The notes below the pieces were generated by a model. That model was given only the letters and a program-made list of their open reading frames with translations. It made no database searches and was not told the origin of the DNA. Made by a program: the position numbers and the translations under genes. From Arenimonas composti TR7-09 = DSM 18010 (GTDB lineage Bacteria > Pseudomonadota > Gammaproteobacteria > Xanthomonadales > Xanthomonadaceae): DNA of 64,000 nucleotides. Shown in pieces: positions 1 to 64,000 of the stretch; the first letter of the stretch is position 1, and each line of letters starts with the position of its first letter. The stretch is from NCBI RefSeq assembly GCF_000426365.1, contig NZ_AUFF01000007.1, positions 1-64,000 on the forward strand, in the 5' to 3' direction.

Positions 1-384
1 GCGAAAGCCGGCGCGGGTGGCCCACGTTCGGCTCGGCGCTCCACGAGTCGTGATCCGGATGGAGTTCCCGGCGGCGAAGGGCGGGACGAGCGCGCGCCGC
101 GACGAAAGCTCCGCGGTCACCGCTGGCAGGCCCGATACAGGCCGCCACCGCCGATCGCCACGAATGGCGGTTCGTCCGCAACCGCGCAGAAAACGCTTCG
201 GGCTTCGCGACTCGCGGGCGCTCGGGTTTCCAGTTCCCGAACCGCCGCAGAAGACCGGGCCCGGCCTCCGCGGAAGGCACAAGTTTTTCCCGAGCCGCGA
301 GGAGGGAAAAAGCTTGTGACTTTCGCGGAGGCCGGGCTTGCGTACCCGTGTCCTGCGCGGAGGCCGGGCCCGCGCACCCGCGCG
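1..384. other. Gene-free segment downstream of the threonine aldolase gene
   Basis: I see no convincing gene here; the open frames on both strands lack family signatures. The stretch holds a long imperfect inverted repeat at 259-337 and further copies of the GCGGAGGCCGGGC unit near 357-370. It may contain the 3' flank of a gene lying outside the window, but nothing supports one inside. Confidence 0.5.
259..337. repeat. Long imperfect inverted repeat (hairpin) downstream of ltaE
   Basis: The arms at 259-291 and 304-337 are about 33-34 bases. They match with roughly three mismatches and one gap around a 12-base loop. The arms contain GCCCGGCCTCCGCG on one side and CGCGGAGGCCGGGC on the other, with an A/T run (TTTTTCCC / GGGAAAAA) next to the loop. 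A third copy of the arm's end lies near 357-370. It lies past the stop of the leftward aldolase gene, so it could act as a terminator or be a mobile palindromic element. Confidence 0.7.
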
Positions 385-1416
385 CTATCGGAAGAAGCCG
401 CGGAAGGCGGCGATGGTCCGGTCGATGCCGTCTTCGTCGATGTCGAGGTGGGTGGCGAGGCGGATGCGCGGGCCACGGCCGGCGGCGATCACGATGCCGC
501 GCGCGCGCAGGTGTTCCGCCAGTGCCTGCTGCGTGCCTTCAGGCACGGTGACGAAGACGAGGTTGGTATGGGCACCGTCGACCTGCAGCGCCGGGATCGC
601 GCGCAGGGCCGCGGCGAGTTCGCCGGCGCGGCGGTGGTCGTCGGCGAGGCGGCCGACGTGATGGTCGAGCGCGTACTGGCCCATCGCCGCGAGGATGCCG
701 GCCTGGCGCCAGCCGCCGCCGAGCACCTTGCGCCAGCGCCGCGCCTTCGCGATCAGCGCGGCGCTCCCGAGCAGCACCGAGCCGACCGGCGCGCCGAGAC
801 CCTTGCTGAGGCAGACCGAGACGCTGTCGAAGTGGCGGGCGATCTCGCGCGCCGGCACGCCGCAGGCGGTCGCGGCATTGAACAGCCGGGCGCCGTCGAG
901 GTGGTAGCCGAGGCCGTGCGCGCGGGCGAAGGCGCCGGCGTCGGCGAGGTAGGGCAGCGGCAGCGGCCGGCCGTGCCAGGTGTTCTCGAGCGCGAGCAGG
1001 CGGGTGCGGGCGAAATGCGGGTCGCCTTCCGGCTTGATCGCGGCGGCGAGCGCGTCCAGCGGCAGGGTGCCGTCGGCCGCGTGCGGGATCGGCTGGGGCT
1101 GGACCGAGCCGAGCACGGCGGCGCCACCGCCTTCGTACTTGTAGGTGTGGGCGTCGGCGCCGACCAGGTATTCGTCGCCGCGCTCGCAATGCGCCATCAG
1201 CGCCAGCAGGTTCGACATCGTGCCGCTGGGCACGAACAGCCCGGCGTCGAAGCCGAGGTCGCCGGCGAGGCGGACCTGCAGTGCGTTCACCGTCGGATCG
1301 TCGCCGAACACGTCGTCGCCGACCGGCGCCCGCAGCCCGGCCTCGCGCATCGCCGCCGTCGGCTGCGTCACCGTGTCGCTGCGCAGGTCGCAAGGGGTCA
1401 GATCCCTTTTCTCCAT
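385..1416 (-). CDS. ltaE: Low-specificity L-threonine aldolase (PLP enzyme)
   Basis: This 343-residue fold-type I PLP enzyme should cleave L-threonine or L-allo-threonine to glycine and acetaldehyde in the cytoplasm. The family signatures are the N-terminal [11 protein letters not shown] strand, the [15 protein letters not shown] region, the [10 protein letters not shown] aspartate region and the Schiff-base lysine in [15 protein letters not shown] chose the ATG at 1416 because it is the only start just ahead of the conserved DLRSDTVT block. Unusually, its first eight codons (MEKRDLTP) lie inside an interspersed inverted repeat (1394-1466). The family assignment is secure; exact stereospecificity is not visible. 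Confidence 0.93.
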
Positions 1417-1466
1417 GGCGTCATTTGACCACGTCGAAACGTCGCGGAGAAAAGGGCTCTGACCCC
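1394..1466. repeat. GGGGTCAGA / TCTGACCCC inverted repeat carrying the ltaE start codon
   Basis: The two 21-base arms at 1394-1414 and 1446-1466 are complementary except for one position, around a 31-base centre. The arms begin GGGGTCAGATCCC and end GGGCTCTGACCCC. This type of palindrome resembles interspersed REP-like elements of proteobacteria. The left arm covers the ltaE start codon and first codons; the right arm lies 32 bases from the cytochrome b561 stop. Confidence 0.85.
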
Positions 1467-1498
1467 GGTTGTTGCAGGGGGAGTACCAGGCCCCGGTT

Positions 1499-2038
1499 CT
1501 AGCGCATGCGCCCCAGCGTGTCGTCTCCCCGCACGAAGTGGTGATACAGCGCCGCCAGCACATGCGCCCCGATGACCCAGTAGAAGGCGCTGCCGAGCGC
1601 CTTGTGCCAGTCCTCCAGACGTTCGGCGAGCGCCGGGTCGGGGGCGATCAGCGCCGGCAGCGCGACGTCGGCGAACGGCAGCCGCACCGCCTTGCCGTCG
1701 GCCCACGCGGTCGCCAGGCCGAGCAGCGGCTGCACCAGCAGGAAGGCGTACAGGGACAGGTGCAGGACGGCCGCGGGTAGCGCCTGCCAGAGCGGCAGCG
1801 GCGGGGTGATCGGCGGCGCCCCGTGGCGCAGGCGCAGGGCCAGACGCGGCAGCACGAGCACCAGCACGAAGATGCCGAGCCAGAAATGGCCCTGCACCAT
1901 CAGCGTGCGCCCGAGCGAGCCGCGGGCGAAGCCGCTTCGGAACTCGATCGCCGCATAGGCGACCAGGACGAGCGCCGCCATCAGCCAGTGCAGGCGGCGC
2001 AGGGCGGGGCGGTAGCGCGGCGGATTCGGCGAGGTCAT
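1499..2038 (-). CDS. Cytochrome b561 family membrane protein
   Basis: This 179-residue protein has four hydrophobic spans and the layout of bacterial cytochrome b561, a di-haem b inner-membrane electron carrier. Candidate haem-ligand histidines sit in LHWLMAA (helix 1), QGHFWLGIF (helix 2), and WHKALGSAFYWVIGAHVLAALYHHF (helices 3-4). The start ATG at 2038 precedes MTSPNPPRYR. It is divergent from xthA, with about 155 bases between them. A cytochrome b of a redox complex is the main alternative, but the short single-domain length favours b561. The physiological electron donor and acceptor are not evident. Confidence 0.85.
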   Translation of the reverse strand: MTSPNPPRYRPALRRLHWLMAALVLVAYAAIEFRSGFARGSLGRTLMVQGHFWLGIFVLVLVLPRLALRLRHGAPPITPPLPLWQALPAAVLHLSLYAFLLVQPLLGLATAWADGKAVRLPFADVALPALIAPDPALAERLEDWHKALGSAFYWVIGAHVLAALYHHFVRGDDTLGRMR

Positions 2039-2193
2039 GGCGGGCTCCCGGAGGGGTACATGGCCACGATGCCGGAACGCTCCTGACACGACCTTGACGG
2101 CCGTCAAGGCCGTTCCCGCGCGGCCGGTACGCCGCTGCGCGGTCGCCGCCGCGATCGGCCACAATCGCCGCAGCGGAGAACGAGCCGGAGCCC

Positions 2194-2979
2194 ATGACCA
2201 CGATCGCCACCTGGAACGTCAATTCCCTCAACGTGCGCATGCCGCACCTGCAGCAGTGGCTGCAGTCCGCGCAGCCGGACATCGTCGCGCTGCAGGAAAC
2301 GAAGCTCGACGACCCGAAGTTCCCCGACGACGTGCTCGCCAGTCTCGGCTACCGCAGCGTGTTCTGCGGGCAGAAGACCTACAACGGCGTCGCGATCCTG
2401 TCGCGCAAGCCTTTCACCGCCGAGTGCATCACCGCGGTGCCGGGCCTCGAGGACGAGCAGAAGCGCGTGATCGCCGCCACCGTCGGCGACCTGCGCATCG
2501 TCGACCTGTACGTGGTCAACGGTCAGGCGGTCGGCAGCGAGAAGTACGCCTACAAGCTGCGCTGGCTGGAGGCGGTGCGCGAGTGGCTGCGTGCGGAACT
2601 GCAGGCGCATCCGAACCTGGTCGTGCTCGGCGACTTCAACATCGCCCCCGACGACCGCGACGTGCACGACCCGGCGATCTGGAACGCCGACAGCATCCAC
2701 TCCTCGACCGGCGAACGCGCCGCGCTGCAGTCGCTGCTCGCCCTCGGCCTGCACGACGCCTTCCGCCTGAAGAACGACGGGGGCGGCCACTTCAGCTGGT
2801 GGGACTACCGGATGGGCGCCTTCCGCCGCGGCCTCGGCCTGCGCATCGACCTGATCCTGGTCAGCGACGCGCTGAAGTCACGCGTCGCCGCCTGCACGAT
2901 CGACCGCGAACCGCGCACCTGGGAGCGGCCGAGTGACCACGCCCCCGTCGTCCTCGAGCTCACCGACCCGTACCCGTAG
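2194..2979 (+). CDS. xthA: Exodeoxyribonuclease III (AP endonuclease, XthA/ExoA family)
   Basis: This 261-residue Mg-dependent endonuclease/exonuclease/phosphatase-fold enzyme incises abasic sites and degrades duplex DNA 3'-5' in base excision repair. Visible motifs are the WNVNS strand at the N-terminus, the metal-binding glutamate in LQETK, GDFNIAP near residue 150, WWDYRMGAF, LRIDLILVS and the terminal SDHAPVVLE catalytic Asp-His pair. Length matches the family. The TAG stop falls inside the first bases of a REP palindrome (2976-3038). It is transcribed away from the b561 gene. Confidence 0.95.
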   Translation: MTTIATWNVNSLNVRMPHLQQWLQSAQPDIVALQETKLDDPKFPDDVLASLGYRSVFCGQKTYNGVAILSRKPFTAECITAVPGLEDEQKRVIAATVGDLRIVDLYVVNGQAVGSEKYAYKLRWLEAVREWLRAELQAHPNLVVLGDFNIAPDDRDVHDPAIWNADSIHSSTGERAALQSLLALGLHDAFRLKNDGGGHFSWWDYRMGAFRRGLGLRIDLILVSDALKSRVAACTIDREPRTWERPSDHAPVVLELTDPYP

Positions 2980-3038
2980 GAGCGGCTTCAGCCGCGATCC
3001 GATCGGGCGATTGGCATCGCGGCTGAAGCCGCTCCTAC
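2976..3038. repeat. REP-type palindrome, two full arms
   Basis: The arm starting GTAGGAGCGGCTTCAGCC at 2976-2998 and its exact reverse complement at 3016-3038 flank a 17-base centre. The same 23-base arm occurs at 21496, 27053, 21536, 27146 and 37388. The left arm's TAG is the stop codon of xthA. It lies between two convergent genes, where such palindromes often stabilise mRNA 3' ends. Confidence 0.9.
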
Positions 3039-3050
3039 AAAGGGGAGCGG

Positions 3051-4841
3051 TCAGTTGCCGGCTTCGGGCTTGCCGCCGACCAGGCCCGCGAGGTCGCCAC
3101 CCGACAGGCCGACGTCCTTCATCAGCGAGTCGATCAGCGGCGCCTGGGCGCGATAACGCAGGGCGCTGGCGACGACCTGCTCGGCGAGGTTGCCTCCGTT
3201 CGCGCCACCACCGCCGTTGCCGCCCTCGACCGCCGCGGCGGCGCCGTTGCCGCCGCTCAGCCCGTCGACCTGGATGATCTTGATGCCGTCGATCGACTGC
3301 ATCGGCTTGACGCTCTCGCGGATGATGTCCGGCAGGTGCTTGAGCAGGGCCAGTCGCAGCTGCATCGCGATCTGTTCGGCCGACAGCGTGTTCGCGGCCT
3401 CGTTGACCTTCAGCTGACCCTCGGCATCGACCGCGTAACGGGCCGCCGCGGCTTCGGCGCGCAGCTTCTCGGCGACGGCGTCGGCTTCGGCGCGCACCTT
3501 CTCGGCGGTCGACTCGCCCTCGGCCTCGATGCGGCGCTGGTCGGCGTTCGCGGTCGCCAGCGTGCGGATCGCCTCGGCCTTCTGCTCGGCGGCTTCCTTG
3601 TCGGCCTTCGCGGCGACGGTGATCGCGATCTGCTCGCGCTCGGCTTCCTTCGCCGCCTCGACCAGCTCGATGCGCTTCTGGCGTTCGGCGCGCTCGACCT
3701 CGCGCACGGTGTCGACCTGCTCGGCGGCCTTCACCGCCTCCGCGCGGGCGGCGTCGGCGGCGGCCTGCGCCTCGGACTGCGCCTTCGACTTCTCGGCGAT
3801 CGCGATCGCCTTGTCCTGCTCGGCGAGCTCGACGATCTTCAGCTGCACGACGCGCGCGGTCTCGACGTTCTTCGCCTTCTCGATCTCGCGCTCCTTCAGC
3901 TGCTGCTCCATCGCGATGCGCTGCTCCTCGACCGCGCGCTGGGCGCCGATCTTGGCCTGGTCGATCTGCTGCTGCGCGGCGATCTGCGCGCCCTCGGCCT
4001 CCTGCTGCTTGGCGGCCTGCTCGCGGGCGATCTCGGCGGCCTGCGCGGCGCGGCGGATCTCGATCTCGCGCGCCTGCTCGAGCTTGGCGTACTCCTGGTC
4101 GCGGGAGATCTGCAGGCGCTGCTGCTCGGCCTCCAGGTTCTTGCGCTGCACCAGCACCTCGGTGTCCTGCTCGATCTCGTTGCGCTTCTTGCGGCGCAGC
4201 TCGATCGCCTCGGTCAGCTTGGTCAGGCCCTCGGCGTCGAACGCGTTGTCGGGGTTGAAGAATTCCTTGCTCGTCTGGTCGAGGCCGGTCAGCGACACCG
4301 ACTCCAGCTCGAGGCCGTTCTTGAGGATGTCCTCCGACACCACCTGCTGCACCTTCTGCACGAACAGCGCGCGCTGCTCGTGCAGTTCCTCCATCCCCAT
4401 CTCGGCGGCGACCGAACGCAGCGCGTCGACGAACTTGCCCTCGACCAGCTCCTTCAGCGCCTCCGGCTCCATCGTCTTCATGCCGAGCGTCTGCGCGGCG
4501 TTGGCGATCGATTCCTCGACCGGCTGCACGCGCACGTAGAACTCCGCCTGCACGTCGACGCGCATGCGGTCGCGGGTGATCAGCGCCTGCTGGCGCGCGC
4601 GCTGCACGTCCAGCTTCAGCGTGTTCATGTTCACCCGGATGATCTCGTGCAGCACCGGGAACACCAGCGCGCCGCCGTTGACGATCACCTTCTGCCCGCC
4701 GAAGCCGGTGCGCACGAAGGAGATCTCCTTGGTCGCGCGCCGGTACAGCCGGGCGACGATGAACATCACGAACAGCAGGAAACCGACCGCGACCGCCGCG
4801 ATCATCAGGATGCCCATCAGGTCCATGCCCTTGAATTCCAT
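3051..4841 (-). CDS. yqiK: Flotillin family membrane-scaffold protein (YqiK type)
   Basis: This 596-residue protein has one N-terminal transmembrane segment (about residues 10-32). A band 7/SPFH domain follows (about 40-200, with TGFGGQKVIVNGG and ITRDRMRVDVQAEFYVRV). Then comes a very long Glu/Ala/Gln coiled coil (about 230-500) and a glycine-rich, lower-complexity tail. This is the flotillin/YqiK architecture of proteins that assemble membrane microdomains. It is the last gene of a tight four-gene operon, starting 2 bases after yqiJ; NfeD/OB-fold proteins typically pair with flotillins. Start is ATG 4841 (MEFKGMDLMG). The cargo or partners are unknown. Confidence 0.92.
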   Translation of the reverse strand: MEFKGMDLMGILMIAAVAVGFLLFVMFIVARLYRRATKEISFVRTGFGGQKVIVNGGALVFPVLHEIIRVNMNTLKLDVQRARQQALITRDRMRVDVQAEFYVRVQPVEESIANAAQTLGMKTMEPEALKELVEGKFVDALRSVAAEMGMEELHEQRALFVQKVQQVVSEDILKNGLELESVSLTGLDQTSKEFFNPDNAFDAEGLTKLTEAIELRRKKRNEIEQDTEVLVQRKNLEAEQQRLQISRDQEYAKLEQAREIEIRRAAQAAEIAREQAAKQQEAEGAQIAAQQQIDQAKIGAQRAVEEQRIAMEQQLKEREIEKAKNVETARVVQLKIVELAEQDKAIAIAEKSKAQSEAQAAADAARAEAVKAAEQVDTVREVERAERQKRIELVEAAKEAEREQIAITVAAKADKEAAEQKAEAIRTLATANADQRRIEAEGESTAEKVRAEADAVAEKLRAEAAAARYAVDAEGQLKVNEAANTLSAEQIAMQLRLALLKHLPDIIRESVKPMQSIDGIKIIQVDGLSGGNGAAAAVEGGNGGGGANGGNLAEQVVASALRYRAQAPLIDSLMKDVGLSGGDLAGLVGGKPEAGN

Positions 4842-4843
4842 CT

Positions 4844-5518
4844 TCAGCCTCTGGGGTGCAGTTCGGGGTTGTCGGTGCGGATCGCGCGGAAACGGTTGCC
4901 GTCCTGGGCGACGAGCAGAACGCTCTCGCCGGCGTCGAACGCCTCGCCGGCGTTGTCGGGTTCGAGCATCACGTAATGCATCTGGCCATGCTGGTCGCGC
5001 ACTTTCGCCTGCGCCGGCGAGCCGCTGCGCGCCGTGCCGAGCACGATGGTCGCCATGCGTCCGACGAGGGTGGCGCGCGAGACGGCGTCGGTCTCGTCCT
5101 TCGGCAGCACCTTCGCCAGTACGCCGCCGAACACGCGAACACTCGGCAAGCTCACCGGCAGCGCCACCGGCGCCGCGATCCACCACGGCAGCAGCGCGCC
5201 GCTGAAGCTCCACAGCGCGCCCTGCAGCACGTAGCCGGTGATGCCGAACGCGACCAGGAACACCGCCACCAGGATCAGCACCGGCACCTTGCCGAAATGC
5301 AGCCAGCCGAGCAGGCGGTCGAAGTAGCCGGCGGCCATGATCTCGGAGCCGTCGACGTGCGCGTGCAGGTCGTGGTCGACGTCGAAGAAACCGTCGAGCA
5401 GGCCGTGCGAACTCAGCCCGAACACGAAGCCGAGCATCTCGATCGCCGCCAGGATCAGCATCATCGCCAGCGCGATCGTGAAGGGCAGGTTGTCCGCGGC
5501 GGTGATGAAGTGAAACAT
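4844..5518 (-). CDS. yqiJ: YqiJ-like inner membrane protein with C-terminal OB-fold
   Basis: This 224-residue protein has N-terminal membrane spans (about residues 10-35 and 75-125) flanking a loop with DVDHDLHAHVDG. The soluble C-terminal domain (about 140-220) resembles the OB-fold of YqiJ/NfeD proteins (LVGRMATIVLGTARSGSPAQAKVRDQHGQ shape). YqiJ is the partner of the flotillin YqiK. The start ATG shares one base with the pspA stop (TGATG), and yqiK follows 2 bases on, so the two are translationally linked. The specific role is inferred only from family and context. Confidence 0.85.
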   Translation of the reverse strand: MFHFITAADNLPFTIALAMMLILAAIEMLGFVFGLSSHGLLDGFFDVDHDLHAHVDGSEIMAAGYFDRLLGWLHFGKVPVLILVAVFLVAFGITGYVLQGALWSFSGALLPWWIAAPVALPVSLPSVRVFGGVLAKVLPKDETDAVSRATLVGRMATIVLGTARSGSPAQAKVRDQHGQMHYVMLEPDNAGEAFDAGESVLLVAQDGNRFRAIRTDNPELHPRG

Positions 5519-6090
5519 CAGCCCTCCGTCCGCGACTTGAAGCCGGCCAGGCGTTCGCGGATGCGCTCGCGGCGGGCGAGTTCGTCGAGTTCGCCGAGAC
5601 GCGCCGCGTCCGGGCCACGCGCGGGCTGCGCGAACGTCGCCGGCGGGACGCGCGGCGTGCGCCCGGAGGCCAGTTCGTCCTCGAGTTCGCGGCGCCGCGC
5701 GGCGAGCGCGCCGGCCCAGGCCTCGAGTTCGTGCTGGCGATCGACCGCGTCGGCGATGCTGTCCTCGAGCACCGGCAGCTGCGCCTCGATGTCCAGCTGG
5801 CGGGCGATCGCCGCCTCGGCGAGATCGTCGCGGCCCTCGCGGACGGCGAGTTCGATGCGCTCCGCGAGCTCCTCGTGGCGGCGGTTCTCCTCCGCCAGCC
5901 GCTTCGTCGCCAGGTGGCGGGTGGCGATCGCCTGGCCGAGTTCCGCGCGGACCTCCTCCGCGGTCGCGTCCAGCTCGCGGATCGCCTGGGCCAGGACGAG
6001 GTCCGGCCCGGCGGTCTCGACGCGGTCGAGCAGCGCGTGCACGGAGCCGGCGATCAGCCGGCCGACGCGGGTGCCGATGGCTTCCTTCAT
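5518..6090 (-). CDS. PspA/IM30 family membrane-stress protein
   Basis: This 190-residue, almost entirely helical and charged protein fits PspA/IM30 (ESCRT-III-like) membrane-repair proteins. It has an N-terminal amphipathic start (MKEAIGTRVGRLIAGSVHALLDRVE), the family-like block LVLAQAIRELDATAEEVRAELGQAIATRH, and long coiled coil to about residue 135. At 190 residues it is shorter than E. coli PspA (222). The start overlaps the upstream regulator's stop by ATGA. Lying between an RHH-like regulator and YqiJ/YqiK, it probably supports the flotillin module at the inner membrane. Confidence 0.88.
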   Translation of the reverse strand: MKEAIGTRVGRLIAGSVHALLDRVETAGPDLVLAQAIRELDATAEEVRAELGQAIATRHLATKRLAEENRRHEELAERIELAVREGRDDLAEAAIARQLDIEAQLPVLEDSIADAVDRQHELEAWAGALAARRRELEDELASGRTPRVPPATFAQPARGPDAARLGELDELARRERIRERLAGFKSRTEG

Positions 6091-6614
6091 GGCGTGGTCC
6101 TCTGCGGGGGATTGCTGCGGTCCAGGATCAGGCCGGCCAGCTCGAGCGTCCCCTGCATCCCCTCGGCGACGATGTCGGGATCATAACAAGGGGCCCTGCG
6201 GGTGACGCCGAGGCGCAGCACGGCCTCGATGTAGCGGAAGACGCGGTCGGCCAGGCCGGCCTCGAAGGCCTTCAGCGCCTCGTCGCCGCCCTTGCGCGGG
6301 GCCGGTGCCGGGCCGGCCATCAGGAACGCGGCGAGGTCGGGCAGCCAGTGCAGGCTGTCGGCGACGAGGTCCGAGCGCATGCGCCCGGCGGCCTCGCGCT
6401 GGCGCAGTTCGGCGGCGGTCGGCTCGAGCCGGTCGCGCAGGCCGGCGAGCAGCGATTCGTAGCCGCCGGCATCGCCGGCATCGGCACGGGCGCGTGCGAT
6501 CAGCGCCCGTATTTTCTCGCTCGGCGTGCTCGCGCCGGGGATCCGCAGCGCCGCCAGGAACGCCGCATCGTCGTCGCTGACCCGGACGCTGAGGGGGATG
6601 GACTTGCCGGCCAT
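6087..6614 (-). CDS. Putative ribbon-helix-helix regulator with novel C-terminal domain, first gene of the PspA-flotillin operon
   Basis: I do not recognise a named family for this 175-residue protein. The first about 40 residues (IPLSVRVSDDDAAFLAAL then TPSEKIRALIARAR) have the strand-helix-helix pattern of RHH/MetJ-Arc DNA-binding domains, with the SxSExIR-like second helix. The rest is helical (LRDRLEPTAAELRQREAAGR; RVFRYIEAVLRLGV) and unassigned. ATG 6614 is preferred over 6629 because GGAG sits 7 bases upstream. Its stop overlaps the pspA start (ATGA). A palindrome lies in its own promoter, which suggests autoregulation. The DNA-binding role is inference. Confidence 0.75.
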   Translation of the reverse strand: MAGKSIPLSVRVSDDDAAFLAALRIPGASTPSEKIRALIARARADAGDAGGYESLLAGLRDRLEPTAAELRQREAAGRMRSDLVADSLHWLPDLAAFLMAGPAPAPRKGGDEALKAFEAGLADRVFRYIEAVLRLGVTRRAPCYDPDIVAEGMQGTLELAGLILDRSNPPQRTTP

Positions 6615-6642
6615 GCCAGTGCTCCGCATTCACTTGATGACG

Positions 6643-6670
6643 AGTGTATGCGGATGCATACGGATGTCAA
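6643..6670 (-). promoter_or_regulatory. Promoter of the RHH-pspA-yqiJ-yqiK operon with embedded palindromic operator
   Basis: Read on the minus strand, there is a perfect -35 TTGACA (6670-6665), a 16-base spacer and a -10 TACACT (6648-6643, 4/6 match). The predicted leader is about 20 bases to ATG 6614. The spacer contains the palindrome GTATGC-ATCC-GCATAC (6646-6661). It also holds two tandem 10-base CATCCG-type repeats. RHH proteins typically bind such short repeats, so a regulator bound here would block RNA polymerase. Confidence 0.75.
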
Positions 6671-6677
6671 CAGAAGG

Positions 6678-6755
6678 CGAGAAACGAGGAACGAGGAACG
6701 AGGAACGAGTGAAGGCCGGTGCGCCGCCAACTCGTTCCTCGTTCCTCGTTACTCG
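6678..6755. repeat. CGAGGAA heptamer inverted repeat
   Basis: The left arm (6678-6709) is a run of 7-base units CGAGAAA, CGAGGAA x3 ending CGAG. The right arm (6731-6755) is the complementary CTCGTTC/CTCGTTA run. About 21 bases separate them. It ends 3 bases before the stop codon of the leftward EAL gene and 7 bases from the -35 of the pspA operon. Related elements lie at 48261-48347 and 57461-57618. It could fold into a long hairpin acting as a 3' end. Confidence 0.85.
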
Positions 6756-6758
6756 CTT

Positions 6759-9326
6759 TCAGATGAACTGGCGCTCGAACTCGCCCACCGTCATCGGCCT
6801 TCCGAACAGCCAGCCCTGCATCTCGTCGCAGCGCACCAGGCGCAGCAGCTTGGCCTGTTCCTCTTCCTCGACGCCCTCGGCGACGACGTGCAGGCCGAGG
6901 GCGTGGGCGAGGCCGATCGTGTTGGTCACCAGCGCGAGGCTCTCGGGGCTTTCGGCGATCCGGCCGACGAAGCTGCGGTCGATCTTCAGCACGTCGGCGG
7001 GCAGCTGCGACAGGTAGTTCAGCGACGAGTAGCCGGTGCCGAAGTCGTCGATCGCGACCCGGCAGCCGAGCTCGCGCACCTCGTGCAGGATGCGGATGCT
7101 GCGTTGGATGTCGTCCATCACCAGGCTCTCGGTGATCTCGACGTCGACGCCGTGTTCGGGGCCGGCGGCCCTGAGCAGCACGCCGGCGTCGCGCAGGAAG
7201 CCATCGTCGCGCAGCTCGCGCGCCGACACGTTGATCGCCAGGCGCAGGCCGCCGTGGCCGCGGCGCTGCCAGCGCGCCGAGATCGCGATCGCCTGCTCGA
7301 GTATCCAGCGGCCCACCGGCAGGATCAGCCCGGTCTCCTCGAGCAGCGGGATGAAGTCCAGCGGCGGAATCAGCCCGCGCTGCGGGTGCCGCCAGCGCAG
7401 CAGCGCCTCGGCGCCCGTCAGGTTCTGCGTGCGACCGTCGAACTTCGGTTGCAGGAACAGCTCGAACTGCAACTGCTCGACCGCGACGCGCAGCTCGCGC
7501 TCGATGTCGATGCGCTTCTGCGCGCGCTGGCCGAAGGCTTCGTCGTAGACGACGAGGCGGGCGCCGGTATTGCGCGCCTCGGACAGCGCCGACATCACGT
7601 TGCGCTCGATGGTGTCGGCGTCGTCGCCGTGCCGCGGCGCCTGCAGCAGGCCGCAGCGCAGGTCGGCGTAGACGTGCTCGCCCTGCACGTCGAACGGTTG
7701 TCGCGAGCAGGCCTCGAGCAGCGAGGTCATCGTCGCGACCGCCTGTTCGATGTCGCCGTCGCCGGCGAGCGCCACCGCGAACGAATCGTCGCCGTGGTGG
7801 GCGATCAGCGGCTCCTCGCCGAGCAGCTCGCGCAGGCGCGCGCCGATCGCGCGCAGCAGCGCCTCGCTGAACTCGCGTCCGCGCGAATCGTTGAACACGT
7901 GGAAGCTGACCGCGTCGAACAGCGCGATCGTCTGCGGTCCGGATTCCAGCCGCCGGTCGAGCTGTGTCGCGAACGCGATCCGGTTCGGCAACCCGGTCAC
8001 CGTGTTGTGGAAGGCGAGGAACTCGAGCCGCTCGCTCTTGCCGATGAAGTCGATGCCGTGCTCGATCTCGCGCGCGAGCCGGCGCAGCAGCGCGTTCTCC
8101 TCGTCGTCGAAAGCGCCGCTCTGGCTGCTGTGCAGCACCAGCGCGCCCCACGGCGGCGTGCCCAGCGGCAGCGCGGCCTTGGCGCAGACATCGTCGCGGA
8201 CGCGGCCGCTGGCATCGGTCCAGGCGGCGCCGTCCTTGCGCACCTGGGTGACCACCGGCGTGCCGGTCTGCATCGCCGCCAGCGCGGTCGACTGCTCGGA
8301 ATCGCCGGTGGCGCCGGCGGCGGCGACCGCGGCCACGAGTTCCGGGTCGCCTGCAGAAGCGCCGACCCGCAGGCCGTCGTGATCGGTGTCGGCCTCGACG
8401 ACGGTCGCCGCGAGGAAGCCGCCCTCGGCCACCGCCAGCTCGCAACACATGCGCAGCAGCTCGTCGGCGCTGCCCGCCCGCAGCACCGCATTGCCGAGCG
8501 CGCCGAGCACCGAACGCACGCGGCTGAGCTGGCGGATGCGTTCCTTCTGGGCGAACGACTCGGTCACGTCCCGATCGATGCCGCGGAAGCCGGTCATCCG
8601 GCCGTCCTCGTCCAGGACGGGGGTGGCGCTGCTCTCCAGGCGCACGCGATGGCCCTCGCGGTGACACCAGGTCACCACCCAGTTGCGCCAGCCCTTGCGC
8701 TCGCGGACGCACTCGGCCATGTGGACGGCGATCGCGTCGCGCTCGTCCGGGGCGGCGAACTTCAGCACCGGGGCGCCGACGAGCTCCGTGATCGACCAGC
8801 CGAGCACGCGTTCGGCGGCCGGGTTGCTGTAGGTCAGCACGCCGTCGATGCTGGATTCCCAGATCCAGTCGTCGGTGCTCTCGAGGATCGAGCGGAAGCG
8901 CTCCTCGCTCTCGCGCAGCGCCCGTTCTGCGACGACCCGCGCCTGCCGTTCGCGATTGACGCGCAGCGCGCGCTCGATCGCGCCCGGCAGGCGCACGAGG
9001 TTGTCCTTCAGCACGTAGTCGGCGGCGCCGCTGCGCAGCGCCTCGATCGCCAGTTCCTCGCCGATGGTGCCCGACACGAACAGGAACGGGATGTCGGGCG
9101 CCGTCTCCCGGCAGATCTCCAGCGCCTCGCGGCCGCTGAAGCCCGGCATCGAGAAGTCGCTGAGCACCACGTCCGGGGGGGCATCCGCCAGCCGCTGCCG
9201 CAGCGAGGCGGCGTCGGCCACGCGGTCGATCAGGAGTCCAGGGCCGAACCGGCGCAGGGACAGCGTGATCAGCTCGGCATCGGCCGTCGAGTCCTCGACC
9301 AGCAGGATGGACAGCCGTTCGCCCAT
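6759..9326 (-). CDS. Receiver-PAS-GAF-degenerate GGDEF-EAL protein (probable c-di-GMP phosphodiesterase)
   Basis: This 855-residue protein starts with a receiver domain (about 5-120, phosphoacceptor Asp57 in LSDFSMPG), then a coiled linker. A PAS domain (about 140-260) and a GAF-like region (about 270-420) follow. Next come a GGDEF-like domain (about 430-590) and an EAL domain (about 605-850). The GGDEF signature is replaced by HHGDDSF at 510-516, so cyclase activity is unlikely. The EAL side keeps EALLR (640-644), the DDFGTGYSSL loop and AEGVE, which suggests c-di-GMP hydrolysis. It is the last gene of the kinase operon, one base after the response regulator. The input signal is unknown. Confidence 0.92.
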   Translation of the reverse strand: MGERLSILLVEDSTADAELITLSLRRFGPGLLIDRVADAASLRQRLADAPPDVVLSDFSMPGFSGREALEICRETAPDIPFLFVSGTIGEELAIEALRSGAADYVLKDNLVRLPGAIERALRVNRERQARVVAERALRESEERFRSILESTDDWIWESSIDGVLTYSNPAAERVLGWSITELVGAPVLKFAAPDERDAIAVHMAECVRERKGWRNWVVTWCHREGHRVRLESSATPVLDEDGRMTGFRGIDRDVTESFAQKERIRQLSRVRSVLGALGNAVLRAGSADELLRMCCELAVAEGGFLAATVVEADTDHDGLRVGASAGDPELVAAVAAAGATGDSEQSTALAAMQTGTPVVTQVRKDGAAWTDASGRVRDDVCAKAALPLGTPPWGALVLHSSQSGAFDDEENALLRRLAREIEHGIDFIGKSERLEFLAFHNTVTGLPNRIAFATQLDRRLESGPQTIALFDAVSFHVFNDSRGREFSEALLRAIGARLRELLGEEPLIAHHGDDSFAVALAGDGDIEQAVATMTSLLEACSRQPFDVQGEHVYADLRCGLLQAPRHGDDADTIERNVMSALSEARNTGARLVVYDEAFGQRAQKRIDIERELRVAVEQLQFELFLQPKFDGRTQNLTGAEALLRWRHPQRGLIPPLDFIPLLEETGLILPVGRWILEQAIAISARWQRRGHGGLRLAINVSARELRDDGFLRDAGVLLRAAGPEHGVDVEITESLVMDDIQRSIRILHEVRELGCRVAIDDFGTGYSSLNYLSQLPADVLKIDRSFVGRIAESPESLALVTNTIGLAHALGLHVVAEGVEEEEQAKLLRLVRCDEMQGWLFGRPMTVGEFERQFI

Positions 9327-9327
9327 C

Positions 9328-9765
9328 TCAGCCCGGTGCCTGGTTGGCGATCATCCAGTACATGCCGACCTGGGCCACCGTTTCCGCGAATTCGGCGAAG
9401 TCGACCGGCTTCACGATGTAGCTGTTGACCCCGAGGCTGTAGCTGGCCATCAGGTCGCCCTCTTCGCGCGACGAGGTCATCATCACCACGGGGATCGCCT
9501 TCAGCGCCGGGTCGGCCTTCATCGCCCTCAGCACTTCGAGGCCGTCCATGCGCGGCATCTTCAGGTCGAGCAGCACCAGCCGCGGCAGGCCCTGCGCGCG
9601 CTCGGCGTGGGCGCCCTCGCGGCGCAGGAACTCGAGCGCCTCGACGCCGTCGTTGACACGTTCGACCCGGTTGGCGATCCCGCGCTTGCGCAGCGTGCGC
9701 AGGGTCATCTCGGCGTCGGCGTCGGAATCCTCGACGAGCAGTACTTCGACGGTCTGGTAATTCAT
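9328..9765 (-). CDS. Single-domain response regulator (Rcp1/CheY-like)
   Basis: This 145-residue stand-alone receiver has the acidic pair in LLVEDSDADA, the phosphoacceptor Asp in LVLLDLKMPRMDG, the Thr/Ser in VMMTSS and the Lys in IVKPVDF. There is no output domain. The inserted loop after the third helix resembles the Rcp1 type that pairs with bacteriophytochrome-like kinases. Its start overlaps the kinase stop by ATGA, so it is the likely direct phosphoryl acceptor of that kinase. It may relay to the downstream receiver-EAL protein by protein contact, which is inference. Confidence 0.93.
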   Translation of the reverse strand: MNYQTVEVLLVEDSDADAEMTLRTLRKRGIANRVERVNDGVEALEFLRREGAHAERAQGLPRLVLLDLKMPRMDGLEVLRAMKADPALKAIPVVMMTSSREEGDLMASYSLGVNSYIVKPVDFAEFAETVAQVGMYWMIANQAPG

Positions 9766-11558
9766 CGTCCCTCCGCTTCGGGGAGCTCGAAATGGAAACG
9801 GGCGCCGGCGCCGGGTTCGGCGTCGGCCCATACCTTGCCACCATGGCGGACCACGATGCGATGCACGATCGCCAGGCCCACGCCGGTGCCTTCGAACTGG
9901 TCCTGGGCGTGCAGGCGCTGGAACACGCCGAACAGCTTGTCGGCGTAGCGCATGTCGAAGCCCACGCCATTGTCGGCGACGGTGAAGTGAACCCGGTCGC
10001 CGACCCTGCGGGCATTCACCTCGACCCGGCGATCTTCGCCGCGGTCGCGGCTGTACTTGGCGGCGTTGCCGAGCAGGTTGAGCCAGACCTGGCGCAGCAG
10101 CGCCGGATCGCCCGCCACCGCCGGCAGATCGCCGAGCTTCAGTGCGTCCGCCGGCACCCCGTCGGTGACGATCTCGCCCCAGGCCTCGCGGGCCAGCGCG
10201 GCCATGTCGACCGGCTGCTTCGCGAGCGGCTTGCGCCCCAGCCGCGACAGGGCCAGCAGGTCGTCGATCAGCTGGCCCATGCGCCGCGAGGCGGTGCCGA
10301 TCGCCTGCAGGAAGCGCTGCGGTTCCGGCGCCAGGCCGTCGCCGATGTCCTCGACCAGCATGCGTGCATAGCCGTCGATGTGGCGCAGCGGCGCGCGCAG
10401 GTCGTGCGAGACCGAATAGCTGAAGCTCTCCAGCTCCTGCACCGTCGTCTGCAGCTGCTGGTTGAGCTCGCGTACCTCGCGCTCGCCGGCCTTGCGCGTG
10501 GTGATGTCCTGGGCCATGCCGATGAAGCCGAGCAGCTCGCCGTCGGCGTCGCGCAGCCCGGCGACCGACAGCTGCACCGGGAAGCGGCTGCCGTCGCGGC
10601 GCACGTAGGTCCATTCGCGGTCGTCGCTGCGCACGCCGCTGTCGCCGGAGCGCACGGTGGCGAACGGGTCGCCGCCGAGCTCGGCGGCGCGCTCGGCCAG
10701 TTCCCCGGGGTCGTGGAAGGTGCGCGCCGGCAGCTTGCCGATCACTTCCTCCGGGCGGTAGCCGAGCGCCTCGCTGGCGGCGCGGTTGAACAGGCTGACG
10801 ATGCCGGCGTGGTCGGTGCCGATGATCAGGTAGCCGGCGCCGTCGAGCATCGCCTGCTGCATCGCGTTGGCGCGCAGCAGATCGCGGCGCAGGCGCTCGC
10901 CGGCGGCGAGCTGGCCCAGCAGGGCGCGGCCGGCGATGAACAGCACCAGCAGGCCGAGTGCCGGCGCGATGTAGGCGGCCCAGCGCAGGCGGGTGCCGCC
11001 GGCCGCGGCCGCGGCATTGCGCTCGCGCAGCAGCTGGTGCTCGTCGTCGCGCAGGGCTTCGAGTTCGGCGCGCAGCGGCAGGATCGAGCCGTCGCCCTGG
11101 GTGCGCAGCAGGCGGCGCCCGGCGTCCAGGCCGTCGGCGGCGACCGCGGCGGTGGTCTCGCGCATGCGCGCGCGCCGGTCCTCGAGCAGTTCGCCGATGC
11201 GGTCGAGCCGCTGCTGCTGCTCCGGGTTGTCGCTGGTCAACTGGCGCAGCCGCGCCAGCTGGGAGGCGGCATCGGCATCGTAGCCGTCGCGGGTGGCGAT
11301 GAAGGTCTGGTCGCCGGCGACGAGGTAGCCGCGGTGCGCCAGTTCCATGCGCAGCAGGGCGGTGTCGAACTCCAGGGCCCGTTGCAACACGACCAGGGTG
11401 TGCGCGACACGCGCGTCGGCCGCGAGCGCCGCCTGCCGCTGGCGTTCGACGAACACGGCGGCCGACGCGAACAGGGCGATCGACAGCAGCACGCCGAGGA
11501 GCAGCCAGAGCCGGCCGCGAATGCCGGTGTGTGCCTTGACTGCTCCGACGTCGGCCAT
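9762..11558 (-). CDS. CHASE3-PAS sensor histidine kinase
   Basis: This 598-residue inner-membrane kinase has TM1 (about 17-36), a periplasmic CHASE3-like helical domain (about 40-185) and TM2 (about 193-212). A PAS domain (about 230-355) and HisKA with His385 in YSVSHDLRAPLRHIDGY follow. The HATPase_c domain (about 470-595) carries NLLGNAAKYS, DNGVGFD and the GTGVGLAIVHRI ATP-lid motif. This is the bacteriophytochrome-like kinase layout without a chromophore module. It lies 19 bases after the S9B peptidase gene and overlaps the response regulator. The sensed signal is not visible. Confidence 0.93.
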   Translation of the reverse strand: MADVGAVKAHTGIRGRLWLLLGVLLSIALFASAAVFVERQRQAALAADARVAHTLVVLQRALEFDTALLRMELAHRGYLVAGDQTFIATRDGYDADAASQLARLRQLTSDNPEQQQRLDRIGELLEDRRARMRETTAAVAADGLDAGRRLLRTQGDGSILPLRAELEALRDDEHQLLRERNAAAAAGGTRLRWAAYIAPALGLLVLFIAGRALLGQLAAGERLRRDLLRANAMQQAMLDGAGYLIIGTDHAGIVSLFNRAASEALGYRPEEVIGKLPARTFHDPGELAERAAELGGDPFATVRSGDSGVRSDDREWTYVRRDGSRFPVQLSVAGLRDADGELLGFIGMAQDITTRKAGEREVRELNQQLQTTVQELESFSYSVSHDLRAPLRHIDGYARMLVEDIGDGLAPEPQRFLQAIGTASRRMGQLIDDLLALSRLGRKPLAKQPVDMAALAREAWGEIVTDGVPADALKLGDLPAVAGDPALLRQVWLNLLGNAAKYSRDRGEDRRVEVNARRVGDRVHFTVADNGVGFDMRYADKLFGVFQRLHAQDQFEGTGVGLAIVHRIVVRHGGKVWADAEPGAGARFHFELPEAEGR

Positions 11559-11577
11559 GCCGTCCCCTTGATTGCGG

Positions 11578-14607
<3,030 letters not shown>

Positions 14608-14659
14608 TTATGCTTCCGAGCCTAACAGGCCGCCGCACGGCCCGGAACACGGAGTGACT

Positions 14660-15457
14660 GTGACGCAGCGCAGGATTTTGATCACCGGAGCAGGCAGCGG
14701 ACTCGGACAGGCCCTGGCGCACCGTTACGCCAGGGCCGGCGCCCGCGTGGCCTGTGTCGACCTCGATGCCGCCCGCGCCGAACTGACCCGCGCCGCGCTC
14801 CCCGGCAGCGGCCACCTCGCGCTGCAGGCCGATGTCGGCGGCGACGATTCGATGGAACAACTGCACGAGCGCATCGCCACCGCCTGGGGCGGGCTCGACG
14901 TGCTGGTGAACAACGCCGGCATCGCCACCGGCGGTGCGATGGTCGACACCACGATGGACGAATGGCACGCGGCGATCGAGGTCAACCTGCTCGGCGTCGT
15001 GCGCGGCTGCCGGCTGTTCGTGCCGATGCTGCTCGCCGGTGGCGGCGGCCAGGTGATCAATACGGCCAGCTTCGCCGGGCTCGCCGGCGCGCCTGGGATC
15101 ATGAGCTACGGCGTCACCAAGGCGGCGGTGGTCGCGCTGTCGGAACAACTGCGCGCCGAACTGCACGACCGCGGCGTGCGCGTCAGCGTGCTGTGTCCGG
15201 CGTTCTTCCAGACCAACCTGCTGCAGAGCTGGCGCGGCGATCCGCGGCTGCGGGGCTTCGCCGAGAAGATGATGGCGACCTCGCCGGATACCCTCGATGC
15301 GGTCGCCGACCGGGTATTCGCCGCCGTCGAGCGCGGCGAGTTCCTGGTGCTGCCGACCCGCGACGAGCCGATGCGCTGGCGGCTGAAGCGCTGGCTCCCG
15401 GGCTTCTACTTCCGCCGCCTGCTGGCGCGGCTGCGCGCGAAGGCGGCGACGCACTGA
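14660..15457 (+). CDS. SDR family oxidoreductase (short-chain dehydrogenase)
   Basis: This 265-residue SDR has TGAGSGLG, NNAGIA, NTASFAGLAG and the YGVTK active-site pair, then a basic C-terminus with a hydrophobic/aromatic stretch (LKRWLPGFYFRRLLARLR). That end may associate with membranes. I prefer GTG 14660 because GGAG ends 5 bases upstream; GTG 14654 would add two residues. Its stop overlaps the next start (TGATG), so it is co-translated with the saccharopine-dehydrogenase-like gene. This pairing suggests lipid or fatty-acyl metabolism, which is inference. Confidence 0.88.
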   Translation: MTQRRILITGAGSGLGQALAHRYARAGARVACVDLDAARAELTRAALPGSGHLALQADVGGDDSMEQLHERIATAWGGLDVLVNNAGIATGGAMVDTTMDEWHAAIEVNLLGVVRGCRLFVPMLLAGGGGQVINTASFAGLAGAPGIMSYGVTKAAVVALSEQLRAELHDRGVRVSVLCPAFFQTNLLQSWRGDPRLRGFAEKMMATSPDTLDAVADRVFAAVERGEFLVLPTRDEPMRWRLKRWLPGFYFRRLLARLRAKAATH

Positions 15458-16503
15458 TGGACTGGCTGCTCTACGGCGCCAACGGCTACACCGGCCGCCT
15501 GATCCTGGAAGAGGCGCTGCGCCGCGGCCTGCGCCCGGTGCTCGGCGGGCGCAACCGCGAGGCGCTGGCGGAACTGGCGGCGCCGCACGGGCTGCCGGTA
15601 CGGGTGTTCGCGCTCGACGATCCGGGCCTGGTCGCGACCGCGCTGCAGGACATCGGCCTGGTGCTGCACTGCGCCGGCCCGTTCTCGGCCACCGCGGCAC
15701 CGATGCTCGAGAGCTGCCTCGCCGCCGGCACGCACTACCTCGACATCACCGGCGAGATCGACGTGTTCGCGCATTGCCACGCGCAGGACGCGCGCGCCCG
15801 CGACGCCGGCATCGTCGTGCTGCCCGGCGCCGGCTTCGACGTCGTGCCGACCGACTGCCTCGCGGCCCTGCTCGCCCGCGACCTGCCCGATGCGGACGCG
15901 CTGGTGCTCGCCTTCGAGGCCGGTGGCGGACCCAGCCCCGGCACGGCGCTGACCAGCGTCGAGGGGCTCGGCAAGGGCGGCCGCGCGCGCATCGGTGGCG
16001 TCGTGACCCGGGTGCCGCTGGCCTGGAAGACGCGCAGCTTCCTGCGCGAGGGCGTCGAGCGGCATGCGATGACGATTCCCTGGGGCGATGTCTACACCGC
16101 GCACGTGTCGACCGGCATTCCCGACATCGAGGTCTACATGGCGGTGTCGCCGCGCACCTCGGCGCGGTTGCGCCGCCTGCGCCTGCTCGGGCCGCTGCTC
16201 GGCACCCGGCCGGTGCAGGCCTGGCTGAAGCGGCAGGTACGTGCCCGCGTACGCGGTGACGACGCCCGGCGGCGCGCGGCCGCCGTCACCACCGTCTGGG
16301 GCGAGGCGCGGACGGCCGACCGCCGTGAGGTCCGTCGCAGCCTGTCCACCCCGAACGGCTACGACCTGACCGTGACGGCGTCGCTCGGGATCGTCGAACG
16401 CCTGCGGGCGGGGACGGCGGAGGCTGGCTTCCGCACGCCCTCGCAGTTGATGGGTCCGGACTATGTCCTGGGCCTGCCGGGTGTGGTGGAACTGCGCTCG
16501 TAA
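15457..16503 (+). CDS. Saccharopine dehydrogenase-like NAD(P)-binding protein (trans-acting enoyl reductase-like)
   Basis: This 348-residue protein opens with a Rossmann fold (LLYGANGYTGRLILEEALRRG) and continues GGRNREALAELA, LHCAGPFSATAAPMLE and YLDITGEIDVF. This is the pattern of the saccharopine-dehydrogenase-like family that includes trans-acting enoyl reductases. It probably reduces a lipid-like substrate rather than making saccharopine. The ATG overlaps the preceding SDR stop by one base, making a two-gene unit. The exact substrate is unknown. Confidence 0.82.
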   Translation: MDWLLYGANGYTGRLILEEALRRGLRPVLGGRNREALAELAAPHGLPVRVFALDDPGLVATALQDIGLVLHCAGPFSATAAPMLESCLAAGTHYLDITGEIDVFAHCHAQDARARDAGIVVLPGAGFDVVPTDCLAALLARDLPDADALVLAFEAGGGPSPGTALTSVEGLGKGGRARIGGVVTRVPLAWKTRSFLREGVERHAMTIPWGDVYTAHVSTGIPDIEVYMAVSPRTSARLRRLRLLGPLLGTRPVQAWLKRQVRARVRGDDARRRAAAVTTVWGEARTADRREVRRSLSTPNGYDLTVTASLGIVERLRAGTAEAGFRTPSQLMGPDYVLGLPGVVELRS

Positions 16504-16575
16504 GCATCGCGCACCACGCTTGGCGCGCCCGCCGCCAGCCACTAACCTTCACCGGTCCGTCATCCGAGACAGCCC

Positions 16576-17169
16576 ATGTCCCACGACCCCGCCGACGTGC
16601 GCGCGCCCGACGCCGTGCCCGTCCTGCACCACGGCAAGCGCCTGAGCCCGCTGGCTTCGCTGATCTTCGCCTCGCGCTGGCTGCAGCTGCCGCTGTACCT
16701 GGGCCTGATCGTCGCCCAGTGCGTGTACGTGTTCCTCTTCATGAAGGAGTTGTGGCACCTGATCCACGACGCCGCGATCCTCAGCGAGCAGGGGATCATG
16801 CTGCTGGTGCTCGGCCTGATCGACGTGGTGATGATCTCCAACCTGCTGGTGATGGTGATCGTCGGCGGCTACGAGACCTTCGTGTCGCGCCTGAACCTGC
16901 AGGGCCATCCCGACCAGCCGGAGTGGCTCAGCCACGTCAACGCCTCGGTGCTGAAGGTCAAGCTGGCGATGGCGATCATCGGCATCTCCTCGATCCACCT
17001 GCTGAAGACCTTCATCGACATCAGCAGCCTCGGTTCCCCCGAATCGAAGTTCACGACCGAAGGCGTGATGTGGCAGACGATCATCCACCTGGTCTTCATC
17101 GTTTCCGCGATGGGCATCGCCTGGACCGACAAGCTGATGCTGCACGCGACGTCCAAGCACAAGCACTGA
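16576..17169 (+). CDS. UPF0114 / YqhA family inner membrane protein
   Basis: This 197-residue protein has four hydrophobic spans (about 33-55, 68-95, 128-150 and 165-185). It carries the family-like stretch [28 protein letters not shown] and ends in a His/Lys-rich tail (ATSKHKH). This matches the uncharacterised YqhA/UPF0114 family (TIGR00645-like). The function is unknown; it stands alone between the lipid-type genes and uvrD. Confidence 0.85.
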
Positions 17170-17207
17170 CCGCGACGGCGCGTCGACGCCGGCGTCGGCG
17201 CGGCCGG

Positions 17208-17219
17208 TACAATGCGGCA
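17208..17219 (+). promoter_or_regulatory. -10 element implying a leaderless or very short-leader uvrD mRNA
   Basis: TACAAT at 17208-17213 is a 5/6 match to the -10 consensus and ends five bases before the ATG at 17219. Transcription would start at or within a base or two of the start codon. No Shine-Dalgarno sequence is apparent between them. I do not see a convincing -35. Confidence 0.55.
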
Positions 17220-19399
17220 TGGATGTATCGCACCTGCTCGATGGCCTGAATCCCGCCCAGCGTGACGCCGTGACGGCGCCGCCGGGGCACCTGCTCGTGC
17301 TCGCCGGCGCCGGCTCCGGCAAGACCCGCGTGCTGACCCACCGGATCGGCTGGCTGGTCGAGGTCGTCGGCGTGCCGGCGCACGGCATCCTCGCGGTCAC
17401 CTTCACCAACAAGGCCGCCGCCGAGATGCGCGGCCGCGTCGAGGCGCTGCTCGACGGCGGCGGCCGCGGCATGTGGGTCGGCACCTTCCACGGCATCGCC
17501 CACCGGCTGCTGCGCCTGCACTGGCAGGAAGCGGGTTTGCCGCAGTCCTTCCAGGTGCTGGATTCCGACGACCAGATCCGCCTGATCAAGCGCATCGTCG
17601 CCGATCTCGGCCTAGACGAGGGCCGCTACCCACCGCGCCAGCTCGCCTGGTGGATCAACGCGCAGAAGGACGAGGGCCGCCGCCCGCAGCACCTGCAGCC
17701 GGCCGGCGGCGACATCCACGGACAGACCCAGCTGCGCGTCTACGAGGCCTACGAGGAGCGCTGCCGGCGCGCGGGCCTGGTCGACTTCGCCGAACTGCTG
17801 CTGCGCGCGCACGAGCTGTGGCTGCAGCATCCGGTACTGCTGGACCACTACCGCCGCCGCTTCCGCCACATCCTCGTCGACGAGTTCCAGGACACCAACG
17901 CGATCCAGTACGCGTTCGTGCGCGTGCTCGCCGGCGACACCGGCGAGGTGTTCGTGGTCGGCGACGACGACCAGGCCATCTACGGCTGGCGCGGCGCGAA
18001 GGTGGAGAACGTGCAGCGATTCCTGCACGACTATCCCGGCGCACGCACGATCAAGCTCGAGCAGAACTACCGCAGCACCGGCAACATCCTCGCCGCCGCC
18101 AACGCGGTGATCGCGCACAATCCCGGGCGCGTCGGCAAGCAGCTCTGGACGTCCGACGGCGACGGCGAGCCGATCGAACTGTTCGCGGCCTACAACGAGG
18201 TCGACGAGGCGCGCTTCGTCGTCGAGCGCATCCAGGCCTGGATCCGCGAGGGCGGCAGCGCCGGCGACAACGCGGTGCTCTACCGCTCGAACGCGCAGTC
18301 GCGCGTGCTCGAGGGCGAGCTGGTGCAGGCCGGCCTGCCGTATCGCGTGTACGGCGGCCAGCGCTTCTTCGAGCGCATGGAAGTCAAGGACGCGCTCGCC
18401 TACCTGCGCCTGGTCGCCAACCGCGACGACGATGCCGCCTTCGAGCGCGCGGTGAACACGCCGCCGCGTGGCATCGGCGGCAAGACCCTCGACGAGGTGC
18501 GCCGCTGCGCCCGCGAGCACGCGCAGTCGCTGTGGCAGGCGACGACGACCCTGGCCTGCGGCAGCCAGCTCGCCGGGCGCGCCCGCAATGCGCTGCGCGG
18601 CTTCGGCGAGCTGGTCGACGGCCTGCAGGCGGCGATCGGGCCGATGCCGCTGCACGAGCAGTTCGACCACGTGATCACCGCCTCGGGGCTGCGCGACCAC
18701 TACGCGGCGGAATCGCGCGGCCAGCTCGATTCGCGGGTCGACAACCTCGACGAACTGGTGTCGGTCGCCAGCCGCTTCGAGAAGGGTGACGACGAAGCCT
18801 CCGAAGGCATGACCGAGCTGGTCGCCTTCCTCGGCTACGCCGCGCTGGAAGCCGGCGAGGGCCAGGCCGAGGCCGGTGCCGACGGCGTCCAGCTGATGAC
18901 CCTGCACAGCGCCAAGGGCCTGGAGTTCCCGCAGGTGTTCCTGGTCGGGCTCGAGGAGGGCCTGTTCCCCGGTGCCCGTTCGGTGGAAGAGCCCGGGCGG
19001 CTGGAGGAAGAGCGGCGCCTCGCCTACGTCGGCCTGACCCGCGCCCGCCAGAAGCTGGTGCTGTGCTACGCGGAATCGCGCAGGATGCACGGCATGGAAA
19101 CCCTGAACGCGCCGTCGCGCTTCCTGCGCGAGATTCCGCAGGCGCTGCTGCGCGAGGTGCGGCCGAAGGTGCAGGTGTCGCGTGGCGGCGGTTTCGCGCC
19201 GTCGCGGCAGCCGGTCGCGTCGTCGGTCGGGCCGGCCTTGCACCTCGGCCAGCGCGTGCGCCATCCGACCTTCGGCACCGGTGTCGTGATGGACGCCGAA
19301 GGCGGCGGCCAGCATGCGCGCGTGCAGGTCAATTTCGAGCGCGGTGGCGCCAAGTGGCTGGTGCTCGCCTACGCCAACCTCGAAGCCGTGTCGGCATGA
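17219..19399 (+). CDS. uvrD: UvrD/Rep-type DNA helicase (DNA helicase II)
   Basis: This 726-residue SF1A helicase has the Q-motif region LNPAQRDAV, Walker A GAGSGKTR, TFTNKAAAEM (motif Ia) and Walker B DEFQDTN. GDDDQAIYGWRGA (motif III), EQNYRS (IV), TLHSAKGLEF (V) and YVGLTRARQ (VI) follow. The C-terminal LGQRVRHPTFGTGVV segment is the RNA-polymerase-interacting Tudor-like end typical of UvrD/PcrA. It works in nucleotide excision and mismatch repair. The TGA overlaps the next gene's ATG (ATGA), coupling it to a TRAP binding protein. Confidence 0.95.
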   Translation: MDVSHLLDGLNPAQRDAVTAPPGHLLVLAGAGSGKTRVLTHRIGWLVEVVGVPAHGILAVTFTNKAAAEMRGRVEALLDGGGRGMWVGTFHGIAHRLLRLHWQEAGLPQSFQVLDSDDQIRLIKRIVADLGLDEGRYPPRQLAWWINAQKDEGRRPQHLQPAGGDIHGQTQLRVYEAYEERCRRAGLVDFAELLLRAHELWLQHPVLLDHYRRRFRHILVDEFQDTNAIQYAFVRVLAGDTGEVFVVGDDDQAIYGWRGAKVENVQRFLHDYPGARTIKLEQNYRSTGNILAAANAVIAHNPGRVGKQLWTSDGDGEPIELFAAYNEVDEARFVVERIQAWIREGGSAGDNAVLYRSNAQSRVLEGELVQAGLPYRVYGGQRFFERMEVKDALAYLRLVANRDDDAAFERAVNTPPRGIGGKTLDEVRRCAREHAQSLWQATTTLACGSQLAGRARNALRGFGELVDGLQAAIGPMPLHEQFDHVITASGLRDHYAAESRGQLDSRVDNLDELVSVASRFEKGDDEASEGMTELVAFLGYAALEAGEGQAEAGADGVQLMTLHSAKGLEFPQVFLVGLEEGLFPGARSVEEPGRLEEERRLAYVGLTRARQKLVLCYAESRRMHGMETLNAPSRFLREIPQALLREVRPKVQVSRGGGFAPSRQPVASSVGPALHLGQRVRHPTFGTGVVMDAEGGGQHARVQVNFERGGAKWLVLAYANLEAVSA

Positions 19400-20487
19400 A
19401 GCGGCGCGACCTGCTGCGCGGAGCCGGGGTCGCGGCGGTCGCCGGCGGGGTCGCCGCCTGCGCGCCGGGCCGCGACGCGCCGGGGGCCAATGTGCGCATC
19501 GAGCGACACTGGAAACTGGTCACCGCGTGGCCGACCAACTTCCCGGGCCTGGGCGCCGCGGCGGTGCGGCTCGCGGAGGCGATCACCCGTGCCAGCGGTG
19601 GCCGGCTGCAGGTCAGCGTGCACGGCGCCGGCGAGCTGGTGCCGGCCTTCGAGGTGTTCGACGCGGTCTCGCGCGGCGTCGCCGAGATGGGCCATTCCTT
19701 CGCCTACTACTGGCAGTCGAAGCTGCCGGCGGCGCCGTTCTTCTGCACCGTGCCGTTCGGCTTCAATGCCCAGGAGATGAACGCCTGGCTGCACGAGGGC
19801 GGCGGTCTGGTGCTGTGGCGCGAGCTGTATGCGCCGTTCCGGGTGATGCCGTTCCCGGCCGGCAACACCGGCGTGCAGCTCGCCGGCTGGTTCCGCGCGC
19901 CGCTGCCGGATGCCTCGGCGCTGGCCGGCCTGAAGATGCGCATCCCCGGCCTCGGCGGCGAGGTGCTGGCGCGTGCCGGCGGCGCCCCGCTGAACCTGCC
20001 GGCGGACCGGATCCGCCAGGCACTCGCCGACGGCGAGCTCGACGCCGCCGAATGGCTGGGTCCCTGGAACGACCTCGCCTTCGGCCTGCACACGGCCGCG
20101 AAGTACTGCTACTACCCGGGCTGGCAGGAGCCGGGTGCGACGGTCGAGGCGCTCGTGAACGCGGATGCCTGGAACGCCCTGCCCGCCGACCTGCAGGCGA
20201 TCGTCACCGCCTGCTGCCGGGCCGAGAACGACGCCACCCTCGCCGAGTTCACCGCCCGCAACCAGAGCGCGCTGGACGTGCTCGTGCGCGAGCACCGCGT
20301 CGAACTGCGGCAGTTGCCCGACGACGTGTTGATGGCCCTGCGCCGCGCCGCCGACAGCGTGCTCGAGAACCTCGCCGGCAGTGATCCGATGGCGCGCCGC
20401 GCCTTCGATTCGATGCGCGTCTTCGCCGCCCGCAGCCGCGCCTGGCATGCGGTGTCGGAAGAAGCCTGGTACGCCGCACGGGCGTGA
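19396..20487 (+). CDS. TRAP transporter substrate-binding protein (DctP family), Tat-type lipoprotein
   Basis: This 363-residue DctP-like periplasmic binding protein has a twin-arginine-like start (MKRRDLLRGAG) and a lipobox-like VAAC at about residues 19-22. The mature part (WKLVTAWPTNFPGLG onward, with LKMRIPGLGGEVLARAGG and WLGPWNDLAFGLHTAAKYCYY) matches the mannitol/chloroaromatic (2-oxoacid-binding) subgroup. No DctQ or DctM membrane subunits lie nearby, so it is an orphan in this window. The ATG overlaps the uvrD stop, an odd functional pairing. Confidence 0.87.
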   Translation: MKRRDLLRGAGVAAVAGGVAACAPGRDAPGANVRIERHWKLVTAWPTNFPGLGAAAVRLAEAITRASGGRLQVSVHGAGELVPAFEVFDAVSRGVAEMGHSFAYYWQSKLPAAPFFCTVPFGFNAQEMNAWLHEGGGLVLWRELYAPFRVMPFPAGNTGVQLAGWFRAPLPDASALAGLKMRIPGLGGEVLARAGGAPLNLPADRIRQALADGELDAAEWLGPWNDLAFGLHTAAKYCYYPGWQEPGATVEALVNADAWNALPADLQAIVTACCRAENDATLAEFTARNQSALDVLVREHRVELRQLPDDVLMALRRAADSVLENLAGSDPMARRAFDSMRVFAARSRAWHAVSEEAWYAARA

Positions 20488-20585
20488 CTTCCGGCCCAGA
20501 CGAGCCGACTGCGGGCTGAATACCCCGAGTCCGGGGGGCGCCCGGGCCGCCGTACTGATGCCCCGTGTTCAACGGGAAACCTGTC

Positions 20586-21479
20586 ATGGGCAAGTGGTTC
20601 AAACGGGTGGCGACGCTGGCGGGACTGTTCCTGGCCGCGGTCGCAGGCATCTACGGACTGGCGTGGTTGAAGTCGGAAGCAGCGCTGGCGCGGATCTACA
20701 CGGTCGACGATCCGCCGCTGGTGTTCGCCGGCGACGAGGCCGAACGGGTGCGCGGCGAGCACCTCTACAACGTGCTGACCTGCGTCGAGTGTCATGCCGA
20801 GGGCGGCACCGGCAAGCTGTGGTTCGACGCCGGCCCGGTCGGCCGTGCGGTGGCACCGAACCTGACGCCGGCGGCGATCGCCGGCCGCTACGACGCCGAC
20901 GGCCTGGCCGCGGCGATCCGCCACGGCGTCCGCCCCGACGGCACGCCGCTGCGCTACATGCCGGTCGGCGACTACCACCGCCTCTCCGACGCCGACACCG
21001 CCGCGCTGGTGCGCTACCTGCAGTCGCTGCCGCCGGCGCCGGGCCCGGCGGAAACCACGGTGATCGGGCCGCTGGCGCGGGTCCTGCACCTGTTCGGCAA
21101 GATCGAGATGGTGCCGGCGGAACTGCTCGACCACACGCCGCGCCGGCGCGAGGCGCCGCCGGTCGCCGCCACCGCCGCCTACGGCGATTACCTCGCCCAG
21201 GTCTGCACCGGCTGCCACGGCGCGGACTTCGCCGGGCAGCGCGTGCCCGGCACGCCGCCGGAGTTGCCGCCCGCCGCGAACCTGACGCCGCACGCCGACG
21301 GCCTGGCCGGCTGGAGCGAAGCCGACTTCCTGCGCGCGATCCGCGAGGGCCGCCGCCCCGACGGCAGCGAGATCCATCCGTTCATGCCCTGGCGCACGTA
21401 TTCGCGGATGACCGACGTCGAGCTGCAGGCCATCTGGGCGCATCTGTCCCGGCTCCCGCCGGCGAAGAGCCGCTCCTGA
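20586..21479 (+). CDS. Membrane-anchored dihaem cytochrome c
   Basis: This 297-residue protein has an uncleaved-looking N-terminal anchor (about residues 7-28) and two class I cytochrome c domains. The haem sites are CVECH (66-70) and CTGCH (207-211), with candidate axial methionines at about 125 (RYMPVGD) and 267 (PFMPWRTY). The pattern resembles the cytochrome c subunits of membrane-bound alcohol/gluconate-type dehydrogenases, though only two haems are present. ATG 20586 was chosen over GTG 20565 because it directly precedes the anchor. Its electron-donor partner is not in the window. Confidence 0.88.
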   Translation: MGKWFKRVATLAGLFLAAVAGIYGLAWLKSEAALARIYTVDDPPLVFAGDEAERVRGEHLYNVLTCVECHAEGGTGKLWFDAGPVGRAVAPNLTPAAIAGRYDADGLAAAIRHGVRPDGTPLRYMPVGDYHRLSDADTAALVRYLQSLPPAPGPAETTVIGPLARVLHLFGKIEMVPAELLDHTPRRREAPPVAATAAYGDYLAQVCTGCHGADFAGQRVPGTPPELPPAANLTPHADGLAGWSEADFLRAIREGRRPDGSEIHPFMPWRTYSRMTDVELQAIWAHLSRLPPAKSRS

Positions 21480-21495
21480 CCCACCGCCCCCCTCT

Positions 21496-21558
21496 GTAGG
21501 AGCGGCTTCAGCCGCGATGGTCGATGAAGAAGAGCATCGCGGCTGAAGCCGCTCCTAC
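21496..21558. repeat. REP-type palindrome, two full arms
   Basis: The 23-base arm at 21496-21518 and its exact complement at 21536-21558 flank a 17-base centre. It lies between convergent genes. The right arm's CTA (21555-21557) is the TAG stop codon of the leftward GNAT gene, the same arrangement as at xthA. Confidence 0.9.
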
Positions 21559-22010
21559 AGGTCGGGGTCCAGGTAGGCGGTCGGCCGATACCGCTCCATG
21601 AACCGCTCCGGCCGCGCCAGCGCGGTGAAGCCGGCCTGTGCGTACAGGCCGTGCGCGTCGGCGGTGGCGAGCATGTAGCGGCGCACCGTGCGCAGCGCGG
21701 GATGGGCGAGGGCGGCGGCGACGATCGCCTTCGAGATGCCGCGGCCGCGCTGCTCCGGAAGCACGAAGACATCGGCGAGATACGCGAACGTCGCGCGGTC
21801 GGTGACGACGCGCGCGAAGCCGACCTGGCGGCCGTCGAGCAGGGCGCTGAAGCACAGCGAGTTCGCGACGGCGCGCGCGACCACCGCGCGCGGGATGTCC
21901 GGACACCAGTAGGACTCGCGGCTGAGGAAACCGTGCACGACGTCGAGGTCGACCTCGGCCGAATCGGTGCTGATGCGAAGGCCGGGGATCGCCGGCGGTT
22001 CGAGGGACAT
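21555..22010 (-). CDS. GNAT family N-acetyltransferase
   Basis: This 151-residue GNAT protein has the acetyl-CoA-binding motif A pattern in YLADVFVLPEQRGRGISKAIVAAAL (V..V....RG.G...) and motif B in LATADAHGLYAQAGFTAL. It begins MSLEPPAIPG. It would transfer an acetyl group from acetyl-CoA to an unidentified small-molecule or protein amine. It is divergent from polA and its stop codon comes from a REP arm. Confidence 0.88.
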   Translation of the reverse strand: MSLEPPAIPGLRISTDSAEVDLDVVHGFLSRESYWCPDIPRAVVARAVANSLCFSALLDGRQVGFARVVTDRATFAYLADVFVLPEQRGRGISKAIVAAALAHPALRTVRRYMLATADAHGLYAQAGFTALARPERFMERYRPTAYLDPDL

Positions 22011-22081
22011 GCGTGAAGGCTCCGGAGGGGCGCGGCGGGCATCGTAAACTCGCGGTCCGTGTACGCGCAGGTGTCCGTCCC

Positions 22082-24838
22082 ATGTCCCGCCTCGTCCTGA
22101 TCGACGGTTCGTCCTATCTCTACCGCGCGTTCTACGTGCCGCAGTTCGCCGGCTTCACCGCCCCCGACGGCAGCCCGACCGGAGCCCTGTTCGGCGTGCT
22201 GAACATGCTGCGCGCGGAGTTGAAGGCGGCGCCGCAATACGCGGCTTTCGTGATCGACGCCTCCGGCCCGACGTTCCGCGACGCGCTCTATCCGCAGTAC
22301 AAGGCCAACCGGCCGCCGATGCCCGACGACCTGCGCGCCCAGGTCGAGCCGATGATGCGGATCGTCGAGGCGCTCGGTTTCCCGATCCTGTGCGAGCCCG
22401 GCGTCGAGGCCGACGATGTGATCGGCACGCTGGCGCTGCGCGCGCTCGACCATGGGCTGCAGGTGACGATTTCCACCGGCGACAAGGATTTCGCCCAGCT
22501 GGTGCGGCCGGGCCTGTCGCTGGTGAACACGATGACCGGCACCGTGCTCGACGAGGCCGGCGTTTTCGAGAAGTTCGGCGTGCGTCCCGACCAGGTGATC
22601 GACCTGCTGGCGCTGATGGGCGACAGCGTCGACAACGTCCCCGGCGTCGAGAAGTGCGGGCCGAAGACCGCGGCGAAATGGCTCGGGCAGTACGGCAACC
22701 TCGACGCGGTGATCGCGGCGGCCGGCGACATCGGCGGCAAGATCGGCGAGAACCTGCGCGCGGCGCTCGGGCGCCTGCCGCTGAACCGCGAGCTGGTGAC
22801 GATCAAGACCGACGTGCCGCTGGCGAACACGCCGGAATCGCTGCTGCTGCGTCCGCGCCACGTCGAGGCGCTGCGCGAGCTGTACACGCGCTACGGCTTC
22901 ACCTCGGCGCTGCGCGAGCTCGACGGCGGCGGCCCGGGTCCCGGCGGCGCCGCCGGCGCCACCGCCGCCGCGCGCGCCGCGAAGATCGCCGCGAACGCCG
23001 ATGCGCCGCCGGATCCGTCGCTGTCGGCACCGGGCCGCTACGAATGCATCCTCGACGAGGCCGGCCTGCAGCGTTGGATCGCGAAGCTGCAGGCGGCCGA
23101 ACTGGTCGCCTTCGACACCGAAACCGATTCGCTCGACCCGCTGCGCGCGAATCTGGTCGGGCTGAGCTTCGCGGTCGAACCGGGCGAGGCCTGCTACATC
23201 CCGGTCGGCCACGACTATCCCGGCGCACCGGCACAGCTCGACCGCGCCGCGGTGCTGGCGGCGCTGCGGCCGATCCTCGAGGACGGCGACCGTCGCAAGC
23301 TCGGCCAGCACGGCAAGTACGACCTGCACGTGCTGCGCCGCCACGGCATCGACGTGCGCGGCTACGCCGAGGACTCGATGCTCGCCAGCTTCGTCTGGAA
23401 TGCCGGCGGCCTGCGCCACGACATGGATTCGCTGGCGGCGAAATACCTCGGCTACACCACGGTCAAGTACACCGACGTCGCCGGCAAGGGCGCTAAACAG
23501 ATCCTGTTCTCGCAGGTCGCGCTGGACGACGCCACCCGTTACGCCGCCGAGGACGCCGACATCACCCTGCGCCTGCACCGCGTGCTGTCGGCGAAGCTGG
23601 CGACCGAGCCGGCGTTGCAGGCGGTGTACCGCGACATCGAGATGCCGCTGGTGCCGGTGCTCGCGCGGATGGAGGCCACCGGCATCCTGGTCGACGCCGA
23701 GGAACTGCGCCGGCAGAGCGCCGACCTCGGCCGGCGCATGCTCGCCGCGCAGCAGAAGGCGCACGAGGTCGCCGGCCGCAGCTTCAGCCTCGATTCGCCG
23801 AAACAGCTCTGCCAGCTGCTGTTCGAGGAGCTGAAGCTGCCGGCGCTGGTGAAGACGCCGACCGGCCAGCCGTCCACCAACGAGGAAGCGCTGGAGGCGA
23901 TCGCCGACCAGCACGAGCTGCCGCGGCTGATCCTCGAGTACCGCGGCCTCGCGAAGCTGCGCAATACCTATACCGACAAGCTGCCGGAGATGATCCATCC
24001 GGACACCGGCCGCGTGCACACCAGCTACCACCAGGCCGGCGCCGCCACCGGCCGCCTGAGCTCGAACGATCCGAACCTGCAGAACATCCCGATCCGCACC
24101 GAGGACGGCCGCCGCATCCGCACCGCCTTCATCGCACCGCCGGGACGAAAGCTGGTGGCCTGCGACTACTCGCAGATCGAGCTGCGCATCATGGCCCACC
24201 TGTCCGGCGACCCGAACCTGATCGCCGCCTTCGAGGGCGGCCAGGACGTGCACCGCGCGACCGCCGCCGAGGTCTTCGGCATTCCGCCGGCGGACATCAC
24301 CCGCGAACAGCGCAGCGCCGCGAAGGCGATCAACTTCGGGCTGATGTACGGCATGAGCGCCTTCGGTCTCGCCCGCAACCTCGGCATCTCCCGGGGCGAG
24401 GCGCAGGACTACATCGCGATGTACTTCAGCCGCTATCCCGGCGTGCGCGACTTCATGGAGCGGATCCGCCAGCAGGCGCGCGAGAACGGCTACGTCGAGA
24501 CGGTGTTCGGCCGCCGCCTGCAGCTCGAGGCGATCAACTCGCGCAACCAGGCCCAGCGGGCCGGCGCCGAGCGCGCGGCGATCAACGCGCCGATGCAGGG
24601 CACGGCGGCCGACATCATCAAGCGGGCGATGGTGTCGGTGCAGGACTGGCTCGACCTGCAGGAGGGTCGGGCGGCGATGCTGCTGCAGGTCCACGACGAA
24701 CTCGTTTTCGAGTGCGACGAGGCTTTCGTACCGGCATTGGTGGACGCTGTACGCAGTCGGATGGAATCAGCGGCCACACTGAGTGTTCCACTGGTCGTCG
24801 ATGCGGGCGTCGGAAGCAACTGGGACGAGGCTCATTAG
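22082..24838 (+). CDS. polA: DNA polymerase I
   Basis: This 918-residue polymerase has three domains. The first is the 5'-3' exonuclease (1-300; LIDGSSYLYRAF, GVEADDVIGTL, GDKDFAQLV, GDSVDNVPGV). The second is a 3'-5' proofreading domain (about 325-520; intact FDTETDSLDP and YAAEDADITLRL). The third is the polymerase domain (about 540-918; motif A CDYSQIELR, motif B RSAAKAINFGLMYG, motif C QVHDELVFEC). All catalytic acids appear present. It acts in Okazaki-fragment processing and repair. ATG 22082 is right for the family. A -10-like TAAACT lies at 22045-22050. A candidate sRNA follows the gene. Confidence 0.97.
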   Translation: MSRLVLIDGSSYLYRAFYVPQFAGFTAPDGSPTGALFGVLNMLRAELKAAPQYAAFVIDASGPTFRDALYPQYKANRPPMPDDLRAQVEPMMRIVEALGFPILCEPGVEADDVIGTLALRALDHGLQVTISTGDKDFAQLVRPGLSLVNTMTGTVLDEAGVFEKFGVRPDQVIDLLALMGDSVDNVPGVEKCGPKTAAKWLGQYGNLDAVIAAAGDIGGKIGENLRAALGRLPLNRELVTIKTDVPLANTPESLLLRPRHVEALRELYTRYGFTSALRELDGGGPGPGGAAGATAAARAAKIAANADAPPDPSLSAPGRYECILDEAGLQRWIAKLQAAELVAFDTETDSLDPLRANLVGLSFAVEPGEACYIPVGHDYPGAPAQLDRAAVLAALRPILEDGDRRKLGQHGKYDLHVLRRHGIDVRGYAEDSMLASFVWNAGGLRHDMDSLAAKYLGYTTVKYTDVAGKGAKQILFSQVALDDATRYAAEDADITLRLHRVLSAKLATEPALQAVYRDIEMPLVPVLARMEATGILVDAEELRRQSADLGRRMLAAQQKAHEVAGRSFSLDSPKQLCQLLFEELKLPALVKTPTGQPSTNEEALEAIADQHELPRLILEYRGLAKLRNTYTDKLPEMIHPDTGRVHTSYHQAGAATGRLSSNDPNLQNIPIRTEDGRRIRTAFIAPPGRKLVACDYSQIELRIMAHLSGDPNLIAAFEGGQDVHRATAAEVFGIPPADITREQRSAAKAINFGLMYGMSAFGLARNLGISRGEAQDYIAMYFSRYPGVRDFMERIRQQARENGYVETVFGRRLQLEAINSRNQAQRAGAERAAINAPMQGTAADIIKRAMVSVQDWLDLQEGRAAMLLQVHDELVFECDEAFVPALVDAVRSRMESAATLSVPLVVDAGVGSNWDEAH

Positions 24839-24949
24839 TGACGTAAGTCACGGTTTTTGCCGCGAAAATCACCGAAGTGAACAAAAACTGAATCCAATGT
24901 TTTCTTAACGCTCCCGTTCACGAACTTCTCATCCGCCGGGGGGTCTACT

Positions 24950-25082
24950 AGGCGCGTCGGATGCAAGGTCCGACGCAGGATCACTCCCTCCCCTGAGTGG
25001 ATCCGAAAGGAGCCAGGTTCTCCCCAACCTCGGTCTCCACCCCTAACCCCGCGGGCTTCCCCTGGCCCGCGGGGTTTTTATT
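24950..25082 (+). ncRNA. Candidate small RNA downstream of polA (Spot 42/ErsA-like position)
   Basis: The 257-base gap after polA has no plausible gene. It contains a perfect 8-bp hairpin (GCGTCGGA/TCCGACGC at 24954-24976), a pyrimidine-rich single-stranded stretch (CTCCCTCCCC, CTCCCCAACC), then a strong intrinsic terminator at 25047-25082. Spot 42 in enterobacteria and ErsA in Pseudomonas occupy the slot after polA, so synteny supports an sRNA. I see no sequence match I could call homology and no clear promoter. A polA 3' UTR is the alternative. Confidence 0.45.
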
Positions 25083-25083
25083 T
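25047..25083 (+). terminator. Strong Rho-independent terminator
   Basis: A perfect 9-bp GC stem, CCCCGCGGG (25047-25055) and CCCGCGGGG (25066-25074), with a 10-base loop is followed by TTTTTATTT. It would end a rightward transcript from polA or the candidate sRNA, just before the convergent hemF stop. Confidence 0.93.
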
Positions 25084-25095
25084 GCGGCTTCCGGC

Positions 25096-27033
<1,938 letters not shown>

Positions 27034-27052
27034 CCCATCCGTTGGTTCACCC

Positions 27053-27168
27053 GTAGGAGCGGCTTCAGCCGCGATGCTGTCGAGGCCTCGGCTTCAGCCG
27101 CGATGCTTTCGAGACATGGGCTTCAGCGGTGAAGGTTTCAGGAGCATCGCGGCTGAAGCCGCTCCTAC
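27053..27168. repeat. Compound REP element, full outer arms with partial internal copies
   Basis: The outer arms are the standard 23-base REP unit at 27053-27075 and its complement at 27146-27168. Between them lie two further partial copies: CGGCTTCAGCCGCGATGC near 27089 and a decayed GGCTTCAGCGG near 27120. It separates convergent genes (chorismatase and S9 peptidase). It looks like a REP doublet grown by internal duplication. Confidence 0.88.
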
Positions 27169-27184
27169 AGGGTGCCGGGGCGGG

Positions 27185-29545
27185 TCAGTCCTTCAGGCTG
27201 CGCTCGAAGAGCTGGAAGATGCGGCGGTACTGGTCGTACCAACTCTCCGGATGCTGGTAGCCGTGGCGCTCCAGCGGATAGCTGGCGAGCTCCCAGTGGT
27301 CCTTCTTCAGCTCGATCAGGCGCTGCGCGAGGCGGACCGAGTCCTGGTAGAAGACGTTGTCGTCGATCATGCCGTGCGAGATCAGCAGGTGGCCCTGCAG
27401 GTTCTGCGCGTACTCGATCGGCGAGGAGAGGCGGAACGCCTCCGGGTCGACATCCGGCGTGTTGAGGATGTTCGACGTGTACTCGTGGTTGTAGGTCGTC
27501 CAGTCGGTGACCGGGCGCAGCGCGGCGCCGGCCGCGAAGGTTTCCGGCGCGCGGAACAGGGCGATCAGGCTCATGAAGCCGCCGTAGCTGCCGCCGTAGA
27601 TGCCGACGTTCTCCGGGTCGCCCTGGTGTTCGCGCACCATGTACGCGACGCCGTCCAGGTAGTCCTCGAGCTCGGGCTTTCCCATCTGCCGGTAGATCGC
27701 CGTGCGCCAGTCGCGGCCGTAGCCCTCGGAGGCGCGGAAGTCGAGGTCGAGCACGAGGTAGCTGTTCTCCACCAGCAGCTGGTGGAACATCTGCTCGCGG
27801 AAATAGTTCGGGAAGCGGTGGCTGACGTTCTGCAGGTAGCCGGCGCCGTGCACGAACATCACCACCGGATAGCGGCGGCCGGGCTCGAGCGTTTCCGGAC
27901 GGTAGAGCTTGCCGTGGATGCGGCCGGCGCCGTGCGTCGACGGCACTTCGACCATGACCGGCGCCAGCCACTCGCGCGCGCGGTAGTCGGCCGTGCGGGT
28001 GTCGGTGAGCACGCGCGCCGCGCCGCCGGTGACCGGCTGCAGCGCCAGCTGCGGCGGCGTGTGGTGCGCCGACCAGCGCACGAGCAGCTGCTGCTGGTCC
28101 GGCGACAGCACGAAGGACTCGACGCCGTCGAGCGCCGTGACCTCGCGCACGTCGCCGCCGTCGCGCGACACCGTGCACACCTCGTAGTCGCCCGGCCACG
28201 CGCGGTTGCACAGGAAGTAGGCGGCGCTGCCGTCGGCCGTCCACACCGGTTCCGAGGCCTCCCAGCGACCGGAGGTCAGCGCTTTCGCGCGCCCGCCCGG
28301 CGCCAGCGTGTACAGGTGCGACCAGCCGCTCTGCTCGGACAGGAACCACAGCGTGCGGCCGTCCGGCAGCCAGCCGAAATCGTTGAAGTTCCAGTTGATC
28401 CAGCCCGGGTCGGTCAGCCGGTGCTGCGGCTGCAGGCGGCCGCCGGCGAGGTCGACCGTGGCGATCCAGCGATCCTTGTTGTCGACCGCGCGCGCCATCA
28501 GCGCGACACCGGTGCCGGCGTCGTTCCACAGCAGACCGTCGATGCGCACCGGCCGCTCGCCCTCGAGCGCCGGCAACTTCGCCGCCGCACGCAGGTCGGC
28601 GAGCGGATCGGTGGCGATCCCGGGCAGGGCGGCCAGGACCAGCGGCCGCACGCTGCCGTCCTGCAGGTCGACCAGGCGCAGCTGCTGGCCCTTCGGCGGA
28701 TTGCGGCCGACGCGCACGCGCACGTCCTCGACTTCCTCGTAACCCGACTCGGTGACGTAGCGCGGCATCTTGCCGGCGCGGCCGGTTTCGCCGCCCTTGG
28801 CTTCGGTGACGACGACCAGCCAGCGGCCGTCCGGGGAAAGCGCGGTGGTGGCGATCACGACATCGTCGCCGAGGTAAACCGGCGCCGGCGCCCGCGTCGG
28901 GTCGGCGGCACGCAGCGCCTCGGCGTGCCGGCGCAGTTCATCGCGCTGCGCACGTTCGCGCGCCAGTGCCGCGCTCAGGCGCAACTGGTGGTCGCGCAGC
29001 GCATCGGCGGCCGGCGGCGCGTTCGGATCCTTCTCCGCCTTCACGATCGCCACCGCCTCGACCAGACCGCTGCCGGCCACCCAGCGATACCAGTCGTTGC
29101 CCTGGCGCCACAGCACGTCGCGGCCGTTCGCGGCGAAGCGCGGCGCATCCTCGGCCTCGGCGCTGCGGGTCAGCTGCTGCAGCCGTCCGCCCTCGCGCAG
29201 GAACACGTCGCCGTTGCGCACGAACAGCGCGCGCCGGCCGTCGGTCGAGAGCACCGGCCGTGCCGCATCGATGCCGACGAGGTCGGCCGCCTCCAGCTTC
29301 GTCGCCTCGCCGCCGGTCACCGCCAGCCGCCAGGTGTCGCGCACCGGCGAGCCTTCGCGCTTGAGCGTGAAGTAGACGGTGTCACCGGCCAGCGACCACC
29401 ACGCGTTCTCGACCGGCGGCCCGATCCAGTCCGGGTGCGCCATCGCCTGGTCGAGCGTCAGCGCGGGTCCGGCCGCCGCGGCCGGCAGCGCGATTCCCAG
29501 CGACAGGACGAGGGCGAGGCGGAAGGCGAGCGGATGACGACGCAT
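27185..29545 (-). CDS. S9 family prolyl-oligopeptidase-like peptidase, exported
   Basis: This 786-residue protein has a signal peptide (1-24, ending PAAAAG), a beta-propeller region with WD40-like repeats (about 60-530) and a C-terminal alpha/beta hydrolase domain. The catalytic Ser is in GGSYGGFMS, Asp in SHGMIDDNVF and His in ERHGYQHP. It differs from the S9B peptidase at 11578-13806 by lacking the double-Glu signature. It probably degrades peptides in the periplasm or outside. It is convergent with the chorismatase gene and divergent from ycgL. Confidence 0.9.
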   Translation of the reverse strand: MRRHPLAFRLALVLSLGIALPAAAAGPALTLDQAMAHPDWIGPPVENAWWSLAGDTVYFTLKREGSPVRDTWRLAVTGGEATKLEAADLVGIDAARPVLSTDGRRALFVRNGDVFLREGGRLQQLTRSAEAEDAPRFAANGRDVLWRQGNDWYRWVAGSGLVEAVAIVKAEKDPNAPPAADALRDHQLRLSAALARERAQRDELRRHAEALRAADPTRAPAPVYLGDDVVIATTALSPDGRWLVVVTEAKGGETGRAGKMPRYVTESGYEEVEDVRVRVGRNPPKGQQLRLVDLQDGSVRPLVLAALPGIATDPLADLRAAAKLPALEGERPVRIDGLLWNDAGTGVALMARAVDNKDRWIATVDLAGGRLQPQHRLTDPGWINWNFNDFGWLPDGRTLWFLSEQSGWSHLYTLAPGGRAKALTSGRWEASEPVWTADGSAAYFLCNRAWPGDYEVCTVSRDGGDVREVTALDGVESFVLSPDQQQLLVRWSAHHTPPQLALQPVTGGAARVLTDTRTADYRAREWLAPVMVEVPSTHGAGRIHGKLYRPETLEPGRRYPVVMFVHGAGYLQNVSHRFPNYFREQMFHQLLVENSYLVLDLDFRASEGYGRDWRTAIYRQMGKPELEDYLDGVAYMVREHQGDPENVGIYGGSYGGFMSLIALFRAPETFAAGAALRPVTDWTTYNHEYTSNILNTPDVDPEAFRLSSPIEYAQNLQGHLLISHGMIDDNVFYQDSVRLAQRLIELKKDHWELASYPLERHGYQHPESWYDQYRRIFQLFERSLKD

Positions 29546-29680
29546 GGCGGCTCCAGAGCAGGGGCAAGGCCGGCAAGCCTAGCAAGCCCGCGATCGCGAT
29601 CGCCCCTGCCGGCGGTCCCGCCGCGCTGGGCCGGCGGCGGCGAATGCCCGCATAATCGCCGCAGCCCGACGTGGTGACCC

Positions 29681-29935
29681 ATGCAAGCTTTCGTCTACAA
29701 ATCCCTGCGACGTCAGGGCAGCTATCTGTACCTCGCACGGCGCGACGATTTCTCGACCGTGCCCGAGCCGGTGCTCGCACCGCTGGGCCGGCTCGAATTC
29801 GTGCTCGAGTTCGCGTTGACCGCCGACCGCCGCCTCGCCCAGGCCGATCCGGCGGTGGTGCGGCGCAATCTCACCGACCGCGGCTTCCACCTGCAGGTGC
29901 CGCCGACGATGCCGGATCCGATGGTCGATGGCTGA
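29681..29935 (+). CDS. ycgL: YcgL domain-containing protein
   Basis: This 84-residue protein belongs to the small YcgL family. It has MQAFVYKSLRRQGSYLYLARRDDFSTVPEPVLAPLG at the N-terminus and LTDRGFHLQVPP at the C-terminus. The family's molecular function is unknown. Its last 8 bases overlap the start of the ankyrin protein gene, so the two are translationally coupled. A CATAAT -10-like hexamer lies at 29651-29656. Confidence 0.92.
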   Translation: MQAFVYKSLRRQGSYLYLARRDDFSTVPEPVLAPLGRLEFVLEFALTADRRLAQADPAVVRRNLTDRGFHLQVPPTMPDPMVDG

Positions 29936-32900
29936 CGGCCGCCGCGCGATCCCGCTCTGGGCCTGGCTGCTCGCGGCCGTCGCGCTGACCCTGTCGCTGC
30001 TGGCGCCGTCGCCTTTCGCGACATTCGCCGCCTTGCTGGCACAGCCCGCCTGGGCCGCCGGACTCGCCGGCTGGCGCGGCCTGCGCTCGCCGGCGCTGGC
30101 CGATCGCCTGACCCTGCGCAGCAGCCTCGGCGGCGCCGGGCTGTGGCTCGCCGCGGCGGCGTTGCTGGCGCTGGCGGTCGGCTGGCCGCTGGCGGCGCTG
30201 CGCGAGACCGGATCGCTGGCGGCGGCGCTGGCCCTGAGCGCGCTCGCGGGTGCCGTGCTGCTGTGCGTGTGGCGGGCCTGGCCGGCCTTCGCGCTGGCGC
30301 TGCGCGAGGGGGCGCCGCCGCAGGCCCTGACGGCGGCGGTCGGCACCGCCACGGCGCAGGACGCCGGGCGGGGGTTCGTGGTCGCGCTGGCCTGCTTCCT
30401 GCTGCTCGTGGCGATCGTCGCGATCGCGTGGCCGGGCCTGCTGCCGGCGGCGTGGCGGGTGCCGGCGGTGCTGGCGCTGCTGCCGTTGACGGTCGGCGTG
30501 CACCTGCTGGTGCAGGCCTGCGGGCGGCCGCCGGCGCCGCGGCCGCTGGCGGCGCTGCCGATCGTCGGCGACGACGAGGCGGACCGCCGGCCCGTCGCGC
30601 CGGTGGCGGTCGACGACGACCCCGACAGCCGCCTCTACGCGGCCGCCCGCGCCGGCCGCATCGATGCCGCCCTGGCCGCGCTCGAACTGGGCGCCGATCC
30701 GGCGGCGGCACCGCTGCCCGGCGAGCGCGACCAGCGCACGCTGCCGATGCTCGCCGCCCTGCTCGGCGACCTGCGGCTGCTGCGCGAGCTGATCGCCCGC
30801 GGCGTCGACCTCAATGCCGAACACGGCGGCCTGACGCCGCTGCTGGTCGCCACCCGGGACAGCTGGCACGGCCGCCCCGAAGCGGTGATGACCCTGCTGA
30901 CCAACGGCGCCGATGCCCGCCATCCCGATGCCGACGGCAATACGCCGTTGCACCATGCCGCGCGCAGCACCGACGCCGCCGTCGCGGCCCTGCTGCTCGA
31001 TGCCGGTGCCGTGCTCGACGCGCTGAACGGCGAAGGTTTCAGCCCGCTCGGCATCGCCTGCGCCGCGGGCAACTGGCGGCTCGCGCGCTTCCTGCTCGAA
31101 CGCGGCGCCAAACCGGAGCCGAAGGACGGCCAGCCGGCCCTGCTCGCCGCCGCCGCCGGCGACGACGATGCCGCCGGCGTGCAGCTGCTGCTGCGCCACA
31201 AGGCCAAGGTCGACGGCCGCGGGCGCGGCCACCGCAGCGCGCTGATGGTCGCCTGCGCCGCCGGCAATGCCGAGATCGTCGGCGAGCTGCTCGACGCCGG
31301 CGCCGACCGCAATGCCCGCGACGAGGACGGCATGACGCCGCTGCTGGAAGTCGCCCGCGGCGGTCACGCGGCGGCGCTGGCGCGGCTGGCGCAGGCGCGC
31401 CCGGACGTGGCCGCGGTCGACGCGCACGGCCGCAGCGCCCTCGTACTGGCGACGATGGGCGGCGCCGGCGCCGACTTCGTCCGCCACCTGATGGCGATCG
31501 GCGTCGATCCGGAACTGCGTGACGCCGACGGCCGCCGCGCGCTCGAGCACGCCCTCGGTGCCGGCCGCTGGCCGCTGGTCGCGGTGCTCGATCCGCACTA
31601 TCCGCTGCCGGCGAGCATCGCCGAAGGCCTGGCCCAGGGCCCCTTCGAAAAGTCGCCGAAGGAACTGCTGCGCGAGGCGCTGGTCAGCGGCAGCCTGGAA
31701 TCGGCCGACGCGATGCTGCGCCATGGCGCCGGCCCGGAGCCGGTCGCGCTGGCGGCGCTGCTGCTCGATTTCGCCGGTGACGGTCGCCTCGAGCTCGTCG
31801 ACTGGCTGCTGCGCCATGGCGCCAGCGCCGAGGTGCCGGTCGACGGCCAGCACGGCGCGCTGTTCCACCTGCTCGCACGCGGCGGCAGCGCCGCGCCGGC
31901 GCTGCAGCGGATGCTCGAGCACGCGGTGCCGGTCGGTGGCCGCGGCGGGCTCGCGCGCTGGCTGCAGGCCTGTCTGACCGGCGAACACACCACGCGTGGT
32001 CACGAGCAGCTGGCGCTGGCGCTGCTCGAACGCGGCGCCGACGCCTTCGGCGCCGATGCCGGCGATCCGCCACTCGGGCTGGCGATCCGGCTCGGCTGGC
32101 TGCGCCTGGCCGAGGCCCTGCTCGCCGGCGGCGCCGACCCGAACGCCCGCGACGGCCGCGGCCATACGCCGCTGCACGCCGCCGCCAGCCTCGGCCGCGA
32201 AGGCGCGCTGCGGGTGCTGATCCGCCACGGCGCCTCGCCGGCGCTGACGGCGCCCGACGGGCAGACGCCGCTGGGCCTGGCACTGGTCGCCGACCGCCGC
32301 GAACTCTCGCACTGGCTGGAATGGCGGCACTGGCAGTTGCCGGGACGGGCGCTGCAGGCGTCCGACCTGCCGTCGGCGGCGATGGCCGGCGACGCCGACG
32401 CGGTGCTGCGCCTGCTCGAACTCGGACTGCCGGTGAACGGCGTCGACGCCCAGGGCTGCACGGCCCTGCTGCGCGCCGCCGGCGGTGGCCACGACGTGGT
32501 CGTCGCGCTGCTGCTCGAACACGGCGCCGACACCGCGATCGCCGCGCGCACCGGCGCGACCCCGCTGTCGGCGGCGATCAGCATGCGCCATGTCGGCGTC
32601 GTCGACCGCCTGCTGCGCGCCGGCGCCCGCGCCGACCAGGCGCTGCCCGGCGAGGTGACGCCGCTGATGCTGGCGGCCGCGCTCGGCCAGCCGGAACTGA
32701 TCTCGCGCCTGCTCGCGCACGGCGCCGACCCGCATGCGCGCGACGCCCAGGGGCTCGGCGCGCTGCACTGCGCCGCGCTGCACGCGTTCTCGTCGCGCGA
32801 CCGCCAGCGCGTGCTCGCCCTGTTCGACGTGCTGCTGATGGCCGACGTCGACGCCGACACCGGCAACGAAGCCGGGCAGACGCCGCTGCTGCTGCTGCTC

Positions 32901-33221
32901 GGCGCCCGCGCCGAGCCGGGCACCGCCTGCGACGAGGACGTGCTGCTGGCCGTGCTCGACCGCCTGGTCGGCGAAGGCGTGGACCTCGAGGCACGCGACC
33001 CGCGCGGCTTCGGTCCGCTGCACCTGGCGGCGATGCACGGCCTCGCCCGCGTCGTGCAGCGCCTGCTGCGCGAAGGCTGCAACCGGCAAGCGCGCGATTC
33101 GCTGGGGCGCACGCCGCACGACATCGCGGTGCTGCGCGGTTTCGTCGACGTCGCCGCGGAGTTCGAGCCGGCGCGCGCGTCGCCGTCGCTGGCGCGCTTC
33201 CTGCGCGAGCCCGGCAGCTGA
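29928..33221 (+). CDS. Giant polytopic membrane protein with ankyrin-repeat array
   Basis: This 1097-residue protein has about five hydrophobic segments in its first 195 residues (for example IPLWAWLLAAVALTLSLLAP and GFVVALACFLLLVAIVAIAW). A charged linker follows, then a long series of ankyrin repeats from about 230 to 1085. Units such as DADGNTPLHHAARSTDAAVAALLLDAGA and DARGHTPLHAAASLGREGA-like blocks repeat every about 33 residues. Ankyrin arrays mediate protein binding; its partner is unknown. It overlaps ycgL by 8 bases. It is unusually large for a bacterial ankyrin protein. Confidence 0.88.
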   Translation: MADGRRAIPLWAWLLAAVALTLSLLAPSPFATFAALLAQPAWAAGLAGWRGLRSPALADRLTLRSSLGGAGLWLAAAALLALAVGWPLAALRETGSLAAALALSALAGAVLLCVWRAWPAFALALREGAPPQALTAAVGTATAQDAGRGFVVALACFLLLVAIVAIAWPGLLPAAWRVPAVLALLPLTVGVHLLVQACGRPPAPRPLAALPIVGDDEADRRPVAPVAVDDDPDSRLYAAARAGRIDAALAALELGADPAAAPLPGERDQRTLPMLAALLGDLRLLRELIARGVDLNAEHGGLTPLLVATRDSWHGRPEAVMTLLTNGADARHPDADGNTPLHHAARSTDAAVAALLLDAGAVLDALNGEGFSPLGIACAAGNWRLARFLLERGAKPEPKDGQPALLAAAAGDDDAAGVQLLLRHKAKVDGRGRGHRSALMVACAAGNAEIVGELLDAGADRNARDEDGMTPLLEVARGGHAAALARLAQARPDVAAVDAHGRSALVLATMGGAGADFVRHLMAIGVDPELRDADGRRALEHALGAGRWPLVAVLDPHYPLPASIAEGLAQGPFEKSPKELLREALVSGSLESADAMLRHGAGPEPVALAALLLDFAGDGRLELVDWLLRHGASAEVPVDGQHGALFHLLARGGSAAPALQRMLEHAVPVGGRGGLARWLQACLTGEHTTRGHEQLALALLERGADAFGADAGDPPLGLAIRLGWLRLAEALLAGGADPNARDGRGHTPLHAAASLGREGALRVLIRHGASPALTAPDGQTPLGLALVADRRELSHWLEWRHWQLPGRALQASDLPSAAMAGDADAVLRLLELGLPVNGVDAQGCTALLRAAGGGHDVVVALLLEHGADTAIAARTGATPLSAAISMRHVGVVDRLLRAGARADQALPGEVTPLMLAAALGQPELISRLLAHGADPHARDAQGLGALHCAALHAFSSRDRQRVLALFDVLLMADVDADTGNEAGQTPLLLLLGARAEPGTACDEDVLLAVLDRLVGEGVDLEARDPRGFGPLHLAAMHGLARVVQRLLREGCNRQARDSLGRTPHDIAVLRGFVDVAAEFEPARASPSLARFLREPGS

Positions 33222-33300
33222 CATCGCCGCTGTCGCGGTCCGGACCGCCGGTCCTGCCGACGAGCGTCCGTACCTGTCGACCTCCGTTTCGGACACACTG

Positions 33301-34044
33301 GTGCCGCCGACGCAGACGACCGGTCGCATCACGGTCGACGTCGACGGCAGCGTTGTGGACGTCTCGCTCGACGGTGCCGAACGGCTCGGCGCCGAGGTCA
33401 TCGCGGGTTACGAGAACGTGGTGCGCGGATGGCGTTTCGAGCCGGTGACCGAGGACGGGCGGCCGGTGCGCGCCGTCGCCCATATGCAACTTTCGCTGGT
33501 CGCGGCGCGCGACCTCGCGCGCGACCGGGCGAGCTTCGGGATCCGGCACGTCATATTCCTGGATCCGCCGACGTCGGCGGGCGGCGAGCCGGGCCGCCGG
33601 AGCGCAGGACTGAGGCCGCCGAACTATCCGGAGGAAGCGCTGCGCGCCGAAGCCGGGGCGGAGGTGATGCTGCTGGTCCAGACCGACGCCGAGGGAAAGG
33701 TCCTGGCTGTCCACGCCGACACCGTGACGCTGCTTCGGGCCGACCTGGGCAACCGCGCCGAACGGATGGCGAACCGCTTCGCGCGCGCCGCCGAACGGGC
33801 CGCGAAGCGCTGGCAGTTGCCCGGCTACGCCGACGGATTCGTGCGGGTCCCGGTGCGTTTCATCGTCGGGAGCGGCGATCTGTGGGAGCGCATGTACCCA
33901 GTCGCCTACGAACCCGATCCGTGGGTGCTGGCGACGCGCGCGCGGTACCAGCCGGAACTGCTGTCGGCGGACGGCGCCGCGCCGTCGAAGCTGCGCCTCC
34001 AGTCCGAGCTGGAGGGCGTACCCGGGCTGGACGGCGGCGGCTGA
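33301..34044 (+). CDS. Hypothetical protein with tandem TonB C-terminal-like domains, possibly 5'-truncated
   Basis: The 247-residue reading starts at GTG 33301. It shows two TonB_C-like stretches: GRITVDVDGSVVDVSL...VRGWRFEPVTEDGRPV (about 7-65) and PPNYPEEALRAEAGAEVMLLVQTDAEGKV...RWQLPGYADGFVRVPVRF (about 104-180). No signal peptide or membrane anchor is present, although the frame stays open upstream without an ATG. Only 79 bases separate it from the ankyrin gene, and there is no clear ribosome site. It may be a cytoplasmic relic of a longer exported protein, or start at an unusual codon. Confidence 0.55.
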   Translation: MPPTQTTGRITVDVDGSVVDVSLDGAERLGAEVIAGYENVVRGWRFEPVTEDGRPVRAVAHMQLSLVAARDLARDRASFGIRHVIFLDPPTSAGGEPGRRSAGLRPPNYPEEALRAEAGAEVMLLVQTDAEGKVLAVHADTVTLLRADLGNRAERMANRFARAAERAAKRWQLPGYADGFVRVPVRFIVGSGDLWERMYPVAYEPDPWVLATRARYQPELLSADGAAPSKLRLQSELEGVPGLDGGG

Positions 34045-34052
34045 GGACGGGC

Positions 34053-34784
34053 TCAGCCCGGCCGGTCGCCGCCGGCGGTGCCGCCGCGGCGCTCGTCGGA
34101 CACGATCCTGCCGTCGACGAGCGTGATGGTGCGGTCGCAGGTGTCCGCCAGGCGGGGGTCGTGGGTCACCACCAGCACCGCGCAGCCGAACTGGCGGTTG
34201 AAGCGGCGCAGCAGTTCGAACACGTCGGCGGCGGTTTTCGTGTCGAGGTTGCCGGTGGGCTCGTCGGCGAGCAGCAGCGAAGGTCGCGTCACCAGCGCGC
34301 GCACGATCGCGACCCGCTGCTGCTGGCCGCCGGAAAGCTGGTCGGGGCGGCGGTCGGCGAACTTCTCCAGGCCCACGTCGGCGAGCAGCGAGCGGGCGAA
34401 GTCGACGGTCTCGCGCTCGGGTTTGCCGCGCGCGACCATCACCGGCATCAGCACGTTCTCGAGCGCGCTGAAGGCGCCGATCAGGTGGTGGAACTGGAAC
34501 ACGAAGCCGAGGTGGCGGCCGCGCAGCGCGGTGCGGCCCTCGTCGTCCATCGTGTGGGTCGGCTGGCCGTCGAGCCAGAGCTCGCCGGCGGTCGGCGAGT
34601 CGAGCAGGCCGATCAGGTTCAGCAGCGTGCTCTTGCCGGAGCCGGACGGCCCGACGAGGGCGGCGAAGTCGGCGCTGTCCAGGCGCAGGTCGATGCCGTG
34701 CAGCACCTCGACCTCGTTCGGTTTGCCGATGTTGTAGGACTTGCGCAGCTGCTCGAGCCGCATCACCTCGCGGATCTCAGGCAT
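34053..34784 (-). CDS. ABC transporter ATP-binding protein (LolD/MacB-ATPase-like)
   Basis: This 243-residue ABC ATPase has Walker A GPSGSGKST, Q-loop FVFQFHHL, signature LSGGQQQR and Walker B LLLADEPTGNLD with H-loop VVTHD. The LIGLLDSPTAGELWLDG segment is typical of the MacB/LolD subclass. It overlaps the FtsX/MacB-like permease gene by 8 bases and is the last gene of an adaptor-permease-ATPase operon. It probably powers export of a small molecule, peptide or lipoprotein across the envelope. The substrate is not evident. Confidence 0.9.
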   Translation of the reverse strand: MPEIREVMRLEQLRKSYNIGKPNEVEVLHGIDLRLDSADFAALVGPSGSGKSTLLNLIGLLDSPTAGELWLDGQPTHTMDDEGRTALRGRHLGFVFQFHHLIGAFSALENVLMPVMVARGKPERETVDFARSLLADVGLEKFADRRPDQLSGGQQQRVAIVRALVTRPSLLLADEPTGNLDTKTAADVFELLRRFNRQFGCAVLVVTHDPRLADTCDRTITLVDGRIVSDERRGGTAGGDRPG

Positions 34785-35979
34785 GGCGGATCGCCTCCAC
34801 CGGGTCCAGGCGCGAGGCGCGCGAGGCCGGGACCGCCGCGGCCACGACGCCGGCGACCGTCGCCAGCGCCATCGCCGCCGGCACCAGGCTCGGCGGCATC
34901 GGGATGAAGAAGAGCTTCGGCCCGAAGGTGTTGAAGGCCGCGACCAGCAGCCAGCCGCCGAAGGCGCCGAGCGCCGAGCCGATCAGGCCGAGCACCGCAC
35001 CCTGCACCAGGAACACCGAAAGCATCTGCCGCCGGCGCGTGCCCATCGCGCGCAGGATGCCGATCTCGCGCGTGCGCTGCACGACGCTCACGGCCAGCAC
35101 GCTGGCGATGCCGAGCGCGACCGACAGCGCGACGAAGGCGCTGATCATCCGCGTCGACAGGCTCTGCGAGCGGATCGCATTCATCAGCTGCGCATTGGTT
35201 TCCATCCAGCTTTCGGCGCGCAGGCCGGTCAGCCCACCGATGCGCGCGGCGACGCGATCGGCGGCGAACAGCTCGGCGACGGTGACGTCGATCAGGGTCA
35301 CCCCGCCGGGCAGCCCGAGCAGCGACTGCGCCTGCTTGAGGTCGACGTAGACATAGCGCGCATCGAGTTCGCGCACGCCGAAGGCGAAGATGCCGGCGAC
35401 GTTGACGATCGCCTCGCGGCCGTCACCGGCATCCAGGCGCAGCTTGCCGCCGACGCGCAGGCCGAGGTCCTCGGCGAGCTGGCGGCCGATCACCGCATCG
35501 CCGGAACCGACGCTCAACCGGCCCTCCAGCATGTTCTGGTCGAGCGGAATGACCCGCAGGTAGCGCGCCGGCTCCATGCCGATCAGCGCGACCGACTGCA
35601 CCGCCTCGCCGCGGCGGCCGAAGGCGGGGCCGGACACCACCGGCGACGCGGCGGTGACGCCGGGCAGGGCATCGAGCACCGCCAGCACCTGCGGCCAGTC
35701 GTCGATCGGCCGCAAGGCCTGCGCGCGCGGGTCCTCGAGCACGAGACGGCGCACGCCGTCCGGGGCCGGCGCGATGCGGTTGAGCTCGCGCGGCGCCTCG
35801 ACGCGCACATGCGCCTGGGTGCCGAGCGTGCGCGCGATGATGTTGGCCTGCAGGCCGCTGATCAGCGCGGTGACGAACACGATCACCGCGACGCCGACGG
35901 CGATGCCGACCAGGATCAGCGTGGTCTGCGCCTTGCCCTGGCGCAGGAAGCGCAGCGCGAGGGTGGTCTCGATCCACAT
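34777..35979 (-). CDS. ABC transporter permease (MacB/LolC-like, FtsX superfamily)
   Basis: This 400-residue permease has TM1 (about 20-42), a long periplasmic domain (about 45-270) and three C-terminal TMs (about 275-385). FtsX-domain motifs such as SVVQRTREIGILRAMGTRRRQ and the terminal ASRLDPVEAIRHA are present. It is co-operonic with an RND/HlyD-type adaptor (gap 4) and the ATPase (overlap 8), which fits a MacAB-like tripartite exporter. The outer membrane channel is not in the window. Confidence 0.9.
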   Translation of the reverse strand: MWIETTLALRFLRQGKAQTTLILVGIAVGVAVIVFVTALISGLQANIIARTLGTQAHVRVEAPRELNRIAPAPDGVRRLVLEDPRAQALRPIDDWPQVLAVLDALPGVTAASPVVSGPAFGRRGEAVQSVALIGMEPARYLRVIPLDQNMLEGRLSVGSGDAVIGRQLAEDLGLRVGGKLRLDAGDGREAIVNVAGIFAFGVRELDARYVYVDLKQAQSLLGLPGGVTLIDVTVAELFAADRVAARIGGLTGLRAESWMETNAQLMNAIRSQSLSTRMISAFVALSVALGIASVLAVSVVQRTREIGILRAMGTRRRQMLSVFLVQGAVLGLIGSALGAFGGWLLVAAFNTFGPKLFFIPMPPSLVPAAMALATVAGVVAAAVPASRASRLDPVEAIRHA

Positions 35980-35983
35980 GCGC

Positions 35984-37225
35984 TCAGTCGAGCTGCACGG
36001 GCAGTTCGCCGCGGCTGCGGTCGGCGCCGGTCTTCGGGGCCGGCTGTTCGTCGATGCGCACGCGGTCGCCTTCCGCCGGCAACGCGTCGCGGGCCAGCGC
36101 GGTCGCGGCGAGCACGCGGTCGCCGGCCTGCAGGCCTTCGCGCACCTCGCTCATCGCCAGCCCGCGCAGGCCGAGTTTCACCGGCACCCGCTGCACGCGC
36201 CCGTCGCGCACGCGCAACACGAGGGCGGTGCCGCGGCCTTCGTCGACCTCGAGCAGGGCGTCGTCCGGCACCACCAGCGCATCGGCGGCTTCGCCGGTGG
36301 TGATCGTCGCGGTGACCGTCATGTCCTGGCGCAGGAAATCGACCTCGTTGCCGAAGCGCAGGCGCACGTCGACGGTGCCGCGGCTAGGGTCGACCGCCGG
36401 GGCGATGTGGTGCACGGTCGCGGCGAAGGGACGGTCGGGGAAAGCATCGGCGATGCCGGTCGCGGGCTGGCCGACGGCGATGCGGGCGAGATTCTTCTCG
36501 TCGAGCGGAATGCGCAGCTCGCCCGGGTCGTCGCGGGCGATCTCGAACAGCACATCGCCGGCGCGCACGATGTCGCCGGGTTCGACGCCGCGGGTCAGCA
36601 CGGTGCCGGCGACGGTCGCGCGGACCTCGGCGCGGGCGAGTGCGGCCTCGGCGGCGGCGAGGCGTTCGCGCGCCTGCGTCTCGCGGGCGCCGCCGGCGAG
36701 CGCTTCCACCGCGAGTTGCGCCTGTTCGGCGGCGGCGCGGGCGGCGATTTCGGCCTGCACCGCCTGTTCTATCTGTTCGCGGGTCACCAGCTGGCGTTCG
36801 CCGAGTTCGCGGCGGCGCGCCAGTTCGCGTTCGGCCTGGGCAAGGCGGGCGCGGGCCTCGCGCAGCCGGGCGCGGGCATCGGGCAGTTCGGCCTCGCGCA
36901 GGGCGGCGAGCGCCGCGGCGGCTTCGTCGCGCTGGGCCTGCAGGTCCTGGGCGCGCAGTTCGACCAGCAGGTCGCCGGGGGCGACGCGGTCGCCTTCCAT
37001 CACATGGCGGGCGACCACCAGGCCGGCGATCTCGGCGCCGACCTGCACCCGCGACGGCGCCGCGACGCGGCCGGTGGCGACCACCGTCTGCACCACCGGG
37101 CCGGCTTCGACGGTATAGCCCGGGAGCTCGGGGCCGCGCGCTTTCGCGAACAGCCAGGCGGTGATCAGCAGCAGGGCGAGTACGGCCGCGGCGAGTTGCC
37201 AGCGGCGGAGTCGGAAACGGGGCAT
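35984..37225 (-). CDS. HlyD/MacA-like periplasmic adaptor
   Basis: This 413-residue membrane-fusion protein has one N-terminal anchor (about 10-27), a biotinyl-lipoyl half (GYTVEAGPVVQTVVATGRVAAPSRVQVGAE) and a long coiled coil (about 85-210). The second lipoyl half and beta-barrel regions follow (about 220-395). It is the first gene of the adaptor-permease-ATPase operon. In a MacAB-like exporter it would link the inner-membrane permease to an outer-membrane channel. The identification is by architecture; the cargo is unknown. Confidence 0.88.
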   Translation of the reverse strand: MPRFRLRRWQLAAAVLALLLITAWLFAKARGPELPGYTVEAGPVVQTVVATGRVAAPSRVQVGAEIAGLVVARHVMEGDRVAPGDLLVELRAQDLQAQRDEAAAALAALREAELPDARARLREARARLAQAERELARRRELGERQLVTREQIEQAVQAEIAARAAAEQAQLAVEALAGGARETQARERLAAAEAALARAEVRATVAGTVLTRGVEPGDIVRAGDVLFEIARDDPGELRIPLDEKNLARIAVGQPATGIADAFPDRPFAATVHHIAPAVDPSRGTVDVRLRFGNEVDFLRQDMTVTATITTGEAADALVVPDDALLEVDEGRGTALVLRVRDGRVQRVPVKLGLRGLAMSEVREGLQAGDRVLAATALARDALPAEGDRVRIDEQPAPKTGADRSRGELPVQLD

Positions 37226-37332
37226 GGGCGGGTCGGCGAGGGGGACGGCCGATCATCGCGCGGGATGGGGTGGGTGGTCGATGAAGCCGGGCGGGACGCA
37301 ATGGGATGGCTGCGAGAGGCCCGGAAACGGGG

Positions 37333-37354
37333 AAGGCCCCGCGGGCGGGGCCTT
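37333..37354 (-). terminator. Hairpin terminator downstream of rho
   Basis: A 9-bp stem, AAGGCCCCG (37333-37341) and CGGGGCCTT (37346-37354), with a CGGG loop lies about 75 bases past the rho stop and before the adaptor gene. The T-run on the minus strand is weak (CCCCGTTTCC), so its efficiency is uncertain. Confidence 0.65.
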
Positions 37355-37387
37355 CTTGCATCGCGGGTGGGGCAGCGCGGGTGGAGT

Positions 37388-37410
37388 ATCGCGGCTGAAG
37401 CCGCTCCTAC
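37388..37410. repeat. Solo REP arm downstream of rho
   Basis: This is a single 23-base REP unit, ATCGCGGCTGAAGCCGCTCC plus TAC. It is identical to the right arms at 3016 and 21536, with no left partner within 200 bases. It lies 17 bases past the rho stop. It is probably half of a former palindrome pair. Confidence 0.88.
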
Positions 37411-37427
37411 AGAGGTCGATGAAGCGC

Positions 37428-39221
37428 TCAGCGCTTCATCGACTGGAAGAACTCGTCGTTGGACTTGGTGTTCTTCATCTTGTCGAGCAGGAATTCCATC
37501 GCCGCCAGCTCGTCCATCGGGTGCAGCAGCTTCCGCAGGATCCAGATCTTCTGCAGCATGTCCGGCTCGATCAGCAACTCTTCGCGGCGCGTGCCGGAGC
37601 GGTTGATGTTGATCGCCGGGTAGACGCGCTTCTCGGCGATGCGGCGGTCCAGGTGCACTTCGCTGTTGCCGGTGCCCTTGAACTCCTCGTAGATCACCTC
37701 GTCCATCTTCGAGCCGGTTTCAACCAGCGCGGTGGCGATGATGGTCAGCGAGCCGCCTTCCTCGACGTTGCGCGCGGCGCCGAAGAAGCGCTTCGGGCGG
37801 TGCAGCGCATTGGCGTCGACACCACCGGTCAGCACCTTGCCGGAGCTCGGCACGACGGTGTTGTAGGCGCGGGCGAGGCGGGTGATCGAGTCGAGCATGA
37901 TCACCACGTCCTTCTTGTGCTCGACCAGGCGCTTGGCGCGCTCGATCACCATCTCGGCGACCTGGACGTGGCGCGCGGCCGGCTCGTCGAACGTGGACGA
38001 AATGACCTCGCCGCGCACGCTGCGCTGCATCTCGGTCACTTCCTCGGGGCGTTCGTCGATCAGCAGCACGATCAGGTGCACGTCCGGATGGTTGTGCAGG
38101 ATGGCCTGGGCGACGTTCTGCATCAGCATCGTCTTGCCGGCCTTCGGCGGCGACACGATCAGCGCGCGCTGGCCCTTGCCGATCGGCGACATCAGGTCCA
38201 TCACGCGGCCGGTGATGTCTTCCGACGAACCGTTGCCGCGCTCGAGGCGGAAGCGCTCGCGCGGGAACAGCGGCGTCAGGTTCTCGAACAGCACCTTGCC
38301 CTTCGACGCCTCCGGCGGTTCGCCGTTGATGGTGTCGACGATGTTCAGCGCGACGTAGCGCTCGCCGTCCTTCGGGCTGCGGATGCGGCCGGAGATCTCG
38401 TCGCCGGTACGCAGGTTGAAGCGGCGGATCTGGCTCGGCGAGATGTAGACATCGTCCGGGCCGGCGAGATAGCTGGCGTCGTCGCTGCGCAGGAAGCCGT
38501 AGCCGTCCGGCAGGATCTCGAGCACGCCGTCGCCGGCGACGCCTTGCGGGTGGCGGGTCAGGATCTTCAGCAGCGCGAAGGTGACGTCCTGCTTGCGCAT
38601 GCGCGCGACGCCTTCGTGCAGGCCCAGCTTCTCGGCGATCTCGAGCAGCTTGTACGTGGGCATCCGCTTCAGGTCGTTGAGGCTGTAGACCGGGAAGTCG
38701 GGCGGCAGCTGCGGCGGCGGGCGGTCGTTGCCGCCGCCATTGCCCTGGCCGCCCTGGCCATTGCCTTCGAACTCGCCGTCGCCACCGCGTTCGCGGTCGC
38801 GGAAACGGTCGCGCTTGTCACGGAAGCGGTCACGGCGGTTGCGGCGGCCGCCACCTTCGCGGAAGCCCTGCGGGTTCTGCCCCTGGCCACCCTGACCCGG
38901 GCCCTGGCCCTGGCCACCTTCGTCACCGTCGCGGCTGCCGCCGGAGGCGCCCTGGGCGTCGCCGCCGGTCGCGCCGCCGCCGTCGCTGCGCTCGGGCGCG
39001 GCTTCGCGGCGCTCGCCGGCGGGCGTATCGCCACCGCGCTCGGCGGCCGGCCGCGGCTCGGGCGCCTCGGCCTTCGCCGGGGCGGCCGCGGGCGCGGGTG
39101 CCGGTGCGCTCTCGACCGCCGGAGTGGCGGCCGCAGCGGCGGATTCGGGATTGGCGGCCGCGCGCGTGCGACGCGGGCGCTTCTCGGCGGGGGCGCCGGA
39201 GTCGTTGCTGTTTTCGGACAC
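37428..39221 (-). CDS. rho: Transcription termination factor Rho with long N-terminal disordered extension
   Basis: This is a hexameric RNA-dependent ATPase/helicase that ends transcripts. The conserved core begins near [22 protein letters not shown]. It has the RNA-binding CSD segment ([17 protein letters not shown]), Walker [24 protein letters not shown] and the Q/R-loop region [10 protein letters not shown]. About 180 residues rich in Ala, Pro, Gly, Arg and Gln precede the core, making 597 residues versus 419 in E. coli. GTG 39221 is preferred over GTG 39230 because GAGGTGA sits at good distance. It is leftward, downstream of trxA, the conserved rhlB-trxA-rho neighbourhood. Confidence 0.96.
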
Positions 39222-39315
39222 GGAATTCACCTCGCGAACGCGAGCGTGTGGGAGAAGGGGGGAGTACAGAGGGTGGACGCGAGCGGCGTCCGACGTGGCA
39301 ACGCTATCACCGGCA

Positions 39316-39340
39316 GGGCCGCGGCGACAAGCCGCGGCCC
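39316..39340. repeat. Perfect 10-bp hairpin between trxA and rho
   Basis: GGGCCGCGGC (39316-39325) pairs exactly with GCCGCGGCCC (39331-39340) around a 5-base loop, 11 bases past the trxA stop. No T-run follows, so it is not a classic terminator. It could be an mRNA 3' stabiliser or part of the rho leader. Confidence 0.6.
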
Positions 39341-39351
39341 GCGGGAAACAT

Positions 39352-39687
39352 TCAGGCGACGGCCTTGTCGAGCATCTGGGTCAGCAGCGCGCGGATGTTG
39401 CCCGGCACGCCGACCTGGGTCGCCTCGACCTTGCCGCCCTTGAAGAGCAGCAGGGTCGGCAGGTTGCGGATCTGGAACTGGCGGGCCACCTGCGGATTCT
39501 GGTCGAGGTCGACCTTCACCACCCTGGCACGGCCGGCGTAGCTCTTCGCCAGCTCGTCGACGATCGGGCCGATGGCCTTGCACGGGGCGCACCAGGGCGC
39601 CCAGAAATCGACCAGCACCGGGGTCGACGACTCGAGCACCTGCGCTGCGAAGTCGGCGTCGCCCACATGAAGCACCAACTCGCTCAT
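39352..39687 (-). CDS. trxA: Thioredoxin
   Basis: This 111-residue thioredoxin has the active site in [22 protein letters not shown] and the cis-proline motif [11 protein letters not shown]. The redox motif is WCAPC rather than the usual WCGPC. It reduces cytoplasmic disulfides. A good AGGAG ribosome site precedes ATG 39687. It lies between divergent rhlB and co-directional rho, as in many gammaproteobacteria. Confidence 0.96.
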
Positions 39688-39865
39688 GCGTCAAACTCCT
39701 GATTTTCTTGGGGGATGCGGCCGGCCCCGGCCGCCGTTACTGGGGTAAACTGGGGCGCTTTCCGAAATCATTCAACCGCCAGCGGCATCCCAGGATCGTG
39801 AACGCAGTGTGCGTTTCTCCGGACCGGCCGCGCAAGCGCGAAGCCCGCGCAACCAAGAGACCCGA

Positions 39866-41602
39866 ATGTCCGACAAGCCGCTGACCGACATCTCCTTTTC
39901 CAGCTTCGCGCTGCATCCCGCCCTGCTCGCCGGGCTCGAAGCCGCCGGCTTCACCCGCTGCACCCCGATCCAGGCCCTGACCCTGCCGATCGCCCTGCAG
40001 GGCCGCGACGTCGCCGGCCAGGCACAGACCGGCACCGGCAAGACCCTCGCCTTCCTCGTCGCGCTGATGAACCGGCTGCTGACCCGTCCGGCCCTCGCCG
40101 AGCGCAAGCCCGAGGATCCGCGCGCGCTCATCCTCGCCCCGACCCGCGAGCTGGCCATCCAGATCCACAAGGACGCGGTGAAGTTCGGTGCCGATCTCGG
40201 CCTGCGCTTCGCCCTCGTCTACGGTGGCGTCGACTACGACAAGCAGCGCGAACTGCTGCAGCAGGGCGTCGACGTGATCATCGCCACGCCGGGCCGGCTG
40301 ATCGACTACGTGAAGCAGCACAAGGTCGTCTCGCTGCACGCCTGCGAAGTCTGCGTGCTCGACGAGGCCGACCGCATGTTCGACCTCGGCTTCATCAAGG
40401 ACATCCGCTTCCTGCTGCGGCGCATGCCGATCCGCACCGAACGCCAGACCCTGCTGTTCTCGGCGACGCTGAGCCACCGCGTGCTCGAGCTCGCCTACGA
40501 GCACATGAACGAGCCCGAGAAGCTCGTCGTCGAGACCGAGACGATCACCGCCGCGAAGGTGCGCCAGCTCGTCTACTTCCCGGCCGACGAGGAGAAGATC
40601 CCGCTGCTGATCGGCCTGCTGACGCGTTCGGAAGGCCATCGCACGATGGTGTTCGTGAACACCAAGGTCTGGGTCGAGCGCGTCGCGCGCGCGCTCGAGA
40701 AGGCCGGTTTCCGCGTCGGCGTGCTGTCCGGCGACGTGCCGCAGAAGAAGCGCGAGTCGCTGCTCGGCCGCTTCCAGAAGGGCCAGCTCGACATCCTGGT
40801 CGCCACCGACGTCGCCGCCCGCGGCCTGCACATCGACGGTGTCAGCCACGTCTACAACTACGACCTGCCGTTCGACGCCGAGGACTACGTGCACCGCATC
40901 GGCCGCACGGCGCGCCTGGGCGCCGAAGGCGACGCGATCAGCTTCGCCTGCGAGCGCTATGCGATGTCCTTGCCCGACATCGAGGCCTACATCGAACAGA
41001 AGCTGCCGACCGCGCCGGTCGATCCCGAACTGCTGGTGCCGGTGCCGCGCGCACCGCGGCCGAAGGTCGAGGGCGAGGACGACGGCGAGAGCATCGGCGC
41101 GATCTACCGCGAGGTCCGCGAGGCGCGCGCCGCCGAGGACGAGAAGCGCGGCCGTGCGCCGCGCGGTGGTGGCGGTGGTGGCGGCCGTAGCGGCAGCCGC
41201 GGTCCGCGCGGCGAGGGTGGCCGTGGCGACGGCGCCCGTGGCGAGGGCCGCGGTCGCGGCGAGCGGCGTCCGCGCCCGGCCGCGGCAGCCTCGGACGCGC
41301 CGGCGGTGGAAACGCCGGTGGCCGAGGGCGCCGAGCGCCCCGCCCAGCGTCCGCAGCCATCGGCACCGCTGTCGGCCGATCCGTCGGCGCCGCCGCGCAA
41401 GCGCCGCCGGCGTCGCCGCGGCCGTCCGGTCGAGGGCGCCGAGGCTGGCGAGAACGGCACGCCGCGGGCCGCCGAGTCGAAGCCGTCGGCGGCCAGCACG
41501 GCGCCGCCGTCCGCACCGGCATCCGGCAAGCCTTCGCTGCTCGGCCGCCTGAAGGCCGGGCTGCGTTCGCTGGTCAAGCGCAGCCCGCCGACCGGCCACT
41601 GA
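39866..41602 (+). CDS. rhlB: ATP-dependent RNA helicase RhlB with RG-rich C-terminal tail
   Basis: This 578-residue DEAD-box helicase opens with [31 protein letters not shown] (Q motif). AQTGTGKT (I), [17 protein letters not shown] (II), FSATLSH (III) and [10 protein letters not shown] (VI) follow. After about residue 400 comes a 170-residue tail with [22 protein letters not shown]-like RGG runs and a basic KRRRRRRG stretch. E. coli RhlB is 421 residues. RhlB feeds structured RNA to the degradosome. ATG 39866 begins MSDKPLTD. It is divergent from trxA. Confidence 0.94.
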
Positions 41603-41618
41603 GCCCCCGCGGCGACGC

Positions 41619-42305
41619 ATGTCCCTGCTTCGCTTCGACAATGTCTCCAAGACCTGGCCCGGCGTCGCCGCCGGGCTGAGCGACGTCAGCTTCCGCGTCG
41701 AGGACGGCGAGATGCTGTTCGTGACCGGCCATTCCGGCGCCGGCAAGAGCACCCTGCTGCGCCTGGTGCACCTGTCCGAGCGGCCGAGCCGCGGCACGGT
41801 GCTGTTCGAGGAACGCAATCTCGCGAAGGTGCGCGGCAGCAAGGTGCCGCTGCACCGGCGCCAGGTCGGGGTCGTGTTCCAGGACCACCGGCTGCTGACC
41901 GACCGCACCGTGTTCGACAACGTCGCGCTGCCGCTGCTGATCGCCGGCACGCCGGCGGCCGAGGTCGGCAAGCGGGTGCGCCATGTGCTCGACCAGGTCG
42001 GCCTGGGTGACCGCGGCAAGGCGCTGCCGCTGCAGCTTTCGACCGGCGAACAGCAGCGCGTGGGCATCGCCCGCGCGATCGTCGCGCAGCCGAAGCTGCT
42101 GGTCGCCGACGAACCCACCGGCAACCTCGACCCGCAACTGGCGGCCGAGATCATGCAGCTGTTCGCTTCGCTGCCGGCGCTCGGCACGACGGTGATGATC
42201 GCCAGTCACGACCTCGCGCTGGTCAAGCGCATGCGCCGGCGGGTGCTGGTGCTCGACCATGGCCGCCTCGTCGACGACATCGCCCCCGAGGACCTCGCCG
42301 CATGA
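41619..42305 (+). CDS. ftsE: Cell division ATP-binding protein FtsE
   Basis: This 228-residue ABC ATPase has Walker A GHSGAGKST, Q-loop VVFQDHRLL, signature LSTGEQQR and Walker B LLVADEPTGNLD. With FtsX it forms the complex that activates septal peptidoglycan hydrolases. The LLRFDNVSKTWPG start fits the family. It overlaps ftsX by ATGA and lies 16 bases after rhlB. ftsY, usually the neighbour, is not here. Confidence 0.95.
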   Translation: MSLLRFDNVSKTWPGVAAGLSDVSFRVEDGEMLFVTGHSGAGKSTLLRLVHLSERPSRGTVLFEERNLAKVRGSKVPLHRRQVGVVFQDHRLLTDRTVFDNVALPLLIAGTPAAEVGKRVRHVLDQVGLGDRGKALPLQLSTGEQQRVGIARAIVAQPKLLVADEPTGNLDPQLAAEIMQLFASLPALGTTVMIASHDLALVKRMRRRVLVLDHGRLVDDIAPEDLAA

Positions 42306-43273
42306 GCCGTCGCGAGGTGCCGGCGAAACCCGCCGCCGCGGCGACCCGCACCGTGGCCACCCGCCGCCGGCTGCGCGCCTGGCGCGAACAGCATGTGCAT
42401 GCGTTGCTGTCGAGCCTGGGCCGGCTCGCGCGGCGGCCGTTCGCGACCCTGCTGACGGTCGGGGTGATGGCGGTGGCGCTGGCGCTGCCGCTCGGCCTGG
42501 GGCTGGCGCTGGCGAACATCGAGCGCTTCTCCGGCAGCGTCGCCGAGTCGCGCGAGGTCAGCGCCTTCCTGAAGCCCGACATCGACGCCCACACCGCCCG
42601 CTCGCTGGCCGGCGGCCTGACGATGCGCCCCGACGTCGCCGAGGTGAAGGTGAAGACGCCGGAGGAGGCGCTCGCCGAGTTCCGGGCGATGAGCGAACTC
42701 GGCGACGCGCTCGACCTGCTGGCCGAAAACCCGCTGCCGGCGGTGCTGGTCGTGCAGCCGCGCGACGACGGCGCCGCCCTGGTGGAGGCGCTGCAGCTGA
42801 TGCCGCAGGTGGAATACGTGCAGCACGATGCGGTCTGGCGGCAGCGGCTCGGCGCCTGGCTCGGCTTCGGCGAACGCCTGGTGCAGGTGATCGCGGTACT
42901 GCTCGGCCTCGGCGTGCTGCTGGTGGTCGGCAATACCGTGCGCCTGGACATCGCCGCCCGCGCCGAGGAGATCGGCGTGCTGCAGCACCTCGGCGCCACC
43001 GACGGCTTCGTGCGCCGGCCGTTCCTGTATCTGGGCGCCTGCTACGGGCTGCTCGCCGGTCTGTTCGCCGCCGGTCTGCTGGCGGCCGCCGGCCAGGCCC
43101 TGCAGCCGCGGCTGGCGGCCCTGGTCGCCAGTTACGGCAGCCGCTTCACCCTCGAGGGACCCGGCTGGCAGGGTGGCGGCCTGCTGCTGGTCGCGGCCGC
43201 CGGCATCGGGTGGCTGGGCGCGTGGCTCGCGACAGGGCATCATCTACGCCGGACCCGTCCCACGGACGTGTGA
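42302..43273 (+). CDS. ftsX: Cell division protein FtsX (ABC permease)
   Basis: This 323-residue permease has an N-terminal basic tail, TM1 (about 60-85), a periplasmic domain (about 90-190) and three further TMs (about 200-315). Family motifs include PFATLLTVGVMAVALALPLGL, VAEVKVKTPEEAL and EEIGVLQHLGATDGFVRRPFLYLG. Its ATG overlaps the ftsE stop, as usual. Four bases separate it from the response regulator gene that replaces the expected rpoH position. Confidence 0.95.
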   Translation: MSRREVPAKPAAAATRTVATRRRLRAWREQHVHALLSSLGRLARRPFATLLTVGVMAVALALPLGLGLALANIERFSGSVAESREVSAFLKPDIDAHTARSLAGGLTMRPDVAEVKVKTPEEALAEFRAMSELGDALDLLAENPLPAVLVVQPRDDGAALVEALQLMPQVEYVQHDAVWRQRLGAWLGFGERLVQVIAVLLGLGVLLVVGNTVRLDIAARAEEIGVLQHLGATDGFVRRPFLYLGACYGLLAGLFAAGLLAAAGQALQPRLAALVASYGSRFTLEGPGWQGGGLLLVAAAGIGWLGAWLATGHHLRRTRPTDV

Positions 43274-43276
43274 TCA

Positions 43277-44125
43277 ATGAGCAGCCCCGTCTTCCGCACC
43301 TTCGACACCAGTCAGCCGCGCATCATGGTCGTGGACGGCTCCAAGGTCGTGCGCAAGATGATCGAGGGCGTGCTGCGGCAGCAGTTGCCCGGCATGGAGT
43401 TCGTCGGCTGCGAATCCGGCGAGGAAGCCAAGGCCGCGCTGCAGTCCGGCCAGATCAACCTGGTCACGACCGCGCTGCGCCTGCCGGACATGGACGGCCT
43501 CGACCTCGCGCGCTACCTGCGCGAGCACACGCCGCAGGCCTACATTCCGATCATCGTGGTCTCCGGCGACGTGCAGGAGCGCCTCGAGAGCCGGCAGATC
43601 AGCGACGACGTCACCGACTACTTCGACAAGTCGCTCGGCTTCAACGCGCTCGCCGCCTTCATCAAGGGCTATGTCGCGCCGGAGTCGGAAGCCGGCGGCG
43701 AGGTGCTCTACGTCGAGGACAGCCGCGTCGTCGCGATGGCGACACGGCGCATGCTCGAGAAGCACGGCTTGACCGTGGTGCATGCCACCGGCGTCGAGGA
43801 CGCGATCGCCCATCTGGAGACCGCGAAATCGCAGGGCAAGGTGCCCGGCCCCGACGTCGTGCTCACCGACGTCTACCTGAAGGGCGAATTGACCGGCAAG
43901 GACCTGCTGAAGTCGATCCGCAGGGATTTCGCCTACGCCAAGGGCCTGCTGCCGGTGCTGGTGATGACCGGCGACGCCAACCCCGCGAACCAGACCGACC
44001 TGCTGCGCGCCGGCGCCAACGACCTCGTGCAGAAGCCGATCGAGGAGCGCCTGCTGGTGACCAAGCTGCTGTTCCAGCTGCGGGTCGGCCGGCTGCTGCG
44101 CGAGAAGGCGGCCCGGAAGGCGTGA
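43277..44125 (+). CDS. Tandem-receiver response regulator with first receiver lacking the phospho-Asp
   Basis: This 282-residue protein consists of two CheY-like domains and no output domain. In the first (about 14-130) the phosphoacceptor is replaced by Ala66 (VTTALRLPDMDG) and the acidic pocket is reduced to VVDGS. The second (about 142-270) keeps VEDS and Asp198 in VVLTDVYLKG with the Lys in VQKPIEE. The first domain is therefore probably a phosphorylation-independent interaction module. It sits between ftsX and ung (GTGA overlap with ung). Confidence 0.9.
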   Translation: MSSPVFRTFDTSQPRIMVVDGSKVVRKMIEGVLRQQLPGMEFVGCESGEEAKAALQSGQINLVTTALRLPDMDGLDLARYLREHTPQAYIPIIVVSGDVQERLESRQISDDVTDYFDKSLGFNALAAFIKGYVAPESEAGGEVLYVEDSRVVAMATRRMLEKHGLTVVHATGVEDAIAHLETAKSQGKVPGPDVVLTDVYLKGELTGKDLLKSIRRDFAYAKGLLPVLVMTGDANPANQTDLLRAGANDLVQKPIEERLLVTKLLFQLRVGRLLREKAARKA

Positions 44126-44859
44126 ACACGCCGCCGGAGGCGGCCGGCGACGACCGCGTCCGCCTGCATCCCTCCTGGAAGGCGCGCGTCGGCGAGCACC
44201 TGCTGCAGCCGAAGATGCGCGAACTCGCGGATTTCCTGCGCGCACGCAAGGCCGCCGGTGCGCGCATCTACCCGCCGGGGCCGCGGATCTTCGCGGCGCT
44301 GGACGCCACCCCCTTCGACGAGGTCAAGGTCGTCATCCTCGGCCAGGACCCCTACCACGGCCCTGGCCAGGCCCACGGGCTGTGCTTCTCGGTCGCGCCG
44401 GGCCTGCCGGTGCCGCCGTCGCTGCAGAACATCTACAAGGAGATCCAGGCCGACCTCGGCATCCCGCCGCCGGACCATGGCTGCCTGCTGCCCTGGGCGC
44501 GCCGCGGGGTGCTGCTGCTCAACGCCGTGCTGACGGTCGAGGACGGCCAGCCGGGCGCCCACCAGGGCAAGGGCTGGGAGGGCTTCACGGACGCGGTCGT
44601 CGAGGCCCTGGACCGTGAACGCGAGGGCCTGGTCTTCATGCTCTGGGGCAGCTACGCCCAGGCCAAGGGCAAGCTGCTGCGCGGCCGCCACTGCGTGCTG
44701 CGGGCCCCGCACCCCTCGCCGCTGTCGGCGCACCGGGGCTTCTTCGGCTGCGGCCACTTCGGCAAGGCCAACCGCTGGCTGGCCGGGGCCGGGCTGGCGC
44801 CCGTCGACTGGTCACTGCCCGGCCGGGCCGAGGTCGAGGCGATGCTCGCGGCCCCTTGA
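44122..44859 (+). CDS. ung: Uracil-DNA glycosylase family 1
   Basis: This 245-residue glycosylase removes uracil from DNA in base excision repair. Motifs are VVILGQDPYHGPGQAHGLCFSV with the catalytic Asp, LLLNAVLTVEDG (uracil recognition), and HPSPLSAHRGFFGCGHF with the catalytic His and the leucine loop. The start is GTG 44122, overlapping the response regulator stop (GTGA) with GGAAGG upstream. Length is close to E. coli Ung (229). Confidence 0.95.
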   Translation: MNTPPEAAGDDRVRLHPSWKARVGEHLLQPKMRELADFLRARKAAGARIYPPGPRIFAALDATPFDEVKVVILGQDPYHGPGQAHGLCFSVAPGLPVPPSLQNIYKEIQADLGIPPPDHGCLLPWARRGVLLLNAVLTVEDGQPGAHQGKGWEGFTDAVVEALDREREGLVFMLWGSYAQAKGKLLRGRHCVLRAPHPSPLSAHRGFFGCGHFGKANRWLAGAGLAPVDWSLPGRAEVEAMLAAP

Positions 44860-44905
44860 AGCCGCCGTTCCGGTCCCCATCACCACTCGACCGTCAGCTT
44901 CCCGA

Positions 44906-44925
44906 GCGTTGCATGAACGCAACGG
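44906..44925 (+). repeat. Stem-loop between ung and rpoH
   Basis: CGTTGC (44907-44912) and GCAACG (44919-44924) pair around ATGAAC. A weaker outer pairing TTCCC/GGGAA (44899-44903 and 44929-44933) extends it. It may end ung transcripts before the rpoH promoter. Confidence 0.5.
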
Positions 44926-44945
44926 TCAGGGAACTTTCGGGCCGT

Positions 44946-44972
44946 TTAGCACTCCAATGGGGCCAGTGCTAG
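44946..44972 (+). promoter_or_regulatory. CIRCE-like HrcA operator overlapping the rpoH promoter
   Basis: The left half is exactly TTAGCACTC (44946-44954), followed by 9 bases. The right half is CAGTGCTAG (44964-44972), matching 7 of 9 bases of GAGTGCTAA. The core TAGCACT/AGTGCTA is perfectly palindromic. CIRCE is the HrcA repressor site of heat-shock genes, with the same 9-9-9 geometry. It overlaps the likely -35 (TTAGCA) and -10 (TAGACT, 44970-44975; 18-base spacer), so HrcA would block rpoH transcription. The hrcA gene is not in the window. Confidence 0.7.
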
Positions 44973-44997
44973 ACTCCAGCCCATGAACGAGGACCGC

Positions 44998-45861
<864 letters not shown>

Positions 45862-45886
45862 GCCGCGGTCTGCACAGATGACGAAC

Positions 45887-45914
45887 GGCCCCGCGATGCG
45901 GGGCCATTTGTTTT
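45887..45914 (+). terminator. Rho-independent terminator after rpoH
   Basis: GGCCCCGC (45887-45894) and GCGGGGCC (45898-45905) form an 8-bp stem with a GAT loop, followed by ATTTGTTTT. It ends rpoH; on the other strand it lies just past the convergent hypothetical gene, whose stop codon overlaps the T-run. Confidence 0.92.
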
Positions 45915-46885
45915 CAGGCTCCGGAAGCCTCCGCGGATTCGCCGGCGTCGGGTGACGGTGCGGCATCGGCTTCCGGTTCGGGCGATTGCGGCTCCGGCTC
46001 TGGCGCGGGCGCGGGCGCCGGCAACTCGGGCTCCGGCTCGCTCCCCGGCACGGGTTCGCCCGGCGACGCCGGCAAGGGCTCCGGCGCCGCGGCCGGCATC
46101 GCGACCGGCACCTCTTCGCCGGTGGCGGTCAGGATGATCGGCGTCCGTCGCCGGCGCACGTCCGACCACACCGGGCCGAGGCCGTCGGTGGACCCGGTCT
46201 CGTTGTCCGTGCCGGTGCCGGTGTCGGTATCGATATCGGGCGCGGCGGCGTCCCCGGCGGGAAGGGCGGTCGGCGCGACGGCCGCCGGCGCATCCGCGGC
46301 GACCTCCGCCGGCGCGTTCCCGGCGATCTCCATCGGCGCCTCGGCAGGGGACTCCGGCGCGGGTCCCGCCACCGCCGCCGCCGGATCGGGCACCTCCCAG
46401 CGGAAGGCGCGGATGGCGTCCTCGAAGCGCTGGGCGTCGCGGTGGTAGCGCTGGATGCCGGGATAGCGCAGTTGCACCAGCAGGCGGGATTCGCCGTGGT
46501 CGACGGCGTATGCGGTGAAGATCATCCCGTTCGCCTGGATGGTCGAATGGCGCCAGCCGCGGTTGCCGCCGATCCGCGCGCGCCGCGCCGGGCGGCCGGT
46601 CGGCGCGATCATCGTCGGGTCGGCGAGCTGCGCGGCGGCGACCCGCGCGTCGATGCCCCAGGTCGTCGCCAGCGGCATCACGGTCAGGGTGAACAGCGCC
46701 CGCGGCAGCACCTCGCCCTCGCGCACGAAGGTCCAGGTCCAGCCGTTCGCGCCGACCTGCGCGGCGTCGTCGGGCGCGACGAAACCGTCGGGGAGCTCGA
46801 AGCGGCCCACGGGCGTCGCCACCTCGTCGGCGGCGGCGCTGCCGGCGGCGATCAGCAGGAGCAGGGCGGACCAGCGGATGGGCAC
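45914..46885 (-). CDS. Exported hypothetical protein with Pro/Glu-rich C-terminal tail
   Basis: I do not recognise a family. The 323-residue reading from GTG 46885 starts with a clear signal peptide (MPIRWSALLLLIAAGSAAA). A compact domain (about 22-160) follows, with VGRFELPDGFVAPDDAAQVG, WTWTFVREGEVLPRALFTLTVMP and RYHRDAQRFEDAIRAFRW. The last about 160 residues are low complexity Ala/Pro/Glu/Asp with PEPEPELPAPAPAPEPEP repeats, suggesting a periplasm-spanning or disordered linker. It is convergent with rpoH. Confidence 0.75.
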   Translation of the reverse strand: MPIRWSALLLLIAAGSAAADEVATPVGRFELPDGFVAPDDAAQVGANGWTWTFVREGEVLPRALFTLTVMPLATTWGIDARVAAAQLADPTMIAPTGRPARRARIGGNRGWRHSTIQANGMIFTAYAVDHGESRLLVQLRYPGIQRYHRDAQRFEDAIRAFRWEVPDPAAAVAGPAPESPAEAPMEIAGNAPAEVAADAPAAVAPTALPAGDAAAPDIDTDTGTGTDNETGSTDGLGPVWSDVRRRRTPIILTATGEEVPVAMPAAAPEPLPASPGEPVPGSEPEPELPAPAPAPEPEPQSPEPEADAAPSPDAGESAEASGA

Positions 46886-46965
46886 GGTCGGGTTCCGGTG
46901 GGCGACGGCCCGCACATCGTCGCCATTCCGCCCGGGCATCGCCAGCCCGCGCGCCGCGGACGAAC

Positions 46966-48219
46966 TCAGTCCGGCGGTGGACGCCCCGAGATGATTCGCG
47001 CGTGGCGCTGATAGGTCCAGTACGACCAGCCCCAGTTCAGCAGCACGATCAGGCGGTTGCGGAAGCCGATCAGGAAGAACAGGTGGGCGACGAGCCAGAA
47101 CCACCAGGCCAGCAGGCCGGACAGGCGCAGGCGCCCGAAGTCGACGACGGCGGCCATGCGGCCGATCGTCGCCAGGTTGCCGAAGTCGCGGTAACGGAAC
47201 GCCGCTGACGGCGTGCCGCGCAGGCGGGCTCGGATGACCGCGGCGACGTGCGCGCCCATCTGCTTGGCCGCCGGCGCGACGCCGGGGACCGCGCGGTCGC
47301 GTCCGGCATCGCGCACCGCCGCGAGGTCGCCGGCGACGAAGACCTCCGGTCGCCCGGGCAGCGACAGGTCGGCCTCGACCGGCACGCGGCCGGCGCGGTC
47401 GGTCGCGACGCCGAGCTGGGCGCCCAGCGGCGAGGCGGCGACGCCGGCGGCCCACAGCACGGTCCGCGCCGGCAGGCGTTCGTCGCCGATCGCGACGCCG
47501 TCGGCGTCGATCGCGGTGACCGGCCGCCCGGTGTGCACCTCGACGCCGAGCCGCTGCAGCATCGCCCGCGTCTTCTCCGACAGTTCCTGGGGCATCGTCG
47601 CCAGCGGCCGCGGCCCCGCTTCGACCAGATGCACGCGGGCGCTGCGCGGGTCGGCGTGGCGGAACTCGCGCGGCAGCGTGTGGCGGGCGATCTCGGCGAG
47701 CGTGCCGGCGAGCTCGACGCCGGTCGGGCCGCCGCCGATCACCACGAAGTTCAGCCAGGCCGCGCGCGCGGCCGGGTCCGGTTCGCGCTCGGCCGCCTCG
47801 AACGCCGACAGGAGGCGGCGGCGGATCGCCAGCGCGTCGTCGAGCGTCTTCAGCCCGGGCGCATGCGTGGCCCAGGCATCGTTGCCGAAATAGGCATGGG
47901 TGGCGCCGGTGGCGACGACGAGGAAGTCGTAGGCGAGTTCGCCGCCGGCGCATTGCACACGGCGCGCGCCGGTGTCGATGCGCTGCACCTCGTCCATGCG
48001 CACGGTGACGTTGCGCTGCCGGCGCAGGATGTGGCGCAGCGGCGCGGCGATGTCCGGTGCCGACAGACCCGCGGTCGCCACCTGGTAGAGCAGCGGCTGG
48101 AAAAGGTGGTGATTGGTGCGGTCGACGACGGTGATCCGCACCGGCGCCGACGCCAGCGCCCGCGTGCACCACAACCCGGCGAAACCCCCACCGAGCACGA
48201 GGACGTGCGGCTCACTCAT
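46966..48219 (-). CDS. Type II NADH dehydrogenase-like FAD oxidoreductase
   Basis: This 417-residue protein has an FAD-binding Rossmann start (VLVLGGGFAGLWCTRALA), NHHLFQPLLYQVATAGLSAPDIA, the NADH-binding VVIGGGPTGVELAGTLAEIA, and VFVAGDLAAV (FAD). The amphipathic C-terminal segment LLAWWFWLVAHLFFLIGFRNRLIVLLNWGWSYW could anchor it to the membrane. This is the NDH-2 pattern, passing electrons from NADH to quinone without pumping. ATG 48219 has GGAG upstream; GTG 48222 would add one residue. Confidence 0.93.
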   Translation of the reverse strand: MSEPHVLVLGGGFAGLWCTRALASAPVRITVVDRTNHHLFQPLLYQVATAGLSAPDIAAPLRHILRRQRNVTVRMDEVQRIDTGARRVQCAGGELAYDFLVVATGATHAYFGNDAWATHAPGLKTLDDALAIRRRLLSAFEAAEREPDPAARAAWLNFVVIGGGPTGVELAGTLAEIARHTLPREFRHADPRSARVHLVEAGPRPLATMPQELSEKTRAMLQRLGVEVHTGRPVTAIDADGVAIGDERLPARTVLWAAGVAASPLGAQLGVATDRAGRVPVEADLSLPGRPEVFVAGDLAAVRDAGRDRAVPGVAPAAKQMGAHVAAVIRARLRGTPSAAFRYRDFGNLATIGRMAAVVDFGRLRLSGLLAWWFWLVAHLFFLIGFRNRLIVLLNWGWSYWTYQRHARIISGRPPPD

Positions 48220-48260
48220 CACTCGCTCCCGGGCGTCCTGCGCATGCCGCCATCTTCGCG

Positions 48261-48347
48261 GAGAAACGAGGAACGAGGAACGGGGAACGAGGAACGAGTG
48301 GAAGCGCCTGCGCTCACTCGTTCCTCGTTCCTCGTTCCTCGTTCCTG
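48261..48347. repeat. CGAGGAA heptamer inverted repeat between NDH-2 and priA
   Basis: The left arm (48261-48299) is five near-identical CGAGGAA-type heptamers, one with a CGGGGAA variant. The right arm (48316-48347) carries the complementary CTCGTTC units, ending two bases before the priA stop codon. The centre is AAGCGCCTGCGCT-like and itself palindromic. It has the same design as the elements at 6678 and 57461. Confidence 0.87.
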
Positions 48348-48348
48348 C

Positions 48349-50535
48349 TCAATAGAGGTCGACCGGATCGACGTCGACCGCCCACCGCACCCGCCGCGCC
48401 GATCGCAGGCCGCGCCAGACCGGCAGCCAGGCGTCGAGGGCGGCGTGCAGCTCCGGGCGACGGTCGGCGGCGAGCAGCAACTGGCCGCGTGAGCGGCCGG
48501 CGCGGCGCGCCATCGGCGCCGGCATCGGGCCATTGCGGCGCACGGTGTCGTGGCCGGTGCAGGCCGCCTTGGCATCCTCGAGGAAGGCGTCTACGGCATC
48601 CACCGTCGGCGCTTCGACGCGCAGCAGGGCGAGGAAGGCGTAGGGCGGGAAGCCGGCGGCCTCGCGCTGCGCCAGTTCCAGCGCCGCGACCGCCGGATAG
48701 CCGCCGGCGAGCAGGGTATTGAGCAGCGGGTGGTCCGGGTGGTGGGTCTGCAGCACGACCTCGCCCGGCAGGTCGGCGCGGCCGGCGCGGCCGGAGACCT
48801 GGATCAGCAGCTGGGCGAGTTTCTCGCCGGCGCGGAAGTCGGCGCTGAACAGGCCCTCGTCGACGCCGACGACGGCGACCAGGGTCAGCCGCGGCAGGTC
48901 GTGGCCCTTCGCCAGCATCTGGGTGCCGACGAGGATGCCCGGCTGGTCGCCGAGGCGGGCGAGGTGGCGTTCGATCGCGTCGCGGCCGCGGGTCGTCTCG
49001 CGGTCGACGCGCACCAGCAGCGCTTCGGGGAAGCGCTCGGCCAGCGCCTGCTCGATGCGTTCGGTGCCTGCGCCCTGCGGCATCAGACCGAGGCTGGCGC
49101 AGTCCGGGCAGGCATTCGGCGGCGTCGCGCGGGCGCCGCAGTGGTGGCAGATCAGGCGGCGGCCGCCGACGTGCACGGTCATCGCCGCATCGCAGCGGCG
49201 GCAGGTCGCGCTCCAGCCGCAGTCGTGGCAGATCAGCACCGGCGCGTAACCGCGGCGGTTGCGGAACACCAGCGCCTGTTCGCCACGCGCCAGGCAGTCG
49301 CCGACCGCCGTCAGCAGCTCTTCCGACAGACCGTGCTGCAGCTGCCGCTTGCGCAGGTCGACGACGCGCACCCGCGGCGGTTTCGCGGCGCCGGCGCGGC
49401 GGTCCAGACGAACGTGGCGGTAACGGCCGGCGAGGGCGTTGTGCAGGGTTTCCAGCGCCGGCGTCGCGCTGCCGAGCACCACCGGCACCGCGAGCGCGCG
49501 CGCGCGGACCACCGCGAGGTCGCGGGCGTGGTAGCGCACGCCGTCCTGCTGCTTGTAGGACGCGTCGTGCTCCTCGTCGACGACGATCAGCCCGGCCTCC
49601 GGCAGCGGGCAGAACACTGCCGAGCGGGTGCCGACCAGCACCCGGCCGTCGCCGCGCGCCATCGCCGCCCAGGCACGCGCGCGCTCGCCGTCGGGCAGGC
49701 CGGAGTGCATCGCCAGCACCGGCACGCCGAGGCGGCGGCGGAAGCGATCGAGAAGCTGCGGGGTCAGGCCGATCTCCGGCACCAGCACCAACGCCTGGCG
49801 GCCGGCAGCGAGCGCGTGTTCGGCGATCGCCTGCAGGTAGACCTCGGTCTTGCCGCTGCCGGTGACGCCCTCGAGCAGCAGCGGCCGGAAGCCTTCGCCC
49901 TGCGCGAGCGCGGCGAGGGCCGCCTGCTGGCCCGGCAGCAGCACCGGGCCGGGCGGCGCCGGGCGTGGCGCCGGCGGCCCCAGCGCGATCCGCTCGGCCA
50001 GCCCGCGTTCGGACAGGCGGCGCATCGGCGTGCGCCAGCCGGGCTGGTCGAGGTCGAGGCGGTCTTCGTCGATCGCGCCGGCGGCCAGCGCTCGCAGCAG
50101 TTCGCGCGGTTTGCCGGGGCGGCCACCGCCTTCCCCGAGCAGGGCCCGGCCGGCCGCCGTCGCGGTCCAGCCGTGGGCGCACGATTCCGGCAGCGGCTGC
50201 CCGGCGCGCAGCGGCCCCGGCAGCGCGGTCGCCAGCATCTCGCCGAGCGGCGCCTGCCAGTAGCCGGCGGCCCAGCGCAGGCTGGCGAAAAGTTCGCCCT
50301 GCAGCAGCGGCATCGCGTCGAGGCGGGCGGTGGCCTGCTTCAGCCCCGGCACGGCCGCGGCGAGGCCGACGACGACGCCGACCTGCTCGCCGTCGCCGCG
50401 GCCGAAGGGCACCCGCACCCGGCAGCCGACCCAGTCGGGGCCGGCGTCGCCGCCTGCCGGCGGCAGGTAGTCGAAGGCCTGTGGCAGCGGCACCGGCAGG
50501 GCGATGCGCAGAGCGGTTTCCGGGGCGGCGGGCAT
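48349..50535 (-). CDS. priA: Primosomal protein N' (PriA replication-restart helicase)
   Basis: This 728-residue SF2 helicase reloads the replisome at collapsed forks. It has an N-terminal 3'-DNA-binding domain (FDYLPPAGGDAGPDWVGCRVRVPFGRG), Walker A GVTGSGKTEVYL, VVDEEHDASYKQ (DEEH) and LGSATPAL. A zinc-binding insert with paired cysteines (CHDCGWSATCRRC; CHHCG; CPDC) and the C-terminal helicase half with GTQMLAKGHD and QVSGRAGR follow. Length matches the family. Two perfect DnaA boxes lie in the intergenic region upstream of it. Confidence 0.96.
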   Translation of the reverse strand: MPAAPETALRIALPVPLPQAFDYLPPAGGDAGPDWVGCRVRVPFGRGDGEQVGVVVGLAAAVPGLKQATARLDAMPLLQGELFASLRWAAGYWQAPLGEMLATALPGPLRAGQPLPESCAHGWTATAAGRALLGEGGGRPGKPRELLRALAAGAIDEDRLDLDQPGWRTPMRRLSERGLAERIALGPPAPRPAPPGPVLLPGQQAALAALAQGEGFRPLLLEGVTGSGKTEVYLQAIAEHALAAGRQALVLVPEIGLTPQLLDRFRRRLGVPVLAMHSGLPDGERARAWAAMARGDGRVLVGTRSAVFCPLPEAGLIVVDEEHDASYKQQDGVRYHARDLAVVRARALAVPVVLGSATPALETLHNALAGRYRHVRLDRRAGAAKPPRVRVVDLRKRQLQHGLSEELLTAVGDCLARGEQALVFRNRRGYAPVLICHDCGWSATCRRCDAAMTVHVGGRRLICHHCGARATPPNACPDCASLGLMPQGAGTERIEQALAERFPEALLVRVDRETTRGRDAIERHLARLGDQPGILVGTQMLAKGHDLPRLTLVAVVGVDEGLFSADFRAGEKLAQLLIQVSGRAGRADLPGEVVLQTHHPDHPLLNTLLAGGYPAVAALELAQREAAGFPPYAFLALLRVEAPTVDAVDAFLEDAKAACTGHDTVRRNGPMPAPMARRAGRSRGQLLLAADRRPELHAALDAWLPVWRGLRSARRVRWAVDVDPVDLY

Positions 50536-50962
50536 CGCTGGAGTCTAGCCTGCGGACCGTCGCGGGCGGCCTGTGGCTCACTTGCGGCCGATAGTTCTCC
50601 GATCCGTCAGGAAGCGGCCCCAAGTGGTTGCTGGCAAAGGGTAAAAGTCCTTATCCACACCGGTTGTGGATAACTCTGTGGACCGGCCTTCGAGCAAGTC
50701 TGCGCACCCCCCGCCAGAGCGGCGCTTCCGCTTTCTTGAACACTTTTTAACCAAACCGTCATATAGCTTGAAAATCAGGCACTTGGCCCGGGGCCGACCG
50801 GCCCGCCATGGCAGCCTGCACGGGTGTAGGCGGAATTTCCCGTGTTCTCCTGCCGCTGTGCACAACGTTCCACGCCGGAAGCCGCGCCACCACTGGCGGA
50901 GCACGGTTTTCCGCGCTGTCAATCACGCGCTCGTGACCGGTGCGCACAGCTAGAATCACCCG
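50536..50962. other. Gene-free 427-base region with DnaA boxes and an AT-rich stretch
   Basis: No open frame here has family support. It carries two perfect TTATCCACA boxes (50651-50673), an unusually AT-rich run around 50734-50778 (TTTTTAACC, CATATAGC, GAAAATC) in an otherwise GC-rich genome, and a -10-like TAGAAT at 50951-50956. It separates divergent priA and the DUF3106 gene. Confidence 0.7.
50651..50673. promoter_or_regulatory. Paired consensus DnaA boxes in inverted orientation
   Basis: TTATCCACA at 50651-50659 (plus) and TGTGGATAA at 50665-50673 (the same box on minus) are both exact consensus DnaA boxes, spaced by 5 bases. ACTCTGTGGACC follows as a partial third box. DnaA would probably bind the pair cooperatively; the role could be regulation of a flanking gene, titration, or origin-like activity. 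Confidence 0.8.
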
Positions 50963-50963
50963 G
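50951..50963 (+). promoter_or_regulatory. -10 element implying a leaderless GTG-start mRNA
   Basis: TAGAAT (50951-50956) is a 5/6 match to the -10 consensus; seven bases on is the GTG at 50963. Transcription would begin about at the start codon, and no ribosome site is present. No clear -35 is visible. Confidence 0.5.
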
Positions 50964-52540
50964 TGCAGTCCGCCGCTCCCGCCCCCCGCTCCGCCCCGCC
51001 GTCCTCCGCCCTGGCTGCCTTCCTGCGCGGCATCGAGCGGCGGGCGTTCGTGTTCGCCCACGTCCAGTGCGGTGACGAAACCGCCGCGCAGGCGGCGCTG
51101 GCGCGCGCCATGGCCGGATTCGGGCGTCAGGCCGCGACCAGTCCGCTGTCGGCATGGCCGGCCGACTTCTGGGCCGGCCTGCTGGCGCAGCCGGAACTCG
51201 TCGGCGGCGCCAGCGAGGTCCCCGAGCTGGCCCCGCTCGGCCAGGGCCCGCGGGCGGCGCTGCTGCTGCGGATGGTCGCCGGGCTGGACTTCGTGCACGC
51301 CGCGCGCGTGCTCGGGGTCGAGGAGGCGACCTACCGCTATGCCTTGCAGCGCGCCCTGCAGCAGGCCGGCGAGGCCGGGATCAGCTATGCCGCCCTGTCC
51401 GGCCTGCGCGAGCGGCTGCACCGCCAGGTGAAGACGCTGCCGCCGGCGCGCACCGCCGCGCTGGAACGGCTGCGCGAGCAGGCGTTGACGGCGGCGTCGG
51501 CGCCCGTGATCGACGCGGCCACCGCTACCACCGACGCTGCCGACGCGCCGCCGCCTCGCGCGCGCGCCCTGCTGTGGCTGCTCTGGGTCCTGCTCGCCGC
51601 CGTGCTGGTGGCGTTCGCGGCGACCTTCCTGCCGGACAGGCCGACGCCCGCCGGTCAGGCGAACGGTCTGCCGGAGGAGCTGCCACCCGAGACACCGGTG
51701 CCGCTGCCGGCGCGTGGCGATGCCGAGGTGCTCGGCCACCCCGACTATGCCCAGCTGGCCGCACCCGATGCCGGCCCGGTGGCGGCGGAGCTGCCGCTGC
51801 TGAGCTGGCTCGCCGCCAACCCGGAGCGGCTCGCGCGGGCCGAGGGCGGGGCCGCCGCGCCGGCGGATCACGAGGCCGCGCCGGCCGGTTTCGATGCCGG
51901 CGTCGCGCCGCCATCGGCCGCCGCGATCGCCGCCGCACCCGCTGCGTTCGCCGACCTCGCCGAGACGCCGCGTCGCCTGCTGGCGCCGCTGGCCGAGGGC
52001 TGGCCGCGGCTGGAGCCGGCGACCCGCGCCCGCCTGATCGCCAATGCGGGCCACTGGCAGGCCCTCGACGCCGCGGGTCGCGACGCGCTGAAGACGCGCA
52101 TGGACGCCTGGGACGCGCTGCCGGCGCCCGAGCGCGCGCAGCGGCGCGCCCCCTTCGCCGCCTGGCTGCGGCTGCCGCCGCGCGAGCAGGCGCAGTTGCG
52201 TGGAATCGCCTCGCGCTTCCGCGCACTGCCCGACGCCGAGCGCCAAGTGCTGCGCGCCGAATTCGACGCGCTGCCGGCGGAAGCCCGCCGCGACTGGTGG
52301 CTGGGTCCGACGCTCGGCGGCGATTTCGCCGGCCTGCAGCCGCTGGTCGCCTTCGTCGCCGACGACGACCTCGGGCCGGTGCTGGCGATGCTGCGCGGGC
52401 TGCCGTCACCGGCGCGGCGTGACCTGGCCGAAGTGTCACGGCGCCTGTCCGCCGGCGAGCGCGAGGCATTGCGCGATGAACTGCTGGCGGCGCCGGCGGA
52501 GAACCGGGAAGCGCTGATCCGCGGCCGCCTCGGTCGCTGA
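50963..52540 (+). CDS. Membrane-anchored sigma-like protein with DUF3106-type extracytoplasmic region
   Basis: This 525-residue protein starts with a segment resembling a degenerate ECF sigma factor. Region 2-like AFLRGIERRAFVFAHVQCGDETAAQAALARAMAGF (about 13-50) is followed by a region 4-like helix pair, PRAALLLRMVAGLDFVHAARVLGVEEATYRYALQRAL (about 95-135). One TM helix (about 196-216) follows, then an Ala/Pro-rich linker. The C-terminal region is helical, with repeated L-P-x-x-R-x-x-L motifs typical of DUF3106 (about 340-520). It reads GTG from 50963. I infer a sigma-like regulator fused to its membrane sensor; a fully catalytic-free structural role is also possible. Confidence 0.7.
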   Translation: MQSAAPAPRSAPPSSALAAFLRGIERRAFVFAHVQCGDETAAQAALARAMAGFGRQAATSPLSAWPADFWAGLLAQPELVGGASEVPELAPLGQGPRAALLLRMVAGLDFVHAARVLGVEEATYRYALQRALQQAGEAGISYAALSGLRERLHRQVKTLPPARTAALERLREQALTAASAPVIDAATATTDAADAPPPRARALLWLLWVLLAAVLVAFAATFLPDRPTPAGQANGLPEELPPETPVPLPARGDAEVLGHPDYAQLAAPDAGPVAAELPLLSWLAANPERLARAEGGAAAPADHEAAPAGFDAGVAPPSAAAIAAAPAAFADLAETPRRLLAPLAEGWPRLEPATRARLIANAGHWQALDAAGRDALKTRMDAWDALPAPERAQRRAPFAAWLRLPPREQAQLRGIASRFRALPDAERQVLRAEFDALPAEARRDWWLGPTLGGDFAGLQPLVAFVADDDLGPVLAMLRGLPSPARRDLAEVSRRLSAGEREALRDELLAAPAENREALIRGRLGR

Positions 52541-52547
52541 AGCGCGC

Positions 52548-52856
52548 TCAGCCGAGCAGGTCGAGGATGCGACGGCGGGCGCGGAAGCCGTCGCCGAAGC
52601 GGGTGATGCCGTCGGCGCGCAGCCGCGGCGCATGTTCGCGCAGGTAGGTCTCGAGCGCGTCCGCATCGCGCAGCCGGTAATGGCAACACAGTTGCAGCCA
52701 GCCGTCGTCGGTGGCTTCGCGGTCGCGGGCGATCGTCGCCGCCTCGAACCCGGGCAGCGCCAGGATCTCGGCCACGTGCCCGTGCAGCCACGCCAGGTAG
52801 GCGGCAGCGAGATCGGGACGGACCTGCAGGTTCACCTCGTAGATCACCGCGCTCAT
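52548..52856 (-). CDS. DUF4286 family protein
   Basis: This 102-residue protein has the family pattern VIYEVNLQVRPDLAAAYLAWLHGHVAEILALPGFEAATIARD and ends YRLRDADALETYLREHAPRLRADG. It resembles small dimeric alpha/beta barrel (ABM-like) proteins of unknown function. Its start overlaps the preceding DUF3667 gene's stop by ATGA, so both are co-translated. Confidence 0.85.
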   Translation of the reverse strand: MSAVIYEVNLQVRPDLAAAYLAWLHGHVAEILALPGFEAATIARDREATDDGWLQLCCHYRLRDADALETYLREHAPRLRADGITRFGDGFRARRRILDLLG

Positions 52857-54100
52857 ACGTTCACCAGGCTCACCAGCAGGCTGACCGTGGCGCCGGTCAC
52901 CAGCAGGAAGAAGTAGCAGGTGCCGAGCACGCCGTACTTCAGCACCGTCATGATCCAGCCCTGGCGATAGACCCGCTTCTGCATCAGCAGCAGATAGACC
53001 GGCATCCACACCAGCATCGCCACCTCGAGCCAGCCGAACAGGCCCGACACGAAGCCGAGGCTCGCGGTCCAGGTCTTGAGGGCGTCGAACACCACGACGA
53101 GGAACAGCGCCATGCACAGGAAACTGTGGCTGTGCAGCGCGACGATCAGGTGTTCCATGTACAGCCGCCGCTTGAACACGTAGGCGATCTTCAGCAGCAG
53201 CGCGAACAGCGGCAGCAGCACGAACAGGGTCGTCGGCACCGTGCTCAGGAAGGCGTCCTTGAGCAGGTTCGGATCCTGTTCGATGCGGCCGATGTTGCCC
53301 TTCGCGCGCCCGGCCGACTCGTTGAGCTTGCGGTTCAGCGCATCGGGCAGCCAGGAGATCGCGATCGGGTTGGTGACCGGGTCCCAGGGGCGGCCGTTGA
53401 AGCTGAGGTTGCCGTCTTCGCCGACGTCGCGTCCGGCGGGAACGGGTTCGCCCCGCGCTTCGGCATCGTGGATCACGCGCAGCCGGGCTTCCGCTTCCTC
53501 GTTGATCTGCGCGACCGCGATGTCGAGCGGGACCATCATGCCGGGCACGTCGCGGGCGCCTTCGCGCGCCTGCTCGATCGCCCCGAGGGCCTCGGCACGG
53601 ATCGCCTCGACGTCCTCCACCGTCAGCGCCGCGGCGAGCCGCCGCCGCGCCGGACGCGCGTTGGTGTCGAGGCGGTCGCCGCGCTCGGTCACGGTGACGC
53701 CATCGGCGGCGTCGCCGGTGATCACCTGGTCGCGATCGAGGTCGAAGCTGAGTTGCGCCGCGAAGAACGCGATCAGGCTCATGAACACGAACAGCCGCAC
53801 CGGGCTGACGTAGCGCACGCGCCGGCCGGCGAAGTATTCGGTGCTCAGGAAACCCGGGCGCAGCAGCAGCGGGCCGAGCGTGCGCAGGATGCGCGAGTCG
53901 AGCTCGAACACCGAATCCAGGAAGTCGCCGATGATGCTGCTGAACTGCCGCACCAGGCCCTTGGTCGGCTGGCCGCAGGCGTAGCAGTGCTCGCCGAGCA
54001 GTTGCGCCTCGCAGTTCTGGCAGCGTCGTTGCGGCGCCGCCGCCGGCAGGACGACCGTCGGCGCGGACGAGGAGGATTTCGGGGCGGCGGTCTCGCTCAT
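52853..54100 (-). CDS. DUF3667 membrane protein with N-terminal zinc-ribbon-like motif
   Basis: This 415-residue protein has two CxxC motifs near the N-terminus (CQNCEAQLLGEHCYACGQ, about 27-44). The family signature LVRQFSSIIGDFLDSVFELDSRILRTLGPLLLRPGFLSTEYFAGRRVRYVSPVRLFVF follows, then TMs at about 100-120 and 300-410. A soluble region separates the TM groups. DUF3667 proteins are of unknown function. ATG 54100 is preferred for MSETAAPK. It overlaps DUF4286 and is divergent from the MATE gene. Confidence 0.85.
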   Translation of the reverse strand: MSETAAPKSSSSAPTVVLPAAAPQRRCQNCEAQLLGEHCYACGQPTKGLVRQFSSIIGDFLDSVFELDSRILRTLGPLLLRPGFLSTEYFAGRRVRYVSPVRLFVFMSLIAFFAAQLSFDLDRDQVITGDAADGVTVTERGDRLDTNARPARRRLAAALTVEDVEAIRAEALGAIEQAREGARDVPGMMVPLDIAVAQINEEAEARLRVIHDAEARGEPVPAGRDVGEDGNLSFNGRPWDPVTNPIAISWLPDALNRKLNESAGRAKGNIGRIEQDPNLLKDAFLSTVPTTLFVLLPLFALLLKIAYVFKRRLYMEHLIVALHSHSFLCMALFLVVVFDALKTWTASLGFVSGLFGWLEVAMLVWMPVYLLLMQKRVYRQGWIMTVLKYGVLGTCYFFLLVTGATVSLLVSLVNV

Positions 54101-54124
54101 CGCAGGCTCCGGAACGGCAGCGGC

Positions 54125-54130
54125 TAATAT
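54125..54130 (+). promoter_or_regulatory. -10-like TAATAT before the MATE gene
   Basis: TAATAT at 54125-54130 lies 26 bases before ATG 54157, in the gap between divergent DUF3667 and MATE. It is a 4/6 match (T-A at the first two and A-T at the last positions of TATAAT). No clear -35 is visible. The predicted leader is about 20 bases. Confidence 0.4.
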
Positions 54131-54156
54131 ACCGGCCCCCACGCCGTATCGATCCC

Positions 54157-55506
54157 ATGAGCCACAGCGAATCCCGCGGCGCCCGCCTGCGGCGCGAGAT
54201 GCGCGTCAGCTTCGCGCTCGCGCTGCCGCTGGTGCTCGGCCAGGCGTCGTCGATGGCGATGAACATCGTCGACACCTTCCTCGCCGGCCGGCACGGCCCG
54301 GTGACGCTGGCGGCGGTCGGCATCGGCAGCGCGGTGTGGTCCGTGGTGATCCTGATCAGCATCGGCGTGCTGATGGCGGTGCCGCCGACGGTGTCCCAGC
54401 TCAACGGCGCCGGCCGCCGTGGCGAGATCGGCGCGGTGTTCCGCCAGGCGCTCTGGCTGGCGCTGATGCTCGGTGTCGCGCTGGTGTTCGTCGTGCGCCT
54501 CGGGGCGCTGGCGCTCGCGCCGATGGGCATCACCGCCGAGGCGCGGCCGGAGGCGGTCGCGTTCCTGCAGGCGATCAGCTGGGGCGCACCGGCGCTGGCG
54601 CTGTACTTCTGCCTGCGCAACCTCAGCGAGGGCGTCGCCTGGACGCGGCCGGCGATGGTCTTCGGCATCGCCGGGCTCGTACTGCTGGCGCCGCTGGGCT
54701 GGGCGCTGATGTTCGTCGCCGGGCTGGGCGCGCGCGGTCTCGGCTATGCGGTCGCGATCACGCTGTGGTGCCAGGCGGCGGGCCTGGCCGTCTACCTGTA
54801 CCGCTCGCCGCGCTTCGCCGATCTCGCGCTGTTCGCGCGCTTCGAGCCGCCGCGCTGGCGGCCGATCCGCGACCTGCTCGCGCTCGGCCTGCCGATGGGC
54901 GTGTCGGTGTTCATGGAAGGCAGCCTGTTCGTCGCCACCGCGCTGCTGATCGGCACCCTCGGCACGACCCAGGTCGCGGCGCACCAGATCGCGATCCTCG
55001 TCGCCAGCCTGTGCTTCATGGTGCCGCTCGGGGTGGCGATGGCGACCACGGTGCGGGTCGGGCACGCGGTCGGTGCCGGCGACCGCTCGGCGATGCGCTG
55101 GGCGGCGGCTGCCGGCTATGCGCTGGCGATGCTCGCGCAGACGCTGTCGGCGATCGTGCTCGTCGCCGGCGCCGGGATCTGGGCCGCATTGTTCACCGAC
55201 GAGCCGGAAGTGATCGCGCTGGCGACGCTGCTGATGGCCTATGCGGCGGTCTTCCAGTACCCCGACGGGCTGCAGGCGCTGTCGGCCGGCGCGCTGCGCG
55301 GCCTGAAGGACACGAAGGTGCCGATGCTCATCACGGTGTTCGCCTACTGGGGCCTGGGGCTGCCGCTGGGGGCGTGGTTCGGCCTGGGCCGCGACGGCGG
55401 CGCGCCGGGGCTGTGGACCGGCCTGATCGTCGGCCTCAGTGTCGCCGCGCTGCTGCTCGGCGGGCGCTTCCTGCGCCTCGCGCGGCGGCCGCTGGCGCCG
55501 GCCTGA
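54157..55506 (+). CDS. MATE family multidrug/Na+-coupled efflux transporter
   Basis: This 449-residue protein has about twelve hydrophobic spans in two halves. NorM-type features are ALPLVLGQASSMAMNIVDTFLAGRHGPVTLAAVGIGSAVW in the first half and GLPMGVSVFMEGSLFVATALLIGTLGTTQVAAHQIAI at the start of the second. ALSAGALRGLKDTKVPM follows. It probably exports cationic compounds coupled to Na+ or H+. The specific substrate cannot be read. Confidence 0.93.
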   Translation: MSHSESRGARLRREMRVSFALALPLVLGQASSMAMNIVDTFLAGRHGPVTLAAVGIGSAVWSVVILISIGVLMAVPPTVSQLNGAGRRGEIGAVFRQALWLALMLGVALVFVVRLGALALAPMGITAEARPEAVAFLQAISWGAPALALYFCLRNLSEGVAWTRPAMVFGIAGLVLLAPLGWALMFVAGLGARGLGYAVAITLWCQAAGLAVYLYRSPRFADLALFARFEPPRWRPIRDLLALGLPMGVSVFMEGSLFVATALLIGTLGTTQVAAHQIAILVASLCFMVPLGVAMATTVRVGHAVGAGDRSAMRWAAAAGYALAMLAQTLSAIVLVAGAGIWAALFTDEPEVIALATLLMAYAAVFQYPDGLQALSAGALRGLKDTKVPMLITVFAYWGLGLPLGAWFGLGRDGGAPGLWTGLIVGLSVAALLLGGRFLRLARRPLAPA

Positions 55507-55588
55507 AATCCGCGGATGGTGACTCCGGGCCCATGCGGGGCCCGCGGTGGCCGGCTATGCTGGGCGCCTGTTTTCCGGAGCATCCTTC

Positions 55589-57460
55589 ATGTCGCAGCCG
55601 TCCCGCGGCCCCATCGCCCGCCTGTTCGGCGGCCTCTGGGCCGCCCTGACCTTCACCCAGCAGCTGTTCTTCAACCTGCTGTTCCTGTTCTTCATGTTCA
55701 TCATCGCGCTGATGGTGCTGGCGATGCTGGCCTCGCCGGGCGCGGCGCCGATCCGCGCCGACAGCGCGCTCGTGCTGCGCTTGCAGGGCAACCTCGTCGA
55801 GCAGCACACGTCGTCGGCCTTCGACCGCGCGGTGAACGAGGCGATGGGCCAGGCGGTGCCCGAACTGCAGTTGCGCGACCTGGTGCGGGCGATCCGCGCC
55901 GCGAAGGACGACGCCAACATCGACCGCCTGGTGCTGGTGACCGACGGCTTCGGCGCCGCCGGCTTCGCCTCGCTGCGCGATCTCGCCGCGGCGATCCGCG
56001 AGTTCCGTGCCGCCGGCAAGCAGGTCGTCGCCTGGGGTACCGGCATGGACCAGAAGCAGTACTACATCGCGGCGCAGGCCGACGAGGTCTACCTGGATCC
56101 ACAGGGCATCGTGCTGCTGGAAGGCCTCGGCCGCTACCGCATGTATTACCGCGAGGGCCTGCAGGACAAGCTCGGCGTCGACGTCCACCTGTTCAAGGTC
56201 GGCGAGTACAAGTCGGCCGCCGAACCCTACGTGCTCGACGGCGCGTCACCGGAGGCGCGCGAGGCCGACCTGTTCTGGATGAACGACATCTGGCAGCGCT
56301 TCGTCGCGGACATCGCGCAGGCGCGCGGGCTGTCGCCGCAGGCGCTGTCGACGATGATCGACGAACTGCCGCAGCGCGTGCAGGCGCACGGCGGCGACAC
56401 CGCGAAGCTGGCGCTCGACGAGCATCTCGTCGACGGCCTGCTGACCGTTCAGGAACTCGAGAAGCTGCTGCTCGAGCGCGGCGCGGCCGATGACGACGGC
56501 CACTCGTTCCGTCAGGTCGAACTCAAGCCCTACCTCGCGCACGTCGCGCGCAGCGAAGGCGGCATCGACCGCCGGCCGCAGGTCGCGGTGGTCGTCGCCC
56601 AGGGCGAGATCACCGACGGCGACCAGCCGCCGGGCACGGTCGGCGGCGAATCGACCTCGGCGCTGCTGCGCCAGGCGCGCGAGGACGAGGACGTCAAGGC
56701 CGTCGTGCTGCGCGTCGACTCCCCCGGCGGCGGCGTGTTCCCGTCCGAGCAGATCCGCCGCGAGGTCGAACTGACCCGCGCCGCCGGCAAGCCGGTGGTC
56801 GTGTCGATGGCGAACGTCGCCGCGTCGGGCGGTTACTGGATCTCGATGAACGCCGACCGCATCTACGCCGACGAATCGACGATCACCGGCTCGATCGGCA
56901 TCTTCGGCCTGTGGATGGGTGTGCCGCGTGTGCTCGACAAGATCGGCGTCAGCACCGACGGCGTCGGCACCACGCCGCTCGCCGGCGCGATGGATCCGAC
57001 CCGTCCGTTCGATCCGAATGTCGGCGTCATCATCCAGTCGATCATCGACAAGGGTTACGCCGACTTCACCGGCAAGGTCGCCGCCGCCCGCGGCAGCACG
57101 CCCGAGGCGATCGACCTGGTCGCGCGCGGTCGCGTGTGGAGTGGTGCGCAGGCGCGCGAGCGCGGCCTCGTCGACGAGCTCGGCGGCCTCGACGCGGCGC
57201 TCGCCTACGCGGCCGAGCTGGCGAAGCTCGAGGAGCACCGCGTCCGCTACGTCGAGAAGCCGCTGACCCCGTTCGAGAACTTCCTCGTCGGGCTCGGCCA
57301 GAACGCCTCGACCCGCAGCCTGCTGCGCGTGCTCGCGCCGTCGCCGGTGCTCGGCCTCGACCGTCGCACCGCCGACACGCTGGAACGCGAGCTCGCCTGG
57401 CTCGACCGCAGCGGCCGCACGCCGTTCCGGGCGATCGCGCACTGCTTCTGCGCTTACTGA
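55589..57460 (+). CDS. sppA: Signal peptide peptidase SppA (67 kDa type)
   Basis: This 623-residue inner-membrane protease degrades leftover signal peptides. One N-terminal TM (about 26-48) is followed by two tandem S49 domains. The catalytic dyad is Lys208 in KVGEYKSAAEPY (first domain) and Ser413 in NVAASGGYWIS (second), aligning with E. coli Lys209/Ser409. ATG 55589 has CCGGAG 8 bases upstream, and a TATGCT -10-like hexamer lies near 55556. The gene ends at the edge of a heptamer repeat. Confidence 0.95.
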   Translation: MSQPSRGPIARLFGGLWAALTFTQQLFFNLLFLFFMFIIALMVLAMLASPGAAPIRADSALVLRLQGNLVEQHTSSAFDRAVNEAMGQAVPELQLRDLVRAIRAAKDDANIDRLVLVTDGFGAAGFASLRDLAAAIREFRAAGKQVVAWGTGMDQKQYYIAAQADEVYLDPQGIVLLEGLGRYRMYYREGLQDKLGVDVHLFKVGEYKSAAEPYVLDGASPEAREADLFWMNDIWQRFVADIAQARGLSPQALSTMIDELPQRVQAHGGDTAKLALDEHLVDGLLTVQELEKLLLERGAADDDGHSFRQVELKPYLAHVARSEGGIDRRPQVAVVVAQGEITDGDQPPGTVGGESTSALLRQAREDEDVKAVVLRVDSPGGGVFPSEQIRREVELTRAAGKPVVVSMANVAASGGYWISMNADRIYADESTITGSIGIFGLWMGVPRVLDKIGVSTDGVGTTPLAGAMDPTRPFDPNVGVIIQSIIDKGYADFTGKVAAARGSTPEAIDLVARGRVWSGAQARERGLVDELGGLDAALAYAAELAKLEEHRVRYVEKPLTPFENFLVGLGQNASTRSLLRVLAPSPVLGLDRRTADTLERELAWLDRSGRTPFRAIAHCFCAY

Positions 57461-57618
57461 CGAGTAACGAGTCGAGAGTAACGAGGAACGCGTGAGGGCC
57501 CGCGCTGCGCGCGAAATGCGCAACGCGGACCCTCTTCTTTTACTCGCTACTCGCGCCGAAGGCGCGCGCTTTCACTCGTTTCTCGTTTCTCGTTCCTCGT
57601 TTCTCGTTTCTCGTTTCT
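57461..57618. repeat. Large CGAGGAA-family inverted repeat after sppA
   Basis: The left side (57461-57491) holds CGAGTAA and CGAGGAA-type units. The right side (57570-57618) holds seven TTTCTCG/TTCCTCG units reaching the stop codon of the leftward lipoprotein. Inside lies a second palindrome, GAGGGCCCGCGCTGCGC (57494-57510) with GCGCAACGCGGACCCTC (57518-57534), 15 of 17 paired. It is the most elaborate member of this family. Confidence 0.83.
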
Positions 57619-57860
57619 CAGCCGCCCGTCTCGGCCAGCATCCGCTCGCGCTCGGCTTCGGCGGCCGCCTGGGTGTCCTCGACGGCCTTCGCCTTGTCCA
57701 GGGGTTCCTCGATCGCGGCGCGGAGGGCGGTGGGTTCGGCGGGGGCGGGGGCCTGTGGTTCGCCGTCGGGTTCCGGGGTCGGTTCGCCGCAGCCGGCGAG
57801 GAACAGCGCCAGGGTCAGGACGAGCGCGGCGAGCGTGGCGTGGACGGGGCTGATGCGCAT
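57618..57860 (-). CDS. Small lipoprotein
   Basis: This 80-residue protein has an N-terminal basic/hydrophobic signal and the lipobox LFLAGC (cleavage before Cys24). The mature part is 57 residues, acidic and helix-prone: [19 protein letters not shown] then a charged helix ending [15 protein letters not shown] do not recognise the family. The position next to a repeat and opposite an SDR gene gives no clear role. Confidence 0.8.
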
Positions 57861-57918
57861 GGCGGCGTTCTCCGGCGGTTGTCGCGGCTATCCTAGCGCC
57901 GACGACGGGAGGAACCGG

Positions 57919-58695
57919 ATGAACGGCAACCGCTGGCGGCTGGACGGACAGGTGGCGCTGGTGACCGGCGCGAGCGTCGGCATCGGCCGCGCGATCGCGG
58001 CGGAACTGCTGGGCCTCGGAGCCGAAGTGCTGCTGGTCGCGCGCGACGACGTCCAGCTGCAGGCCAGCCGCGATGATCTCGAGGAAGAATTCCCGGACCG
58101 TGACGTGCGTGCCTTCGCCGCCGACGTCGCCGATCCCGAACAGCGGCGCGAGATCTTCGACTGGATCGAGGACCTCGGTACCGGCCTGCAGTTGCTGGTG
58201 AACAATGCCGGCGGCAACGTCACCCGCGCCGCGATCGATTACGGCGAGGACGAGTGGCGGCAGATCTTCGAGCTGAACCTCTTCTCGGCCTTCGAGATTT
58301 GCCGCTTCGCCTATCCGCTGCTGTGCCAGCACGCGGCCTCGGCGATCGTGAACGTCGGCTCGGTGTCCGGCGTCACCCACGTGCGCAGCGGCGCGCCCTA
58401 CGGCATGACGAAGGCGGCCTTGCACCAGCTCACCCGCAACCTCGCCTGCGAATGGGCCGAGGACGGCGTGCGCGTGAACGGCGTCGCGCCCTGGTACATC
58501 CGCACCCGCCGCACGTCCGGCAAGCTCGCCGATCCGGATTACCTGGACGAGGTGCTCGAGCGCACGCCGATGCGGCGGATCGGGGAGCCGGAGGAGGTCG
58601 CGTCCGCGGTGGCGTTCCTTTGTCTGCCGGCGGCGAGCTACGTGACCGGGGAGTGCATCGCGGTGGATGGGGGGTTTCTGCGGTACGGCTTTTGA
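57919..58695 (+). CDS. SDR family oxidoreductase
   Basis: This 258-residue classical SDR has [30 protein letters not shown] and the YGMTK active-site pair. The C-terminal [18 protein letters not shown] is present as well. It resembles tropinone-reductase-like SDRs. ATG 57919 has GGGAGGA 6 bases upstream, a strong ribosome site. A long hairpin with a T-run directly follows the stop. Confidence 0.9.
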
Positions 58696-58698
58696 AAG

Positions 58699-58786
58699 CA
58701 GAGTTAGCTTTCAGGAGTTAGTAGTTAGCAGAGCGAGTCACTAGCTGTACTAACTGCTGACTCCTGAAAGCTAACTCTGGTTTTTT
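58699..58786 (+). terminator. Long stem-loop with T-run ending the SDR gene
   Basis: The outer arms (58699-58718 and 58760-58779) are a perfect 20-bp inverted repeat including GAGTTAGCTTTCAGG. The inner part pairs partly again (TAGTTAGCAG/CTGTACTAACT). TTTTTT (58781-58786) follows immediately. It serves as an intrinsic terminator for the rightward SDR, and the minus-strand gene's stop overlaps the T-run. It is much more AT-rich than its surroundings. Confidence 0.88.
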
Positions 58787-59433
58787 CAGTTGCAGGACCG
58801 CGCAACGATCCCCCGCAACCTCTCCACCTCGCTCCGCCGGTACGCCGCGGTGTCACTGAACGCGTGCAGTGCATCCGACTCCGCCTGGCGCAGCTTCGCC
58901 TTGAACTGCCTGCAGGTTTCGGCGTCGTCGAGGCGCAGGCAGGATTCCTGCACCCAGCGGCAGGTGCTCGCCGCGGCGGGATTGCCGCGCACGTCGTAGC
59001 CGAGTGCGGGCAGCGGCACGCAGCGCGTGTTCGGCGCGAACTCCTCGGTGTGGCGCACGTCGCCGTCGTAGTCGGTGCAGCGGTACATCGGTGGTGGTGC
59101 GGGCGGAACGGTCGGCGCGGGTCGTGCGTCCGCGGCGGGCGAGGACGGTGCCGACGGTTCCGGTGCCGGCCGCGGCCGCGCCGGCGGCGGATCCTGCGGC
59201 CGCGTCATCCGCCGCTCGCTCTGCTGCTGTCCCTGCGCACAGGGATCGTCCTGCAGCGTGACGCGGCCGGCGGCGTCCTCGCAGCGATAGACGGTGATCT
59301 CCGCACCGCGCGCCGACGTCGTGAGGGCGAGCGCGAGAAGGACGCCCGCGCCGGCGACGCGCAGGCCACGACCTTCGCCACTCCCGGCCGCGACCGGGAG
59401 CGCCGTTATCCTCGCCTGGCAGGACCGGCCCAT
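58786..59433 (-). CDS. DUF4124-containing exported protein
   Basis: This 215-residue protein has a hydrophobic stretch (about 23-42, RVAGAGVLLALALTTSARG). It then begins AEITVYRCEDAAGRVTLQDDPC, the DUF4124 pattern. A Pro/Ala-rich linker follows, then MYRCTDYDGDVRHTEEFAPNTRCVPL and a cysteine-containing helical end (CRWVQESCLRLDDAETCRQFKAKL). ATG 59433 is the only start in reach; the signal peptide therefore has an unusually long n-region, and the true start may be inside. The function is unknown. Confidence 0.72.
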   Translation of the reverse strand: MGRSCQARITALPVAAGSGEGRGLRVAGAGVLLALALTTSARGAEITVYRCEDAAGRVTLQDDPCAQGQQQSERRMTRPQDPPPARPRPAPEPSAPSSPAADARPAPTVPPAPPPMYRCTDYDGDVRHTEEFAPNTRCVPLPALGYDVRGNPAAASTCRWVQESCLRLDDAETCRQFKAKLRQAESDALHAFSDTAAYRRSEVERLRGIVARSCN

Positions 59434-59481
59434 GCCGGCATTCTCCGCCCGTCCGGGCTTCGACTCCACCGGAAATCCACC

Positions 59482-61065
59482 ATGCGCCGACTGCTGCTCT
59501 TGCTGTCCCTCCTGATGCTCGCCGCCACCGCCGATGCCGCGGTCGCGCCGGCGCCGCCCCGCGCGGAAGGCGAGGGGCCGTACGAGCAGCTGATCCTGCG
59601 CGGCGTCACGCTGATCAACGGCACCGGCGCGCCGGCCTATGGCCCGGTCGACATCGTCATCGAAGGCGGCCGCATCGCCGCGGTGAAGATCGTCGGTACG
59701 CCGAACTCGCCGATCCAGCCGCAGTACCGGCCGGTGCTGAGTCCCGGCGGCCGCGAGATCGACCTCACCGGGCATTACGTGATGCCCGGCATCGTCGACA
59801 TGCATGGCCACACCGGCGGCGACGACCAGGGCGTGCCGGTCGAATACATCTACAAGCTCTGGCTCGCGCACGGCATCACCACGGTGCGCGAGGCGGGCTG
59901 CTTCAACGGCGTCGAGTGGTGCGTGTCGGAGGCGCGACGCAGCGCCGACCGGGCCATCACCGCGCCGCGCCTGTATCCCTATGCGGTGTTCGGTGCCGGC
60001 GAGGCGCGACCGGTGACGACGCCGGAGCAGGCGCGCGCCTGGGTGCGGCGCATGCATGCGGCCGGCATCGTCGGCATGAAGTGCTTCGGCGCGCGCCCCG
60101 AGCTGCTCGCGGCCGCCTTCGACGAGCTCCGCAAGCAGGGTATGCGCAGTGCCTGCCATCTCGCCCAGCTCGACGTCGCCCGCGTCGATGCCCTCGACAC
60201 CGCGCGCCTGGGCCTGACGACGCTGGAGCACTGGTACGGCCTGCCGGAAGCGCTGTTCGACGGCCAGACCGTGCAGCAGTACCCGCCCGAGTACAACTTC
60301 ATGAACGAGCAGCACCGCTTCGGCGAGGCCGGGCGGCTGTGGGCGCAGGCAGCGGCGCCCGGAAGCGAGCGCTACGAGGCCGTGATGCGGGAGCTGCTCG
60401 AGCTCGACTTCACGCTCGACCCGACCTTCACGATCTACCAGGCCACGCGCGACCTGATGCGCGTACGCAACGCCGACTGGCATGCCGGGTACACGCACCC
60501 GGCGCTGATGTCGTTCTTCACCCCGAACCGCGACAACCACGGCAGCTTCTTCTTCGACTGGGGCAGCGAGCAGGAGGCCGCCTGGCGCGACAACTACCGG
60601 CGCTGGATGGCCTTCGTGAACGACTACAAGAACCGCGGCGGCCGCGTCACCGTCGGCAGCGACTCCGGCTACATCTACAAGGTCTACGGCTTCGGCACGA
60701 TCGAGGAACTGGAACTGCTGCGCGAGGCCGGCTTCCATCCGCTGGAAGTGATCCGCGCGGCGACGCTGTCCGGCGCCGAAGCGCTCGGCATCGCCGACGA
60801 CACCGGTTCGATCGAGGTCGGCAAGACCGCCGATCTCGTCGTGCTCTCCGAGAATCCGCTGGCGAACCTGAAGGTGCTCTACGGCACCGGCCACCTGCGC
60901 CTCGGCGCGGACGGCGAACTGCAGCGGGTCGGCGGTGTGCGGTTCACGATCCGCGATGGCGTGATCTTCGACGCCCAGGCCTTGCTGGCCGACGTGCGCC
61001 GGATGGTCGCGGAAGCGAAAGCGGCGGCGGAAAACACGACGCCGGCGGAATCGCCGGCGCCGTGA
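59482..61065 (+). CDS. Exported amidohydrolase (metal-dependent)
   Basis: This 527-residue protein has a signal peptide (MRRLLLLLSLLMLAATADA). An amidohydrolase core follows, with the metal-binding HxH in MPGIVDMHGHTGGDD, CHLAQLDVAR and LEHWYG histidines, and GSDSGYIYKVYGFGTIEELELLREAGF. The pattern is typical of the amidohydrolase superfamily (imidazolonepropionase/dipeptidase-like). It likely hydrolyses a small amide, peptide or cyclic compound in the periplasm. The lysine for a carboxylated bridge is possibly K in GMKCFGAR; this is not certain. Confidence 0.88.
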   Translation: MRRLLLLLSLLMLAATADAAVAPAPPRAEGEGPYEQLILRGVTLINGTGAPAYGPVDIVIEGGRIAAVKIVGTPNSPIQPQYRPVLSPGGREIDLTGHYVMPGIVDMHGHTGGDDQGVPVEYIYKLWLAHGITTVREAGCFNGVEWCVSEARRSADRAITAPRLYPYAVFGAGEARPVTTPEQARAWVRRMHAAGIVGMKCFGARPELLAAAFDELRKQGMRSACHLAQLDVARVDALDTARLGLTTLEHWYGLPEALFDGQTVQQYPPEYNFMNEQHRFGEAGRLWAQAAAPGSERYEAVMRELLELDFTLDPTFTIYQATRDLMRVRNADWHAGYTHPALMSFFTPNRDNHGSFFFDWGSEQEAAWRDNYRRWMAFVNDYKNRGGRVTVGSDSGYIYKVYGFGTIEELELLREAGFHPLEVIRAATLSGAEALGIADDTGSIEVGKTADLVVLSENPLANLKVLYGTGHLRLGADGELQRVGGVRFTIRDGVIFDAQALLADVRRMVAEAKAAAENTTPAESPAP

Positions 61066-61104
61066 ACACGAACCCGGGCGCACGCGGCGCCCGGGTGGCG
61101 TGGC

Positions 61105-62838
61105 TTACAGCTTCGACAGCGTCACCGACCGCGTCACGCCCTCGACGGTGAACTGCAGCGTCGCGGAGGTGGCCGAGGTGAAGGTCAGCGTGGCGTTGCC
61201 CGCCGCCGTGAACGAACGCTGCGCCGGGTCGTAGCTGGTCGACCACGGGGCGGCGGTCGACTCGAAGATGTCGCCGCTGCGCACGTCGACGTCCGACCAG
61301 CCGCCGCCGAGTTCGTACCACTTCGCCTTGCCGCTGCTGTCGTAGATGAAGAACATCACGAACAGCGTGTTCGACTCGTTGTCGAACTGGAAGGCGGTCA
61401 GGCCCCAGCCCGACTCCGACGGTACCCACCACGCGCCCGTGTAGTTACCGGTCGGGCCCGGGCCGGTGGCCGCCGGCGCGAGCCAGCCCTGGATGTTCGG
61501 ATAGATCACGTCCATCCGCGAATACAGGTCGTAGTTGTTCGAGTTGTTCATGTTGCCGCTGTTCGAGCACGACGCGCCGCCACCGTACAGGCCGCCGCGC
61601 AGCTCGTAGCCGTCCGGGCCCAGCGTGAACAGGCCGGAGCCGCTGCTGCCGCCCTCGGTCGTGCCGTTGAGCCAGCCGACATTGATCAGGTCGGCGTCAT
61701 GGCTGCGCTTGCGGCCGGTCGAGCTCTTCTTCAGGTCGCCGGCCGGGTGGTGGATCGCGAGCACGTCGGCGTTGTTGGTGATCGTCGTCGCGTTCCAGCC
61801 GGCGAAATACGCGCCGGCAGGCGGCGTATCCTTCAGGCGCAGCAGGGCCGCGTCGGTGCCGGTGGAACCCGGATCGGAGTACAGATAGTCGGCGCCGCCG
61901 GCGAGGCGGACGTTGGCCGCCGCGACGCCGCTGCCGCAGCTGGTCGCCTCGAAGCCCCAGTAGGTGTTCAGGGTCGCGGCGACCGAGGCGCTGCCGATGC
62001 AATGGTCGGCGGTGTAGAAGTACGGGATCTGGGTCGCCGGCACGGTGTCGTTGAGCAGGGTGCCCGTGCAGGTGTAGGTGCCGCCGTCGGTGAACACCAT
62101 GCGCGCGACCGCGTTCTTCGCGTCGACGAAGTCCTGGCCGAGCGTGCCGACGCGGCAGGCGGTGTCGACGTTGCAGCTGCCCGAATCGCCGATCGCCTTC
62201 GCCAGCGAGAAGTTCTCGATGCTGTTCGTCAGCAGGTGCGAGATCGACTCGACCGACAGCCGCAGCTTCGACGCATCGGCGCCGGCCGGCACGAAGACCT
62301 CGATGACCTGGGTGTCGCCGTCGGTGACCGGCGTCCAGTAGACGCGGGTGCCGTTGCCGTTCTGGAAGCGGATCGCCGCGGCATCGGCGAGGACGACGTC
62401 GTTCGGCGCCAGCGAACCGGCGAAGCGCATCTCCGCGCCATCGGGCAGGTTGTTGACGCGCAGGCCGACGCGCAGGCCCATCGCGTCCATCGCCGCGACT
62501 TCGAAGCGGGCGACACGGCCGCCGTCCACCGCGCTCCAGCGCAGCGTAGGCAGCGCGCGGCCACCGGCTTCGTCGATGCGGCGTTCGACGCCGATCTGCG
62601 TCGGCTTGTCGGCGCGCTGGTTGCGCAGCTCGACTTCATGAATGCGTTCGGCGGCGAGTCCGGGGAACTCGAGGCGCGCGACCGCGGTGGCGGAGTTCTG
62701 TCGCCACGTGACGACGGCGTCGGCCTTCGCGGCGATGGCGGGTTCGCCGGCAACGCGCATGACCGGAGCGGATGCGGCAGCAGTGCCGGCGGCGAGTGCG
62801 AGCGCGATCGCGGCGGCGAGGGAAGTGCGGAAGGACAT
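61105..62838 (-). CDS. Secreted trypsin-like serine protease (lysyl endopeptidase-like) with PxESGWG C-terminal domain
   Basis: This 577-residue preproprotein has a signal peptide (1-22) and a pro-region (about 25-210). A chymotrypsin-fold protease follows (about 215-455), with His279 in YTADHCIG, Asp329 in GTDAALLRL and Ser399 in TEGGSSGSGLF. Cysteines at about 223, 229, 257, 280, 301 and 424 could form disulfides. The last about 110 residues carry WWVPSESGWGLTAFQ...LFVMFFIYDSSGKAKWYELGG, a domain type I associate with xanthomonad secreted proteins. ATG 62838 starts MSFRTSLAAA. It is probably a type II-secreted exoenzyme. Confidence 0.88.
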   Translation of the reverse strand: MSFRTSLAAAIALALAAGTAAASAPVMRVAGEPAIAAKADAVVTWRQNSATAVARLEFPGLAAERIHEVELRNQRADKPTQIGVERRIDEAGGRALPTLRWSAVDGGRVARFEVAAMDAMGLRVGLRVNNLPDGAEMRFAGSLAPNDVVLADAAAIRFQNGNGTRVYWTPVTDGDTQVIEVFVPAGADASKLRLSVESISHLLTNSIENFSLAKAIGDSGSCNVDTACRVGTLGQDFVDAKNAVARMVFTDGGTYTCTGTLLNDTVPATQIPYFYTADHCIGSASVAATLNTYWGFEATSCGSGVAAANVRLAGGADYLYSDPGSTGTDAALLRLKDTPPAGAYFAGWNATTITNNADVLAIHHPAGDLKKSSTGRKRSHDADLINVGWLNGTTEGGSSGSGLFTLGPDGYELRGGLYGGGASCSNSGNMNNSNNYDLYSRMDVIYPNIQGWLAPAATGPGPTGNYTGAWWVPSESGWGLTAFQFDNESNTLFVMFFIYDSSGKAKWYELGGGWSDVDVRSGDIFESTAAPWSTSYDPAQRSFTAAGNATLTFTSATSATLQFTVEGVTRSVTLSKL

Positions 62839-62945
62839 CGGTGACTCCGTTTTTGGCGGGTCACTGAATCTAGGCACAATCGCGACGCGCGACTAGTCCC
62901 GGGTTTCCGTGATTTCGTGAAGACGAAATGACGGCGTCGTGAAGA

Positions 62946-64000
62946 TCACGCGCCGGCGCGCTTCGCGACCTTCTTCGTCGTCTTCTTCGTCGCGGCCGGA
63001 GTCGTGCGCGCCGCCTTCTTCGCGACCTTCGTCACGCTTTTCCTGGTCGCCTTGCGTGCCGGCGCCTTGGCCGTCTTCTTCACGGCCTTCGTCGTCTTCG
63101 CGGTCTTCGTCGCCTTCTTCGCCGGTGTCGGCGCATCGGCGGCGGCGGTGCTGGCCTTCTTCGTCGCCTTCTTCGCAACCTTGCGGCCGAAGCGGCCGCC
63201 GGTGCGCACCGGCTTGCCCTCGGCGAGCAGGGCGACGCACTCGTCCTGCGTCAGCGACGCCGGATCGCGATCCTTCGGGATGCGGCCGTTCTTCTCGCCG
63301 TCGGTGATGTAGGGGCCGTAGCGACCGTTGAGCACCTGGATGTCGGTGCCCGGGAAGGTCTTGATCGTGCGATTGGCGATCATTTCCTGCTTGGCGCGCA
63401 CCAGTTCGGCGGCGCGTTCGGGCGTGATCGTGTACGGGTCGTCTTCCTTGCCCAGCGAGGCGTAGAGGTCGCCGTGCTTCACGAACGGGCCGAAGCGGCC
63501 GATCGCCACGCTGATCTGCTTGCCGTCGAGCTCGCCGAGCTTGCGCGGCAGGTCGAACAGCGGCAGCGCTTCCTCGAGCGTGATCGTGTGCATCGAGGTG
63601 CCCGGACGCAGCGAAGCGAACTTCGGCTTGTCCTCGTCGTCGGCGGTGCCGATCTGCGCGAATGGTCCGTAGCGGCCGAGGCGCACCGACACCGGCTTGC
63701 CGGATTTCGGATCGATGCCGAGCAGGCGGGCACCGGTGGCTTCCGAGCGGTCGACCGATTCGCTCTTCTCTTCCACGGTGGTCTTGAACGGCTGCCAGAA
63801 CTTCTCCAGCAGCGGCACCCAGGCTTCCTCGCCGCGCGACACCGCGTCGAGCTCGTCCTCGAGCTTCGCGGTGAAGTCGTAGTCGACGTACTGCATGAAG
63901 TGGCCGGTCAGGAACTTGGCCACCGCGCGGCCGACGTCGCTGGGACGGAAGCGGCGGTTGTCGAGGTAGACGTACTCGCGGTTCTGCAGCACCTGGATGA
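62946..64000 (-). CDS. topA: DNA topoisomerase I, 3' part (5' end off the window)
   Basis: The last 350 codons of a leftward gene are visible; the frame remains open at the window edge. The part begins IQVLQNREYVYLDNRRFRPSDVGRAVAKFL, the end of the topoisomerase IA core. Several topoisomerase C-terminal (Toprim_Crpt-like) repeats follow: GRYGPFAQIG, GRFGPFVKHGDLYASL and GRYGPYITDG. It ends in a Lys/Ala/Thr-rich tail (about 80 residues with KKATKKA and TKKTTKKVAKRAG). It relaxes negative supercoils. The tail resembles histone H1-like DNA-binding tails. Confidence 0.93.
   Translation of the reverse strand, partial: IQVLQNREYVYLDNRRFRPSDVGRAVAKFLTGHFMQYVDYDFTAKLEDELDAVSRGEEAWVPLLEKFWQPFKTTVEEKSESVDRSEATGARLLGIDPKSGKPVSVRLGRYGPFAQIGTADDEDKPKFASLRPGTSMHTITLEEALPLFDLPRKLGELDGKQISVAIGRFGPFVKHGDLYASLGKEDDPYTITPERAAELVRAKQEMIANRTIKTFPGTDIQVLNGRYGPYITDGEKNGRIPKDRDPASLTQDECVALLAEGKPVRTGGRFGRKVAKKATKKASTAAADAPTPAKKATKTAKTTKAVKKTAKAPARKATRKSVTKVAKKAARTTPAATKKTTKKVAKRAGA

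What the first reader, a model, noticed from the sequence alone, without database searches (positions are those of the whole stretch)
4841..6670. RHH-like regulator, PspA, YqiJ and flotillin operon with an operator inside its own promoter spacer
The four genes overlap or abut. Their only apparent promoter has a perfect TTGACA, a 16-base spacer and TACACT, and the spacer contains the palindrome GTATGC-ATCC-GCATAC. The first gene looks like a ribbon-helix-helix DNA-binding protein fused to an unassigned domain. This could be a self-regulated membrane-stress module in which the regulator controls a PspA/flotillin membrane-repair unit. I know of YqiJ/YqiK and PspA individually, but not of this regulator.
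Basis: partly seen in the sequence, partly recalled or inferred. Interest (0 to 1): 0.72.

Follow-up and report, generated by a model that had tools for sequence, protein, structure and literature searches.

The report
Likely self-regulator of flotillin operons
A small DNA-binding protein of a family we found no description of sits at the head of bacterial gene sets for membrane proteins (PspA, YqiJ, flotillin), and a row of evenly spaced short DNA sites over the promoter suggests that it controls these genes and itself.

Summary
Four overlapping or abutting minus-strand genes (RHH-like regulator, PspA, YqiJ, flotillin) share one TTGACA-16-TACACT promoter carrying GTATGC-ATCC-GCATAC (the palindrome runs three bases into the -10 box). 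Among 38 non-redundant orthologue loci, 34 are followed by PspA and/or YqiJ. The exact palindrome occurs only in the window (1 of 38). What is conserved is a tandem array of 10-bp sites, TACA-NN-TGTA, spaced 10 or 11 bp. This word ranks first, narrowly ahead of other registers of the array, among 2,304 palindromes (26 of 38 loci; shuffle mean 2.5). A tandem pair is significant in 36 of 38 loci (28 of 38 with strict scoring) and in 0 of 9 YqiJ operons without the regulator. In the window three sites run from the -35 box across the -10 box. Three relatives with no YqiJ found keep the array, seen only at the regulator's own promoter. Best reading: an autorepressor tiling its promoter, relieved by a membrane signal through a new helical domain. 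Binding, repression and signal are untested. New variant of a known kind.

The parts
6087..6614 (-). RHH-like regulator gene, 175 aa, first gene of the operon
6468..6614 (-). RHH-like DNA-binding domain, residues 1-49 (M1, R11, S32, K34, R36 invariant in 22 sequences)
   Evidence: AF2 pLDDT 89.1, helices 14-22 and 31-47, no strand assigned in the lone chain; hhalign against RHH_1; alignment A3
6114..6461 (-). C-terminal all-helical domain, residues 52-167, four helices; putative sensor or partner-binding domain
   Evidence: AF2 model pLDDT 86.6; no PDB or viral-library match at E <= 0.001
5518..6090 (-). pspA-like gene, 190 aa (PspA_IM30)
4844..5518 (-). yqiJ gene, 224 aa (YqiJ_N + YqiJ_OB)
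3051..4841 (-). flotillin/yqiK gene, 596 aa (Band_7 + Flot)
6665..6670 (-). -35 box TTGACA
6643..6648 (-). -10 box TACACT
6639..6668 (-). operator array: three tandem 10-bp sites, GACATCCGTA (6668-6659), TGCATCCGCA (6658-6649), TACACTCGTC (6648-6639), lying over the promoter
   Evidence: pair, p=0.003, the lowest possible with 300 shuffles; third site; strict pair p=0.01

Best explanation
The first gene encodes an autoregulatory ribbon-helix-helix repressor. A dimer reads one 10-bp site (consensus TACA-NN-TGTA) with its N-terminal beta-ribbon. Neighbouring dimers sit one helical turn apart, side by side on one face of the DNA, and cover two to three sites that in the window run from inside the -35 box across the -10 box, keeping RNA polymerase off. 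The operon's own regulator thereby sets the level of PspA, YqiJ and flotillin. Repression is relieved through the C-terminal four-helix domain by a membrane-state signal, most likely passed by an operon partner (YqiJ/flotillin rather than PspA, which is missing from some operons). Shown here: gene linkage, RHH similarity of the N-terminus, the array, its spacing, its position at the promoter, and that it is not seen at yqiJ operons lacking the regulator. Inferred: dimer per site, cooperativity, repression rather than activation, the signal, and membrane repair as output.
For: De novo screen of 256 palindromic words x 9 gaps with 30 shuffled sets: TACA-NN-TGTA ranks first (z 11.1), 26 of 38 loci against shuffle mean 2.5, maximum 7. 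Site spacing 10 seen 42 times against mean 2.2, maximum 5; spacing 20 seen 19 times against 1.7, maximum 6. Tandem pair p<0.05 in 36 of 38 loci, against 0 of 9 RHH-less yqiJ operons and 9 of 222 control windows. Strict unweighted scoring: 17 of 22 earlier and 11 of 16 later loci. A third site lies beside the pair in 31 of 38, against 34% at random anchors. Promoter-like sites touch the array in 22 of 29 loci, against 10.8 for a randomly placed array. Three genomes with no YqiJ match keep the array, and a stringent pattern finds it once per genome, at the regulator's promoter. One regulator clade uses 11-bp spacing in 8 of 10 against 2 of 28 elsewhere. hhalign to RHH_1 87.6%.
Against: No experiment. 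L028 and L031 lack a significant array; 10 of 38 miss p<0.05 under strict scoring. The weights, and the exact consensus, were set after seeing the sequences, the later loci included, so no clean hold-out exists. Other registers score nearly as high in the screen (GTAT-N8-ATAC z 11.0; ATAC-N4-GTAT z 10.9, in 27 of 38), and spacings 4, 6, 14, 16, 18 and 30 also exceed every shuffle; I read most of these as by-products of palindromic neighbours. The 9 negative operons come from 5 genera, four of them from one genus. Foldseek gives no significant match to either model, PDB sequence searches find no RHH relative, and the model assigns no strand to residues 1-13. Of 29 promoter-like sites 7 do not overlap the array and 3 touch it by one base; 9 of 38 loci have none at the threshold. 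Array words resemble parts of promoter boxes, so the overlap is not fully independent. The spacing correlation rests on one clade.
Confidence: 0.72

Rival explanations
1. The RHH protein activates, or both activates and represses, its operon from the same array.
For: In 7 of 29 loci the array does not overlap the best promoter-like site.
Against: In the window and in 22 of 29 loci the array touches the promoter core, the usual position of a repressor (general knowledge).
Confidence: 0.13
2. The array belongs to another transcription factor, and the RHH-like protein has a different role (for example a protein-protein adaptor).
For: Similar TACA..TGTA words lie upstream of a TetR-family gene in the same genome, so other regulators may use them.
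Against: The array tracks the regulator gene: 36 of 38 with it, 0 of 9 yqiJ operons without it, and in three genomes with no YqiJ match a stringent pattern finds it only at the regulator's promoter. Spacing follows the regulator's subfamily.
Confidence: 0.08
3. A single inverted-repeat operator bound by one dimer or dimer pair.
For: The exact palindrome is present in the window. In the screen GTAT-N8-ATAC and ATAC-N4-GTAT score nearly as high as TACA-NN-TGTA.
Against: The exact palindrome is in 1 of 38 loci. The other registers fall out of any TACA-NN-TGTA array, and spacing 10/20 with a third site in 31 of 38 needs a tandem array.
Confidence: 0.07

Closest known systems
PspA-flotillin-YqiJ operons with a CesT/Tir-like protein (PMC11237479; 12 of 32 passages shown)
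   Same: PspA, a TM + band-7 + flotillin protein and a YqiJ-type membrane protein in one operon, with a further small protein beside PspA
   Different: Here the further protein is RHH-like with a helical C-terminus, and no AAA+ gene lies beside the operon. In the passages shown, RHH appears only as the last gene of a spermine-synthase type operon and in an actinobacterial transport operon. The supplementary tables could not be read.
YqiJ/YqiK (NfeD2-SPFH2) operon of E. coli (PMC2636767; 12 of 32 passages shown)
   Same: yqiJ in one operon with a flotillin-type gene
   Different: PspA is not named in the main text, and no regulator appears in the passages shown
RHH autorepressors with repeated operators, such as plasmid omega protein on heptad arrays (PMC4803016; passages) and MetJ (recalled)
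   Same: RHH N-terminus and tandem short sites at the promoter of the own operon
   Different: 10-bp TACA-NN-TGTA site, helical C-terminal domain without a match, membrane-protein genes as cargo
Regulators of PspA operons: PspF of E. coli, and HTH regulators noted in PspA operons (PMC9239133; passages; PMC11237479)
   Same: A dedicated regulator encoded with or beside a PspA operon
   Different: PspF is an AAA+/Fis-type protein and the others are HTH; here an RHH-like protein over a sigma-70-type promoter
PspA-YdjGHI of B. subtilis (PMC8581546; abstract and outline)
   Same: An SPFH protein ties PspA to the membrane
   Different: No RHH regulator in the abstract; different membrane partners

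Membership tests
Ribbon-helix-helix superfamily | Sequence profile of the strand plus two helices | tested here: met
   hhalign 87.6% over 40 columns against 8 hand-trimmed RHH_1 proteins; 40 column-shuffled decoys at most 10.9%. Single-sequence Pfam scans were not significant: DUF6290 in 3 of 23 members (best E 0.019), MatP_C in 1 (0.023).
Ribbon-helix-helix superfamily | Fold: N-terminal strand then two helices | tested here: inconclusive
   Helices 14-22 and 31-47 predicted with confidence, but no strand assigned to residues 1-13 of the lone chain; Foldseek hits not significant.
Ribbon-helix-helix superfamily | Intertwined dimer with an antiparallel two-strand ribbon | not testable with these tools
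   Only single chains could be modelled.
Ribbon-helix-helix superfamily | Binding to repeated short sites | tested here: inconclusive
   Sites and spacing present and conserved; binding untested.
PspA/IM30 family (second gene) | PspA_IM30 profile above curated cut-off | tested here: met
   49.5 bits against 33.9. The NCBIfam equivalog PspA cut-off is not reached (37.9 against 242.95).
YqiJ/YqiK operon | YqiJ_N and YqiJ_OB domains next to a flotillin/Band_7 protein | tested here: met
CesT/Tir-PspA-flotillin operon (PMC11237479) | CesT/Tir protein beside PspA | tested here: inconclusive
   The regulator's C-terminal domain is modelled all-helical, with no strand of three or more residues. That CesT/Tir is alpha/beta is recalled; no direct profile comparison was made.
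Type II toxin-antitoxin system (RHH antitoxin) | Adjacent small toxin gene | tested here: not met
   In the window the next gene is pspA, overlapping by 4 bases; PspA and/or YqiJ follows in 34 of 38 loci.
PspF-type Psp regulator | AAA+ enhancer-binding activator | tested here: not met
   175 aa, no match in Pfam or NCBIfam at E <= 1.

The most novel reading that the evidence does not exclude
A new transcription-factor family whose C-terminal helical domain reads the state of the YqiJ/flotillin membrane scaffold directly, so that a membrane-microdomain machine controls its own synthesis through RHH dimers tiled on promoter arrays.
Probability: 0.35. Interest if true: 0.78.

Novelty: new variant of a known kind. 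Interest (0 to 1): 0.62.

Why it matters
How flotillin/YqiJ operons are controlled seems little described: of 22 papers holding 'YqiJ' in the library, 20 were listed, several of them unrelated, and none is by title about its regulation (listing only). This gives a candidate regulator, a defined site and a one-promoter test. It would offer a way into what bacterial flotillin systems sense, and a natural system for how RHH dimers tile DNA at 10- versus 11-bp spacing.

Tried and rejected
Foldseek of the whole model against PDB and viral structures: nothing at E <= 0.001. PDB sequence searches: no RHH protein among the matches. PHROGs: nothing better than E 0.027. PADLOC at E <= 0.01 and plasmids at E <= 0.001: no match. 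A 12-bp EM motif drifted into a second register, because neighbouring sites make their own palindromes, and was replaced by a fixed 10-bp consensus. A wider regulon in the window genome was sought by pattern with up to 2 mismatches: 17 hits against 15 for the reversed control. The operon's own site is one of two hits with a single mismatch (the other is GC-rich); one AT-rich hit lies before a TetR gene and was not assigned to this regulator. So no wider regulon was found, but weak sites would be lost in this noise. A conserved cysteine sensor was dropped: C143 is invariant in the 7 sequences of A1 but not in the 23 of A2. A toxin-antitoxin reading was rejected. Of 50 loci with an assigned start, 12 were dropped as 85% or more identical to a kept one, leaving 38; L010, L011, L013, L015 and L034, copies of loci already in the set, were left out beforehand.
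Full report
What is there. The window has about 71-72% G+C and lies in a genome of 3.16 Mb in 29 contigs. Its order is probably Lysobacterales: L023, from a record titled Lysobacterales bacterium, encodes a regulator at least 85% identical to that of a same-order genome (L012). On the minus strand four genes overlap or abut: the regulator (6087-6614), pspA (5518-6090), yqiJ (4844-5518) and flotillin (3051-4841). Pfam confirms the last three and has nothing for the first; NCBIfam also has nothing for the first. The promoter TTGACA-16-TACACT is the only one found in 2000-9500. The palindrome is exact at 6646-6661 and takes in the first three bases of the -10 box, so it is not wholly inside the spacer.

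The regulator family. Counts include the own genome. The regulator was found in 7 of 61 relatives, and in none of the 26 congeners, some of them incomplete; in 24 of 397 genomes of the order; in 3 of 369 of the class with the smaller profile A1; in 5 of 398 of the phylum; and, among named genome records, at 18 loci out of 39 pattern matches. Of 50 loci with an assigned start, 38 are less than 85% identical to each other. Architectures: regulator-PspA-YqiJ-flotillin in 13; regulator-PspA-YqiJ in 17, all with at most 1.5 kb fetched after the regulator, so flotillin could not be seen; regulator-YqiJ-flotillin without PspA in 3; regulator-PspA with about 1 kb left in 1; none of these partners in 4. 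The gap to the next gene ranges from a short overlap to 118 bp, with one outlier of 331 bp (L063). Of the 4 without partners, L022 is followed directly by a Band_7 protein and L024-L026 have no partner next to them; no YqiJ_N match was found in these 4 genomes, whose completeness is not told. In the order, YqiJ_N occurs in 28 of 250 genomes; 19 of these are among the regulator-positive genomes, and the other 9 have no regulator within 1.5 kb of yqiJ.

Is it an RHH protein? Single sequences score poorly: DUF6290 in 3 of 23 members and MatP_C in 1, E about 0.02. Profile against profile, the first 49 residues of 22 orthologues align over 40 columns with eight RHH_1 proteins found in relatives at 87.6%; forty column-shuffled decoys reach at most 10.9%. 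The alignments are shallow. AlphaFold2 gives an N-terminus without assigned strand, then helices 14-22 and 31-47 (pLDDT 89.1 for the fragment; 86.6 for the whole), then four more helices. Foldseek finds nothing significant. Its 11 weak hits to the fragment (E 2.6-9.5) are two chains of the TCP domain of PCF6, eight chains from entries titled 'Structure of a transcription factor and DNA complex' (that these are TCP proteins is recalled), and one from a ParD2:ParE2 complex. A review states that the PCF6 TCP domain is an RHH homodimer (PMC10049435, passage), and another lists ParD among RHH proteins (PMC4803016, passages). No match was found for the C-terminal domain.

The operator. Screening 256 palindromic words with gaps 0-8 in 150 bp upstream of the 38 genes, TACA-NN-TGTA ranks first (z 11.1; 26 of 38 with at most one mismatch; 30 shuffled sets, mean 2.5, maximum 7). 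Two other registers come close (z 11.0 and 10.9, the latter in 27 of 38). Sites occur in tandem at spacing 10 (42 pairs; mean 2.2, maximum 5), 11 (11; 1.9; 6) and 20 (19; 1.7; 6). Spacings 4 (17), 6 (21), 14 (10), 16 (9), 18 (7) and 30 (7) also exceed the shuffles; 4, 6, 14 and 16 are what one gets when the junction between two palindromic sites is counted as a site too. A tandem pair is significant in 36 of 38 loci; the misses are L028 and L031. Because the weights were chosen with the sequences in view, a strict unweighted version was also run: 17 of 22 earlier loci and 11 of 16 fetched later. The idea was noted, but the exact consensus was fixed after the later loci had been seen, so these are not a clean hold-out. 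Controls with the weighted test: 0 of 9 yqiJ operons without the regulator (5 genera, four loci from one) and 9 of 222 sampled windows of the same loci; a score of at least 12.3 occurs in 37 of 38 upstream regions and 24 of 1357 windows. A third site flanks the pair in 31 of 38 (random anchors 34%). In the window the three sites are GACATCCGTA, TGCATCCGCA and TACACTCGTC at 6668-6639. The first takes in the last four bases of the -35 box, the second fills the spacer, the third begins with the -10 box.

The array follows the regulator. In L024-L026's genomes a stringent pattern (at most one mismatch) occurs at one place each, and that sequence is the one upstream of the regulator; weaker sites would be missed. 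In the window genome a looser pattern gives 17 hits against 15 for its reversed control; this promoter is one of two single-mismatch hits, and an AT-rich cluster lies before a TetR gene. One regulator clade of ten loci (support 95/89, or 97/98 with L063 beside it) starts with a shorter N-terminal arm (two residues fewer in the two members aligned; the other eight begin alike) and uses 11-bp spacing in 8 of 10 against 2 of 28 (Fisher p=3.7e-5). As this is one clade, it counts as few events. Promoter-like sites were found in 29 of 38 loci and touch the array in 22, three of these by a single base; a randomly placed array would touch 10.8, though array words themselves resemble parts of promoter boxes.

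Mechanism. Shown: linkage, profile similarity, array, spacing, position, co-occurrence. Inferred: one dimer per site, cooperative tiling, exclusion of RNA polymerase, negative autoregulation of the whole operon. The trigger is unknown. YqiJ is the most constant partner (33 of 38), so a signal from the YqiJ/flotillin scaffold through the C-terminal domain is my preferred guess. SPFH-PspA coupling is known in B. subtilis (PMC8581546, abstract), and release of PspF by PspA in E. coli (PMC9239133, passage).

Origin in this genome. In 20 of 26 congeners xthA was found at E <= 1e-50. At least one of the two genes on its other side is beside it in 19 of these 20, but no yqiK or yqiJ lies within 1.5 kb. 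Acquisition by this species and loss elsewhere both fit; I did not decide between them. A genome of the same family (G489, L066) has yqiJ and yqiK without the regulator or PspA beside them.

Novelty. Searches for YqiJ/YqiK/PspA/flotillin (4 listed), flotillin/YqiJ/ribbon-helix-helix (4 listed), YqiJ (20 of 22 listed), flotillin/PspA/operon/repressor (5 listed) and PspA/flotillin/YuaF/YqiK (15 of 131 listed) showed no paper that by title concerns this regulator. The closest (PMC11237479, 12 of 32 passages shown) describes PspA-flotillin-YqiJ operons with a CesT/Tir protein, and RHH genes only in other contexts in what was shown; its supplements were not readable here. The library lacks most subscription journals.

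Noticed in passing
window 6680-6757: Inverted CGAGGAACGAG / CTCGTTCCTCG repeats just upstream of the promoter; the search with this region gave 55 matches in the genome, itself included, so it looks like a dispersed REP-like element.
   Followed up: partly
L114 1480-1530 (own genome C10:27691): A cluster of TACA..TGTA words upstream of a TetR-family gene, with a reductase-like ORF (judged by eye) on the other strand; probably that regulator's own operator.
   Followed up: partly
L024, L025, L026: Copies of the regulator without pspA, yqiJ or flotillin beside them, with a strong array at their own promoter and no YqiJ_N match in the genome; what they control is open.
   Followed up: partly
L022:385-1805: The regulator overlaps a Band_7/SPFH gene, without PspA or YqiJ nearby.
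   Followed up: partly
window 5518-6090: This PspA is shorter than many relatives: 190 aa, while most relatives align over 217-227 positions with it.
   Followed up: no
L059: The regulator match covers only about 50 residues and the ORF then diverges, as if truncated or frame-shifted, while a marginal array (p=0.047) and downstream pspA/yqiJ matches remain.
   Followed up: no
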